Assembly: GCA_037952775.1 (NCBI GenBank)
Contig: JBANAY010000004.1
Location: 5,332,001 to 5,396,000, forward strand
Direction of reading: 5' to 3'
DNA from: Clonostachys chloroleuca
Lineage: Eukaryota; Ascomycota; Sordariomycetes; Hypocreales; Bionectriaceae
DNA length: 64,000 bases
Made by a program: the position numbers and the translations under genes
The notes under the pieces: model-generated
The model's database searches: none
Told to the model about the DNA's origin: nothing
Seen by the model: the letters and a program-made list of their open reading frames with translations, nothing else
Shown: positions 1-64,000 of the stretch, piece after piece
Numbering within the stretch: position 1 is the stretch's first letter
How the letters are laid out: each line of letters opens with the position of its first letter

Positions 1-708
1 TGGCGGTGCTTGGTGTTTGCGCTGCATGGGGAAGCATGAGGCGACTGACCAGGGGGAAGAGCTGAGGCCGTGGTCCGACCACTGCCGGCCATGACCAAAG
101 GGGGAACAAACGACGACAGATGGTAAAATGGGGGAGGTGATTAGTAGCATCCGGCCGTCGCATCGCCCAGGGTGTCGGAGTGAGCTTTGACGCTATACGC
201 TCGAAACCATGTCGCATGCGATATTGACTCGCCGTCGCTGCGTACGACCCACCAGAGACGCTCGTGGCTGCAGCTCGTGCGCGCCCGAATGGTTTACTCG
301 ATGTGTCGGATGGGTTACTGCATGTGGTGTCGGACAATGCATAGACACATCTATTAGTATGGCAGCATGACGTGTCTGGGCTCGGCGCCGGGGCTCGTTT
401 TAAGCCCTCGGACTCTGGCCGCTCGGACGCTGGTCCCAAACAGTCTCCAATCTGCTCAAGCGAGTGAAACATGCGCCGATCTTGATTTGTCAACGCGAGA
501 GACGGCGTCTTTGTCGTGCGGAAGTGGCCCAATACTTGGACGCCGTCGCCCGAGCATCACCTGGCCAGTGCATCCGGCCTGCTGGATGTGTATGTATGTG
601 CCGAGACAGTACGAGTTGGGTATTGTGTAGTCTGACGCTATTATACTGTATGTAATAATCTATGTAATGTATGTACAAGACTGGGTATCGCGCATATGTG
701 GGAGCAGC
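1..708. other. Intergenic, no gene seen
   Basis: No open frame here resembles a protein family or has convincing splice structure. The short frames around 367-678 overlap each other on both strands. The right part, after about 600, is AT-richer and probably holds the 3' untranslated end of the minus-strand monooxygenase gene. Confidence 0.6.
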
Positions 709-2159
709 CTACGCCCTCGTTGTCGGGTACTTCCATGGCACCAGCCCGTGATACGGCTCCTCGCAGGACAGGAAATTCAGGACGAGCGCGTTGCTCTGCA
801 CCGGCGAGGCAATGTACTTGATGGTGAAGTACTCGAACCCGGGCACCGTCGACACCCATTCCATGAAGCGGTAGAACAGCCCGCTCCACGTCCTGGGCCA
901 CGCCGATTGACGGGTCGCCGACGCAGAGAGGTTCAACACCGTCGCCATCTCGGGCTTCCTGGTGGCCTCGTATTGCGTGAAGATCTTGGCCAGCTCCTCG
1001 CTCGTCAGTGTGCCCGCCGAGCTCTGCGACAGGCTCGCTTGCAGCAGGTTGGTGAGCGCGATAACGTCTTGCACGCCTGCAAAGTAACCCCATCCAATGT
1101 TGGGTGTGATTTTGTGTGCCGCGTCCCCTGCCAGCACGATGCGATCCCCGCTCCAGTGCTCCAGCATGCCCTCGTCGAGGTTGGTCATGCCGGCCTTGAC
1201 GACCGTCGGCCAGATGTCGCCAAAGGTCAGCTCCTGGCTGATGTGCATGTCCTTGCACCTGGCCGCGAGCTCCTCCATGTCCTGCTCCGTGTACCGCACG
1301 CGCTCTTGCGTCGGCGTGTCCAGTTCCTCGTAGAGGAAGAACCACGCGCGGCCCTGGCTGCCCGTGATCAGCATGGTCGAGTACTTTGCGCCGTGGCAGT
1401 CGTGGTTCTCCCCGACGCCCATCCCAGGCGGGATCGGGATGGTGCCAAACATGACGCGGTAGTAGGCTGTGAAGGGCTTCTCGGGATTGACCTGGGAGTC
1501 TGGCGACTGCTGGAGGGCGAGCGCCCGCATGAAGTCTCGCGTCTTACCATTTACGCCATCCACGCCCAGGACAAAGGTGCCCTCGTATGTGCTGCCGTCG
1601 GCGCAGAGGGCGGTGGCACCCTCTGACGTTGTCTGGATGTCGACCACCTGCTTGTTTGTCAAGACGCGTTTCTGGTCAGCTGGCTTGAGATTGTCATACA
1701 GGACACGCAGCACGTCGAGACGGTGGAACGCGAGAGGATGACAACCATGTCTTCACAACAAGTTAGCCTTTGCTTTCTACCTCTTGGTTCATCTCATTCC
1801 GCACCAGGCCTTTGTCCTCTGAAGGCACGACGGTGGCGGAAGGAGATTAGGGCGACCTACATCTCATCAAACACAGGGCCCGGGTGACCCTTCTTATACA
1901 GCTGCCCATCCCAGTCAACAAAAAAAGCCCTCACAATCTTCGCCGACACAGCCTCGGCCGCCTCGCCGAGCCCCAGCTGGTGAAGAACTCGCATCGTCCC
2001 CGGGTAGAGGTTCATGCTGGCGCCAACCTCGGGCAGGACCGTGTCCCGGGCCTCCAGGACGACAAAGTCAATGCCGGCCTGGCTGAAGATGTGCGCGGCC
2101 GTCAGGCCAATGGGCCCGCCGCCCACGACGACGGCACAGGGGCGAGTCGGAGCTCCCAT
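709..2159 (-). CDS. FAD-dependent monooxygenase (PHBH fold, PaxM/salicylate-hydroxylase-like)
   Basis: Two exons, complement(join(709..1750,1861..2159)), encode about 446 aa. The join (donor GTAGGT, GCTAAC branch, acceptor AAG) is in frame and gives FDE-I-HGCHPLAFHRLDVLR. The N-terminus carries the dinucleotide-binding GGGPIGLTAAHIFSQAG, with an acidic residue ending the second strand (VLEARD). The middle has the DG-type motif LGVDGVNGKTRDF and the C-terminal half has the GD motif GDRIVLAGDAAHKITPNIGWG. Together these identify a class A flavoprotein hydroxylase that uses NAD(P)H, FAD and O2. Relatives hydroxylate or epoxidise aromatics and terpenoids, and many serve secondary metabolism. No biosynthetic neighbour is visible, so the substrate is unknown. 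The gene appears intact. Confidence 0.88.
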
Positions 2160-3211
2160 GGTCAGGGTCTGGTATGATATGCAGGTCGCACCTTAGCTGG
2201 AGCTCTTTGTGTCAAGAAGATCGGCAGAGTCGCAATATATTTTATCACAAAACCACGTGGGTGAGTGAGTTATCCTCGGGTTTGTATTGGATTTGTGCCT
2301 GCAGTGCCGAGGGCTCTCCTCTCCCCCACCGGCGATGAGGAGGCATTTATCATATCTAACCGCCTCAACCCCCCAGCCCGGGTGGCTAGCTAGTACGCTT
2401 GCAGGCTTCCCCGAGCGGATCAAGAAACATATGATTTCGGTGGAGAAGGGTGGGCTTTTCAAAGGTTATATCATCCGAGCGCGATAGCGTCAACGAGCCC
2501 GATGACAACCTGGCCTAGCCTGAGATGCTCAGATGGATTACGATATTCCCCCCTGGAGTATAGCGGAGGAAGCAAGATAGATGAGGATCAGCTCGGCCGG
2601 GATCACGCCTTCCATGGTGTTTCGCGGACGCATCCAGTGCAGCAGGTGAGGCCTCTCTGTGGCCGGGTGGATGCACTACACGCGCCATTAGTCAACGTGA
2701 GGACTTTTTGTCATTTTCTCAGGCGGACCGAATATGCAGGAGGGAGGCGAGAGCTGCATCGAAAGTGGAGGGGCATGAAATTCCGGAAGTTTGCGCTGAG
2801 AGCCCCGGTAGCAGGTTCTTGTTTTGGATATCGCCGTAGACGACGATCCCCCAGTAGCATCTCGGATTGGGCTAGCACAAACCCATTCTCGGACGTTCTG
2901 AAATATGCTGCCTGGATCAAGCTTGTTCGATTCACAAATACATGCCCACTTGGGTATGGGGAAGTTCAGGGGCGAGCATCTTGCGCTGATCGGTCTTAAC
3001 TAGACCGCAACTGGAAATCACCGATCAAGTTATTCTGGTTGCTGGCTAATAACTTGCATGGACAAGAACCCTCTTTATATTACTGTGCATATGGGTTCTC
3101 CGCTCTTGATTTTATGTTGCGGACGGTTCTCTTCCATTATTATGCGTGTTGTTTTGACGAAAAACACTTCGATCTCGACGCCTTGGGCGGTGCTCAGCAA
3201 CTTGGAACACG
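2160..3211. other. Intergenic, divergent promoter region
   Basis: This spacer separates two genes transcribed away from each other, so it should contain both promoters. The frames at 2193-2487 and 2502-2999 have no family resemblance and overlap on both strands. I see no repeat or RNA gene. Confidence 0.5.
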
Positions 3212-4600
3212 ATGTCGACTCTGGAGGAACTGGCGACGAAGCCGGCTATGCCGGCTCCTGACGGCCAAGAAACCGACTTTAATCAGCATACGGAATACCC
3301 AAACATCCTGCTTGGCTCATTTGTTGTGTCCTACTTCTTGGCCACGCTATTTCTCGCCTTGCGCCTCTACACGACATCCGCGATTGTGAGACGATTCGAC
3401 CTCGACGATGGTGCGTCAACTCGATGGACGAGAATCCGAATTGGGATCTTATTGACAATATCGAAGGGCTCATTATTCTGGCCTGGGGTCTATCAGGCGC
3501 CTACTGTATTATCATGTGTGTTTGTAAGTTGGTGCGAACAGGGACACGTGAGATTCTCCTCTGAATCCTAACCATCCTGTAGGCATTGATTATGGATTCG
3601 GAAAGCATTTATGGAATGTCTCTGCTTTGCAGGCCGCAAATTATTTGAAGGTGACTATCAACCTTGAATCGTGTCGAAAATTTTAACGCACAACGCTCAC
3701 CAGTTGGACTCGAAGCTTCTCGGACCGAGTATGATGACTTACTCGTGGTCAGTCTCGATCGCCAAACTTGCAATGCTGGCTCTGTATCACCGAATCAATA
3801 CCGACCTTATGTACCGCATCGCAATCTACGCGACGACATTATCGATCTTTGGGTATCAGATTGCCTTTACGTATCTTTTCACCGGACCCTGCGAGCCAGC
3901 GAACTCGGGCGCTGGAGAGTGCCTCAACAAGGGGGCCATTGCCCAGGTCATCCTCAACATCGCCTTCGATATCATCGTCATCCTTATCCCGATACCCACG
4001 ATAATGAGTCTGAAGATGCCACGCAAGCAGCGAGGGCTTGTGATTATGATCCTGGGGTTGGGTTCTGGGTAGGTCACTCCACGACTGAAAACACGGATTT
4101 CACCAAGCTAACTTTTATGCAGAGCCGCCGTCGTCTCTGCTGTCAAGGTGTGGTGGGTCATGAAGATGATTGACAGCCCCGACATGACCTACACGCAGGG
4201 CCAGGCGACGATCCTGACCATCTGGGAGGCCAACGTCAGCATCTGGTGCAACAACCTCGTCCGCCTCAAGCCCTTCATCCGCCGCAACATGCCCCGCCTG
4301 TACGCCCTCATCGACTCGACGGGCAAGTACGGCAACAACTACGGCGGCAACTCGCGCAGCGCCGCCGCCGCCACCGCGTCCGGGCTGCGGCCCTGGGAGA
4401 AGGGGAGGAAGGACGCATCCAACTGCGAGCTCTCGGCCATCCGCAAGGGGGGGATACCCCTCGGCTCGAGTACGGACCTGACTAATGGCAACCCGGAATG
4501 GATCACCGTCACCACCGACTACGCGGTCGACGTGGAGGACGGGAAGGCGAATAGCACGAATGGTGCGGAGGCGCAAAGTAAGAGCTTCATCTCGCGTTAG
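3212..4600 (+). CDS. PTH11/fungal-rhodopsin-type seven-helix membrane protein
   Basis: Five exons, join(3212..3410,3467..3523,3583..3650,3704..4068,4123..4600), give 388 aa. All junctions are GT-AG and keep frame. The order is a short outer N-terminus, helix 1 (LLGSFVVSYFLATLFLALRLY), a DLDD turn, helix 2 (GLIILAWGLSGAYCIIMCV), then further helices including SWSVSIAKLAMLALYHRI, a Cys-containing loop (FTGPCEPAN...ECLNKG) and helix AFDIIVILIPIPTIMSL. It ends in a long hydrophilic tail from about residue 300. This is the layout of the fungal rhodopsin-domain family related to the Magnaporthe receptor Pth11. There is no N-terminal CFEM cysteine domain. Signalling at the plasma membrane is the family expectation; the ligand is unknown. 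Confidence 0.85.
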
Positions 4601-5271
4601 CGGGCCTAGCAGAGGGCAACTCTGGTGTATATGTAGAATAGCGATAAAAATATTTAATCAGCCTAGGTATATAGAACGTTGTTACGAAAGTGATCCGATC
4701 CGCATTCACAATATTGTTGTCTGTGGTTATGCATGGCGGTTCCTCCATGGAAATATACAGTGTGCTGCGCCGCTTTGACAAGCCGTCGGAGAAGCTCTAG
4801 CAGCTCCGATAGACCGAAAGAGCTAAGGTGCATGAACGTAGTGGTATTAAGCGTCTAATAATTGCTCGATGGTGTATTATTATTATCATTACCAACTATT
4901 TCTATCAATATTGCGGCCTATATTGGAAAGTTGTGATAGAAATACCTTTGCAGCCCTGTCGCAATGCATGAGCGTTGGCGACCATGATCTCCAACGAACT
5001 TTTCGTCTTCCACCACCTCATTTTCTGCCCTGTACTACGCCCTCGGTCTACCATTCCACTCCCTTTTGTCTCCTCCGCTTGCCAGTTTCCAGTTCTTCCT
5101 GTTGTGTTCCGTTGTCACTCTCTCACTTTACATGTCGAAGTCATCATCGTCCTCATCCCCTACCACCTGGTCAAGTACGCCACCCGCCGCTCCTCCATCT
5201 CAAGTGCAAGCCCCAAGCCATCCACTCCCTCCAATGGTTCTTTGGGGACGAATGCCTCAGACAGATCGTGC
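4601..5271. other. Intergenic, AT-rich then pyrimidine-rich
   Basis: Convergent spacer. Bases around 4620-4930 are AT-rich, with runs such as TATTATTATTATCATTACC, and likely include the receptor's 3' UTR. Between about 4980 and 5240 the plus strand is pyrimidine-rich. No gene is supported. Confidence 0.5.
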
Positions 5272-6189
5272 TCAGTCGTGCTCAGTCGTGCGATGAAAAG
5301 ATAAGCGGCGATGGCCCCCAGTCGGGATCGAAGTCAGAGGGTGATTTGCTGTACATAAATATGGTGACCCAGTCCCCCAGCGAGTCCATCGATCTGTGCG
5401 CGCCGTCCATATACAAGGGCGGTCGAACATCCAACAGGCTTTACACTGGTAATATATACTGTCACCGACAAAAACAGGTTTACAGCAATCTCTCTCGGAT
5501 GCTGACTGGCTCTGTCGCATCATGTAACTGCAGAAGTCGCAGAGTGCTTCTATCACTTTTCCAGCAGATGCGCAGTCACTTTTGGAAGGTCTCCAGAAAT
5601 ACAAATCCGTCGGGGCTGCTTCAGGTTGATTAGCCAGCGTAGTGAGGTTGTTTAGCCCTTCAGAGAACATCTCCGCAAGTGATAGAGCGTTATCTCGAGC
5701 GGTTGCCTGTTGCGGTGCAATTTCCGGCCTTGCCTGCCGTGGCACCCAACGCGCAGTTTGTCCAAGATGATCCATCTGTAATTCGAGAACATCACACGAG
5801 CCAGGTGAAATCTGCGAATCGAAGCCATTTAGAGGCTCAGTATCAGTATGGATGGTCCCCTCTAACGCCTGGGCTATGTCCATAGCCTTACGCCATGGCC
5901 ATAAATCTTTCATTAGGTCACCATCGCTAATACCTTCGTGAAAGTAACGAGCGAACCTCTGTTGTTGGAAGGGGATTGAGTGCCATGGGTTCACCTGAAG
6001 CCATTCCATACGGACACCGAGTCGAGACGCTTTTCTAAAGTCTTTAAAGGGTTCGAGGACTGGGCACCCTAGCCACGGTATAGCATGTGGTTGTCCATCG
6101 TGCATAATCTCAAAGACTAGGTAGCACGGCATTCCAGCCCGAAGGTCATATTTTCGCTTGATGTGAGGTGCGATCACAAATGGGCACAA
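5272..6189 (-). CDS. Hypothetical protein with C-terminal Cys cluster
   Basis: A single open frame of 305 aa of unknown function. The N-terminal part is globular, with WLGCPVLEPFKDF and a WLQVNPWHSIPF segment. The C-terminal third holds a cysteine group, CDFCSYMM...CC...YYQCKACWMFDRPCIW, that could bind metal and faintly resembles small Cys-rich domains of ascomycete orphan proteins. I could not assign a family with confidence. The start is uncertain, because related sequence lies just upstream (a diverged copy of the RDNALSLAEMF segment near 6227-6265), so the annotated start could sit inside a larger or rearranged gene. It could be an orphan or a degraded locus. Confidence 0.45.
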   Translation of the reverse strand: MCPFVIAPHIKRKYDLRAGMPCYLVFEIMHDGQPHAIPWLGCPVLEPFKDFRKASRLGVRMEWLQVNPWHSIPFQQQRFARYFHEGISDGDLMKDLWPWRKAMDIAQALEGTIHTDTEPLNGFDSQISPGSCDVLELQMDHLGQTARWVPRQARPEIAPQQATARDNALSLAEMFSEGLNNLTTLANQPEAAPTDLYFWRPSKSDCASAGKVIEALCDFCSYMMRQSQSASERDCCKPVFVGDSIYYQCKACWMFDRPCIWTARTDRWTRWGTGSPYLCTANHPLTSIPTGGHRRLSFHRTTEHD

Positions 6190-6265
6190 TTGATATGCGC
6201 TTATCGACGTAAATTCCTTCGGGGGAATATCTCCGCAAGCAATAACGCGTTATCTTGACCGGTTA
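5663..6265. repeat. Diverged direct duplication of a ~40-bp segment
   Basis: Bases about 5663-5703 and 6227-6265 share most positions, beginning GAACATCTCCGCAAG and GAATATCTCCGCAAG and both ending CGGTT. On the minus strand both translate to ARDNALSLAEMF/GQDNALLLAEIF. Several of the differences are transitions. The second copy lies just upstream of the hypothetical gene's start, which suggests a local duplication followed by decay. Confidence 0.5.
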
Positions 6266-6915
6266 TCTTTTGTGGTGAGTAAGAAAAGGGGAGTTGATCT
6301 CGACTGTCGCCAAGCAATCCAAAGAGATTGGAGAGCTGAGAGATGATCGGCAGATGGGCTGAGACCATCGTTGGAGTCGGACAGACTGCGAACATCCGGA
6401 AACTCGAAGGGGAGGTCAAGAAATACCGGTGCGAAGAATCTGACCAGACCTAGGAGCCTGAGACAGCACGCGAGAATGCCCAGGGCGAAGAATCTGAGAG
6501 ATCGGAATCGGACGATTCACAACACGTGCCAAAGCCACCTTTCAACAGTCAGAAGGAGTCGAAGGCACATAAAAAGATATCTCACGGACGCAAAGGGAAG
6601 ACATTGCGTGAGATGCACAACTATCGGAAGGGTGAAATGGAACGCACGTGAAAGACGCGGTTTCAATACCTAGGTAGCACTTGCCATCGTCCTCATGCCT
6701 GCCTCAGGTTTGCATTGTGGCGCGTGGCCATCTGCCGCCCTAGGTATCGAGGAAGGAGCTGGTCGAGGCAGGAGCAGCCAAAGCAAGGAAAGACTCTAGG
6801 ACAAGTCCTCAACAGAAACTTCACATCTTCAGCTCACCACGACAAACTCCGTCCAGCGACCTTTCTTTTTTTTTCTTTCGTTTAAAGAGACCCAAATTCT
6901 ACAGGATTTGACACC
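6266..6915. other. Intergenic, with polypyrimidine tract before next gene
   Basis: No convincing gene. A T/C run (CTTTCTTTTTTTTTCTTTCG) sits around 6860-6880, about 40 bp before the next start codon. This is a common feature of fungal promoters and leaders. Confidence 0.45.
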
Positions 6916-7740
6916 ATGTCTCTCAATTCGGTTGACCCATCCCCTCCTTCGCTGCCCCTCAATTTGGACGAGTGGCCATCTGCACCGCCACCACCACGAC
7001 CGACCACCCATCATTGGACAATCTCTCCAGAAGTCGCGACCACTCCTGTTCCCCCATCCCTTCCATCGGGTAAGTCTTCTATGAATTATAGTTTAGGTCA
7101 GATTTTTGATCATAACCTATAACTTAACAGCCAGCCCACTGCGTGCAGAGTGGATGTCAATTGGGAAACTGCTTCACAAATACTAACATGGTTTTCTCCT
7201 ACTAGATGTCGATTTGATCAACAAAGCAGTCGCGCATCGGGCGCTACTTGTTGCAAAGGCAAAGGAGCGCCGCTTCGCAGCTGCAGTCGCTCATTTGAAA
7301 TACTCCGAGTTCGACTGGTCCATCCCTGTTGAAGAGTTTGGGAAGCGATGTTTTGTTAAAGACATGGGATGCAAAGGGGCCCCAATTGAGGAAATAGAAA
7401 GCCATATGAAGACGGTGGCCCATCTGGTAGGTGCAGGTCATGTTGACGTCAAATTGGAGATACTAACGGCTCGAAGAAATGGGATGAAACTATGCGACTG
7501 AGAAAACAAGCATCTATCCTCAAATTGACGGGTCCTTGGGGTCCTAAGACCTCTTCACTCGAACCTCCATTGGCACCAGGAGATCATCAGGATCCGCCCT
7601 CCCCCGGCCCATCCCAGGGCCAGAAAAAGGTGATGAACACACCATCTGCGCAGTATACCAAGGAGAAGAAGACTAGACCGCTAGACAAGGGTTTCAAGAA
7701 AACCAAGCGTAGATATACATCATCTTATCAATTAGAATGA
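6916..7740 (+). CDS. Orphan basic protein, three exons
   Basis: join(6916..7069,7206..7426,7477..7740) encodes 212 aa. Both introns have clean signals (GTAAGT...CTACTAG and GTAGGT...TACTAAC...AAG) and all joins keep frame (SD-VDLINKAV and AHL-KWDETM), which argues for a real gene. The N-terminus is Pro/Ser-rich (SPPSLPLNLDEWPSAPPPP). The middle is a helical, charged segment (AVAHRALLVAKAKERRFAAAVAHL, split here by text only) with conserved-looking aromatic residues (YSEFDW). The C-terminal 80 residues are Pro-, Lys- and Arg-rich and end in a KKTKRRYTSSYQ tail that could be a nuclear signal. No family was recognised. It lies in an orphan-rich stretch with the next minus-strand gene. Confidence 0.6.
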
Positions 7741-8464
7741 TCCGTAGATCAAATTTGGGGATGAAATGTATATTGATAATTAGTTATGGCGAGCTGGACC
7801 AGACCCAAACTCATACAATGGCATCACTAAAAGCGTCAAAGAAGCATTGAACCGTTCAACGTGAGTCTGAATAGAGAACAATCGGAGAAACGGTGACGAG
7901 CAATCCTATGGACCCAAATTTGGCTGTTATTGAGACGAATAGTCGTTATGAACCCGGCCTGTTTTTGCTCCCTTTCGACAGCCAATTTGAACAGGCCTAG
8001 CCTCGCCGTCATCTCTCAGGACAGTCGAGGCTATTATTTCGATCCTGTGTATCACCGTAAAACGCCAGTACAGAAAGTATGCAAGCAGTGAATAAGTTGG
8101 AGTTTGTGAAAGCAGTAGCTCCGAGCCTGATAAAAATGCTTTCAAAGGTCAGTCTAGCTAAAAAAGAGATATCTAATATCTCCGGCAGATTGCATTTATC
8201 TTCTATTCTTAATTTTGCCTCGGTTCTCAAGCCAAGGCGACCCAAATATAGCAAAACCATAGTTTCTAAATTTCCATGTCCTCATGGTAAACCCAGTGCT
8301 CAAATAGCTAGCAAATCTATCCCAAATACGATTCATTCAGTCGCAAACGCCGCCGTCCCAAGCATAAGCAGTCCGGTTCGGAAGTCGAGGCCCAATTTGA
8401 CCCAAATTGATCAAAGAGTGGATGTTCATCTCATCTCAAAGGACCTAGAGTACCTTCAAATAGG
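7741..8464. other. Intergenic, convergent spacer
   Basis: It lies between two genes that converge. A plus-strand frame at 8079-8519 (146 aa, Ser/Lys/Pro-rich) runs into the 3' end of the minus-strand gene and has no splice or family support, so I treat it as chance. Confidence 0.45.
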
Positions 8465-9773
8465 CTACGGTGAGCCTGTCTCATCTTCCTCGACACGTGG
8501 TGCCGAGGGCGCAAAGTGATGCGCTGGGAAATCGATTGAGTTCTCCATCTTTGCACTTGCCGCATAGAGTGCATGGTATCCTTTCACGATTTTTTCCAAC
8601 TCACCAAGGAAGGCGAAGGCCATGCGAAGGCCCTCATCTCCCTCAATCATCCTCACATAGGGCCTCACAGACCCATCAATCTGCGAGCGGGAGATGCGGC
8701 GCAAGATCTTCAGGAGGTCATTTTTGTCAACTTTCCCGTTTCGGCGCCCATTTAGCCGGGTCTTGTTCAACTCGCTGATGTAGGCGTTGAGCTTCGTCAC
8801 ATCTTCCTTCGTTTCGGATTCCACAGCGATCAAATGCTCGCGAAGAGTGCCCATTGACAGGTTTCTGCCATCCTCAAGTTGCTTGGCGAGGTAGTGCAGG
8901 GAGGGGTGGCTATTGTCCTGGAAACGACTCTCAGTGATGATCTCGCGGACCTGCTTGGAAAACTCCGCTCCTCGAGTTGATTTCCAATCCTCGATCAGCT
9001 TGGGCTCCGTTTTGGACCGATGGAAGAGGTCGATCCTCTCCATTCCGAGGGGAGTCATCCCCAAAATACCCCGCGGAGTGATCTTAAAATGAAGGTGGTT
9101 GATCAAACCACCCTTTGCTGCCACGCGTAGTACTTCATTCTGGGCAGTTGAAACAAAAGAGCAAACTCCATCCAGGTTTCCATCCGAAAGGCCCTCGAAT
9201 GCCATCGAGTCAGTAGTGCGGAGCCTCTTGTTTCCGAGTTGGTCTGTGGCGTACATTTCCTCTTCGACTTTGCGCTTTGTCCCGAGGTAGCTGGTGCCAA
9301 TAAACTGCGCAGGTATCTGATTTCCCTTTTGGACCAATTCCGCCTTCAATTTGGCATTTTCAATGCGAAGCCTGTCATTCTCCAATTTGAGCTCCTGATG
9401 ACTGGCTATCAAGATCTCAACGGCGTACATAGGCGCTGGAGTCATCTCTCCCTCTGTGCCAGGGCCGTTGGTAGGACCAGACCTCCCAAAGGTTAGCATG
9501 GCACTTGCAACAGGGTTTCTGGTAATGGGAATGGTACTCACATGGTGTTGGTGATGCTGCTGAGGTTCAAATTTGGGCTGTTGCTAGGACTAGTAGCTAC
9601 ATACAAGTTAGCTCCTGGGTTGCAATTTGAAGGTTAGGTAGGGGGTATTTACATACGGAGGGGCCGTGATGGAGATGCTTCTGAGGTTGTTTGGGTTGCT
9701 GCTAGGACAAGTAGCTACACATAGGTTAGCTGCTGGGTTGCAATATAAAGTAGAGAGGGAGAATGTGCATACA
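8465..9773 (-). CDS. Orphan coiled-coil protein with small duplicated 5' exons
   Basis: The main exon is 9482..8465. Upstream are exons 9596..9542 and 9714..9657, plus the 3' end of a further exon at 9773. Introns 9483-9541 (GTGAGT...TGCTAAC...GAG), 9597-9656 and 9715-9772 all show GT, a GCTAAC branch and AG. Splicing at 9541/9483 creates ATG (AT from one exon, G from the next), followed by SGPTNGPGTEGEMTP. Starting there gives 339 aa. The upstream exons also read open into it, so a longer N-terminus is possible, but I find no upstream ATG in frame. Residues about 30-55 form a leucine-zipper-like helix (QELKLENDRLRIENAKLK). The rest is helical and charged with a basic patch (NGRRNGKVDKN). The family is not recognised. 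Confidence 0.6.
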
Positions 9774-9780
9774 GACGGGT
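9541..9780. repeat. Tandem duplication of a ~120-bp exon+intron unit
   Basis: Bases 9541-9660 and 9661-9780 are two adjacent copies of one unit. Both contain TGAGGTT, GCTAGGAC, AGTAGCTAC, GGTTAGCT/AGTTAGCT and TGGGTTGCAAT at the same spacing. On the minus strand each unit is one short exon (58 and 55 nt, both 1 mod 3) plus an intron with its own donor, branch site and acceptor. Confidence 0.8.
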
Positions 9781-10992
9781 GGTGATGGTTATGATGAAAG
9801 GGAGAAGAAGTTTTCTTTGAGCCGGAGGGGGGACGCAGGCCTTAAATAGTTTTCACCTTGCATTTGGGAAGTAGCGAACAATGTAGCAAGATGCCTACCT
9901 GCCCTATAGATAGGTCTACAAGCGTTGAACAATAACACACAATACACACGACGTGGTGCTCAAGGTCGGCATCACGGGAAGGTAGTGATCAATACCTAAT
10001 AAATACCTAAATTTTGGTGTAATTGCCACTGAGTCTGATGTACCTTGAGGTATCTACACACCTCTTAAAGAAGTATTAGGATATGGGACTCACATCGCGC
10101 TTTCACTCCAATCCACGGAGGCAGGTACTACCTAGGTAAGCCTTGAGCATTACCTGAATTTTCAATGCATCTCTGTCATACAATCACGCAAGTTCACAAC
10201 TTCCGCCAACAACTCCGCCCTGCTCGATAACAACACTTCTTCAGAATATCTTGACCGGCAAGCGTACCAAACGCGTATCTTAAAGATGTAGCACTAACAT
10301 ACGCAATTAAAGCGTAGGTATTGAAGAATGCGAAGACGAGATTCGGGTGTAAGAAACCTTTTGGCCTCACGGCCGGCTACGACCTTGTTGCCACATCAGG
10401 GCTCAGGATCCCTTGCTATGCTTTCACAGCCACTTGGAAGGACTGGAAAAATCAGGGCTACCGTGACTTATCCAGCAGCTTAATCCTTGGTCATGAAAGC
10501 AGCTCAAACTTGGCCAGGTAATCTTCGCACCGGATCGCCTGTTGTCATATTCTTCTTCGCTTATTTACGTTAAGATGAGGCCTTTAGCTAAATATGAATA
10601 TATCTTGTTTTTATTTACACAACATCTTTTTCAGATCTGCCTCCCATTCGTCTTTTACGGAGAAGCATTTTCTTAGTAGGACTAAAACCCTTCCCTCCAT
10701 TCAAATCAGAGACGAAGTTTCATTCACAAGCATCTGCATTTGTCACTTATTCCAAGCACATCAAATCAAAATTACTAACATAATCAATAGTATATTCGTA
10801 CGAAGTCTGAATGGTAAAAAATAAAATACATACACCTAGGTACCAACTAGTTGCAAGAAATGAATATCGCAATCACATCGCTAATCGAGATGTAAAATAT
10901 GCCATTTTCATCTCAGCTCAGTGCAGATCAGGTTCTATCACCGCTTTCACAGCCTAGATACCAGCCCGATCGTTATACCTTTGCCAAGGTAA
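9774..10992. other. Intergenic, AT-moderate, no gene seen
   Basis: Contains the promoter or leader of the minus-strand orphan (left) and the 3' flank of the cellobiohydrolase gene (right). The frame at 10321-10521 has no support. The part from 10560 to 10900 is AT-rich. Confidence 0.5.
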
Positions 10993-13001
10993 TCACTCAG
11001 CAACGCACTGGGAGTAGTAGTCGTTTTGCACCTTGCAGACGTAGCCCGACGCACAGCTCGTGGTGCCGGTCCAGTTGGCTCCGCCACATTGGCCGTACGC
11101 GGCAGCGGCTGAAGTCTCGTCACCTTCGTCATCCTCGCACTCGTCGTCGTCGTCAGAATCCCCGGGAGTGGCCGAGGGAGATGCACCCGAGGAGACAGTC
11201 ATGGTAGCGGTAACCGTGGCTGTGACGGTGCTGGCACCGCACTGGGACTCGCTGACTGCCAGGGAGGTGGTTGGGAGAGATGTAGCGCTCTGGGCATCGG
11301 ACTGGATGGAGGTGGTGGCCTGGATAGGAGCAGCCGAGGAGGCACTAGAGGCAGCAGAGGTTGCAATGGAAGCTGCGGAGGTGGCACTGGACTTCTCGCT
11401 CACGATGACGGTGGCGCTGGTTGGGACGGTAGCAGCGGTAGAGGACTGGATCGCGGTCGCTGTGTTCTGAGTAGCTGTGGGTGCGGCGGCAGCAGTGGAA
11501 CTAGAGCTTGCGCTATCACCAGAGTCGCTGTTACCAGAGTCATATGTAGAGCCAATAGGACCGAACTTGATGTTGGAGAAGACGACAGAGGAGTCGGGTG
11601 ATTCGGACTCCACGGTAGCCGGGACGCCTGAGCTTGTTGAGCAAGTTCCTCGGGCTGCGCCAGCGCCAGTCGCGTCCACGGGGTAGGTAGAGTCGAGCCA
11701 AAGCATGTTAGCATGGTGCTATAGCAAGTTAGCAAATGATCGTGGCAAGACAGATTAGTTGGCTTACATCATCCCAGAGGCTCATGACCAGGACCATGGG
11801 GGCAGCAAGTGCGTCGCTCATCTGGGAGTATCCTCCCTTGGCCTTGAAGTCATCTTCGTCTCCGAATGCAACCTTCTGGGCCGTGCAGAATTCCTCGGTG
11901 ACAGAATTGCCAGAGGTGCCCTCGATCTTTGAGTCCGAGTTTGCAATCACCTTGCCATCCTGAACGTAGAGTCGCTTGATCTCAGAGAGGCCACCGCTGG
12001 TGCCGGCAACGAATTGAGTGACGACAGTGATCTTCTTGGTTGTGTCGACAAGGAAGTCAGATCCAGGGCCGTAGAACGACTCGTTTCCTTGGCGGTAGGA
12101 GTTAAAGTCACATCCATCTGGGTCGCAAGTGCCAGCGTAACGAGTGGTAGAGTAGGTTCCGCCGCAGGCATCACCCTCACAAGAGTGCTGGGTCAGGGTT
12201 GTGCAGGGGTGAGGGGTGAAAGCTGTAGAGATGTCGTTGGCTTCCCAGATATCCATCTCTGGGCAGCAGGTGCCCAGGTTTCCGGTACCAGAGTTCGAAT
12301 CGCTCTCCGAAGGTTCCCAGCCCTCTACATTCGCCTGGTCCAAGTTAGCATGTAACTAGAGGGGTGGAGAATTCTGGTTGACTTACAACTCCGTTGATGA
12401 ACTTTACATCACGGGCGCATTGAGCATCACAGTAACCAGTACCGTACTTAGCTCCTGCCTTATTACCATCGTACTTTGCCAAGCCGCCATCTTCATCCAT
12501 AGAGACGAAGTACAAAGCACCGTTCAGGCCGCAGCTGATTGCAGATACGTCAACATCAAAGGTGAACTCGTTACCGAGCAGGGTAAACATCTGGTAGGTA
12601 GACTCATCCTCCAGGAGGTAGAGACGGCTACCAATGTTGGTTGCGTAGGCGCCCTTGGTGACAAAGTCGATGCTGAGCTGGTTGCCGCTGGTAGTGACAC
12701 CGTATGTGTTGGCATAATCGGCACCATCAACGCAACACTTCTCAGCGCAGGTTTCTCCGTCGGTACAGATGGATGAGTCCCATTTGTTCCCGGTGTAGCA
12801 GTTGGTGCTGCCGTCTACTGTATGGGTCCATCTCCAATTCGCGTCAACGACAACTGAGCCTTGAACTTCAGTGCATCCGCTGGAAGTGCACTTGGACCAG
12901 GTCAGAGAAGGGTGGGTTTCGGCAGTCGATGTGCAGGCCTGCTGCGCACGAGTCACGGCAATCAATGCCGGAAGCAGAGAGAATGAACGGAGGAAGGCCA
13001 T
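10993..13001 (-). CDS. cbh1: Cellobiohydrolase I (GH7) with CBM1
   Basis: complement(join(10993..11718,11768..12334,12387..13001)) gives 635 aa. Both introns are GT-AG in phase 0. A signal peptide of about 19 residues ends before QQACTS. The GH7 catalytic core runs to about residue 453 and contains [12 protein letters not shown]. Residues E231, D233 and E236 correspond to the catalytic E212/D214/E217 of Trichoderma reesei Cel7A once the signal is removed. The conserved [16 protein letters not shown] follows. A linker of about 147 residues, rich in Ser/Thr/Ala and containing an acidic run, leads to a C-terminal CBM1 ([11 protein letters not shown]...YYSQCV) at about 601-635. The enzyme is secreted and releases cellobiose processively from cellulose chain ends; reducing-end attack is known for the family. 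The linker is far longer than in typical Cel7A enzymes. Confidence 0.97.
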
Positions 13002-13124
13002 TATGGCGATACTTGTCTGTCAAGTGTATATGAAGGAAAGTGAAGTCGGGAAACCTAGCCTGACTGTGTTTAGAAGGAAAGACGATGAGGAAACTTCTGG
13101 TATTCACAGAGCCACATTGGAAGT

Positions 13125-13160
13125 CTTATATCATCCATCATCGGCATCTTTCGACCCCAC
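13125..13160 (-). promoter_or_regulatory. TATA-like box and candidate CreA/CRE1 site upstream of cbh1
   Basis: On the minus strand TATAAG lies at 13130-13125, about 125 bp before the start codon. GTGGGG, matching the SYGGRG consensus of the carbon-catabolite repressor CreA/CRE1, lies at 13160-13155. Repression by glucose would fit a cellulase gene. A six-base match is weak evidence alone. Confidence 0.4.
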
Positions 13161-14769
13161 TGCCTCTCCAATGAAATCATGACCAAGGAGTCCGCCACAG
13201 CTCGCACTCAGGTAGGCCGCCGTATTTGACCGTAGGTGGTCATACGACAGCCCCATCCTGAAATTTGATCTGGCAGTGTCCAGCAAGTCTCCTACAATAC
13301 AGATCTAGCCGAGACGCTCGAAACAGGTTCCTGACTTCATGATGGCCAGAATAAGACAATATTGCCTCTATCCCGCGCATAGTGGTGTTGAATTCTGGAA
13401 TAACTGGTGACTTGAGTGAGATGTCATGCTAAGACAAAATTATACAGTGGCAAGACCTGAAACGCTGCCAGTTCTAATACACAAAGGCTGACGACAGCCA
13501 ATCACGGCTGGAATCGTTGAACTCAAGCGGCAAAGGGCAAAAAGAGATCCGGAACATCCATCTCCGTACTCAGAGATCGAAGGGCGGGTATCGCTTGTTT
13601 CATTTCATCCAACCCAGTGGGCTCTTCCACGGCGCTTCCCCAAACCTGCGTTATGACTCGTGCGGAAATCGCAAATCCCAGAGCACGAGCCACCGGTAAA
13701 TCACCAGTTCGGATGCCCGGCAGGCGGCATGAGGGCCGTATTTCCATCATTATATCCATTGCATAGCTAATTTGGATGAAGTGATTCAACAACAGGCGAG
13801 ATTCAAACTGAATTCGACAATCAAATTTTCATTGCTTGTGTTCTTTAAGCTCTGCTTGGCTTGAAGCTTTTTCTTCGTTGGTTCTCCCTTTTCATCATCT
13901 CTCATAGCCGTCGAAGTAGCTCCGGGGGATGTTGCCCGGCCTGGACTTGCAGGTGCGAGGCTGACGAGGAGATGGTGACAGCACAGGGATCGCCTTGCCC
14001 CGAGACTCATTCCTTAGGTTGTTCTCGATCCATTACCAGAGGTCCACTAATCAGTCGTTCATCCCACGCATCCACGTTGCCAGGGTTCGGCCAGATTTGT
14101 GTCTAATCTTCAGCCCAACCATCGACCAGTTGCCACGCCCGTACGAAGGATTGGTCCACCGCAAATTCCACTTGAGCGCATACCCCTTGTCATCTTTGGC
14201 GCCCGCAATCTCGTTACAGGGGACTCATCACGTGGAATAACAGAATCGGGATGGAATGTGCGGAACAGTACAGGTCATCGAATCTTAGCAGCTCAAATTC
14301 ATCCCACCTACTGTCCCCGTCTCCGGGTGGCATGATATGCCAGGCGAAAGGAGAACTCTCACCGGTAGCTTGGCATCAACTGGCTTTCGTGCGCCTACGA
14401 CAACAAGGAAACTTTTAGTAGTACTGCGGGTAAATGATGCTAATGTCATTGCGAACTTTTGAAGTTGCTTGATGTATTACGACGTGCCCCATTAAGTTTT
14501 GTAAGCAACGCCCACAGGGAAAGTCTTTCCACAATGGTTCTATTGAACCTTTTCGGCATAGCAATCTCAACAGTCAGTCATGGATAGGATATGCCAACTT
14601 AGTCGAACATCCGAGAATGGAGCTGCGGCGTTCACATTCTTTCTACTGCCACACATTCTTAGACCTTCTCTACTTATGGAACAATCATACGGCTAGCAAG
14701 AAGCGTGATACTTGTATTAATGATAGAGATTATTATAGGTCATATCCCTCTATTTCCACTTTCCCATCC
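13161..14769. other. Intergenic, cbh1 promoter side
   Basis: This is upstream of the minus-strand cellulase gene and downstream of the minus-strand HAM1-like gene. Small frames at 13517-14335 on both strands lack family resemblance and introns. Nothing else is supported. Confidence 0.5.
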
Positions 14770-17007
14770 TCAAGGTGGAGTTTCCATGGTCGTCGTTCTG
14801 ACGTCAAAAATCTTATTACGCCAGCCTCCCCTTTGGTATTCATACACCAGCTGTTCCGCGTCCCTCCCCTCCTGCTCCCACAGTTTGACTAGGCTGCCAG
14901 GCGCATACCGGCCTCGGAAAACACCTCCACCAGGTGTGATTCCTACTCTAGTCTCAAAGTCAGGATCGGGGGCTGGTACCAAGCGTGCAGCCACCGCCCT
15001 TACGAATGTCCATAAATCGTTGGGGTTAGCGATCCTGGTAGCCCGCAATCTCTCGCGAGCAAACAGGAGCTCTCGGTTCAGTGTGTGAAGTCCTTCCGCG
15101 ATGGCGGTAGCCATTTTGATCTCCAGGGCTTTCCTGATAACGGGCCGCAAAAGTGGTTTGAACACCCAGGCGAGACAAGAGAACGGTGACTTGCCTAATG
15201 TGTAATCGAGATGATGTATTTTGACGTTCACATTTCTCAGGGAGACAATCTTTTCCATCCTGTCTTTACCGATCTCAAGGTCTAACGTCAGATCGATGCC
15301 CCGTTCATCCAAATAGAATCCTGCCAGGCCTTGGTCCATGAAGCGCAAACACCAAGAGTGCAGTTTTACCCAATAGCCCAAGTCTTCCGCAGCAATAGAC
15401 ATCCCTGAGATCTTCAAGGTCACCAGGGATGTCATTGATGAGGTGGTCCGAAACCGAGCTTTCCGGACCTCGATGTCGTTTTGTGTTGAAACGTTGAACC
15501 TGAAAGGGAGGAACGAGCTGTGATTTACCGTCTTACCCGGCTCAAGGATCAAATTCTCCAGGAGCAGGTCCACAGCAGGTGTGGCGACTTCCAGACGAGG
15601 AATAGGGATATACTGGATGGCATTGATCGTCATGGGAAGAAACACGTTGATAGCATCGGCGATTAGTTCACCATTTGATTTCTTCCCCGCTGGTGAGAGA
15701 ATATTGGCAAGACGTGTTGATGTACGCAAGATGTTGCGGACCTGCTCGTCATCGGCCGCAGATTGTATAGCCAGTCGAAGGTGCGCAAATAACAATTTCA
15801 CGTCTTCCGATATGGAGGAGCGATTTCGTATTTTGTTAGACTTTTCGCGAAGTTCATTGACCTCGTTATTGACGTTGTCAAGCCAGTCGGGGTTGGACAG
15901 AATATTTTCAACAGCAAAGGACAGCTCTTTGATGAATTCGTCGAGGTTGGGATCGGCTTCGCAGCCCTCGACGAGGCGGTTGAAAGCCCCTTCCACTTCT
16001 CTCCACTCACTCCTGTCTCCCAAAGATGTAAGTAGCAACCAGAAATTCCGGACAGCTTTATCGGCCTCTTTGTTAACGCTAAAGTCATCTCCGATGGCTT
16101 GCGCGGCGTCTTCGGCAGCGTGGGAGTAGGCGAGAAGGTAATGCCGCATGAGACGAGAGATCATGTTTACCGATTCCGAGTAGTCTGGCTTTTTGCGAAG
16201 CTTGAGAATGACGTTCTTCAGCCTGGTTGCCAGTGCCTGCTCTTCGTCTCCACTCAAATGCTCGGCTACACTCTCCTTGGCACCTTGAGCAACACTCGAT
16301 GCGCCTTCTGTGACGACTTGGGCTACATCTTTGACCTCCTCTGCCAAGTCCTGTTTTGTCGGAGGAGCTTGATCCGTGTGTCCGTTGGCAGCCTTCAGTG
16401 ACTTCTGTTCTTCCACGGACGGTTCCAGTTTTTTAGCAGTCTGCTTTGATACCTCGGCCAAGGAGAGCGCTGTGTCGCTGAAAACCTCTCTACCGATCGT
16501 CCCCAGGTCGGATAAGAACAGGCGGAATTCGGAACTATTTAGAAGAAGAGATCCGATGGTCTGTAAGCTGTGATACGCAGTCATTGCATCACTGCGAGCA
16601 GAGACCCTGCCAGCCCTTGCTGCAATGTCTCCCGTGTCAACGTGTAAGCGGGACTTGACAAGACACCAGATGAAGTCCTGGACCTGGTCACCCGAGTTCT
16701 TTGAAGCCAGAAGCTCAATCATCTGTCGCAGCAAGAGCTTGGTGGTGCGGACGAGCGCGCGCCCTGAATTGCTCAGCTCGGGAAGGTCTGGGTTCAGCAC
16801 ATCAGCGGCGAGCAGAGTGCGCAGGTGAATGATGGTTTGTTCATTGGAAGGCATATAACCCTTAGACATGGCGCGTAGCATCTGATATGTGTGGAGCTTC
16901 TCGTGCAGCCGTGCCTGCATCGCCGTATCATCGTTGTAGACAGGGAGCAGCGGCTCGCGCTCAGGGTCGCGACGCTCGCAGGAGCCGAAGCAGGCGCACG
17001 AAAACAT
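14770..17007 (-). CDS. HAM1-like (TULIP/BPI-related) lipid-binding protein
   Basis: A single exon encodes 745 aa. The very N-terminus MFSCACFGSCERR has three cysteines in a short stretch and could be palmitoylated. The next 400 residues are helical, with leucine-rich segments and LMRHYLLAYSHAAEDA, typical of the HAM1 N-terminal region. From about residue 465 the sequence changes to the HAM1 C-terminal domain (formerly DUF4449): AIQYIPIPRLEVATPAVDLL, FLPFRFNVST, then a beta-rich part with FYLDERGIDLTLDLEIG and KIHHLDYTLGKSPFSCLAW. This domain resembles the lipid-carrying tubular fold of BPI-like proteins. A Gly/Arg-rich tail (GITPGGGVFRGRYAPGSLVKLWEQ) closes the protein. It probably acts at membranes in lipid transfer or signalling. 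The frame is intact. Confidence 0.85.
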   Translation of the reverse strand: MFSCACFGSCERRDPEREPLLPVYNDDTAMQARLHEKLHTYQMLRAMSKGYMPSNEQTIIHLRTLLAADVLNPDLPELSNSGRALVRTTKLLLRQMIELLASKNSGDQVQDFIWCLVKSRLHVDTGDIAARAGRVSARSDAMTAYHSLQTIGSLLLNSSEFRLFLSDLGTIGREVFSDTALSLAEVSKQTAKKLEPSVEEQKSLKAANGHTDQAPPTKQDLAEEVKDVAQVVTEGASSVAQGAKESVAEHLSGDEEQALATRLKNVILKLRKKPDYSESVNMISRLMRHYLLAYSHAAEDAAQAIGDDFSVNKEADKAVRNFWLLLTSLGDRSEWREVEGAFNRLVEGCEADPNLDEFIKELSFAVENILSNPDWLDNVNNEVNELREKSNKIRNRSSISEDVKLLFAHLRLAIQSAADDEQVRNILRTSTRLANILSPAGKKSNGELIADAINVFLPMTINAIQYIPIPRLEVATPAVDLLLENLILEPGKTVNHSSFLPFRFNVSTQNDIEVRKARFRTTSSMTSLVTLKISGMSIAAEDLGYWVKLHSWCLRFMDQGLAGFYLDERGIDLTLDLEIGKDRMEKIVSLRNVNVKIHHLDYTLGKSPFSCLAWVFKPLLRPVIRKALEIKMATAIAEGLHTLNRELLFARERLRATRIANPNDLWTFVRAVAARLVPAPDPDFETRVGITPGGGVFRGRYAPGSLVKLWEQEGRDAEQLVYEYQRGGWRNKIFDVRTTTMETPP

Positions 17008-20000
17008 TCTGTGATATCAATGCAGCGAGCTGAGGGGTTGGCCGGGGTTGTAATTAGGTATTGGAGAATGAAGGAACGGGGATGGGAGGTTAGAAATGAA
17101 ACAACAACTGGAATTAGGCGTCGTCATTATTGCACGTCGCGCTTCCTTGATGTTTCGGGTCCGGCGAAGTAAGACGAAGTGATGACGTCGGCGATCTGCT
17201 CGATCCTTCAGCTACCCTATACCCGCATGGCCATACCACGAACCTCCGCTTAGGAATCATTTAAATGTTCATTTGAGGTGACATGCTGATGAAAATTAAA
17301 AAAGAAAATTTGCCATGAAATATTAATTATTGATTCATGTCAATGTAAGACTGTGAATGCCATACATATCTTGTGGAAGCTAGAGAATATAATATCCCTC
17401 GTACATTTTACCTGCTGGACAGGTTGAGAGACAGCAGGCAGACTTTAAGCAAGCGGCGGACCAAAACGTCCATGGAACGACCATTAAGCTTTAGCACCGA
17501 CATCCCACAGGCCAATTAGAGCAGGAAAATTCATCTTATACATAAGTAGGAGCTGCTTCATAATTTGTCTGCCCAAGGCTGCTGATTTGCACAAAAAGGT
17601 CGGCTGGAGAGAGAAGACGTCTCTGTGAGATTGTGTCGGTCGGATGCTCACCGGAGGAAAAAGAAGAATTTGTTATTATTTATTCCAAGATTTTATAATA
17701 GATACATCAGTAAGGGGATAGGTAAGGGCTAGGTGTTCATTTAATTTCATCGATGGGCAAACATGGGGATTTCGGACTTGCCTGATGAAACTTTAACATG
17801 AAGCAGATTGAATCAACAACATGGATTGCCCGAATGGAACAATGTTTCTGATTATCAAGGCCCTGCACTGGACGTTCTTACCATAAGCTGTATGCAGCAA
17901 ATCTACCTCCCTAGGCAAGATGCGGAGATCGATCTTGGAAAATACATGACGGGCTCGCCCTGTCCGATTATAGTATACACTAGATTCATTCTGGAATACC
18001 TTACTTGATGGACTTTGCAAAGCCAGTGGAGACCATTCACTCTGACGAATGATCTCGCCAGCAGGTATTGAATATAAGCAAAGGGACAACAAGTATTTTC
18101 GGTTGTACTTCGTTCCCTTGAGGCGACGCATGAGACCTCGCCCGGTTTACACAGGCGGGGTATTTTCGAGTTCTAGATGGCTTCTGGAAGGCGAAGGCTA
18201 GACTCGGCTTAAGCATTTGATATCGCCAGCCCAGCCCAGAGTAGCAGGAGCGAGTTCTCGGATGAGCGGTCTGACGCAGTTAATGCCAAGGGGGCAACAA
18301 AGACATTCAGCTTGTTACTGGGTAGTAACAAAGTACTTCTGACGGCTGCCGAGAAACTTGGCGGGAGGTCACCTGGGTGCTAGAAACAATACATTGCCTG
18401 AAATTCTTCTATCCGGGGATGTGAAGTGCGAATCCCGGAAAGAGTGTGGGAATGTAAGACATCTAAACACCACCCCGGGACAACGGCAAATGCATCCAGA
18501 GCGAGGCGAGGTATAAATCTATTGGCTCAGGCCAGCACAAAAGAGGGGAAAATCCCGATCAACACTCCGGCGGTGTTGCGGAAGGGCGGAAGGGAAGGCT
18601 GGTCGCACGACCACAACGCCGACGAGAAGGGTTGCTCACACACCGAATTTTTGTCGGTGGTATTTAACATTGGGATATTCCTACCCCCGCACACTGATGT
18701 GGTTGCTTTGCGGCGAGAACTTATGTAAGAAGGCGTCAGACCTAGAGGAAGGTAGCAGTCCCTTTTAAGTGCATCGCTGAATTCCCTCGGGTAGGTTCTT
18801 CTACTGCCACCGTTCTGAAATTTGATAAATTGAATATTAGAAACCAAAGGATTTAACCCGAGGATCTGGGGTCAGAGAGGCATGTGATCACTGAGAGAGG
18901 GGAAACATCGACTTCTAGGAAACTGGCCAATGAGAGTATTTAAACCAAAGAAATCCATGTTCTATTGGTGGAACTTCTGGAGGTAGCTGAGGAGGTCACA
19001 CTTGAGGAGAGAACACAAGCAGAGAGACGAAGTACCTTCATTGTGAAGAAACACGGGCGGGATTCACACATTGAACCTGTTTCCTTATTTTCCCCACACC
19101 CGAAATAAGGCATTCATTCAACTTGTGCACTTTTCTCAAGGCAACCAAGGCAACATAGTTGACACTGGGTACCTGCGATGCGCGGTTCAAAATGTGGATA
19201 TCGAAGACTCGAAGGGGAGTATTGAGCTGAGACACTGCGTCTGATTAGGTATTCGATCTGACCGGCTGCAAGTACATTATTCATAACAAAGCGTCTTGTT
19301 TCCTGACCGATATTTGCAAGCATATATGAGCAGGGTGTGGCTCGTCTCGATCAAACAATAGCCTGCAAGGCGATGAAGGGTGGTTGGTCTCCGTCTGAGT
19401 GTATGTGGCCCACTCGTTTCCTCGGAGTGCTCATAGTCCCCAATTCTCTGTGCCGATATTTGAAATATTTTTCGTATATTTTATTTCTTTTTATCTCCCT
19501 TCAATTTCTTTTGCATTTTCTGTGGCTGTTTATCCAGGGCTTGGGGAGCCCACGGAGCACGGGGATGGAACACTGCAATGTGATGTGACCCTACCTGCTT
19601 TTATTTGCGTCCTCGCCTTAGGCTCCAGTGCATTTTAAGCAAACAGCGTCAGCCGGTTGGGTACGAGCGAGGAGTGCACGAGCCTAAAAGGGGCCAGACC
19701 GTTGCCTGTCCAAACTGTACGCGCTGGAAGTACGCTCTGTGGTCGGATCGTGCACACATTGGTCCAGGTTGGACAGCCGACAAGGGACCAGTGAGTGCGA
19801 CAAGCTGCGGGGTTGACGTCTCTCACGCAGGAGAGATTGTAAGAAGAAAAGAGCATTCAAAAAAGTACGAAACGGTGTGAGCATGGCTGGTCGCATGAGA
19901 ATCCGATGATTGTTTGGCGTTGATCATCAATCACCCCCTTCCATTCCCCTCATCCAATACCAGGTTTGATGTGAGGGGACAGCGGAGGACGAGGGAAGGG

Positions 20001-22523
20001 ACAAAGGCTTGCTCTCCCCGTGGGCCAGAGACTGACAAGGAACAGGGGACGGAAGAATAGCCAGCCACAGCTGAAACGAGGGATGCACCCAGGGTGGTTA
20101 AGTGTTGCCAACAGCACGTTACGTCGCCCGTGTGCGGTCAAATGGGCGGCGCCTGCATGAGAAGGTTCTTTTTTTCTTTTATTGCCTAGTCTGTATGTCT
20201 TGTCGATGTGGAGGGCCAAAATGTTTGTACCGACCCCGGATACGCACCCCGGACTTGGGAGAGGATGATGCTGGGTTATGCAGTGTAACCCGCAGCTGGG
20301 AGCCAAAAGGGAGGGGAAGGCCTGGCCAAGCTAATCCAGCGATTGTGTAACGATAATTACGAGAAGAAAAGTAGGGCGGAGAGCAGGGGTGCTTGCCGTT
20401 GCTGAGCTTATCCGTACTTTTGTCTGCCCTCCTCGGCATGAATTCCGTGGCATCTTGATTTTGCCTCCTACTCCCGCTCTCTGGCATGCGCATGCCGTAG
20501 CAATGCGTCGAGCGCCCCTCTTAGAAAGGGTGCGAAAAAGAGGCGTTCGGTAGCGTTGCTCGGGCATCGATGAAGGAGGGCGTGAATGAGGATGACCGGA
20601 ATCCAAGGAACTCTGGGCTCGATTAAGCATCGTCACTATTCTTAGCCTTGGCTAAATGAGGCAAGCCGGAATTAGGCAGGAAAATGAAGCTGATACAGGC
20701 GAGAATTGGAAAAAGAAAGCAAGTAACTAGGGCCACGGCACACTCTTTTCGGTCATGGTGCCTCATCGTGTCTGTGTGCGTGCGTGAATGGATGGATGGT
20801 ACCGTGTCCCCTGACCCTCGCTTTGACTTGGTGATCCTGCGCAAGTCGGCGATGTCCTGGGACATCTCCTTCGCATCAGCAGCTGCCAGCTGGGTTTGAC
20901 AGGGTGTGACACGCCTGGTAAAAAAAAGACAACCTGCATATCCACATTCCGATGTCCCAGGTTATGAAAGCAGGTTGTGGGTGAGGGCGACTGCACCGTG
21001 GTTGGCCGGCAGCGGGAGAGAGGGTGTGAAGGGCAGCAGGGATAAGTATGGGGAAGAGAGATGGACTGAACCAGGGGCCAGTACGCCAGCCTCTTCCCTG
21101 CCCTAACGGTGTTGGTTGGCAATGGAGGTAGTCATGCTGCTTGGGTGAGGCGATGGTGTGCCGTTAGGTGTCGGTAGCCTGCGGGACTCGGGCGAGGGAA
21201 TATGACAAGTCAGAAGAGGTCTCGAAAAGGCTGTGCGACAACAAGGTGGTGGGAGGGAGAACAATTGGCTGGAGGAGGAACAGAACAATGGATTTTGATC
21301 AATCAACGAGAAGGAGAGGAGACAGGTGCATGCATTGTCATGTGCAGCCACCACTCAGGGCTCGCGGCCGGTGGAAATAGCCACTGGTTAGTGGGAAGAG
21401 GCGCTGTGGGTGCAGCGGGCCCGGCAGACTGGGCACCTCACTGCTCTGCTGCCAGTGGCCTCTATTGCAACAGTAGAGGCCCGAGTGGTCCGCTTATTGC
21501 GTGCTGCAGTCACCCGACAGCTGGCCAGCAGCCGTGTCTGGGCGAGAGCTAGTGGGCTAGTGCCTGGCCGTCGGGCGCTAGTCGAGGCTGCTTTGGCAAG
21601 GAGGGATCATCTCTCGTAGTCGGGACTCGCGCAGTGCCTACTCGTCGCAGTCGCGGAACATATGTACATGAGACATGGAGGGCTGGCTGGCGGCCTGGAT
21701 GGTCGATGGATGGAGCATGTGGCCCGTCTGGCGCTAAGCTAAGCTGGATCGATGCAGTAATAAACCACCGGCTCAAAACAGAATCGAATCACACACCGCA
21801 CCGCTCGCAGACTGACAATACACGTAACTATTTGCTGCTGCGATCAGATCAGACCCGCCCGCGTTTCCCATTTGGATCTTCTCATGGCAACGTGACCACC
21901 GGCCCGGCCCCAGCAGCCAGCGTCTGCTCAGTCCTCGAGGGCCTTTATTCATCATGTCCGCGTCTCGCTTCTCGTCCCGTCTCTCGAGTCTCGCCAGCAG
22001 TAAACCGGCCCTGAGCTTGCATCCTCTGTTCGAGCTGTCCTGCTGCACACCGGCACTCATAACCCAGATCCTCCCCACATCTTGATTCCCTTCCCTTGCC
22101 ACTCATCCATCCACTACGTTCCTGATCTTCTCGACCTGCCATTTCTCCACCCAACAAGCACCGTCGAGCGGCAGCTACTTTGGCAGCGGGACCTCCCCAT
22201 CGCATTCCTCCACCTCCCTCCACACTGTTGCGCCCGCACAGCAGACGCTAGGCAAGGCCCGAGCTTGACTCCCGTCCGAATCTCCAGCACGAGCCAGCTC
22301 CGGGATAGCTTCGTCAACTGCATGGAGTATATTCTGGCCCGTCGCCGTTGCAGGACCCGATTGATCATGCCAAGAAAGTGACTGAGGCCCGCCAATCTTC
22401 CTCGTGCGCGCCCTCCGCCTCTCCCAGGTCCTCCAGGGCCATACGAAGAGGCCGACAAGTTGGGGCAGAACCGCCAAGCTGCGTTTAATCGGGGCTCCTG
22501 GGCCTTGACCTGGCTCCGATCTG
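17008..22523. other. 5.5-kb gene-poor region
   Basis: No protein family could be read on either strand. The left part (17250-18150) is AT-rich. Around 19465-19520 the plus strand is a pyrimidine tract (TTTATTTCTTTTTATCTCCC). From 20000 to 22500 the sequence is GC-richer, with only short overlapping frames on both strands. It could hold long regulatory DNA or an untranslated leader for the gene at 22524, a non-coding RNA, or an orphan gene I cannot recognise. Confidence 0.45.
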
Positions 22524-24023
22524 ATGCAAATCCACGACGCCCACTCGCCCGCTGAGCCCTTGGACTTCCTCCAGGCCTGGGGAGCTGTCCACTCCACCGT
22601 CAAGGTCCACCAGCTGGACACGCCCGCGCCTGGCCAGCCCACGCCAGCATTGCTCTCTGCCGTCCCGCGGTCCCCCGCCGTGCGAGATGAGGCCATCCAG
22701 GCGCTCCTGGGCGCCGGCGTGTGCATCTCTCTGACGGACGGCGGCGTGTGCAAGGCCACCGCGGCGGACGAAACTGCACGATGCACCCGGATGCCGCCTA
22801 CGCCCTCGGCCCAGCGTCGCGTCGCCCTCCGCGGGGACCGCGTCTTCAAGTTCGAGCAGCCCGGTGCCCGGCTGCAGCCGTTCAACTTCGCGGGCTCCTG
22901 CCGCGGTGGCATGGCCGCCGGTTTGTTGAAACGGGTGCGCCACGGGCTGGACGTGGACGGGCCCAACACGGCCGACCTGGGGTGCAAGAAGCGGCGGCTG
23001 AGGACCAAGCTCATCACAAGCCGGCTGTCCCACGCGTACTCGCAGCCCGCGACGCACATCCTCAACCGCGAGGGCCAGAAGTCGGGCGACAAGCGGTTCC
23101 TCAAGATGGCCACCTCGTCCGTGGCGCCCGTCGCGCGGAGGCTCGCCCACCTGAGGGCCACGTCGTACATACGGTACTCGACGATGAACCGCCTGAGGCA
23201 GAGGCTCGGTATACCATGGCCCATGATGATACCAGTGACGGTCCCGGATCCCGGACAGCCACAGGCAGGTTCGGGGACGCAAAAGGACACCGAGAAGGAC
23301 ACCAAAGAAGTCCCCACGAGCCTGTTCGAGCTCAAGTCCAAGACGCAGTGGCGGCCTCCATCGCTGCTCACTGCTTCGCGTGGGCAGTTTGTCCCGCTCG
23401 AAGTAAAGGCTACAAATCATAAGCCGACCTTGGCCTCATCAGCTGCTACGTCGTCACGGACCCAATCTACGCCATCATCTCAGGCTCCCGCGTCCATGCC
23501 TTCTCGGCCGCCTTCATCCTTCTCGTCTCGGCTACCACTGGCCTTGCCGCCTCGGCCTCCATCGGCTTTGCAGAACCGGCCCGCATCCGCCTTGTCCCAA
23601 TCAGATTCATCACCTTCCCGAAACGACAAGGTCCTTTCGACCAAGCCTGTGTCGTCCCTAGCCCATACGACTGATGCAGGGGCGGCAAAGGGCAAGTCGT
23701 CGGCACCTGCTCGCCCAATCTCCTCGCCTGAGCGACCGCCCACGAGGTCCTTCTACGACAACCTGGAAGAGGATAGCTTCGCGTCGCGTCACCTGATCGA
23801 CGACGACTTCAACGATTCCGTGGATGACCCGGATCAGGTGTACTCGGACTTTAGTGTAATATTTAGTACTAACAAGAAAAAGAAGGGCAAGAAGAGGAAG
23901 CAAGACGGGGACTGTGCGGGCGGCGAGGAAAATGGGGGCGAGGGGAGCGGTTCGGAGGACGAGGACGGGTCATACGAGGAGTTTCTGGATGAGCTCGACG
24001 GCATCTCGTGGGTGGCCTTCTAG
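22524..24023 (+). CDS. Hypothetical protein, Pro/Ser-rich with basic and acidic C-terminus
   Basis: A single exon encodes 499 aa with strong GC-ended codon bias. The N-terminal 270 residues look folded and conserved, with GDRVFKFEQPGARLQPFNFAG and RLSHAYSQPATHILNR. A motif FELKSKTQWRPPSLL follows, then about 110 residues rich in Pro and Ser (SRPPSSFSSRLPLALPPRPPS). Near the C-terminus lie a lysine cluster (KKKKGKKRK, a probable nuclear signal), an acidic Gly/Glu/Asp stretch, and the terminal YEEFLDELDGISWVAF. The layout suggests a nuclear protein. I do not recognise the family and propose no reaction. It is divergent from the HAM1-like gene across the gene-poor region and convergent with the AAA+ ATPase. 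Confidence 0.7.
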   Translation: MQIHDAHSPAEPLDFLQAWGAVHSTVKVHQLDTPAPGQPTPALLSAVPRSPAVRDEAIQALLGAGVCISLTDGGVCKATAADETARCTRMPPTPSAQRRVALRGDRVFKFEQPGARLQPFNFAGSCRGGMAAGLLKRVRHGLDVDGPNTADLGCKKRRLRTKLITSRLSHAYSQPATHILNREGQKSGDKRFLKMATSSVAPVARRLAHLRATSYIRYSTMNRLRQRLGIPWPMMIPVTVPDPGQPQAGSGTQKDTEKDTKEVPTSLFELKSKTQWRPPSLLTASRGQFVPLEVKATNHKPTLASSAATSSRTQSTPSSQAPASMPSRPPSSFSSRLPLALPPRPPSALQNRPASALSQSDSSPSRNDKVLSTKPVSSLAHTTDAGAAKGKSSAPARPISSPERPPTRSFYDNLEEDSFASRHLIDDDFNDSVDDPDQVYSDFSVIFSTNKKKKGKKRKQDGDCAGGEENGGEGSGSEDEDGSYEEFLDELDGISWVAF

Positions 24024-24452
24024 ACGCATCGCAGGGCGGCATTGCATTGCATTTTACCATAAATAACGGGGTTTTGTATACTTAGACAACGGCGGGGATT
24101 TTTCAGACACAGCTTTTGTCTATTGAGGCGGCTACGGTACTGGCCAGGACGGGTTTTCTTCATTCTCTGGTGTTGGGATTTGGAAATGGCTGCATGGTAA
24201 GGGTTTACTCTTGGTACAAAGGCGAACAAAAAAAGGTAACTACCTGGTTAAGATACGGAGGATTATTTAGGCTCTTGCGGGTGTTGATTGAATACCGAAT
24301 GTTAATTGTATTCAGCTATTTGGCTGTCCATCAAGAACAACTGGCTCTACTGATTTATCTGTTCATGTTTCGTCATCATACCTACGTGAAAGTGAGGTTC
24401 ACATGCATAAGCCCCAAGCATCGTGGTCTTCTTTCCTCAACCCGCCGCCAAC
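24024..24452. other. Convergent 3' spacer
   Basis: Lies between the 3' ends of the hypothetical gene (+) and the AAA+ ATPase gene (-). It is AT-moderate, and no gene is seen. It should contain both polyadenylation regions. Confidence 0.55.
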
Positions 24453-27391
24453 TTACTCCCGGCCGGAAAACGACCCCCGCATGGCCACCTCCTGATCGTA
24501 CATGCCCGACTCCTTCTTCATGTGCTTGTCGAAGCTCTGCGTCGACAGCTGCACCTTCTCGAAGAACGAGCGGTCGAGCACGGGCGCCGCGGCGGGGAGC
24601 TGGCCGCGCGACCGGGCCAGCGCGGACTGGTTCGCGTGCGAATGGATGGCCAGGCTCGAGGCGATCTGGAAGGCGCTGCGGATCTGCCGGCCGTTCCAGC
24701 AGCCGGTCGAGCGGGCGAGGTCCTCGTAGTGCTTGGTGGCGAACTCGAGGATCTCGGCGTCCTTGATCACGAGGGGGGCCTCGCCGGTCATGCGGTGGCG
24801 CTCGGCCTCTATCTCCTTGAGCTTGGCGATGTTGATCTTGAAGATCTCGCGGGTCTGAGTCTTGTCGAGAGGTGGCTGTTGGGGTTGAATGCGGTTAGTA
24901 ATTGCTTGGTGCTGAGTTGGAAGGGGGAACGCAGGAACTCACGTAGTAGAGAGACAGGTGGATTCTGCTCTTGAAAGCACTGTCAATTTGCCCAACTCTG
25001 TTGGTCGTCAGGAAGAGGAGCCCATTGTAGTACTCGAGAACTCGCAAGAAGACGGAAACGAGGGCGTTGCGCTTCATGTCGAGCTGGGATCGCTGCGATA
25101 GGAAGACATCTACACCACGACTGTTAGCTCTACTATGCACATCATTCTTGGAATAAGAAAAGCTTACCAGCCTCATCTAAGAGGAGCACGCAATCCCAGA
25201 GGTGTGCAAGACGGAAGACGTTCTTGAGAGAAGATTCGACTTCGTGGGGGGAGAGACCGAGGTCGCCGCACGTAATCACGAACAGGGGCTTGCGGTTCTC
25301 CATCGCGACAGCCTCAGCGGTCGCCGTCTTACCCACACCGGGCACACCGTGCAGCAGAACAACTAAACCACGGCCCTTGCCCTGGATCAGATCCTGGTTG
25401 GGGCCCTCAATGGCCGAGTCGGCGTAGCGGCGCTCAAGGGCCTTGCGCTGGAAGTGGGACATGACGAGCCCCCGGACCACGTCCTTGTAGTCGGACTGGA
25501 TGCGCAGGTTCTCGAACACGTTGGGCTCGCGGCGCACGGGGTTGAGGAAGTTGAGGTCGACGGGGAGGAAGCGGCGCTCGCGGAGGATGTAGGCGAACAT
25601 GCGCTTGGGGATGAGGACGAGGTCCTCGTCGCGGAGCTTGAGGAGGGCCGGGTTGGTCTCGAAGGTGCGGGAGCCCTTGACGCGGACGCGGAGGAAGGCG
25701 TCCTGGTTCAGGTTGTCGCGGCGCTGGCGGACCTCGACGCCGTCCGACTTTTGGACGATCTCGGTCTGGGAGTAGGCCAGGGACTGGCGGTTGCCGTCGA
25801 ACCAGTGCTGGACGGGCATCTCGTCGTCCTGGGCCTCGCAGTTCATCGAGTGGTTGACGGCGAGCTGGTGGAAGCTGGGGCGCCAGTCGGGCATCTTCTG
25901 GTACGCCTCGCGGAGATCGACGATCACGTCGCTCTCGACGAACTCGGGGTGGCGCATCTTCTCGTAGTCCTCGCTGTCGAGGATCTCATCATCGGGATCG
26001 TCACGGTGGCGGTGCGAGGGTGGGTTCCTGGTCAGCGACCAAGCGCTGTACTGCTGGTGTCGGTCGTCAAGGAAGTCGATGAACTTGCGGCCCTGGCTCT
26101 TGAGCGAGTCGATGAGCTCCTCGTGCCCATGGCGGTAGCGGATGGGGAAGATGTCGAGCGAGTCGATCTGGCGCTCGCCGATGAAGGGCTCGATGGTGAA
26201 CTCCTTGCGGACGGCACCGAAAGAGCTGCCGTCGTGGTCAATGTAATAGGCCTTGATCTTGAAGTTGTTGCTGTCATCGTTGCTGCCGAAGAAGTCGTCA
26301 CCAAACTCCCATCCCAGGGAACGGTCTGCGACCTCGGGCTCGGGAACAGAGACCTTGTAGGTACGCCAAACCTCGTGGTATCGACCACCGGCCTCGCCTG
26401 CTGCGGGCATGTAGATGAGGTCGCCTGGGCGAAAGAGGTACCAGAGGTCGTCAAACTTGACCTTGTCTACTTCGTTTCCGTCAAAGCGGGTGTGGAGAGG
26501 CATGACCTCCTCGTCAATGAACTTGACATAGCAACGCATGTCCCTGAGAGCCTCAGGAGTGTCCATCAGGCTGTCAACGTCCTCATCGACGTTGGAGTCG
26601 ACCGACTGAAGAGACTCAGTGTCATCCTCGTCATCACCGCCCTCCTCATCTTCATCTGACTGGGCTTCGTCGTCCTCCTCGACAGCATCGTCAAACTCCT
26701 CGACCTCATCAACAACGTCGATGGCCTCCTCTTTGGAAAGCTCCTCAGCGCTCTCGGATGAGGCCTCCTCAAAATCGGCCCACTTCTCCTCCAGAGTAGC
26801 GAGAATCTCCCTCATCTTGGGCTGGAAGTAGATCAGGGGTTTGAAGGGTCGCATGAATGTGCGGGGAGTGGACCTCGTGTTGGACTCATTCATCAGCGAG
26901 GTCAGGTATCCCAAAACGGGCTGTGACTGAACACGGATACGCGAGATCTCAGTGTCGGTAGATTGAAGCGCCTCGGTACGCTTGGCAATCTTGGCCTTGT
27001 CGGCGGCCGTGATGGGCCGTCTCTTGCGCTCGTAGGCATTGTCGTGGATGTCAAGGTACTTCTTGCGCATGCGGGCCAGGTCCTCTCGGTGTCTGTAGCC
27101 ACGCTCTCGGCGCATCTGGGCAGAGATGCTGGGGCCGACCATGAGAACATCAACGGCGGCATCGGGCTCGTCCGTTCCGCCAAAGCGGTTCTTGAAGTTC
27201 TCGAAGTTGACCTTGCGGATCTCGGGCACCTTGGGGCGCCACTTTGCCTCGACACGGCGGCGGTCGGCCAAGATGCGCTCGCGGCGCTCTGCCTCCTCCT
27301 GGAGGGCCATGAAGCCAATATCATTCCCACGAGCAGCACGGGAGGGGGCCTTGCGGCGCCCACCACGAGATGTCTGCTTGGTGCGAGCCAT
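24453..27391 (-). CDS. Fungal AAA+ ATPase with histone H3-like N-terminal tail
   Basis: complement(join(24453..24875,24943..25109,25168..27391)) encodes 937 aa; introns are GTAAGC...TAG and GTGAGT...CAG and keep frame (DEA-DVFLSQ and SLYY-PPLDKT). The protein begins ARTKQTSRGGRRKAP after Met. Residues 1-6 after Met equal histone H3 residues 1-6, and GG-KAP and SRAAR echo the rest of the tail. The ATG has a strong CAACCATGG context. A helical segment follows, then an acidic run (about 224-264, many D/E). From about 285 comes the fungal DUF7025-type lid-associated domain (RCYVKFIDEEVMPL, FRPGDLIYMP). The AAA core has Walker A GVPGVGKT (about 682), Walker B CVLLLDEAD (about 734-742), LFLTTNR and SRIHLSL. 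Relatives are uncharacterised ATPases. The tail plus acidic run hint at chromatin or histone-reader partners. Confidence 0.92.
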
Positions 27392-29251
27392 GGTTGTGTG
27401 TAAGTGAACGAAAGGAGTAAACGACTAAACAAACAAGCAGCAAGTGTATGTGGTCCTGGGGAGCAAATGTGGTAAGGAGACGTGAAGATGAGGTGTTGAG
27501 TAGGGAGAGAGAGATACAGAGGAATCCATCTTGATGAGTTGGGGCAGAAGCCGTGAGATATAAGGCCGGCTCTCTGGCATCTCGCGCGGTAACGAGGTTG
27601 TGATTCACACCGCTGTGCCGCTAAGACGAGGCCAATTCACCTCCAGCATCCATCCATTGATGTGGGCCAGCAGGCAACAGCTGCCAGTGATCGTTTCACA
27701 GCGTACAGCACAGCAGCGCGTATAGCAACATACGGCGTAGAACCCAGCACGGCCTAGCCCTAGACCGGCGCAGATCTCAGCACGGCACAGCCCAGCTCCC
27801 CGTCAATGCAGGATGCCTTGGCCACCAAGCAGTCAGCCTGCAATGAGACGGACCCAAGTGGCTAACAGGGACCACAGAGCCACTTCGACAGAATAACGAT
27901 TGTCGCGGTCACATAATAATGCTTCTTATTGTGCAATAATAATTAATTAACTCTATCCAACAATTACTCAATAATCTGGATTTTTGTTCAATGTCTACAG
28001 ATATTATGGCCGTACTTGAACAAAACACTCACTTTACAGTCGGTCCCTGTTATTCTGATGCAGCGAAGCGCCGCCACTTGATAATGCGCCACTATAATCT
28101 CACTAGCAGCAGGCTTTAGGCAGCATAGCCCAAACTCTCCAATGTTCTCACGGCAGGGACATTTCGACGGCCCAATAGTTTGCGGAGCTACCCTCCAGCT
28201 GAAACTCGGCACCCAGAGCTGACAGAGCCGTTCACTGCCCGCTAGGCCTATTATAGTATGAACATTTGCTGGTCACAAAAAGCGTGAAGTCGGTATGATT
28301 CACACTCCGAGATCCCCGCTGCATGCTTCTAAGCTCCCCTCTCCTTATCTCGTTCAAGCTACTTTGATAGGGCAGCGGATTATCTTGCGTCACCCATCCA
28401 CGACAAGCATGTCCATCCTGCTGAGCTGATTTAACTATTCTAGGTCACAATTCTCAGATCAATGCATCTGCCATTGATAGTTGGCGTTCCGGCCTGGGCA
28501 TGATGTCCTACGATGCACCTCTTTGGACGGACTGCGGAGCCAAGCAGTGGCTGGAACTAAACCTGCCACACCGGAACGCCACAGCTCAGCCTCGAATCCC
28601 CTGCATTCATCTTTTGTCAGAGCCGGTCAATGTTACTCTAGTGGCTTAGAACACGGTTGGGGGTTTAAAGAGTTATTTTTTTTGATAACTTGGGCCTTGT
28701 TCTTTATTCTTTGGACTTGTCATCGACTTTAATTCGTTACACCAAGAAAATACTAACATATTGTCCCGACTAACAATTGATCAATGAAGCGATCGATATT
28801 TATTGCCAGAGAGCCTTGTACCCTTCTCCGTCTCGTCGCTACTGGGCAAAAATAACAACAACAAAAATTACAACAAGACAGTACATAAAGAGGCGATAGC
28901 GGGCCTCCTGCTCGATGAATTGTTATTGCCGTTTGAGAGCAGCGCACGGTTTGGTACTTGGTCGCTTCGAGGCGATATTGGGCAGAGAAACAAGCAGGTC
29001 ATATGCAAACAGAACTAACAACGTGTCAGCAGCGACCTAAGGCGAGCAAACTTGTAGGACGTTATACCTATAGAGTGAGGACGATTGGACCCTCAGACTT
29101 GAAGCCGGCGGCAGCCATCGCAAACTAGAGACCTTTTTTTATATATATATTTTTTTTTTATAATTTTACCCAGAATAAAGTTGCGTATCATCGTCATCAA
29201 TCGCCGAACCATGGGAGCCAGAGAACTTGGACAGAAAGGCTCGAGCTTAGC
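27392..29251. other. Intergenic, with AT-rich island and T tract
   Basis: The right-hand side is downstream of the minus-strand carrier gene. 27915-27960 is an AT-rich island (ATAATAATTAATTAAC) in otherwise mixed sequence. Around 29130-29163 lies a T/TA tract (TTTTTTTATATATATATTTT) that would be A-rich in the carrier's 3' region. Small frames at 27988-29018 have no support. Confidence 0.5.
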
Positions 29252-31206
29252 CTAGATACAGTATCTGAAATGCTTGTTCTCCTTGTCGGTCAAATCATCA
29301 AAGCTCTCCAGGGCATCTTCAGTTGAGTTGGGTGCATGCAAGAGTCCTTCCTTTTGCTTTCTTCGGGTTTCGAGATAACAGTACGTTGTATAAATGATTT
29401 GAAGACCCATTGCGCCTGCGTATGCCCCGGCTAAGCCTTTGATGGCTGTTGGGTATCGTGGGACTTCTGCTGCAAGAAACAGGTGCGGCCCAGCGATGTT
29501 TCCCGCACAATAGATGCTGATCAAATTAGCAACGAGAGTAATAAGGATAGTTGAGAGGCATGGGAGGCATACACAAAGTATACACCGAGAACAAAACTTC
29601 TCTTGGTGTGGCCGGCGGTATTTAATCCAGGTAATGTCCAGTTTAGAATGACCGGAGAGCCAAGAATGCCTTGCAACCAGCACATGCCAACCAAGGCAAA
29701 CCGGTGTTCTATGTCGATCTTCATTATTCCGATTAGACCAGCTAGGCCTGGAAGGCAAGATACTATTAGGTACCGGAGTTAGTCTCAGAGAGAAATATCT
29801 ATCTCATAATCACAAGGTAATGTCGACACTTACTAACGATTGTGGCGCCGACCATGTTTGGTAGTCTTGATAGGTAGCCAAAAGCAATAACCATTACAAG
29901 TTCAAGACCTCCTACCGGAGTCTGGAGAAGGCTTGTACGCAGTGCATCATAACCAAAGCCCTTTATGATGGCAGACAAGAAGTTTGCCACACCGCCGTTC
30001 AGAATGCCATAGCAGATGGCCATGAGCCAGAGCAGCCAAACCTTGAAATCAAGAGCGGCCTCTTTGATTTGGCCTGGGACAATGACTTTGTGCTTTAGTC
30101 CTGTCTGGTTCCGTGAAATACGCCACACAGCGACAATTCTTTCGTATTCGGTCAACATCTTCGCGTTATGCGGACCATCAGGTAGGTAGGCGTAGATCAC
30201 AAACCCCCAGAGGATAGTCATGACTCCTACGATCTATATTGAAAATTAGTAAGAAAGCATGAGAGCCCAGAAATGAAGATCTTGGAAAATCAAGTCCAAA
30301 GGGTTTCTTACGAGGTAAATGAGTTTCCATTGAGGGATAGTCAGGCCAGTCGCGTGCCCAGCCCCATAAGCAAGAAGCGCACCTACGATGGAAGCTACCC
30401 CGTTCACCGAAAGCCAAAATGAACTTCGCAAACTCTGTTCATCACGAGTCCAAAGCATGGATGTAAGGATAATGAATGCAGGTGAGATGACAGCCTCAAG
30501 TAGCCCGAGGAAGAACCGAATGGCGAAAAAGCCCGCGAAGTTGAAGACTGCCGCCTACATTCACCTCAAAATCAGTGTACTGCATGTGAACAAACTGTAT
30601 CTGACCCGTACCCTCACTCACCTGAAGCATACACACCGCCCCCCATACGAATAACATTACTCCGATGAGCTTTCCAATGGGATATCTCTGCAGCATGATT
30701 TGCCATGGATAAGCACCAACGAGCCAGCCGATGTATAGAGCAGATGACACCCATGCGTAGTCATCTCCTTTCATGTTTGTATCGGCCTGTAAGCCGTATG
30801 CGTTGGAATAGTTGAGACTAAATTGGGTGGCTCAGTGGTTCATCCATGATCTGAATAGGAGTTGACCTAACTTACGTTTGTTTGTCCAAGAAGCTCAGCA
30901 TATACGTCATCATCATCTGCCATGAGTATTGTTAGGATTTAACTGCATAACTCGAAGCTGATAATATCTAGAACTCCTTACCAGTGGCAACACGTAGAAA
31001 TCGAGCTTTCTGCGGATCTTGACAGAGTCTCGCTCCAACTGATGCTCTTCATATTGCAGAGATTGTTGAAAGTACGCCTTTCCGAGCTCGTTTAGGTCCA
31101 TTCTTTGGCCTTTGAGTCGGCTGATGAGCCCAACGGAGCGAGAAGTCCCATTTTCATGGTCGCTGGCCGATGTAACAGGTGCATCAACCTCTTTGATCTT
31201 AGACAT
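29252..31206 (-). CDS. MFS carrier, Dal5/Tna1 (anion:cation symporter) type
   Basis: Seven exons, complement(join(29252..29516,29573..29762,29834..30233,30312..30554,30622..30817,30876..30916,30982..31206)), give 519 aa with every join in frame. After a charged N-terminus, helix 1 reads PLMMMTYMLSFLDKQTLNYSNAYG, the position where this family has its D-R/K-x-N motif. Further helices follow, including WVSSALYIGWLVGAYPW and GWARD-like loop residues, then LWLMAICYGILNGGVANFLSAIIKGFGYD. The family takes up allantoate, nicotinate, dipeptides and other carboxylates with protons. It is divergent from the amidase gene 663 bp away, so the amidase substrate or its product is a reasonable guess for cargo. 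The tail is hydrophilic. Confidence 0.9.
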
Positions 31207-31868
31207 TATAAGTGTGGTGAGTGCAGCTCGTAGTGAAAACTTGTGTAGATTGTTACAAATTACTTGATGTAACAAATACAGAGATCGGCAGATAGAAACC
31301 TGTGACAAAATCATTGCTTTTATAGTCACAGCACCGCTGCTTCCACACCGAATCTGTAGAGGAGGAGGTGGTATCCTTCAACTGTGTTGAGAGTCGGTTA
31401 TCAAGAGTCCCTGCTTTTACGGTGCTATCTATGTGTGAACCAAGTCTTTGACCTAGGGCATTGATTGGCTCATGCTACGAACGATTCCCATGGGTTTATC
31501 TCATGACTCGACCCCGCACCATGCTATCACGGCCGCTCGGAAATTGGTGGTATTCCGATAGCGTAGATAGCAAAGATAGCCGGGCTGATGTTAAATCCGG
31601 ATCCTATTCAAGCTCAATGAGAACTCCTGGTTGATAAGATTCGCGTACATGGCCACATTAATAATTGGAGAATGAGGCCGACGCCCCAGAAGCTCACGGG
31701 AACAATCCTCGAAGCATACGACGTATATAATAGAGGCAAGCCAGAAATATCCTCTTATCTTCCTTGAACTAGATGCCATTGATTCAGCCTCAAGTGAGTA
31801 ACCAATCAAAGGCTATTCTTAGTTCAAACTGCTTCGTTGTTCCTTAGCTATTATCTTAGCCAAGCAAA
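31207..31868. promoter_or_regulatory. Bidirectional promoter with GATA cluster
   Basis: Shared 5' region of the carrier and the amidase. Three HGATAR sites lie within 24 bp: CGATAG 31556-31561, AGATAG 31565-31570 and AGATAG 31574-31579. Another (CTATCT on plus) is at 31425-31430. TATAAAAG on the minus strand at 31324-31317 lies about 115 bp before the carrier start. GATA sites are targets of the nitrogen regulator AreA/NIT2, so derepression on poor nitrogen is likely. Confidence 0.65.
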
Positions 31869-33775
31869 ATGTCTGCTACCGCGACCGAGGTCAGCACAAC
31901 GTCCTTGAAGGCCCCCGAATCATGGGAGGTGGTGAGAGACAAAAAGAGACAGGAACAGCTTTCCAGAATCCCGGAAGAATGGCACCTGACGGATGCGATG
32001 CGCCCGCCGAAGGGGACTGTGGATGTTCGGCCTGTTGCCCTAACCTCTGGAATCCTTACTGAACGAGAGCAATTGATCACTGGAGAAACATATGACGCTA
32101 CCTCGTTGGCAGAGGAAATCTCCAAAGGTACATTCACAGCGACGGAGACAATCACGGCCTTTTGCAAAAGGGCTGCTATTTGTCAACAGCTATGTCAGGC
32201 GTTGACGGAGATATGCTTTACCGAAGCAATTGAAAAGGCAAAGAAATTGGACGAGCATTTCCAAAAGACTGGGAAGACGGTGGGCCCATTGCATGGCTTG
32301 CCGATGAGTTTTAAGGTGAGATCTGGCTTCCAATACGACCTCCTTCTTTATGAGCATCACACTTTACTAACTAGGTCAAAGGAATGCTTCCATATCAAGG
32401 GATTCGATGCAAGCAACGGCTACATTTCTCGGTGCTTTGACCCATCCACCATGACAACCCCCATCATCCAACTGGTGGAGGAAGCTGGGGCAGTTGTCAT
32501 AGCAAAGACCAATGTTCCACAGACCATGCTTGTTGCTGAGTGCGATAATAATGTGTTTGGGCATACTGGTAACCCAGTCGTCAACCACCTGTCCTGCGGT
32601 GGCAGTAGCGGCGGTGAAGGGTCTCTGTCAGCTTTTCGAGGCAATGTGTTGGGCATTGGTACTGACGTCGGTGGATCGATCCGGTATGTGACCATGGGAA
32701 AAGCTCAAGAACTGCATTCAAAATTGACTTGTCTACCAAAAGCCTTCCTGCTGCCTTCAACGGTGTGTATGGTTACAAACCCTCGGTCGGAATTCTTCCT
32801 TTCATCGGCTACGCTGCCTCGGGCTGGACGGGCGTCAATACAGGTATACCCGCCGTATTGGGGCCACTGGCCCATTCAGCGCGTGACATGACTCTTTTCA
32901 CAAAGGCGGTCCGCTCTTACGAGCCTTGGAAGTTTGATCCTGCCGTTATTGCTGGGGCAATGGAGCAACAAACCCCATTATCTGGACAGAAACCCGTCAT
33001 CGGTATTCTCCACGCATCGGGACTAACTCCTCACCCCCCATGCGTAGAGCAGTTCGCGAGGCACAGGAAAAACTCACGGCTGCCAGATATGAGGTCATAG
33101 ACTTTACTCCCATCTGCCCCGACTTTGCAGAAATCCGCGAGATATGTAGCCAGTTATTCACTTTGGATGGTCTTTCATACCAGAGAAGAGAGCTTTCCAA
33201 GGCAGCTGAGCCAGTGGTTCCGTCCGTGGCAAATTTTGGATACTGGGATCTCCCCAGAAAAACACACGAAGAGGTTTGGGAATGGAACACTAAGAAGGGA
33301 GCCATGCAGAAGAAGATGCTGGATGCTTGGCAACAAGCCGGGATTGACTTGCTCATTACCCCAGCTGCCCCGCATACAGCTATTACAAAGGACAAGTGTA
33401 CATCAGAGTTGTACACCGTAGTCTGGAACGCCATGGACGTGAGTTCAAGTTGAAATGCAATTTCACAAAAGCTCGGTAATGCTGACGCTCGTTTCTAGTA
33501 TCCGGCCGTCATCATGCCGTTCTCGAAGGTGGATCCTACCTTAGATCCCAAGGACGAGGACTTCAAGGCCATAAGCATTATGGACCATGATATTCAAACG
33601 TTGTGTATGGCTATTTTGTTCCTATATCTCTTCATTATTGCTAACGTGATTTTTAGATGACCCGCAAGTCATGGCTGGTTCTCCAGTATCCATTCAAATC
33701 GTCGCTCCAAGACTGCAAGATTCGGCTTTGCTGGAGCACGCTGAGATCTTGGACAAGATCTTCAGGGGTGCGTAA
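31869..33775 (+). pseudogene. Amidase (amidase-signature family), frame broken once
   Basis: Exons 31869..32315, 32382..32683, 32743..33438, 33499..33604 and 33657..33775 give about 556 aa if one base is added. The catalytic Lys-Ser-Ser set is visible: HGLPMSFKE (Lys), CGGSSGGEG (cis-Ser) and GTDVGGSIR (nucleophile Ser). LITPAAPHTAITKD and YPAVIMPFSKVD are typical of fungal acetamidase-like enzymes that hydrolyse amides to acid plus ammonia. In exon 3 the frame shifts at a run of six C (33034-33039). GLTPHPP is in one frame and the expected next part MRRAVREAQEKL is in another. A seventh C would join them. All splice sites are intact, so this is either a very recent mutation or a homopolymer sequencing error. 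Confidence 0.85.
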
Positions 33776-34316
33776 AGGACCCTACAATAACTTAAAGTGC
33801 AGGTAGTTTGGTGAATTAGACCGTTTTGTGTTACCCACCAAGTATTCTAGCCATAGAAGATTGTAGTATCTAAACCCAATTCGTCCCAGCCCGAAAACAA
33901 TCATCTCTCGTTGCGTTAATGCTTCATTTTCTTGATCATGCTCCGGTTGATACCCCGCTCTTCAAAATACTCCCGTACGCTCCGGATATAAAGGATAGCC
34001 GTAAACTTGACCCCGCACACAGAGTCATATGACTTGAGGATGCCACCCACCCTGCACTCCTATCTATGCTATCTAAGATCTAAGAAAGCGGATAATCGAC
34101 CTGGCTGATAGCTATACATCCGGTATGGGCTGACAGGGCAATGTGGATGTGTTCATTAAACCACCGACCAGGCATATGGACTAGGGTTAGCATGGAAAGG
34201 TGGTTACAGAGATTCATTCGTGTTCTCAGCTGCTAAATTCCGAAAGTGTCATTCCCGATAAGATCAAAAACATTGCAAATTAATATACGGAGGTTTTCAG
34301 ACTTCACAAAATCAAC
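33776..34316. promoter_or_regulatory. Spacer with repeated GATA element before the reductase gene
   Basis: CTATCTATGCTATC at 34060-34073 holds two GATA sites in reverse orientation nine bases apart. TGATAG follows at 34106-34111. The same 14-mer occurs at 38560-38573 and, with one mismatch and in reverse, at 31557-31570. The next gene starts 244 bp downstream. No other gene is seen. Confidence 0.6.
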
Positions 34317-35336
34317 ATGTCGAGCCAAGCCAAGCCACTCTACCAGATCTGTCTCATTGGATCAGGAGGCGTCGGTACAATCGCCTCCGTTGTTCTCACG
34401 AAATCTAACCTGGCAAATGTGACCGTCGTCCTCCGGTCGAAATTTGCCTACGTCTCCCAACATGGATGGGAGATAGAATCAGTTGATCATGGCCAATTAC
34501 CCGGGTGGAAGCCACATCGCATAGTGTCATCAGCCCTGGACGCGGTAAAGAATGGCGAAGGGCAACCTGTAGAATACGACTATGTTGTTGTGTGCACAAA
34601 GCAGCTGCCGGATCGAAATCCTGTCGTCGATATGCTGTCACCTGTGATAACCGCTGGAAAAACCACCATTGTCATGATACAGAACGGGGTTGACATCGAG
34701 CAGGACGTTATCAAGAAATGGCCAGCTAACGCTGTTATGAGCAGTGTTAGTCACATCGGAAGCGCGATCACGGAGCCGAATATTGTGAGGCAAGTTGGCC
34801 GAGATCTATCGAAAATGGGTCCTCACTATCATGCTGGCCTGGACGACTCTGAAAGCATAAGGAGAGCAAAAGCCTTCGTGGAGATGTACTGTGCTGGCGG
34901 GGCCAGCGTTTGCGAGCTGGTAGATGATATTCAGAAGGCCAGGTGGGAGAAGCTGCTGTGGAATGGAACCTTCAACACGGTGTGTGCGTTATCCAGGATC
35001 AATGTCGGCGAGCTTCAAAGAAGTGGGGGAAGGGAGACCATGATCGTCCCAATGATGTGGGAGATATGGCGGATTGCAAAGGCCACCGGTCATGAGTTAC
35101 CCGAGTCCGTTGTTGACTGGATGGCCTATAGGCTTCCAGACGATTGCGACTACAAGCCAAGTATGCTTGTAGACTTGGAAGAAGGACGGCCTATGGAATT
35201 AGAAGTAATCTTGGGCAATCCGCTCAAGATTGCAAAGGAGGTTGGAGTGGAAACCCCAAACCTAGACATGGTTTACAGACTGCTTCAGGTTCAACAATGG
35301 CAGATCGACCAAGGCAAGTTATCGAATGGGGCTTGA
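34317..35336 (+). CDS. Ketopantoate reductase-like (ApbA/PanE) oxidoreductase
   Basis: A single exon encodes 339 aa. The N-terminal Rossmann motif is ICLIGSGGVGT (Gly 15-20). The family pattern continues with YDYVVVCTKQLPD and IQNGVDIE, and a catalytic-type lysine in KARWEKLLWNGTFNT (about K212). The C-terminal domain has PSMLVDLEEGRPMELEVILGNPL, which supplies the conserved Glu/Asn of the 2-hydroxyacid site. Members reduce 2-keto acids such as ketopantoate with NADPH. Many fungal paralogues sit in catabolic or secondary gene clusters with other substrates, which is probable here given the amidase and dioxygenase neighbours. The frame is intact. Confidence 0.9.
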   Translation: MSSQAKPLYQICLIGSGGVGTIASVVLTKSNLANVTVVLRSKFAYVSQHGWEIESVDHGQLPGWKPHRIVSSALDAVKNGEGQPVEYDYVVVCTKQLPDRNPVVDMLSPVITAGKTTIVMIQNGVDIEQDVIKKWPANAVMSSVSHIGSAITEPNIVRQVGRDLSKMGPHYHAGLDDSESIRRAKAFVEMYCAGGASVCELVDDIQKARWEKLLWNGTFNTVCALSRINVGELQRSGGRETMIVPMMWEIWRIAKATGHELPESVVDWMAYRLPDDCDYKPSMLVDLEEGRPMELEVILGNPLKIAKEVGVETPNLDMVYRLLQVQQWQIDQGKLSNGA

Positions 35337-35384
35337 AATCGATGTTGCTCATATACAATCGAGACTATTTTTGTATAATCGTTT

Positions 35385-37066
35385 TCAGAGCGGCGTAAAT
35401 AAATTATCTTCGGACCTTACCAGCTGCATCCAGTCCCAGTTCTCTCCTCGATCCCTCGCTGGCCATATCTGGTCTACGCAAAATGATCTGGTCCTCCTTG
35501 CAGTCAAAATCGGCCGGGAAGAGCAGATATCATTGAACATCTGCATTGCAAGATCTCTATCATCAGGCTGCTCTACTTCACAAGCTGCAAGAAACAGTGG
35601 CCAAAGGCTGAGCTTGATATCATCGGGCGGTCCTGAGATATTAGTCATGATCTCATAAGCCATGCTCAGAGCTCTACCATCTGCATTGTCTGAGCTTCCT
35701 GGCCGATTGAAAAGCCTAAATAGGTAGAGGAGGGCCGCCGCCCTCCAGGCGGCTGCATGGAGCAAGAGTGTGCGGGATGTTCGCGTAGTCAAAGAGGAGT
35801 CCTGAATTGGACGCCAAGTAAGCAGCTGAGCTCGGATTGAGGCCGCCCGTTCTTCCAAGTCCGAATGTTTTATAGACATCTGCTCGCAATATAGTAGAAT
35901 ACACATGCCGGCGCTAGCACTATGGCTTGTGATCGCATATTGAACATCCTCGGCCAGGGCGGCAAGCTGTGTCAGTATCGGGACCAAGGTTGCAGTTAAA
36001 CCTAGAAGTCTGTCTACATGACTCCTCGAGTAATCATCGAGCCATATAGATGTGTTGATTCTGGTGCGCTGCATGCGTGAAAGGGAGAGAAGTAGATCTT
36101 GGCGGGCCAGTCCTCGGGTGAAGTACTTCGCTGCGCTGTTGAGTTCTCTGCCTGGTTGGCTGTGGAATTCCAAAATCAAGGCCACATTCTCAATCAATGC
36201 AATAAGTTTTTCACCTTTGCCGTCAGAATGAGGGCTTGTGAGCTGTTCGCGAGAATCAACAGCCTGTTGCACAACCATCAAAAGTTCATTATGAACAGGT
36301 GACATACCTCCGCACCACATAGAGCGAGTAAGAGTAATAAAACCAACTCGGGGTTACGACCATCTTCATTCACTAAGCGTAAACGATTAAGAAGCCGTAG
36401 CTTACGGCTTGATACCAAGGAGGCATCTGCGGTTTCTTTAATGTAGTTTTCGCCGATTGCACATAAAGAATCGCTCACAACGACGGGGCATTTCTGCAGG
36501 AGAGAAATCACTGCGCAATTCATTTCGTCGATGAAGGAGTCATTGCGCATCACCATGTCGGAAGGGTGTCTCAAAAAGTAAATCTCAATCAATGGCTTGT
36601 CGGCTGGTTGAATCTCGTTTAATGGGATGAAGCTCGGGCTCCTTGGCGGTGCCAGTGATGGATGTGATATTCCCAACAATGGTGAGTCTGGTGAACCATC
36701 AATAGAGCCTCCATTGAATGTGCTTGACACGACCATTCCTGTCGTGAATGGTGCATTCTGAGTGTCAGACGATGAAGGCGACTCGCTGACCACCGATACA
36801 TAATCGGCAGCCCTAAGAACTTCTGATCTGCCGCCCGGGTAGCCATTGGGTAAGAAAGACTCGGAAGACACAGAGCTCGGGGAATATGCCCCAGCAGCAG
36901 ATACCTCGTGGGGTGGGTGATGTGATGGCGATCGCGTCTTAGGTGTGGCATAGCCCCTGCACTGCCTGCGCCGCCGAGTGCAGGTTCCACAGAAAGGACG
37001 CTGCTCATCACATTTGATCTTGGCCTGCTTGTAGTCAATGCAGCCTTTCCTGGAACGAGTCGACAT
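35385..37066 (-). CDS. Zn2Cys6 transcription factor with a lost zinc cysteine
   Basis: complement(join(35385..36263,36308..37066)) gives about 545 aa; the 44-nt intron is short but in frame. The N-terminus MSTRSRKGCIDYKQAKIKCDEQ...CGTC...C is a fungal binuclear zinc cluster, except that the second cysteine (normally C-x2-C) is tyrosine. The codon is TAC at 37033-37031, one G-to-A change from TGC. A Ser/Pro-rich spacer and a helical regulatory region (ISLLQKCPVVVSDSLCAIGENYI, ALAEDVQYAITSHSASAG) of the ProA/ARCA-like type follow. Without that ligand, zinc and DNA binding should fail. It sits within the catabolic cluster and was probably its regulator. The open frame extends upstream to 37297, but the zinc cluster normally lies at the N-terminus. 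Confidence 0.82.
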
Positions 37067-37553
37067 GGCAGCGAGAACCACTTGATGGAGTGCAGGAGGG
37101 TGACCCAGAGCCTCGGGTATCCTCCACGCTATCAGATATTGGTGGATAAAGTGAGGGGCAACGAAAGATTGGCAGGCTTTGATAACAAACAGTGAACAAT
37201 TTCCGGATTTGTATTTCCCGGACCCAAGGCAGCAATGGAGTTGATAAGGGGCCCCGCCACAGCGAATATTCTCTGAACCCTGGAGATGTGCTGGCAATTA
37301 TCCATGGCAGTATATTAGATCAAATGGGGGTGCTGACTTTATATGGCTGATAATTAGCTCCGAAATCTTTAGCTAGGAGTCGAACTTAAGCATACACGAT
37401 ATAGCACTAATACCGAGCACTCTTGTGAAACATATTCTTGTTATTGTCATGAACTTGCAGCCTTCTTGGAATATTCTTGCTGCCTCTGATTCCGGCTCTT
37501 GATGTATGTCTTAAGACTGTCAGATACCACAGCATTTGGGGTGAGTCCACTGT
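37067..37553. other. Spacer between two minus-strand genes
   Basis: Contains the promoter of the Zn2Cys6 gene and the 3' flank of the FMN-binding gene. A GATA-type site occurs around 37131 (CTATCA). AT-rich from 37310 to 37450. No gene seen. Confidence 0.5.
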
Positions 37554-38399
37554 CTACCGGAGTTCCCAATTCCTCCCCAATGGAATAACCCCAGTCCACT
37601 GCGGGGTTTGGATGTCCGGCCCGTCCTTTTCCTTATTCCTTGGCTGGATGCCTGGGATTCCTGTTCGTGACTTGACGGAAAGAGCATCAATGTGTACTTT
37701 GACAACATATACCAAACTGACTTGCATCGACGCGACCGGGTTCACCTCCTCCCATCGATTGGCGACAATTTTTTGTGTGACTGCGCGCATGACTGAAAGC
37801 TTTGTAGTTTTAGAGCTCACAGGTTCGCATGTTCCATGAATGGTGGCTGATCGATAATTGAATGTATGCCCGTTGGGGGCTGAGGACAAAACCAATCCAT
37901 CGACTTTGTGAGTAAGTTAGCCATCATACAAATTCGGCTCAAAATTGGTGATAGGTTTAAGGCAGTTGATCCAGATCCCACCTTTAGTAGCAGTAATGCA
38001 AACCTTTACTTCACCCAGAGAGTTATTCACAATCTGACCATTGGTCTCAGTTGTGCTCTGAACATCCTCACTTGAGCTTCTGTTCGCCCCCCTAACCAAC
38101 TCCATGAGCTTTGTACTTGGATGTCCATGCAAGTAAACAAAAGTGTTATTGGCGTCCTTTTGTATGCCACTCTTGAGGTCCCCATTGGTGCCGTTGCTAA
38201 GCCGTTGCCTCGGCTCGGAAGATCGTATCGTGTCGGCTTCCGGGTCTTCCATTACCAACGCGATCATGGACATGCAGGCTGGTAAACCATCTACTACGTA
38301 AGACACATGAGCGATGAAGCAATCATCGAAAACATCCTTGGCCGATTCCAAATCGTATGTCCCCCGCTGGCCATGTCGTCGAAGCGTTGCTGGTTGCAT
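37554..38399 (-). CDS. FMN-binding split-barrel (pyridoxamine-phosphate-oxidase-like) protein
   Basis: complement(join(37554..37903,37982..38399)) encodes 255 aa. The intron (GTGGGA...GCTAAC...AAG, 78 nt) joins CITATK to VDGLVLSSAPNGHTFNYRSATIHG, restoring a family motif. The N-terminus RRHGQRGTYDLESAKDVF, the middle FVYLHGHPSTKLMELV and the end WTGVIPLGRNWELR match the flavin-nucleotide-binding PNPOx-like family (Pyridox_ox_2). Fungal members are uncharacterised, and F420- or FMN-dependent redox or haem-oxygenase-like roles have been proposed. It lies in the cluster, and a 14-bp GATA element is 160 bp upstream. The start is the first ATG of the open frame; an extra upstream exon is possible. 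Confidence 0.85.
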
Positions 38400-39055
38400 T
38401 GCGTCTTCCAGTGTGTTTACTTCAGCGAAAAAGAAATGCTTGGCTGGATCAGCCAGAAGGTGTGAAAGTCTAAGATACCAAAAGGATTATGACCAACAAC
38501 ATGCTCCGTGCTCGACATTGACGTTTCTGGGCATTTGTCTGATAGCTTAAATACCTCAGCTATCTATGCTATCACAGGCTCGCTGGCTCCACAATCGTGG
38601 ATACCACTAAGACGGCAAGCTACAGCAGAAAACATGGCACATCCAGGACCTTTGAGTTGAATTTCAACACAATAACAAAATAATGAACCCACTAATGAAC
38701 ACAATACCAAGCTCAATATTGTAGAATAATTTATTATTCTTCTTATTGTTATATTTAGTATTATTGATCAGGGAATAAGAACCCTGCCTTGCGTGAAAAA
38801 AGCCTTATTTCAGCCACTTGGACGGGTAGGGCTCAAAGATACGTTCAAGTTTAAATGTTCAGTGGATAGAACGGGGTTTCCTAGCTGAAAACTTGAATAA
38901 GCCTCTAGTAAATTCCTCGATATTTATTGGCAAAAGTGATTCGAAGAGTTGGCATCGTTAGCCCTCGCCGTCATGAGGTGCGACCCCGAATGGACACAAC
39001 CGATAGCCACCATCGCACTCGCGGGAGCCAAGATTTAGGTCTCAATCATACCTGT
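38400..39055. promoter_or_regulatory. Promoter with repeated 14-bp GATA element, then AT-rich stretch
   Basis: CTATCTATGCTATC at 38560-38573 is identical to 34060-34073. TGATAG is at 38540-38545. From 38670 to 38775 the DNA is AT-rich, with loosely inverted pieces (CAATAACAAAATAAT and ATTCTTCTTATTGTTAT) that could be an old mobile-element remnant. No gene seen. Confidence 0.5.
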
Positions 39056-40206
39056 CTATGAAAACCGAACATTCAAAAATGACATGCCTGGAGAAATGAT
39101 GTCGACACCTACAGGTTCAACTTTTGCTTCTCCTGCAGCCCCTGCCGCTACAAGCAACGGTGTGAAATGCTGAGGGGAGATTTTAGTAAATTGAGTGCCC
39201 AGAAACTCATTCATATTGTAATTATGACGTACCTCGACTGTTGGATGGCTTCTCTTGAATTCATAGCGGGACTCGAGAGCAAGGAGTGCTTTCTTCCGGG
39301 CGACCGGGTCGTTCTCAGCAACCGCCTCCCGGACAAAATTGTCAAAGTTCCTTGTTTCCTGCAAGACCTTTTTCTTCGCCAAGATTCTTTCATTCTCAGT
39401 AGGCGCATTTTTGATTTCTTCAATCGAAGGAAAGGAATGTACAACCATGCCTGATCCAAGGACAAGGTACCCTTCTTCTCTACATATTGTGTGAATGGAA
39501 GACCACATCGAGGGCACCCATTTGAATGCTTACCGAAGGCTTTCAAAAACTTCCCCCAGTTTTATTTGAGATTCTAGATCGTAACCGTGAAAAGTTGAGA
39601 CTTGGATGACTGGAATGTCGAGTGGCCGCTCCGGTGGGAACATAATCTTAAAAGGCACCCAGACGCCATGATCAACTCCCCTTTCTACTCTTTTCGCCTT
39701 AAGACCGTTTTCTTTTAGATGGCGCCAAATCTCATTGCCCAATTTAGGCGCATCCTGGTGGTCCCATTCGTATTTGTACACATAAGGATGCGTATCGTGA
39801 AAATCACCGACAAAGTCATGCTGCAAACTATCAGTTAGATATGCTCGGCTGCCGTGTCTATGTGTGGAACATACTTGAATATGAGTTTTATCTTTCACGT
39901 TGACTGCATTGCACCAAGAATTAGTCAATGCGGATTAGATCTTCTTACAAGTCAAGTGGCCAAGCGGCATAGTGCTGACCGACCTTCAATGGTATTAGGA
40001 CCGTGTATCTCTCCTGCTTCGAAGTGTCCACTGAACGCGATGATAGCCTTTGGCCGTGGTTCCAAGCTAAGGATCTCGTCTCCAATTACCCGCAGATTTT
40101 CCCGAGCATTTACGGTGATTTCATCGTCGCCAAAGAGGAGTGGTACACCAGCATGTCCGATATAGTACACCGGGGGCCGTTGAGCTGATGTGTTGCTGTT
40201 AGGCAT
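39056..40206 (-). CDS. LigB/DODA-type extradiol ring-cleavage dioxygenase
   Basis: Five exons, complement(join(39056..39169,39233..39479,39534..39820,39875..39903,39984..40206)), give 299 aa; all joins are GT-AG and in frame, including a 29-nt exon. Metal-ligand and catalytic motifs of the class III (4,5-DOPA dioxygenase) family are all present: YIGHAGVPLLF (H18), AFSGHFEAG (H61), HDFVGDFHDTHP, ERGVDHGVWVPFK, and C-terminal HFTPLLVAAGAAGE. These enzymes open catechol rings with Fe(II) or Zn and O2. Relatives make betalamic acid or muscaflavin from DOPA or degrade protocatechuate-type acids. With threonine aldolase and D-amino-acid oxidase nearby, a catechol-bearing amino compound is a plausible substrate; that is inference. 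Confidence 0.92.
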
Positions 40207-40814
40207 GCTGTCAAGATGTTGCGAGGTTCCTATGAGAAGCAGTGACGATAGGAGACCCTGGGGGTCTAGATAGGCTTCATAAATTAGATCTATATGGCGA
40301 GATTCACTATTCGATCCTTTGATTGCGCCGATTTATGTGATTGGGTGTTTATACGCGTGGTGGGGTTGTGCTGGTGATGCCATCAGTGGACATTCGCACG
40401 TTTCAAACGCATGATGACCAAGCAAGAGCCGATAACTCTTCATCCCACCTGGCACTTTAAACATGATGATCGGTCAATCCAGATGAGCGTGGGAATTAGA
40501 CGGGCAATGAGCCGAGAGGACACGTGGACTAGCCCATGACAGCATGATCCCCATCGATCACGACTTTGATGAAGACTGGATGGTGCGATAGCTATATTTT
40601 CATAGCCTTTTTTGACCTAATTCCGATTTCCGAGATCTCAGGTCGCAAAGAGTAGATTAAAGGCTCATCCTTCCTAGATTGCTTGGCCTTGATGTTGATA
40701 CTATTGAGTTTGCTCCATTCAAACTTACCAGGAGGTCCATTCCCGTGATATTTTGAGGTCAAAAAGATACTCAACGACATTCGAGTTATTAGAAACTTCT
40801 CTCCATCACGCAGC
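40207..40814. promoter_or_regulatory. Divergent promoter, dioxygenase and second carrier
   Basis: Shared 5' region of the dioxygenase (-) and the second carrier (+). GATA-type sites include AGATAG near 40267 and CGATAG near 40586. No gene seen; frames at 40592-40876 overlap the start of the carrier. Confidence 0.5.
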
Positions 40815-42998
40815 ATGGGTACTAAGGCGACCGCACCCGATGTTCTTGGAGGCGGCGAGCAATATTCGAACCTCAAACCCGAAATTCACGATGGCACTTT
40901 AAAGGAGACAGTTCTATCCACAGAAGTGAACTTGGATGGCTCTGGTCCTCCTTCTCATCTAGAAGGTGATGGTGGATATAGAGAACAGATAATTCTGAAA
41001 AACTGCCAGGAACACCTCATTTCGTGGACCTTGGATGAGGAACGGCGTGTTGTTCGCAAGGCTGATCTTCTGTTCCTTCCCATTTTCACGGTAATGTTTA
41101 CCTCCAGAACATTATTGAGAGATTTGAACCCAAAAGACTGACCCGTAATTCTAGGTTATGTTCACATGGATGGCCATTGACCGAACTAATGTATCTGGTG
41201 TCCTTTCCTCCACCTTTCTCCAGGACACCAATATATCTCGGGACCAGGCTAATACCGGTATCTCATTGCTATGGCTGGGCATCGTCCTTCTTGAGATCCC
41301 TTCCAATGTAAGCACAGGGTCGCAAGCATACCTACAAAAGGAGCAAGAGTTTACATGTCTACTTCCTCCAGATCGTCCTTCATCGAATCGGTGCCCACTA
41401 CTGGATTCCTTTCCAGGTCATCCTCTGGGGGATTATCGAAGTTCTTCAAATGTTTGTGACGAATGCCGGCGGCTGGTATGCCGCTCGTCTGTTCCTTGGC
41501 TTGGCAGAAAGTGGCTTTATTCCTGGAGCGCTCTATACGTTATCAAGGTGGTACACTAAAGACGAACTAGCGTCTCGAACGGCCATATTCTTTTTTGGAG
41601 CCTCTATCGCAGCAGCTTTCGGTTCGCTCATATCGGCAGGTGCCTTACGTTTACACGGAGTCAACGATCGTCCTGGCTGGCACTGGTAGGCCACCACTCT
41701 AAAACATATCAAGCGTTGGTGTATCTGACAGTTTCACAAAGGATATTCATTATTTGTGGGGTCTCTACCATCGGTAAGTTGTACCACAGTATTCCAATTT
41801 GTGACTATTCTAACCGACATTTCTTAGCCACGGGGGTGCTTGGTCTTATCACCATCCCTAAGTCCCCGTATCATACTAATCGTCTACTTGCTGGGCTCAT
41901 TCCTAGCCGCGGATGGCTTTCAGACCGTGAAGCCGATGTGTTCACAGCTCGGCTTGCTAAGGCTAACGACAAGAATTAAGATGCTACACTCCATATCAAG
42001 CTTGCGGATATGTTAGTGACACCGAAAATTTCACTTTCATCGGCGGTGACTGACCTAATTTCCTCCACAGTCGGGATGTTTTCACTGATTGGAGGCTCTG
42101 GCCACATCTTGTGGTATGCCTCAGTGGCTTACAATCAACTAATGGCTTATCTACTTGGGGGGCTGTGATTATACAATCGTTAGGATTCACCAGTATCAGA
42201 GCGAATCTTCTAAACGCACCACCACCCATCATATCTTCCATCCTAGGTATTCTGCTCTCAATCGGCGTTGATCGATATAAGCGATTTGGTTACACCATCA
42301 TATTTGTTTCCATCTGGACTTTAGCCGCGGTTGTCGCTCTCTACGTATGGGATAACTGCAGATTCTGAACAGCGGTTCATGAAGGCTAAACGATGTAACA
42401 GAATCTGCCGGTGAACTCGAAGACATCATGGTCCTTTTATGCGGCCTACTTTGTTGCCACGGCTGCCCCGTATGTTACTCCTGGTTTCGACTTATTTTGA
42501 TTGCTTTACATGATCCTGACGGTCAATTTCATTAGTGGCTGGCAGTCAATCAATGTCACTTGGTTGGCACTCAACGCCAAGACACCACAGAAACGTGCCA
42601 TCTCATATGCTGTTTACAGTAGGTTGCTCTGGATATGAATGTTCGGTGGTCCTAGGATCATTACTAACGATCAAACTCCCATAGTTGCTTGCTCAAACCT
42701 TGGAGGGACGTATGGTAATCAGTTCTTTCGAGGTGTACGTACCCCGACCTGTGTGTCTGATTCGTCTTTCCCGTGACTAATTAAGCATCAGGATGACGCT
42801 CCGCTGTACAAACGGGCCTGGGCTGCTTGCATCTCTCTCGCTGTCATTTGGCTTGTCGCTGTATCGCTTCAAACGACAGCCCTAAAGTTTGCCAACCGGC
42901 GATGGGTGAATCAGAATTCTGATTCCCACGACGAGAACACAGAGAGTGATGCTAGGTACACAGATCACCATGGCCGAAAGCACTTAAACTACTGGTAA
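40815..42998 (+). pseudogene. Second Dal5-type MFS carrier with internal stop
   Basis: Ten exons can be placed: 40815..41090, 41155..41307, 41372..41685, 41742..41773, 41828..42011, 42071..42344, 42402..42469, 42536..42618, 42685..42734 and 42792..42998. All joins are in frame, with a total of 547 codons. Family signatures include FTWMAIDRTNVSGVLSSTF, GWYAARLFLGLAESGFIPG, LYTLSRWYTKDEL, WGAVIIQSLGFTSIRANLL and NLGGTYGNQFFRG. The only defect is TAA at 41977-41979, inside the central cytoplasmic loop (KANDKN-stop-DATLHIKLADIRD), where one C-to-T change from CAA would explain it. Translation would stop after about half the helices. All splice sites survive, so the loss looks recent. Read-through or a sequencing error is the alternative. 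Confidence 0.85.
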
Positions 42999-43173
42999 AT
43001 GATACTCAGTATCTAAGAATATTGACGAAGGGAAGGCCGGTATAGTTGAGACAGGGAGGGAGGATTCGGATAGAAGGACGCGTTGTGAAGTGGATTCATT
43101 ATGATATTATGATAGAATGGACTTTATTGTTATATCGCCCAAAGACTATACCGTGATTGATCAGGTGATCAAC

Positions 43174-45223
43174 TCATCCCATCAGTGTGCCTAACTTAAG
43201 CTTTTTACACAAATCCAGCCAGAACACCTCCCTTCCATTATCAATTTCCGACCAGATGCTTTGGATCAACTGGAAAATTGTTTCCACTTTTTGAAGGGGG
43301 AAGACGTGAAGGTATGCAACCATTCTAGAACGTACAAAGTCGCGGGCCTGAGATATTTGGATAGAGATACAGTTGCTATCCATGCCGCTGGCCTCATTTC
43401 CTCCATCAAGATCTATGCGAAGTTCGCACGACGCAGCCACAAACATAAAGGGCTGCATACACCTTGTTCGGGACTCGAAGGGAATTCCCCGGTTGATGTT
43501 CAGGATATGGAGCGCTAGCATCGTAAGCCAGGTATTCCGCTCCTCTCGGGACGGAGTCTTGAGAGCGGGCCGAGGTTGGAGGAGGGCAGCTGAGTCCCAA
43601 CGCTGATATCTATCATTAAGTAGATCTGGAAACACTCGATACAGCTGCAGCAGGCCTGTGCAGCGAAGGCCTTCATCAATCTTCACAAAGTGAGCAGGAG
43701 AGGTTGTTTGGTCACCAGGATCCTGAACACTCTTGGGAAGCAATGGTCTGAAGGCCAGCAGTCGACGTTCCAGCTGACGAGCCTCCTGTATTGATTTGCG
43801 AAATGATTCAAGATCTTTCTCGGAAATAAAGTCAATCTCGGACACTCGCTTCCGATACTTGAAAATGAGCGTGCCTAGCTCTGTGAGAACTTGTACGATG
43901 CTCCCCGATGTGCCAATGAATGGGTGTGGATTTATCAACCCGTCTGCTCTGGAAGGGCCAGCTTCCACAACAGAGTGTCGAAGGAAATTATGGTTCTTTC
44001 TGGGCTCAGATACGAAGGACAGAAGCATCGCCCAGTAGTCGACCGCCCCTCCGAAGAACGATAGGCGGGAATGATCGTGCGTCTTGGAAGCCCACGCATG
44101 TAGCATCTCAAGGGAATTTTCAAAATTCTCGTGTGATAATTCGTGTGGTTTGATCCAGCTTGCTGTGTGGCCAAGCAGGATGGACCCTATGAGTCTGTCT
44201 TCATCTGTATCGTTGCCACTCCGGAGACATTCGAGGCCCATTTGACGCTCGCCAATAGCAATAGCACGGAGGTTTGGGAAACTCTTTGCCAATAATGCAG
44301 CTGCCATGCTCTGCATGGTATGGTAGAGAACCCCTGATGACTGCCAAAAGGACCCTGCAAGAATTCTTAGCTGGTTAGACTGGTTGTCCCAAACTGAGTA
44401 AAGCTTAATGACTTCCTTGAAGAAGTAATCCGATAAAACAGTAGGAAGATGAGTGATTTCCGGTGAATGCGAAATGGCGGTGATAGCTCCAAACTTCTGG
44501 GAGTCGGGGTGCTGCGTATCCGAGCCTGACTGAGGATAATTGAATCTCCACTTGTCCCATGCGTTCATAGCCTGATTTGGCGTTTCAACAGAAAGATTAG
44601 TTCCCGAGTCATCGGGAAGCAAGCCCATTTGTTGGTGTCGCGGGAAGTCCAGGAGAGGATTTGTCAAGTTGGGAGGGAATGGCATCGACCCATTGGTAAA
44701 CATAGTTGGCTCTTCCATAGCTACTGGAGGGAAGTATGAAGGGGCAATCGACGCCAATGATGCAAAGCCAACTTGGGCTGGGGTCGATGGGAGCAACTCT
44801 CCCAAAGATAAGGACCAGTCTGAGATTGAAGCTGGTTCTGGAATCCAAGGATCGATGGCAGGGAGGACATCACCTTGGTGATCCACACTTGGCTGAAAGG
44901 AATTAATGTCGCTGAATAGGTCGATAGTCTGCGTGGGGCCGGCCCGGGTTCTATCTGCAGTACTGGATGACGGTGTCTGAAGTTGGCTTCGTGGATCCCA
45001 ACGAATGTTGAGCGAGTAACCCGGGCATTGTAGACCACGATCTACGCAACGAGAGCAAGCCGGAGCTCTCTGATCACACTTGACCTACAAAATGAAAAGT
45101 AAGCGATGTTGTCTGGCCGACTGGTGGTGTCGTTGCCAGGATGGAGCGGTTTCTACTCACCCTTCTAGCCTTGCAGCGAAGGCAGCCATTTCGAGACTTG
45201 CGGTGGGGAGCCTTAGTTCGCAT
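43174..45223 (-). CDS. Zn2Cys6 fungal transcription factor
   Basis: complement(join(43174..45084,45161..45223)) gives 657 aa. Exon 1 encodes MRTKAPHRKSRNGCLRCKARR and exon 2 continues VKCDQRAPACSRCVDRGLQC, so a 76-nt intron splits the zinc cluster at the position common in ascomycete regulators. All six cysteines are present, unlike in the other regulator of the cluster. A Pro/Ser-rich linker and a long helical regulatory domain follow (ITHLPTVLSDYFFKEVIKLYS, LGHTASWIKPHELSHENFE, RCTGLLQLYRVFPDLL). The 3' ends of the second carrier and this gene converge within 175 bp. It is likely the functioning pathway regulator of the cluster, binding CGG-type sites in the nucleus. Confidence 0.92.
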
Positions 45224-45555
45224 TCTCGAGATTCAATGGACTTATTACTTAGCGAGTAAAACCCTCAGTCATTATATCTCAAAATGCGCCTGGTGGTCTA
45301 AGATTAAGGAAGACCTGGGTGGTTGGGGGAATGCGGAGGAGAGGAGGAGAGAGAAGGCGGAGTAACCGGGAAGATATCAAGCCCCACAAAAGGGAAAGAT
45401 AGCAAAAACCACTTGAGATTATTCGTTGAGCCCCTGGTCAAACACTGCTGGTGACTGGCCGATTAGTCCCCGACATCGGTGGAGCTTTACGACTCGCGCA
45501 AGACCAGAACGGCTGTTGTGTAGTAGCTAAGAACTAAACTTATGGGAACAACCGA
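45224..45555. other. Spacer, regulator promoter side
   Basis: Upstream of the Zn2Cys6 gene and downstream of the permease, both on minus. AGATAG occurs near 45399. The segment 45290-45365 is purine-rich (GGAGGAGAGGAGG). No gene seen. Confidence 0.5.
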
Positions 45556-47377
45556 TTAATCCCCCCAGAAACGTTTCCATCCCCTAACAAACATGTTGTA
45601 TTGCGAAAGGTGTTCGTGCTGTAGCACGTCGATAGTGCCGTCTTCCCAATGACGGCACTCCTCATCAATGGCCTGTTTGCGCCCTTCTGCGTAAATGTCC
45701 ACTTTCGACACATCAACAAACTTGGTTTTCTTGTATATCTTCCAAAAGACGAACATGATGCAAAACCAAAAGAGGCCAAAATAATTGGTGATGAAGCCGC
45801 GATAGGAGAAAGGAGAAAAGACGTCAAATCCGATGAAAATGCAGACGGTTCCTCCCAGAACGAGATTCATATAAGGTGTCCAGCTACCGCAGGGAGCAAT
45901 GTATGGGAATACAACAGTGTTCTCCGTTATTTCGCTGGCTGGGGGCTTCGAATGCAGCAATTTGGAAAGCCAAGATGCCTGGTTGATATTGTTTCTCCCA
46001 ACTAAAGCGTATCCTTGCGCCTTGAGAGCCCGGCGCCATCCTATGAAAACCCAAGCTTTCGCTGTAAAGTTGACGCACAGAGAAACCGTTGTCAGACCCA
46101 CAAACCATAGAAAGACAACGTTAGATCCATTGGATGCCACAAGGAACGACAGGCAGGAGATGGCCGTGATAACTGTGACTGCTACCCAGGGAACACCAGC
46201 CTTCGTGCATCTGAGAAGAATCCTAGGCGCTTGTCCTCCCTGGGCTAGAGAGTATAGTGTTCTACTCGAGCTATACAGGAAGGCATTGCCGCACGAAAGG
46301 CCAGAAAGAAGAATCAGAAAGTTAATCAAGCCAGGCAAGAAGCCTTCAATTCCGACATTAAGCAAACCCAGCACCCAAGGGGACGCTGCGGCACCAGCTT
46401 GCTTTGATTTAATAGCTCCCAGAAGCCTTTCATCTCGAGAAGAACAGATAATACCCACAGCGAGAACGCCGATAACATATATTCCCATAACACGTGCTAG
46501 AACCATCTTGGCAACACTGGGGATAGTTTTTCGGGGGTTTCGGATTTCCCCTGCTGCGAGAGCAATCATATCAGGTCCGGGCATTGTGAACACGGCATAT
46601 CGGAGAGACACACAGATGCTAAGGAACACTCCTGTAGCGCCATCTGTATAGTACTGGTGAATGAAGTTCCCGTTTGACCAGTTACGGAACCCATATGCAT
46701 CATGGTGCGGGTTACCGCCAGCCATGGTGATGATTGTCGCGAATACTAAGCCAATAAGAAGAAGGACTTTTGTAGATGCCATTATAAATTCAGTTTCGCC
46801 ATACCACCTAGATTTAACGGGGTTAGCACAGTTCACTCAATGAACTTCATGATCTGACATACTTGACTGCAACCATATTCAAAAAGTAACACACGACCAT
46901 TGACATTGCCACCCACACAGCCGGGTTAACAGTGGTGATCCAATACTCCATCACGGTCGCGACGGCTGAGTATTCCGTGCAAACAAGCATTGTGCCAGCA
47001 AAAAAGTACGTCCAGCCCATGGCAAAGCCAAGCGCGGGATCAACATATCTGTTTGCAAGCTCGTAAATAGATCCACGGATAGGAAGCCAGGCGACCATTT
47101 CCGCCACGTTCAAACAGGTCGGCCATATGAAGAAAACTCCATAGATAAAGTAGCCGAGAATCAGAGGCAACGGACCAGCATCCCGTAGGACTGAGCCAAC
47201 GCCCACAAAGAGACCCACGCCAATACCACCTGCTATGGTCATAAGCTGAACATGGCGGGGAGAAAGACCTCGCTGGGTTTGGTGTTGGACCATGGTCTCT
47301 TGGGCGCCGAACTCGGCTGAGACCTTGGGGTCATCCTCTTTCGACTCCCTCGGATGGGAGGGGGATCGAGTCGCCAT
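45556..47377 (-). CDS. Amino-acid permease (APC superfamily, fungal YAT type)
   Basis: complement(join(45556..46807,46863..47377)) encodes 588 aa. After a hydrophilic N-terminus come SPRHVQLMTIAGGIGVGLFVG (helix 1 with the GxG substrate-backbone motif), PTCLNVAEMVAWLPIRGSIYELANRYVDPALGFAMGW, and VKWYGETEF across the single intron. About twelve hydrophobic segments follow, then a C-terminal tail rich in charge. This is the yeast amino-acid transporter pattern: plasma-membrane proton symport of amino acids. It is intact and in the middle of amino-acid catabolic genes. A start 33 bp upstream (47410) is also in frame; 47377 has the better context (CCCCCACCATGG). Confidence 0.92.
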
Positions 47378-48348
47378 GGTGGGGGAAAGGTGTATTGATT
47401 TGCAATGCAAGTGGACAGAACAGAAAATATCGTTGTTGAAAGCTGATACTCTTTTTGCACTCTGGATGGGGGGCTATAGGTAACATATATAGGCAGAGGG
47501 TTGCTGGGGTAAGACTCTATTGGAGATACAATATATCTCTAAGCTCCCCACTCCATCAGATAACCATCTTTTAGGGTTTCTCAGAAATCGGTAGTACTGG
47601 ATCATTTAACCCCACGATGATGGATCTCAACGATTCGACCACAGTGCACCTTGTTCTGCGGGGTTAGATATCAAATTACCATTTGCTGTCGCTCATCCAG
47701 CTGGCCCAGAATATGACAAATCAAAATTGACCAAATCTACGGAATCTTGGGGTAGACGAGATGAGATTTCTGTGAATAAACACTGAAGTATCTTCAGATT
47801 AGCTAACAGGAATTGAACTGTGTGTTCTTGAGGCAACAAGGAAGTGTCCAGTCCCCCCAATGGAAACTCAAACCACTGGACTAGTATGATTACTGCATGG
47901 CCGGAGCGAATTCATCTCCACGCGGTGTGACGAAAGAAGAAACCAAAACGAGGAGCTTGCTTGGCAACAACCACTAATTCCCCCTTTTGCTCTAGCATTG
48001 CAACCCCTCTCTTACCATGCCTTCTATGGTAAAGCGATCCCTTGATAGACCAGGATATTGGTGGAGCCATGCCCCAGCCCTCGTTTTCTTGACCATAACA
48101 GGTGCTGAACTCACATTTGGTTACCTGCCTATCAAGGGCAGAGCCCACTTATGCGTTAGATTGCCAGATATAGCAGGAAGGTTATCCGACTGAGGGCGCA
48201 TCTGCTCCGACAGCGGATGTCATGATATCAATTTACAGTACAGGCAATGGGTTGATAAGCTAATGATTCGTGTGTGCCAAAAATTGTACTCTGGTTGCAA
48301 ACAAGCATCCATACAGAACTCTCACATTTCACGCTCGAAGAATCGAAG
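47378..48348. promoter_or_regulatory. Divergent promoter, permease and FAD oxidoreductase
   Basis: Shared upstream region of a minus- and a plus-strand gene. TATATA near 47486-47491 lies about 110 bp before the permease start. The frame at 47912-48148 has no support. Nothing else is seen. Confidence 0.5.
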
Positions 48349-49920
48349 ATGACATTCACAAAGCCGTATCCACACCCACACGGAATGCCGTCGTTCTGGC
48401 GGACATCTCTGGGAGAGCTTGACACTTTCCGTTCCTCAGAAAACGTCCCCGAAACCACGGACATCGCCATCATCGGAGCCGGGTTTTCGGGGGTTCTCTG
48501 GTAACTCATTTTCTTTCAACAGAGGAAGGCCGAGGGAAAAGCATCCTCGTCCTCGAGGCCCGGGAGCTATGTTCCGGCGCAACGGGGAGGAATGGTACAA
48601 TCCTCATTTCAGCTCATGTTGATTAGTTTCACTGATCCTGTTATAGGCGGTCACATGAAGCCAGATGCTTACAACATGACGTCTTTCCTTGCTTCGAAGT
48701 TTAATCTCGCAGCGGCCGCAGAGGTAGCGGAGTTCGAGGTAGCCAATGCAAAAGCTGTCGAAAAATACATTAGAGAGTTAAAGGTAGAATGCGAATACTT
48801 TACCACCCGAGCTATTGACGTCCAGTTATCAGGGTCATACAATGCAGCCCTTCGAGCTGGATATAAAAGTCTCCAAGATCAAGGTGTTGAAGCAACTCAA
48901 GGCGTCTTCTATATGGACGGGCCAGATGCAGAGATGGTATGACTATCATAGTACTTCCCTTTGCAGACTCAACTATTATACCTTTCCCAGATAATTATGG
49001 CTAATATCTTGTTTCACCTCCAGATTTCAGGGGTCAAAGGGGCCAAGGGCGCTTTCAGCTATACGGCGGGCCATGTCTGGCCATACAAAATGATCCATCA
49101 CATGTTCTCGCAGGCTATCAAATCAGGTATCAACCTACAAACGAACACTCCTGTCATTTCGGTGTCAGATACACAAGACAACCAAGGATATTGGGAAATC
49201 AGAACGGAAAGGGGCAATGTTCGTGCCAAGCAAATCATCATGGCAACAAATGCTTACACGGCTGCTTTGTTACCGGAATATCAGGACAAAATCATTCCTT
49301 ACCGGGCCATCTGCAGTCGTATTGTGACGCCTAATCCTCCGCCTATTCTTCCAAACACTTATACCATTCGATTCAATGAATGGGACTTCGACTACCTAAT
49401 TCCTAGGGCAGATGGCAGCATTGTCGTGGGAGGGGCACGAAGGGCGTACCTGCAGCACCTTGATGACTGGTACGGCAATGTTGACGACAGTTCTCTCATA
49501 AAGCGAGCGGAAAACTACTTCGACGGTTATATGCAGCGTCATTTTCGGGGCTGGGAAAACAGCGGCGCAATAACCGACCAAGTATGGACGGGCGGTATGC
49601 ATATCCAACAACCTTCAGTCCAGCTCAATACTTCTTGCTGACCTTCCAATTTAGTTATGGGCTACTCCTCCGATCGACTTCCCCGAATCGGAGCCGTGCC
49701 TGGTAGGGATGGAATCTTCATTATGGCAGGATTCACAGGCCACGGGATGCCACAAATCTTTCTCGCCGCGAAAGGGATTAGCCAGATGGTGATGAAGGGA
49801 TGCCCTTATTCTGCCTCTGGAATACCTGCTGTGTTTGAAGAGACGGAGGCAAGGCTCTCCAACAAAGTAAACTTCGTAATGGATCTATACAACAAGATCC
49901 CTCTGAACCCCAGGATATGA
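48349..49920 (+). pseudogene. DAO-family FAD oxidoreductase, frame broken near the N-terminus
   Basis: Exons 48349..48594, 48647..48936, 49024..49594 and 49655..49920 give about 457 aa if one base is added. The start MTFTKPYPHPHGMPSFW leads to the FAD motif DIAIIGAGFSG, then ILVLEARELCSGATGRNGGHMKPDAYN, typical of amine and amino-acid oxidases of the GlpO/PuuB-like group. The C-terminal part has FDYLIPRADGSIVVGGARR and GYSSDRLPRIGAVPGR...GFTGHGMPQIFLAAKG. After GAGFSG the frame changes. TCGGGGGTTCTC has five G (48489-48493), and six would give GFSGGSLVTHFLSTEEGRGK, continuous with the rest. As written the frame hits TAA at 48502. Substrate unknown; oxidative deamination is likely. Confidence 0.82.
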
Positions 49921-50277
49921 GGTTTGTAGGCCGCTTTACAACAAGCTCAGTTGTAACGGCACTGCATGTATACAATCCGAGCATGGTGGAAGTGCGGCCC
50001 GCTAACAGGAGGGCTGTTATTTGAAACGAGGCTATGATATTATCCTGGTAGATAGACGGCTTTGCATGCTAAGCCAATATTATCCTACTCTAAAATAATG
50101 AATAGTGGTATTTGACCCATGTCGAAGTTTGAGTATCCGCTTAACAATGTTCCTAGATTCTTACCACATACACCACGACGGTCTCTCCACACGAAGGTTG
50201 ATTTTCATCCTTGGCAGTTTGATATTTCGTTATAAACTCTAACTTTGGCTACCTTCAAGATCCTTGAGAGAAGATAT
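49921..50277. other. Convergent spacer
   Basis: Lies between the 3' ends of the FAD oxidoreductase (+) and the small secreted protein (-). No gene or repeat seen. Confidence 0.55.
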
Positions 50278-50928
50278 CTACACTAAAGACAATACACTGA
50301 AGAAGAGAGCTAATAATATGATTGAAAAGCTGCTCAGTGGAGAGATTCCCGACGCCCTGTTCCCTTCAGTTGTCGTTGTAGCAGCTGCCGTGCCCGAATT
50401 GGAAGTGCTTGACGCCTCGGTTTGAGTTGTCGTAGTGGAGGTTGTATCAGAAGGAGTAAACACCGAGCTGGACGTGATGGACGATGATCCAGGTGTAGTG
50501 GTCCGAGAGCGGGTTCTCGTTGATGATCGCGTTTTGTCCCGGCAGGACTCCCTATAGGAAGATACAGAAGCCAATGCTGCATCCGCTCGACTCTTCATGT
50601 ATGAGCTGCACTCTGAACTCAAGCTTCTGATCTCAGAAGAATGTGACACTCTCCAGTCTCCCATTTCATCTCTCCAGGATGCGACGACCGATAACGCGGT
50701 TCCAGTGATCTCGAATGCGGTACAGTTGTCTGTAACAGTGGCATAAATTGACGAAGCCCAAGAGCTATACGCGGGTCCAAGGGTTGGCTGTGAGTCGTAG
50801 AGGCTCTGAACTTTGGTGTAGCACGGGTCCCCGTTGTTGACCGCCGTTTGCCTTGGGAAGAGCTCAGCCAGGTCTGGGTGGAATGCCACCGCCACGGCCG
50901 CGAAGCTGAGTGTTTTGATCAAGAGCAT
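50278..50928 (-). CDS. Small secreted Ser/Thr-rich, probably GPI-anchored protein
   Basis: A single exon of 216 aa from the ATG at 50928 (an in-frame ATG 45 bp upstream would spoil the signal peptide). The signal peptide LLIKTLSFAAVAVAF is followed by HPDLAELFPRQ. A compact domain with cysteines (DPCYTKVQSLYDSQPTL, VTDNCTAFEITG, SECSSYM, YRESCRDK) follows, then about 60 residues rich in Ser/Thr and a hydrophobic C-terminus (SFSIILLALFFSVLSLV) after small residues, the layout of a GPI signal. Similar proteins occur in plant-pathogenic Sordariomycetes, where some are called infection-structure specific. It probably sits at the cell wall or membrane. A TATA-like TTATATAA lies at 50993-51000. It is an outsider by function within the catabolic cluster. 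Confidence 0.78.
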   Translation of the reverse strand: MLLIKTLSFAAVAVAFHPDLAELFPRQTAVNNGDPCYTKVQSLYDSQPTLGPAYSSWASSIYATVTDNCTAFEITGTALSVVASWRDEMGDWRVSHSSEIRSLSSECSSYMKSRADAALASVSSYRESCRDKTRSSTRTRSRTTTPGSSSITSSSVFTPSDTTSTTTTQTEASSTSNSGTAAATTTTEGNRASGISPLSSFSIILLALFFSVLSLV

Positions 50929-51686
50929 ATTGGTGTAGAATTTCTTGTCACTTGGTTCCCCACACAAAAGCAATTTGGCGATGGCAGCATGTTTATATAA
51001 TCGCTCATTCTCTCGAAGGATCGTGTCAGGCTGCTAGTACGAAATGACGTTACATGCATCCATGGATAGGTCTTACACCCTGGCTGCTTGGCTAGGCTGA
51101 CATTCATGGTTGGCCAAGGTACGACAAAGGGAAAACCCATGCCTATTATCGCCCCATAGAGTGACTATCGGCGGCATACATACGTAGCATTACGCGTACT
51201 ATAAAAGCCTTCAAGTAAGCCTAACTTTTGCCTTCGAAATCTAGGCAACATTTGCCTGTCATAACCAACCCTATATCACTTGGTCAAATAGATGTGTTGG
51301 AGCAATTTCGGTGAACAAGTTACGAAGTCTACTTACCGCCCACGTCTATTTCCCCTGCCTTTCCCACTTTGTTTACAATGTCTGGTAAACAAAGCATTGA
51401 GGGTATGTGCCCGCTAGCCGGCACTTTTATTCTAACCAGACAACTAGAGCCTTACGATTTTTTTCTAGCCCTGGCGTCAATATGTTCTCCCAAATGATGT
51501 GGTTATCGGAGGTATTTATGGTACCCTTAGAGAAATGCACCTACTGTGTGTTCTCAAATGGAAGCTACATATTTAGGCCTATACTTTCGCATTTGAATTG
51601 TGCAATTTGACGGAGGAAAAGGTCAATAAGGTTCAATCAGTTGCTGACAGATCAAATATCCTCCATCGAACTATCAAATCGCAGGT
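50929..51686. other. Intergenic, no gene seen
   Basis: Promoter side of the secreted-protein gene, then the 3' flank of the threonine aldolase gene. A TATA-like box is at about 50993. The frame at 51407-51610 has no support. Confidence 0.5.
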
Positions 51687-52985
51687 CTAGCTATACCCTC
51701 CGCTGATCTTCTTATCCTCAAGAGCGATACCGTTCTTCTTGTCTGTCATGAGCTTAGTTAGAGCAGTAATAAGATTCTTAACACCAGTTTCTGAAGTCTG
51801 ATGGTGGAATACCAGTCGAGCCATAGGGAACACTACCACCTTCTCCCGTGCACAATACTCGACAAATGCAGCCGGAGGGATACCGGCTTCCTCGAGATCC
51901 AGAATAATCATGTTCGTCTGCACAGGCAGCTTGAACTTGTAGCCGACAGCTTCCAGCTGCTTAGCAGCGTCCTTGGTCATCTTGTGAACGACAGGGAAGT
52001 GGGGGAGCGTATACTCCAGTGCAGAGAGGGCTGCTGCAGCCATCATACCAGGCTGCCGAGTTCCGCCGCCTAGCATTTTGCGAAACCACTTGGCTCGTTC
52101 AATGAAGGCTTTCTTTCCAAGAATAACACTTCCGATGGGTGCTCCAATACCCTTGGCGAGGCAAATGGACATACTGTCAAAGCAGGCGGCGTAAGCTTTA
52201 AGGTCCACTCCCTCACCAATCACGCCGTCAAATAGCCGAGCAGCATCGAGATGCATGGCGATGGGCTTTTGGCCCTCAGGCTGAGGTAGCGATCTCACAT
52301 ACTGCGAGATCTCTTGAGCATGGGCAAGGGGGAGGATGGTTCCGAAAAGGGTATTTTCGAGTGAAACAACGCGAGTAGGGGGAAGTGAACTGTTGGTAAA
52401 GGTCAGCTGCTTAGAAAACCTTGAGGAGCCAACGACTGCTTACTATTGCCGTCGGCAATGATGCCGGGCTTGATGTCTTCAAGTGTCAGATGGACCCCGT
52501 TCTTAGGCTTGATAGTTGTGGTGGAGGCCTGAGAAATGACGGGCAGGGCACCGGATTCCCAGCAATGAACATGGGCACGGTGATCAAGGAGAACACTGTG
52601 GGGAGGCTGGGTCAGGTGTGTACGTAGACAAATCTGATTCCCCTGGGTGCCAGAAACTGTCCAGAGCGCGGCCTCCATACCAGTCAACTCCATAAGTCTC
52701 TGTTCAAGGGCCTTGACACAGCGGTCACCGTCCTCATCATAGATATCATCGCTAACAGAGGCATCCACGATAGCCTAGAAAGAATCAGTCATGTTCGGCG
52801 GATTAACAGCTATGGGGGACCTAGGGATCGACTAGAGAATTCCCTACACTCATCATATCCTCGGTTGGCACAGTGACGACATCGGATCGGAAGTCTCTGG
52901 AAGCCTTCTCCTGTGTTTGTGCGAGCTTCCGCTTCAGCTTTGCGCCGAAGGGGGCAGGCTCAGTAACTTCGACAACGCTAGCCAT
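51687..52985 (-). pseudogene. GLY1: L-threonine aldolase (GLY1-like), frame interrupted at a C run
   Basis: Exons 52985..52848, 52774..52444 and 52389..51687. Exon 1 has FRSDVVTVPTEDMM; exon 2 AIVDASVSDDIYDEDG, ALWTVSGTQGNQICLRTHL and LDHRAHVHCWESG; exon 3 RVVSLENTLFGTILPLAHAQ, HLDAARLFDG and the PLP-binding lysine in SICLAKGIGAPIGSV. The enzyme splits threonine or other beta-hydroxy amino acids into glycine and an aldehyde. The best splice (AATA-GTAAGC...CAACAG-TTCAC) gives N-I-H-F-P, matching the family's IH-x-x-PT. It then needs six C instead of the five seen (complement of GGGGG at 52378-52382) to read PTRVVSLENT. The corrected length is about 390 aa. Either a one-base error in the homopolymer or a real frameshift is present. 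Confidence 0.85.
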
Positions 52986-53649
52986 AGTGTATTTTGGTCA
53001 AGGAAGAACGTGTTAAGATGCTCAAGAAAACGGGAGAGCAGCTGGACTGGCGACTTTAGGCAATATATATATTCATTCTCATGGGTCATTGGGCGTAGCC
53101 AGACCTCCGGTTAAGTGGGCTATGCCACATTAATTCTGGCCCCTCTCACAGATTGTCTTAGTCGAGGTCGGGAGTTCACCTCGAATGCGCCTTGAGGGTT
53201 GATATCCGTGCCCACTTAAAGATGGGCGCCTTGATTCAGAGGTGCCCTTCTGGGGAACGTTGAGTTACAGCGTCAATTACCACTGGTTTCCATTTCATGT
53301 TCTTGCCAAGAAATCTTCTGCTCTCATGAGAATCTGCGCGATTATTCGGTGTGTCAGATGACTGGAGAAGATCGATCTACATTATGCTTCTTCTCCTGAT
53401 GCTTTTGGTTTGTGGGATTCCCCGTCCGTAGCCTCCATTCGGAACCGAAGTGCCCGCGGAATTTCCCATGGAAAGTTTCCCGCGGGCAAGGCTTTTGCAG
53501 CCGACAACGGCCCCCGGAAAACAAGCTAGAAATTGACTCATGCGAGTGATAATTGACAAGCCTTCCAGGTCGAAAGATTGGTTCAAAAGAGGGGAAACCC
53601 GTGCCTAGATCATATTCAATACACCAAGGACGCCGCTCATTCAGCCAAC
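52986..53649. promoter_or_regulatory. Divergent promoter, threonine aldolase and D-amino-acid oxidase
   Basis: The two start codons are 664 bp apart and face away from each other. TATATATA at about 53064-53071 lies about 80 bp before the aldolase start. The frame at 53377-53586 has no support. Shared control of the pair is likely. Confidence 0.5.
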
Positions 53650-54931
53650 ATGGCTAGCTCCAGGGAGAGAATTGTTATCGTAGGGTACGTAACCCATATG
53701 GTCTACTATGAAGCCAGCTCAAGCTAACTCTGACTGGAAGCGCTGGTATTATTGGCCTAAATGTCGCCCTGGTTCTGGCTCAACGTGGTGTCGGCGACCA
53801 GATAACTGTTGCTGCGGAACACCATCCGGGTGATACTGCGCCTTCATACACTTCTCCATGGTTAGCTGAATATTCCAAATGCGTAAAATGATGTACTAAC
53901 AATACCAAGGGCTGGATGCAACTTCTCGGCCATTTCTGGTCGCGATGAAAATGCGCTGCGGTGGGATAAGAAAGGATATGCTCACTTATCCAGCCTTGCA
54001 GCCACGGACTCCTCAAAGACCTTTGTTCGTGAGACTGAATCTATTGAATATTGGGATGACGATGTTCCAGAGGAGAAAATCCAGGACATGTCTGAGTATC
54101 TCAAGAATGTTAGATCTCCTTTGAAGAATCTCATTTATCATGTCATTTTATTAACCAGCTCATAGTTTCGAATTCTGCCCCCCAGCGAACTACCTGAGGG
54201 TGTCAAATTTGGTGTAGCGTTCACTACACTAACCTTGAACGCTCCAAACCATCTCAAGTATCTATACGAAAGGCTGCAGAAGGAGTATGGAGTTCGATTC
54301 GTCCGAAAGGTTGTTTCAGACATCAGAGACCCATTTTCAAATCCTAAAACTAAGATCGTGTTCAATTGCGTTGGTAATCGGGCAAAAACTCTGCTTGGAG
54401 TAGAAGACTCCCAATGTTATCCAACAAGAGGCCAAGTTCTGCTTGCACGTGCGCCTCATGTGCACATAAATGTCATGAGACATGGACGAGGCTATGAGAC
54501 GTATATTATCCCCCGACCTGAATCCAACGGATGCGTCATCTTGGGAGGTTACATGCAAAAAGGGAACAGGTACTTTCATCTTCCTCCACACTCACAAATC
54601 AAGATCACTAAACCTTTGGGATAGCGACAGCTCTACCTACGCGAGCGAGGCCGATTCCATTATCGAGCGAACCACAGCTTTGAGCCCAGAGTTGTCCAAA
54701 CACAGCTTCGAGACTCTTGCAGCCTTCTCGGGTCTTAGACCTTCACGAGAGGGCTGTGCGAGAATTGAACGCACTGACATTGATGTGGCTGGTCACACTC
54801 GAATTATTGTGCATAACTATGGCGCCGGCGGTACAGGATTCCAAGCAGGCTATGGTATGGCTACCGAGTCTGTAGACACAATTAATGACGTGCTTAAGCA
54901 GTGGAGCAGCAAGTCTTCAGCAAAACTATGA
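53650..54931 (+). CDS. D-amino-acid oxidase, PTS1-type C-terminus
   Basis: Five exons, join(53650..53684,53741..53860,53910..54108,54166..54569,54625..54931), give 354 aa with all joins in frame. The N-terminal FAD motif is split by intron 1: IVIVG-AGIIGLNVALVLAQRG. Conserved blocks include PSYTSPWAGCNF (loop over the flavin), YPTRGQVLLARAP and the family signature RIIVHNYGAGGTGFQAGYGMA near the C-terminus. The protein ends SSKSSAKL, where AKL fits the peroxisomal PTS1 consensus, as expected for an H2O2-producing oxidase. It oxidatively deaminates D-amino acids (or D-aspartate in sister enzymes) to 2-keto acids, ammonia and H2O2. It is divergent from threonine aldolase and near the amino-acid permease. 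Intact. Confidence 0.95.
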
Positions 54932-56589
54932 TGTCTATAGACTTGATAACCCATATACCGCTTATAGTGTCGTCATTATCTTCAGTTTTACGCCTTGTAA
55001 AGTTATTTCTGCATGTTGCTACCACATACGAGATAAACAAGCCTGGAATTTTCATTCACTCTTATATCCTCTAGCCACGTCAAAGTTTTTTAGGGCAACT
55101 GTCTACCCAAAATTACTATCTTCATACAGTCCTCCAAACCATGGCTACTCTACGGAAGCTTATGTATCTTAATTACCAAACTCTAACAATTTGACTATAT
55201 AACCGCTCAAACAGGCTAGATTTTCCACACACATAAGTACCGCTTGCATAACACTCACAGAGATTAAATAACATATTTAATTGCAATAGGAAAGTTTCCC
55301 TGGTATAGTACCGGAAGCGCCGCAATTAGAGAGCATTGAAACGGCAATGATAAAGGGTTTTAAGCACGGCACTGTTTATTTCCTCCATTTTTAACCTCGA
55401 AAAGAAACGATAGTGGCTTGACAAAGACAGCTCGTATGATCCGTACTCCGAAGGACGAGATGCATGATTTAGGGATCTCTTTTATCGGAGCTCTCAATAC
55501 AGTGTTGCACCCATGTTCCGGCTCGTAGAAGTATCTCCATGCCAATTTCTAGGCACCCTATGTGAAACAGGAATGAAGACAATAAAACCACATCATGATA
55601 TCATTGTGTCCCTGTCACTCTCGGTATGATTCACAACTCAATCATATTTAAAGTAATTTCAGCAATCTCAGAAAGATGGGATGTTTCTCAACACCCCATC
55701 TGGCATTGTCTGTACTTCGTAAAAGATGCAACTCTCCAGGCGAAAGTGGCCGGCTTGTCGCTAGCTAACTAGCTCACCGGCGATAGGAACTCTATCTTGG
55801 CTGCACGAGCCACATGAGATCAGAGAATCGCTAAAATACCGCCATCAATTCCGCATCTTGGCCGGTTTCAAGCTACAACCAATTGGATCTACCGTAGTTG
55901 GTACAGCTCGATCGCAGCAGCCAAGAGCCCAAGCTTATGCGGCAGCTGATCTGATGCTGCCAAGTTGACGAGTGAATTAAAGCAGACCCCTATCCTGAAT
56001 TCCTGTTATGACCCTGAAATCAATCGCTCATATGCAAGACCGCTGACCTCGATAACCGCGTCTTTGTCGCAATTGCGTATCGCGACTAGAGCTGGTCGCC
56101 GTCATAGAGGGGCCGATGTGACGTAGTTCTGAGATGGACTGCAGGGGACTAATCCCGAAAATGGATCACCGGCAACTCGGCTCTCTGTCGATCAATGGCC
56201 AGCCTACTCCTGATTTGCCAGCCGTAACATCTAGCAGAAAGCATCGACGCCTTTGGCAGAAGCCAAACCTTGGTAGGAATAACGCACAGCGCGGGACGAT
56301 ATGTGATATGACGCGTGCCCCTCATACTTGTCCCACGGCATGTGTTCCAGAGATCTCAAAGGCAGGTTGAGGGGCATCACTGAGCCCTTGGATAGCTGAT
56401 GGCGTCGGTGGACCCTTCATCTGGCACACGTCAGCCGTGAAGCGCGAAAGGTAGTCGCCAAAAGGGTATAAAAGTAGAACCAAAGTCCGTCAGTTTTTCA
56501 GGCGTTCCTTCATAACATCAATCAATCAATATCACCCAAACATTCTCTACTCCTCACACCATATCAGTTCCCCACTTACCACATCAACA
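54932..56589. other. Intergenic, with TATA box before the small-protein gene
   Basis: No gene recognised. 55160-55300 is AT-rich. TATAAAAG at 56467-56474 lies about 116 bp before the next start, and a CA/TC-rich leader (ATCAATCAATCAATATCACCC) follows around 56517-56540. Frames at 55360-56370 lack support. Confidence 0.5.
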
Positions 56590-57039
56590 ATGGATTTCGT
56601 CAAGAAGGCAGCCGATAAGATGGGCAGCAGCAACCAGCAGCAGCCTGCTCAGGGAGGACAGCCTGCTCAAGGAGGACAGCAGGACTACGTCGACAAGGGT
56701 ATGTGCATCTTTAGCTCGCTTACCGGAGTCAACATGAGGACTCCGCCAAATAACACCTCGCGCTAACAACCGTACCAGCCTTTGGCCAAGTCAACAAGAA
56801 GGAGGGATGGAACTTGAGCCAAGATAAGCAGGAAAAGATCACCGATGGCGGCCGTCAAGCCTACGAGAAGATCACTGGGTAAGTCTCGCCATTTGGCCTC
56901 GTTCAAATGCCCTTAATTGCCAGCAGCAGACACGCACGAAATGATTCTTTTCCCCATTATTCACTGTCCTTCTATAAATGTGGGCTAACGAACGTGGATA
57001 TGGTATAGAAACAAAGTGAACCCCAAGATCTCCAACTAG
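56590..57039 (+). CDS. Small fungal protein of the 'MDFVKKAAD' family
   Basis: Three exons, join(56590..56698,56779..56878,57009..57039), encode 79 aa. The order is a helical N-terminus (MDFVKKAADKMGSS), a Gln/Pro/Gly segment with a repeated PAQGGQ unit, then YVDKAFGQVNKKEGWNLSQDKQ and EKITDGGRQAYEKITGNKVNPKISN (quoted in two parts). Small proteins with this start and a C-terminal ITDG-R-AYEK-TG-KV-P-SN are widespread in filamentous fungi, and many are stress- or conidiation-induced; the molecular role is unknown. It is hydrophilic and likely partly disordered. The TATA box and CT-rich leader suggest strong inducible expression. Confidence 0.8.
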
Positions 57040-58402
57040 ATGGATTATGATACTCCTCTCTTCTTCACCGGAAGGCTGTAATAATGATTAGGTAGACGTA
57101 TTTGTCTAGACCTCGCGCGAATACTCGCTTAAGTATGATAATGAAATGAGATTTTCCCCAACAAGATGCCAATCGTGATTGGTGTGATAAGTTCCCGCTT
57201 GATTTTTCTTTTGTATGTTTTGGTGTTGCCATGAGCGAGGGGAATACCCCAAGATCAAGCCATACGCGGCTTTTGCCATGGTAAAATGTTGAGATACAGA
57301 TGGGACATGACGCTTGAACATGCACTCATAAAAGCTCAGTAAATGATTGAAATATCTGCATCTATGCTAGGTATCTTAGCTTAGTCAATTGTTCCGTGTG
57401 CTATTACCCAGCGTGGATTGTGTGCACCAAATTTTTGTGACGAGAGAGTACAAAGTTATGCAGGGTGTTCATCTGCATACCTATTTATAGTAACTTAGGT
57501 TCCTCTTAGGATGTTGCTATGCAAAAGGCATGTGCAAGTCATATGCAGAAGTAGAGTCCATCTTCAGCTGCCTACACCACCCACCTACATACGTAAACGA
57601 CCCTAGATTGTAGATTGCTTTTCAATGTTATAATATACGGTATGTACATACGCGAAATTTTTACTACTCGGGTTAACGGACGTCTTGAGCTGTGTTGAAC
57701 GAAATTGTGTGATGGGTGGACCATCTGTCTAGGGTAGCGAGATTTGAGCGAGGCCCTAAATACTTGCTTATATGCCCAAAGACAGCTAGGTACCTTCGCA
57801 TTATCTCACTCTGAAGCACAAAAATGGTATGACTTACGATTATCACCCGGCGGACCACTGCGGAATCTATGGTCTGCTTTCAGTCAGAAGCGATGATTTC
57901 CAAGAATCATAATATACCGAGCGAGCAACAGCTCATATCATGCTCATAATGCTCCTGGATGGTACAACTGGGCTGTGCTCCACCCGCTTTTCCCTTGCTC
58001 GTATGGGCGCCATCGCAATTGGCTGAGCGTCGATGCCTCTCCACTACTCCACTTCCTCCATCAACATGTCAATTACAAAGCAACTATTTTGGCGCCGCTA
58101 TCTACCATACGCTCTCACGAATGAGCCTCGAATTTGCAGAAACTGAGTATGGCCGATGGAAGTACGGATGCAAAATCCGCCCCAAAGCACGGGCTGGGAC
58201 GGAGACGGAGAAGGTGACCTGGTAACTCCGGTTGACTTGGCAGAGGTTATGCCTCTGTTGGAAGTTGGCATGATGGCTATAAATTCGTCCGAGTCGCCGC
58301 TGTTTGGAAATCGAAATCCATCGCTATCGCCCGAACCAACAGGGAAGAGCATCTTTCTTTCATAGCCCTTATTCCAATCTACTCAAACTACCACCAGTAA
58401 CC
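57040..58402. other. Intergenic, with TATA box before the reductase
   Basis: No gene recognised. TATAAAT at 58278-58284 lies about 119 bp before the reductase start. The AT-rich stretch 57350-57700 is featureless to me. Confidence 0.5.
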
Positions 58403-59457
58403 ATGTCTGCTCCTAACGGGATCAACCTCATCTTTGGAGCGGGAGGCTATGGAACATACCTCAACGATCTCCTGGGTGTCGACACCGCGCGCGCTCTGGT
58501 CCGTGATCAACTTGAAGTCCTGTCAACTGAAGGTGTTAGAAGCATCGACACTTCTGAGTTGTACGAGGGGAGTGAAGAAGAGAGCTGGCTCACCATGATG
58601 CCGCGAAGAAATTCATCATCCACACGAAAGTCAAGGGTGGATTTGCTGCCGGAAGAACGACAGAAGAGATTGTTGAGGTAGGAAAGGAACGCCTTCGGCT
58701 CCTCAAAACGAATCAGGTAGGCTCTGCCCTTTGCACAACGGCGATTGGATAGGCATTGACCTTGTCATAGGTTGAGGTGTTGTACCTCCATGCTCCAGAC
58801 AGCAAGACTCCCCTGGACCAGCAAGTCAAAGGCTATAACGAACTGTACAAGCAGGGTGCTTTCAAACACCTTGGGCTTTCCAACTTCTCCCCTGAGGAGG
58901 TGCAGCAGTTTTATGACGCGGCCGTTGCAAATGACTGCGTGGTACCGACTGTCTATGAGGGTGCCTATAATGCAATCGGTCGACTTCCTGAGTTAGAACT
59001 GGTCCCGTTGCTACGAAAGCTCGGCATTACCTATAATGCCTACAGCCCGATTGCTGGGGGCCTGCTTGCCAAACCTAAAGAGGACTTCTTGGCTGGTGTC
59101 TCCCGTTTTGACACAAGTACTTTCTTGGGCAAATTATATTCCTCATTGTACAACAAGCCCTCATTCTTGCAAGCATTGGACTCCTGGGGCCATATTGCAG
59201 AGGAAGCCGGGATTTCCAGAGCCGAGCTCGCGTTTCGGTGGGTAGTCTACCACTCTGCCCTGAAGGGAGAGCACGGGGATGGCATCATCTTTGGGGCGAG
59301 AGATGCGGCACAGGAGAAAGAAACATTGAAATTCATCAACGCAGGTCCTCTGCCTGAAAATGTTGCGAAAAAGGCCAGCGATGTCTGGGAGATTGTCCGG
59401 GCTGATGCCACCTTTGACAACTGGAGCGGATACTTGAAAGCTCTTTTCCAAGGATAA
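58403..59457 (+). pseudogene. Aldo/keto reductase (AKR7/pyridoxal-reductase-like), one frame break
   Basis: Exons 58403..58716 and 58771..59457 give about 333 aa once one frame break is bridged. The N-terminus INLIFGAGGYGTY and GVRSIDTSELYEGSEE carry the catalytic Asp and Tyr. The next part, LAHHDAAKKFIIHTKVKGGFAAGRT, holds the catalytic Lys. VEVLYLHAPDSKTPLDQQ holds the His. Later blocks are HLGLSNFSPEEV, YNAYSPIAGGLL and GISRAELAFRWVVYHSAL, then GDGIIFGAR for NADPH. The break lies at 58576-58584, where GAAGAAGAGAGCTGG is one base short (or has an extra AG). The second exon is perfect. Members reduce aldehydes with NADPH in the cytosol. Confidence 0.82.
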
Positions 59458-60292
59458 GAAGCAAAGTATGTAGATAGCGTACTATGATTAAGCTACTATG
59501 CAGGAGAAACCTGAATACCTACAAGGCCCATCGAGATACGAATTCCCCTATCCCTTCCGATGTTTCAAGTTGGCGCCCACCGTTTGCGACAAATTGTCGC
59601 CAAGCGATTACATTGGCCCTTTTGGCGTCATTTTTTTTTGCTGATCTCAGATGCAATCGAGAGATTAGAATTTTCCACGTACTAGCACAGAGAATGTTGC
59701 CAGAAGTTTCATCCCTTAACACATGGCGATCGCGGAGGTTCTGACTCCGAGTTTCAGGCTACGCTGCGGTTCCTTGACAAGATCCCAGTCACACCACTCG
59801 GTTCCCGGGACCTGTCTGCATGGGCGGGCCCGCCTGTAACACTTTTACGCATTCGGTAATCGGAGTCAATTTGAGACTGCCTCCTATCATCTTATCGTCC
59901 GGTGCCTGCAGCCCCTATGCTTACTGACCAATCGTGGAATTTTCATTTTGCGGAATGCCTCCGCTGACTGATGCTTTTCATGTTTCAAGATCTGTGACCG
60001 TGTGGTCAGTGCAACTTGTCTGGTAGACCGTAGCCCTGAAGAGTTGTGTTGAGAAGATGCCAAGGTCGGTACGCAATCGCGCATACTCATTCTATAAAGC
60101 GAGTGAAACTCCCACCCCGAGATATGTTTCATTCCTCAAGCTTCATCTCATCTTCTCACTTCATTCAGTCTTTACAATTACTTCGCTGGGCGGAGCTGGA
60201 ACCGTTTGACTGCCCTCTTACTTTCGCTACATACAATATTCAACCTTCTTTTATCCCCCAATCCAAAACAACCACTCACACCATCTTTCAAA
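59458..60292. promoter_or_regulatory. Promoter region of the AA9 gene
   Basis: TATAAAG at 60093-60099 lies about 195 bp before the LPMO start, followed by a CT-rich leader (CATTCCTCAAGCTTCATCTC and CAAAACAACCACTCACACC), the usual form for strongly expressed fungal genes. No other gene is seen; frames at 59484-60132 lack support. Confidence 0.5.
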
Positions 60293-61108
60293 ATGAAGAC
60301 TTCAGTCTCTCTCCTTGGCGCTTTTGCCGCCACTGCCCTCGCTCACGGCACTGTCCCCAACTTCCGCGTCGATGGTGTTGCCCACGGCGGTTTCCTCCTC
60401 GACTACTACTACGCCAAGGTCAACGGCCAGACCCCTCCCAAGGTCGCCGGTTGGTACGCTGAGAACCTCGACAACGGATTCGTGGCCCCCGACGCCTACC
60501 AGACCTCCGACATCAACTGCCACAAGAACGCCGCACCCGGCGAGGCTTCCGTCCAAGTTGCCGCCGGCGGCACCGTCGACTTCCTCTGGTCTGCCTGGCC
60601 TGAATCCCACAAGGGACCCGTCTTCACATACGTCGCCAAGTGCGACGGTGACTGCACCTCTGCCGACAAGGACACCCTCAAGTGGGTCAAGATTGACGAG
60701 GCCGGCATCGACCTGACCACCCAGGTCTGGGCTGCCCAGGACCTCATCGCCAACAACAACACCTGGTCCACTACCGTCCCCTCCACCCTCGCCCCCGGCA
60801 ACTACGTCTTCCGCCACGAGATTATTGCCATGCACGGTGCTGGCTCCCAGAACGGTGCCCAGAACTACCCCCAGTGCTTCAACATTGAGATCACCGGCTC
60901 TGGAACTGATAACCCCGAGGGTGTCCTCGGAACTGAGCTGTACACTGCCGACCACCCCGGCATCCTCTTCAACCCCTACACCACCCTCACCAGCTACGAG
61001 ATGCCCGGCCCTGCTCTGTACGGTGGATCCAACTCCACCACTGCCAGCCTCAATAAGTTCCGTCGCAACCATGCCCGTAGCTTCCGCCTGAGGAACCTGA
61101 AGCACTAA
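60293..61108 (+). CDS. AA9 lytic polysaccharide monooxygenase (formerly GH61)
   Basis: A single exon from the ATG at 60293 encodes 271 aa. The signal peptide is residues 1-17 (MKTSVSLLGAFAATALA) and cleavage exposes H18, the N-terminal copper ligand of the His brace (HGTVPNFRVDGV). The second His is in SAWPESHKGPVFTYVAKC, and the C-terminal part has FRHEIIAMHGAGSQNGAQNYPQCFNIEITGSG (quoted here as RHEIIAMHG, then QNYPQCFNIEI), where the axial aromatic is Phe or a nearby Tyr. The secreted enzyme cleaves crystalline cellulose with copper and an oxidant, complementing the cellobiohydrolase in this window. There is no CBM1; an Arg-rich tail (KFRRNHARSFRLRNLKH) ends the protein. Codons are strongly C-ending, as in highly expressed genes. 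An upstream in-frame ATG at 60206 would mask the signal peptide. Confidence 0.95.
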   Translation: MKTSVSLLGAFAATALAHGTVPNFRVDGVAHGGFLLDYYYAKVNGQTPPKVAGWYAENLDNGFVAPDAYQTSDINCHKNAAPGEASVQVAAGGTVDFLWSAWPESHKGPVFTYVAKCDGDCTSADKDTLKWVKIDEAGIDLTTQVWAAQDLIANNNTWSTTVPSTLAPGNYVFRHEIIAMHGAGSQNGAQNYPQCFNIEITGSGTDNPEGVLGTELYTADHPGILFNPYTTLTSYEMPGPALYGGSNSTTASLNKFRRNHARSFRLRNLKH

Positions 61109-61330
61109 AAGGAGAACTTGAGGGAATGGAGGCGCGTCCAGAATAAGGAGTGGAGAAAGCACTATTTGATATGGTGGCTTTCTCCTGGCCAGTGGCCATG
61201 ACAATGACAATAATTCAGTGTTCCTATATAATGATAGAACATATAGAAATTAAACCTATTTGCAATCTCAAAAGTAATTTCCTTTTGCGGTGACTCTGAA
61301 TAAGAAATCCTCCAGCATCAAGTACCAAAA

Positions 61331-63677
61331 TTAAGGTTCCAGCTCGGAAATGAAATCACTCCCATCCATGCCAGCCAGAAGAGCCTCCAATGCAGGCGCG
61401 TCCTGGAAAGGGAAATCGCCCATGAAGATATCACCAAAATCGGACCCAACTTGAACACTTGGAGCTCCAGAAAACCCCTCATAAGGGCCAAGAGGCTGCC
61501 CTGTATGAGGTAATGCCGGGGCTATGCTGTCTGGCGCCACGCCGTGCACCAGTACGGGCGCTGCAGTAACTTGGGAGAGTGGATGCGGGCGCAAGGAGAA
61601 CCCATTCCCATCGGGATGAACATCGCCCCCTACTGATATGTCTGGCGGTTGTGGCACCATGCTTGTCGTGGCCGGCTTTGGTGGTTGTTGTCGTATCTTC
61701 GCCTCCCTTTCTTCAAAGAGTCGGACAAGGGCCTTTGCAAATTGCCATTGACAGGCGAGTTCTCGAAGCGAGGTCGAGAGCGACTCGAACATCCTCTGCG
61801 CCTTTGCTGCTACCAAGGGGCTTTCGGATGCCATTTCGGTACTCACCTGTGTCATGCACGTGAACACGGCGTGTAGACCGTATAGCCAGAGGGACGAAAG
61901 GCCGTTCTTCGCGTTTAGGGTTTCAAGAATGGATGTCATCCCCGCCGTGGCATCGCTACAAATGTTCAAATCTGCGCAGGCTTCCGCAGCTTTATCTCCC
62001 AGAGACTGTCTCGGGGGTGGGCGGTGGAGGAGTAGCAGGAAATTATTGTACGTCAGGTGAAGCGTAGATTTCCAGATTTCAGACTCGTGAACAGGTAGGC
62101 GGAGTGATCGCGGTAATTGGGTGATGAATTGGGCGAGGGCACGGTCACCATCTCTGGTAGCCTCGATTCTTTCAGCATCGGAGATTCGAAGTGCCCAGCG
62201 TTTCTTCATCGTTCTTGAGATGATAATGCAGAGCTGAGTATGCCGTGTAATGAAATCAATCTCTGCGTTCGGGATTCCCTCAAAGTGAGAGGCCTCCAAG
62301 AAGGGCACATCCGATTCATCTAAGCACCTAAAGTGATGCGTTAGTCAAAGTGCTATGATCAATGAGCCACTTTCACAAATAACAACTCACAAAGCTTGAG
62401 GTCGGCCATATGCCGCCGATACGATTGTATCAAACTGGAACAAAACCCACCACAGCCTCACATATGTCCGCTTATGCACCTCAAGCATCTTTGAGGCAGA
62501 AGCATCTCGGTGCATTCCGACACCAAGGGCAGTCCTCGCCGCAATCCCAATCCAATGCCAGGCATTCGCCACAATCTCCTCCATGCCATCCGAATACCAC
62601 GTCATAAGCAGAGCGGTTTGAACATATACTGTCCGATCCTGGTCAAACCGCGCGTCAATCAGCGTCTTCGCTCTGCGGAAGTAGACGGACTGCAGCGCTC
62701 TCAGCTCTGGGCGCTGGGGCGCCAGCACATGCGCCCCGACAAGGAACAGGGCATTCATCAGCGGAAGAGGGACCGAGCTCGCCGCGACCTTGCCGTTATA
62801 ATGGGCCATGAAATCCTGCTCGTCCACGATTGGCCAGCCACGGTTTACATGAACAAAATAGGCCTCGAGGAGCTCATCTGCCAGCTTCTTGTCCGGCCTC
62901 TTGAAAGCCTCAGCCGGGATGTTTTTGATGTCCAGGACGGTGTACTTTTTGTGGAATTGGCGGTTTCTCATATGGAGGACATGATCCTGGCTGGGCTGCT
63001 GCGAGCTCTGTCTTATGAGATAGTTGAAGTTGGATATCTCAGACCCGAGGAAGCAGCATCGCCCGCGATAGCTGATCTCGGAGGCTCGGAAGTCTTCCTG
63101 GTTGATGAAATCCGCAAGATTGCCGGATTCGTTCACCTCGTCACCTTCCCATGTCTGCTGGGAGCCCCGTGATGGAGACTTGGAGGGCGGCCTGGCAGTG
63201 TTGGTGACATAATCTGGACTGGCTACTGATTCGGGCGATATATATGCTTCCGGGCGAAGAGCCAATGTTGCTGGTGTGCGCTTCGGAGGCCGTCCTCGGG
63301 GCCGGATTGGCACGGGAGATCGAGAAGACTGAAGAGTGTTGAGGGAGGACTGTTGCTTCGGCTTCTTCTGGTAAGGGCAGCAGCCGGGACGACCCTGCGA
63401 GAAGCAGTTTGTGCAAGGAATACCTTTAGTGAGGATATCACACCGAATTTTCCGCTGGTGGCAAGTGGTGCAGGCCCGACCGTCTTACGACAACGAGGAG
63501 TGTTAACACGTGGAATGCATGAGTGGACATTGAGGGCTTGATCCACATACTAGTTCGCCTCTTTTCATGAATTGAGGTTCTTCGGGAGCTCTGAGCAGAA
63601 GTGATGGGAGAGTTCTCAGAGGAGGCGGATGGCTCACGGGCATTGTCTAGGTTGCGATTGTCAGAAGGAGGAGTCAT
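61331..63677 (-). CDS. Zn2Cys6 transcription factor (XlnR/fungal_trans type)
   Basis: complement(join(61331..62327,62391..63483,63551..63677)) encodes 738 aa; both introns keep frame (RRT-NGRACTTC and PQAL-CLDESD). Exon 1 is a Ser-rich N-terminus. Exon 2 opens with a full zinc cluster: CTTCHQRKIRCD...GIPCTNCFSQGRPGC, followed by a Pro/Arg-rich linker (PIRPRGRPPKRTP) and the fungal_trans middle homology region (ADELLEAYFVHVNRGWPIVDEQDFMAHY, ALFLVGAHVLAPQRPELRAL, WHWIGIAARTALGVGMHRDA, KRTYVRLWWVLFQFDTIVSAAYGRPQAL, read as separate parts). The C-terminus is Pro/Gly-rich with an acidic end that may activate. Close homologues include CTF1/acetamidase-type regulators. It is tail-to-tail with the LPMO, with 222 bp between them. 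Confidence 0.9.
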
Positions 63678-64000
63678 TGCGTGATCGCGGAAATGCGAAG
63701 TGTCGCTCGCTTAAGGCCTGAATAGACCCGAGCACGGTCGAACTATCCTTGCAGAGATCTCTGATGGATTGTGAACAGGGCCGACAGTCGGAAGTTTAAA
63801 AGAAAGTTGCGTGGAAGGGCGCGATGGAGTAGTTCGTCGGAAATTAGGAGCAAATTAAATCAAAGCACCATCTCCGATGACAAAGACTTTCGGAAAGCTG
63901 TAGCCAATCACAAGACTAGACTCTTCGCCGGCTCCGGCACGGAAACCGCCAGTCCATAAACAAACGATCCAAGAAAAGCTTTTGTTACTTTGCAGCAAAG
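63678..64000. other. Regulator promoter, window edge
   Basis: Upstream of the Zn2Cys6 gene. The short plus-strand frame at 63771-63959 is basic and unsupported. No other feature is seen. Confidence 0.5.

Follow-up and report, generated by a model that had tools for sequence, protein, structure and literature searches.

A probable mimic of the histone H3 tail at the N-terminus of an AAA+ ATPase of Clonostachys chloroleuca, and histone-tail-like segments in unrelated proteins of the same fungus

The window, a stretch of 64,000 nucleotides from the genome of Clonostachys chloroleuca, contains an ATPase gene whose product begins almost as histone H3 does. The question raised by this locus is whether such a start is an accident of basic composition or a mimic of the H3 tail and, if it is a mimic, what it could serve. 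The earlier note on this DNA described ARTKQT directly after the initiator Met, Ser in place of A7 and R8 retained, and all of these are seen at 27326-27391 on the minus strand; the plus-strand reading of the same positions holds nothing resembling the H3 tail. The later H3 pieces that it listed in MARTKQTSRGGRRKAPSRAARG (GG, KAP and SRAAR) are present, but their likeness to H3 is loose. The segment starts a 749-aa open frame on the minus strand. The ATPase gene extends from 27391 to 24453 (minus strand) and contains two GT-AG introns, the removal of which gives a protein of 937 aa, identical at 921/937 residues to P0003 of Clonostachys byssicola. The features of the gene are as follows.

27425..27427, minus strand: in-frame TAG, 36 nt upstream of the ATG, with no intervening ATG in the same frame
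27326..27391, minus strand: N-terminal H3-tail-like segment MARTKQTSRGGRRKAPSRAARG (translation and N-terminus statistics)
25168..27391, minus strand: exon 1 of the DUF7025/AAA+ ATPase (spliced protein compared with P0003)
26567..26764, minus strand: acidic low-complexity stretch, about residues 210-275 (translation)
26132..26476, minus strand: DUF7025 (PF22942), residues 306-420 (Pfam, E 9.4e-25)
25325..25348, minus strand: Walker A, GVPGVGKT, residues 682-689 (translation)
25110..25167, minus strand: intron 1, within the Walker B codons (spliced model)
24943..25109, minus strand: exon 2, with the end of Walker B LLLDEAD, sensor TTNR and SRIH
24876..24942, minus strand: intron 2 (spliced model)
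24453..24875, minus strand: exon 3, AAA lid region, stop codon at 24453-24455 (lid domain detected in P0003)

The Pfam matches of the ATPase, DUF7025 and the AAA core (PF00004) with Walker A, Walker B and sensor, assign it to this family, and the fungal AAA lid (AAA_lid_13) was detected at the C-terminus of P0003 and P0006. The histone fold (PF00125) was not found in the ATPase by Pfam, so that the tail alone is held in common with H3. A PDB sequence search returned general AAA+ proteins, e.g. VCP/CDC48-like ATPases, among the best 60 of 151 matches, and the structure predicted from 39 orthologues is poor (mean pLDDT 46). Elsewhere in the window a minus-strand frame at 29252-31329 resembles a membrane transporter and a plus-strand one at 31869-33100 is amidase-like, both judged by reading alone.

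The window ATPase was not returned when its own genome was searched with the H3 tail at E up to 10, because a match of only seven or eight residues is below what such a search can pick up, and the case for this tail therefore rests on family statistics. The best 120 of 196 AAA matches were used, hence the counts refer to the nearest relatives. Position matching to H3 1-10 included 114/120 rows (four with short N-termini and two without an anchor were left out), whereas the other tests (local alignment, tree, extra pieces) were based on 115 rows after removal of five truncated ones; for the tree, reversed-H3 and pairwise-identity counts, two of the rows were cut back so that they start at a later Met. 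At least 8 of 10 residues match H3 1-10 in 15/114 homologues, whereas own-letter shuffles average 0.0000 such rows, or 0.0005 when the first two residues were fixed. At least four matches were found in 71/115 rows and three or fewer in 44/115; at least five matches to reversed H3 occurred in 0/115. Local alignment surpassed all 200 own-letter shuffles for H3 in 19/115 rows, for H4 in six and for reversed H3 in 0/115. In the AAA family the identity to H3 1-8 at the very N-terminus thus goes beyond composition, and the N-terminus of the ATPase is very probably a real mimic of the H3 tail.

The exact H3-like 10-letter start is present in 4/120 AAA rows (P0006, P0055, P0010 and P0020) and MARTKQTTRK opens 4/5 rows of the Trichoderma group; P0003, the near-identical relative of the window ATPase, matches H3 1-10 at 7/10 positions. 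Residues identical to H3 were counted in the 114 rows as A1 89, R2 85, T3 58, K4 65 and Q5 44, and 39 chosen orthologues have the majority consensus MARTKQxxR. On the Xylariales side many relatives start with MARGK or otherwise. Extra H3 pieces are rare in AAA tails (P0043 GKAPRKQL, P0026 KAARKSVPS, P0063 APRKRL and a weak one in P0045) and exceed all 300 shuffles in 4/115 rows, compared with 0/115 for reversed H3. Patterns encoding ARTKQT occur at seven places in the 59-Mb genome and the same patterns read backwards at four; in three of the seven places, i.e. in H3, a VIT/VWA gene and the window ATPase gene, ARTKQT directly follows an ATG.

The expectation that the motif would recur in orthologues while the downstream residues drift was borne out by the alignment. 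The N-anchored mean pairwise identity of AAA rows is 0.47 for residues 2-5, drops to 0.17 for residues 6-9 and lies between 0.15 and 0.08 beyond. The conservation peak falls on A-R-T-K, the residues held by N-terminal H3 readers. Methylation of K4 by COMPASS, which the earlier note had put forward, did not hold as a general reason: K4 is not conserved across the AAA family (65/114 rows; the window ATPase itself has it) and a mostly Fusarium clade of 17 rows, 12 of them named Fusarium by the sources, retains R2 and T3 in 17/17, A1 in 14 and Q5 in 14, with K4 in 0/17. Since the lysine is missing from every row of a clade that keeps R2-T3, K4 methylation cannot generally account for the likeness. 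If a single footprint is selected throughout, it would be A-R-T-x-Q, not K4. On the body tree of AAA relatives the label 'at least 8/10' changes 10 times and 'starts ARTKQ' 13 times (range 10-15 depending on the label), therefore the motif has often been lost or gained, the two directions being inseparable. The same genome has 12 DUF7025 loci, and in the 3-kb stretches inspected, in which intron-split starts are missable, an H3-like start was found at the window locus alone. One other DUF7025 locus (L043) has the word AARKS in a different frame.

The H3 query against the 59.4-Mb genome returned, besides histones, three unrelated loci.

L022:3026-5872 (C3:1357525-1360371), minus strand: VIT/VWA protein, 949 aa (Pfam; H3-tail genome search)
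L023:3014-4522 and downstream (C1), minus strand: reverse-transcriptase-related gene, RVT (H3-tail genome search)
L024:2555-3649 (C3:26887554-26888648), minus strand: 365-aa protein (H3-tail genome search)

Four mutually unrelated proteins of one fungus bear H3-tail copies. The VIT/VWA protein combines an H3-like N-terminal start with two tandem copies resembling H3 14-31 in its last quarter, the second being PRKQLANKTARKSAPS. In the RVT gene a 35-residue segment resembling H3 2-35 lies in a linker and is followed by an acidic stretch. The 365-aa protein starts with MVRTKQVARKSTGGRAPRKQLRSK; its H3 likeness covers approximately the part encoded by H3 exon 1, and its match to the PAF histone-like domain PF15715 (E 0.046) is below the cut-off. 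The reversed H3 tail gave no match in the genome, an empty result of little weight by itself. The H4-tail search returned two matches, both of 97% identity to that tail, which we regard as H4 genes, and no further H4-like gene at the sensitivity of this search. A weak H3-tail match is located at C4:7957689 (E 0.39) in a 54-aa frame.

For the VIT/VWA protein the best 120 of 1884 relatives were inspected and an ungapped match of at least 8/10 was counted as a copy. At that level 13 have an H3 copy and the other 107 have none. The 13 are made up of five from the Clonostachys group, six from the Trichoderma group (five of the six with a 27-residue H3-like segment), P0217 of Cylindrodendrum, which joins an N-terminal MARTKQTLRK to four tandem internal copies, and P0204 with one weaker copy. 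Four of the best 120 of 1884 start with ARTKQ. The copy label changes four times on the body tree, all four changes being forced by starred branches; long branches meet on this tree, and gains and losses are inseparable.

The RVT family was studied in the best 120 of 678 relatives, part of which are called reverse transcriptases by the sources. The whole-protein H3 score lies above all 60 shuffled H3 tails in 65 of these rows. The linker ahead of the reverse-transcriptase part is H3-like in 68 and H4-like in 50 of the best 120 of 678 (34 are like both tails, 84 like at least one), against four for reversed H3 and six for reversed H4; in five rows the gene model has a linker shorter than 45 aa. 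Near-complete copies of H3 2-35 are present in 3/4 nearest Clonostachys-group rows (P0246 is without one), in Fusarium rows, e.g. P0267, H4-like GLGTGGAMRHRKI comes after H3 15-31, and Verticillium row P0312 holds RGLGRGGAKRHRKI. H3 pieces also occur in rows of Bisporella (P0337) and Lepidopterella (P0355), which we place outside Sordariomycetes. On the RVT tree the H3 label changes 23 times against a shuffled mean of 39.8 and the H4 label 18 times against 36.8, gains and losses being inseparable.

In these RVT copies H3 R17 is present in 54/57, and H4 R17 and R19 in 46/46. The H3 K27 position is K in 32, R in 14 and M in 3 of 53, and the H4 K16 position is M in 24/46 and K in 17/46, with Met making up 3.2% of the linker letters. 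As K27 is replaced by R in 14/53 and H4 K16 by M in 24/46, it is not the modifiable lysines that are conserved. At L023:3030-3250 (minus strand) a donor-like GTAGGT lies just 5′ of the H3-like segment with possible acceptors 3′, and the mimic may be spliced out of some transcripts. We take the C1 locus to be an rvt gene. The rvt genes are described as domesticated and stress-related, and a histone-tail linker, as found in the L023 family, is not mentioned in the excerpt of their description (PMC10680173).

Codons of the copies were compared with those of the genome's own H3 gene, the expectation being derived from the codon usage of each gene. The RVT copy keeps 30/35 residues and shares 9/30 codons (13.0 expected). 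The first internal VIT copy keeps 17/17 residues and shares six codons (5.8 expected), the second keeps 15/17 and shares eight (5.3 expected, P 0.10), and the ten residues of the VIT N-terminus share three (3.0 expected). The 365-aa protein shares seven codons over 19 residues (4.8 expected, P 0.16), and the AAA tail four over seven residues (3.6 expected), a comparison that has no power. None of the six tests gave a significant excess, and two lean mildly upward (the second VIT copy and the 365-aa protein). With the residues kept and the codons near chance, the copies would therefore be old and under protein-level selection, or would have converged on the peptide. Recent capture of H3 is disfavoured for the longer copies, as codon sharing shows no significant excess.

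We propose that the ATPase mimic, the first eight or so H3 residues, works as a docking peptide for an H3-tail-binding nuclear protein, a role for which the sequences make about an even case. Selection at the protein level would have maintained the mimic or re-created it time and again. With Ala at position 2, removal of the initiator Met is favoured; this would expose a free N-terminal Ala-Arg-Thr-(Lys), carried on a basic tail that precedes the acidic stretch and then the AAA+ motor. In the nucleus this end would be bound by a protein whose usual ligand is the H3 N-terminus; candidate partners are a PHD-type reader, an enzyme of the H3 tail (e.g. LSD1 or COMPASS) and the H3T3 kinase/reader pair. 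Binding might tether the ATPase to chromatin regulators, or the ATPase might compete with nucleosomes.

One competing view takes the AAA N-terminus for a mere basic tail (NLS or RNA/DNA binding) with a coincidental likeness to H3. R, K, G, T and P are indeed abundant in AAA tails, the H3 likeness of many relatives is loose and P0003, near-identical to the window ATPase, reaches 7/10. Such a tail would hardly give at least 8/10 matches in 15/114 rows against a shuffled mean of 0.0000, nor local alignments past all 200 shuffles in 19/115 rows for H3 and 0/115 for reversed H3, and we regard this view as improbable. Chance likeness from basic composition is likewise disfavoured by the shuffles, the reversed-H3 controls and the reversed-tail search of the genome. 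A mitochondrial targeting peptide is the least probable of the alternatives: the N-terminus is basic, its first 20 residues include no acidic ones, and some relatives are named 'related to TOB3' in the sources, TOB3 being an older name of ATAD3, but mitochondrial targeting needs no exact H3 match and the drifting tail contains Gly and Pro, with no helix before residue 26 in the (poor) model. Very unlikely, too, is the persistence of H3-like pieces without function as histone-gene fragments captured through exons or transposons. Capture and amplification of histone H3 by a hAT transposon has been documented in other fungi (PMC6710886, excerpt), and the 365-aa protein, whose match ends about at the limit of H3 exon 1, leans towards shared codons (7 vs 4.8, P 0.16). 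An idle relic, however, should have lost residues as well, and residues are retained here without a significant codon excess; moreover, the VIT and RVT copies cross the H3 intron site and are intron-free.

The main rival to docking on chromatin proteins is that the mimics are histone-type nuclear localisation signals binding karyopherins such as Kap123. The ligands of Kap123 include H3 1-28 and H4 1-34 (PMC5677370, excerpt), and both tails are used in RVT linkers. H4 R17 and R19, which are Kap123 contacts, are kept in 46/46 RVT copies and H3 K23 in 44/55, and a K-to-R change of H3 K14 has a minor effect (PMC5677370, excerpt). On the other hand H3 K14, a key contact in the same excerpt (PMC5677370), remains K in only 25/52 RVT copies, with 16 having Q or A there. 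M replaces H4 K16 in 24/46, although the effect of K16A or K16Q is mild (PMC5677370). A run of three K/R already lies upstream in 61/82 RVT linkers with a histone word, the AAA mimic stops short of K14, and plain basic clusters would suffice for import. On balance we find the import signal an unlikely explanation.

Docking peptides for H3/H4-tail-binding chromatin proteins are our best guess for the whole class. As readers of a free N-terminus do not apply to the internal VIT and RVT copies, one partner cannot serve all. More speculatively, filamentous ascomycetes might run a histone-tail-mimic code, in which unrelated proteins repeatedly gain and keep H3/H4 modules plugging into chromatin writers, readers or chaperones and the lysine-to-methionine forms (H4 K16M-like in 24/46 and H3 K27M-like in 3/53 RVT copies) might be traps for histone-modifying enzymes or baits that these enzymes cannot modify; we put this forward as a possibility against which we lean. 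That histone imitation in these fungi is real, old and repeated is how the data look.

To our knowledge few non-histone proteins contain a nearly literal copy of a histone tail. Viral and host mimics are mostly short motifs around one lysine, whereas the fungal copies extend to up to about 35 residues and include H4-tail pieces. No near-identity to H3 is known for SNAG sequences, whereas in the AAA relatives identity reaches 10/10 residues. Common to them is the principle: SNAG domains of repressors such as GFI1 and SNAI1 present an N-terminal H3-mimic peptide that occupies the cleft of LSD1, an H3-tail enzyme (PMC5896174, excerpt), and NS1, ORF8 and the H3K9 mimics of the G9a/EHMT type, compared over 10-residue segments, likewise represent short H3-like linear motifs outside histones (PMC10611923, excerpt). 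The closest analogue in the manner of working is PAF15/PCLAF, a non-histone protein with an N-terminal H3 mimic as proposed for the ATPase, whose VRTK N-terminus the UHRF1 PHD finger grips in the manner of H3 ARTK (PMC7060239, excerpt). PAF15/PCLAF is a PCNA-bound intrinsically disordered protein, whereas the fungal carrier is an ATPase, in which Pfam found no match to the PAF domain (PF15715). Among the matches listed from open-licence PMC titles and abstract openings, none described H3-tail mimics of this type in non-histone proteins of fungi, and DUF7025 was absent from the best 10 of 24 papers in one of the listings.

What sets the fungal case apart is the recurrence of mimicry in four proteins of a single fungus that are not related to one another, the pairing of H3 and H4 in the RVT family and the spread of relatives over several fungal orders. 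Binding of these peptides to the proteins that act on H3/H4 tails, if it occurs, would connect three kinds of protein with chromatin: VIT/VWA proteins, a domesticated reverse transcriptase and an uncharacterised ATPase. Antibodies and reader assays for fungal H3 marks might then detect non-histone targets, and the natural variants (K4-less, K27R, K27M, K16M) would be useful for dissecting the needs of tail readers.

Histone-like starts besides H3 are slightly above shuffles among the AAA rows: at least five N-anchored matches were counted for H4 in 4/115 (0.2 expected) and for H2A in three (0.09 expected). Five of the 115 relatives (P0056, P0067, P0082, P0084 and P0110) start with MTGR, and the N-terminus of P0084 is H4-tail-like, MTGRGRGKKGSGRRP, as if the tail of one and the same protein could be modelled on either H3 or H4.
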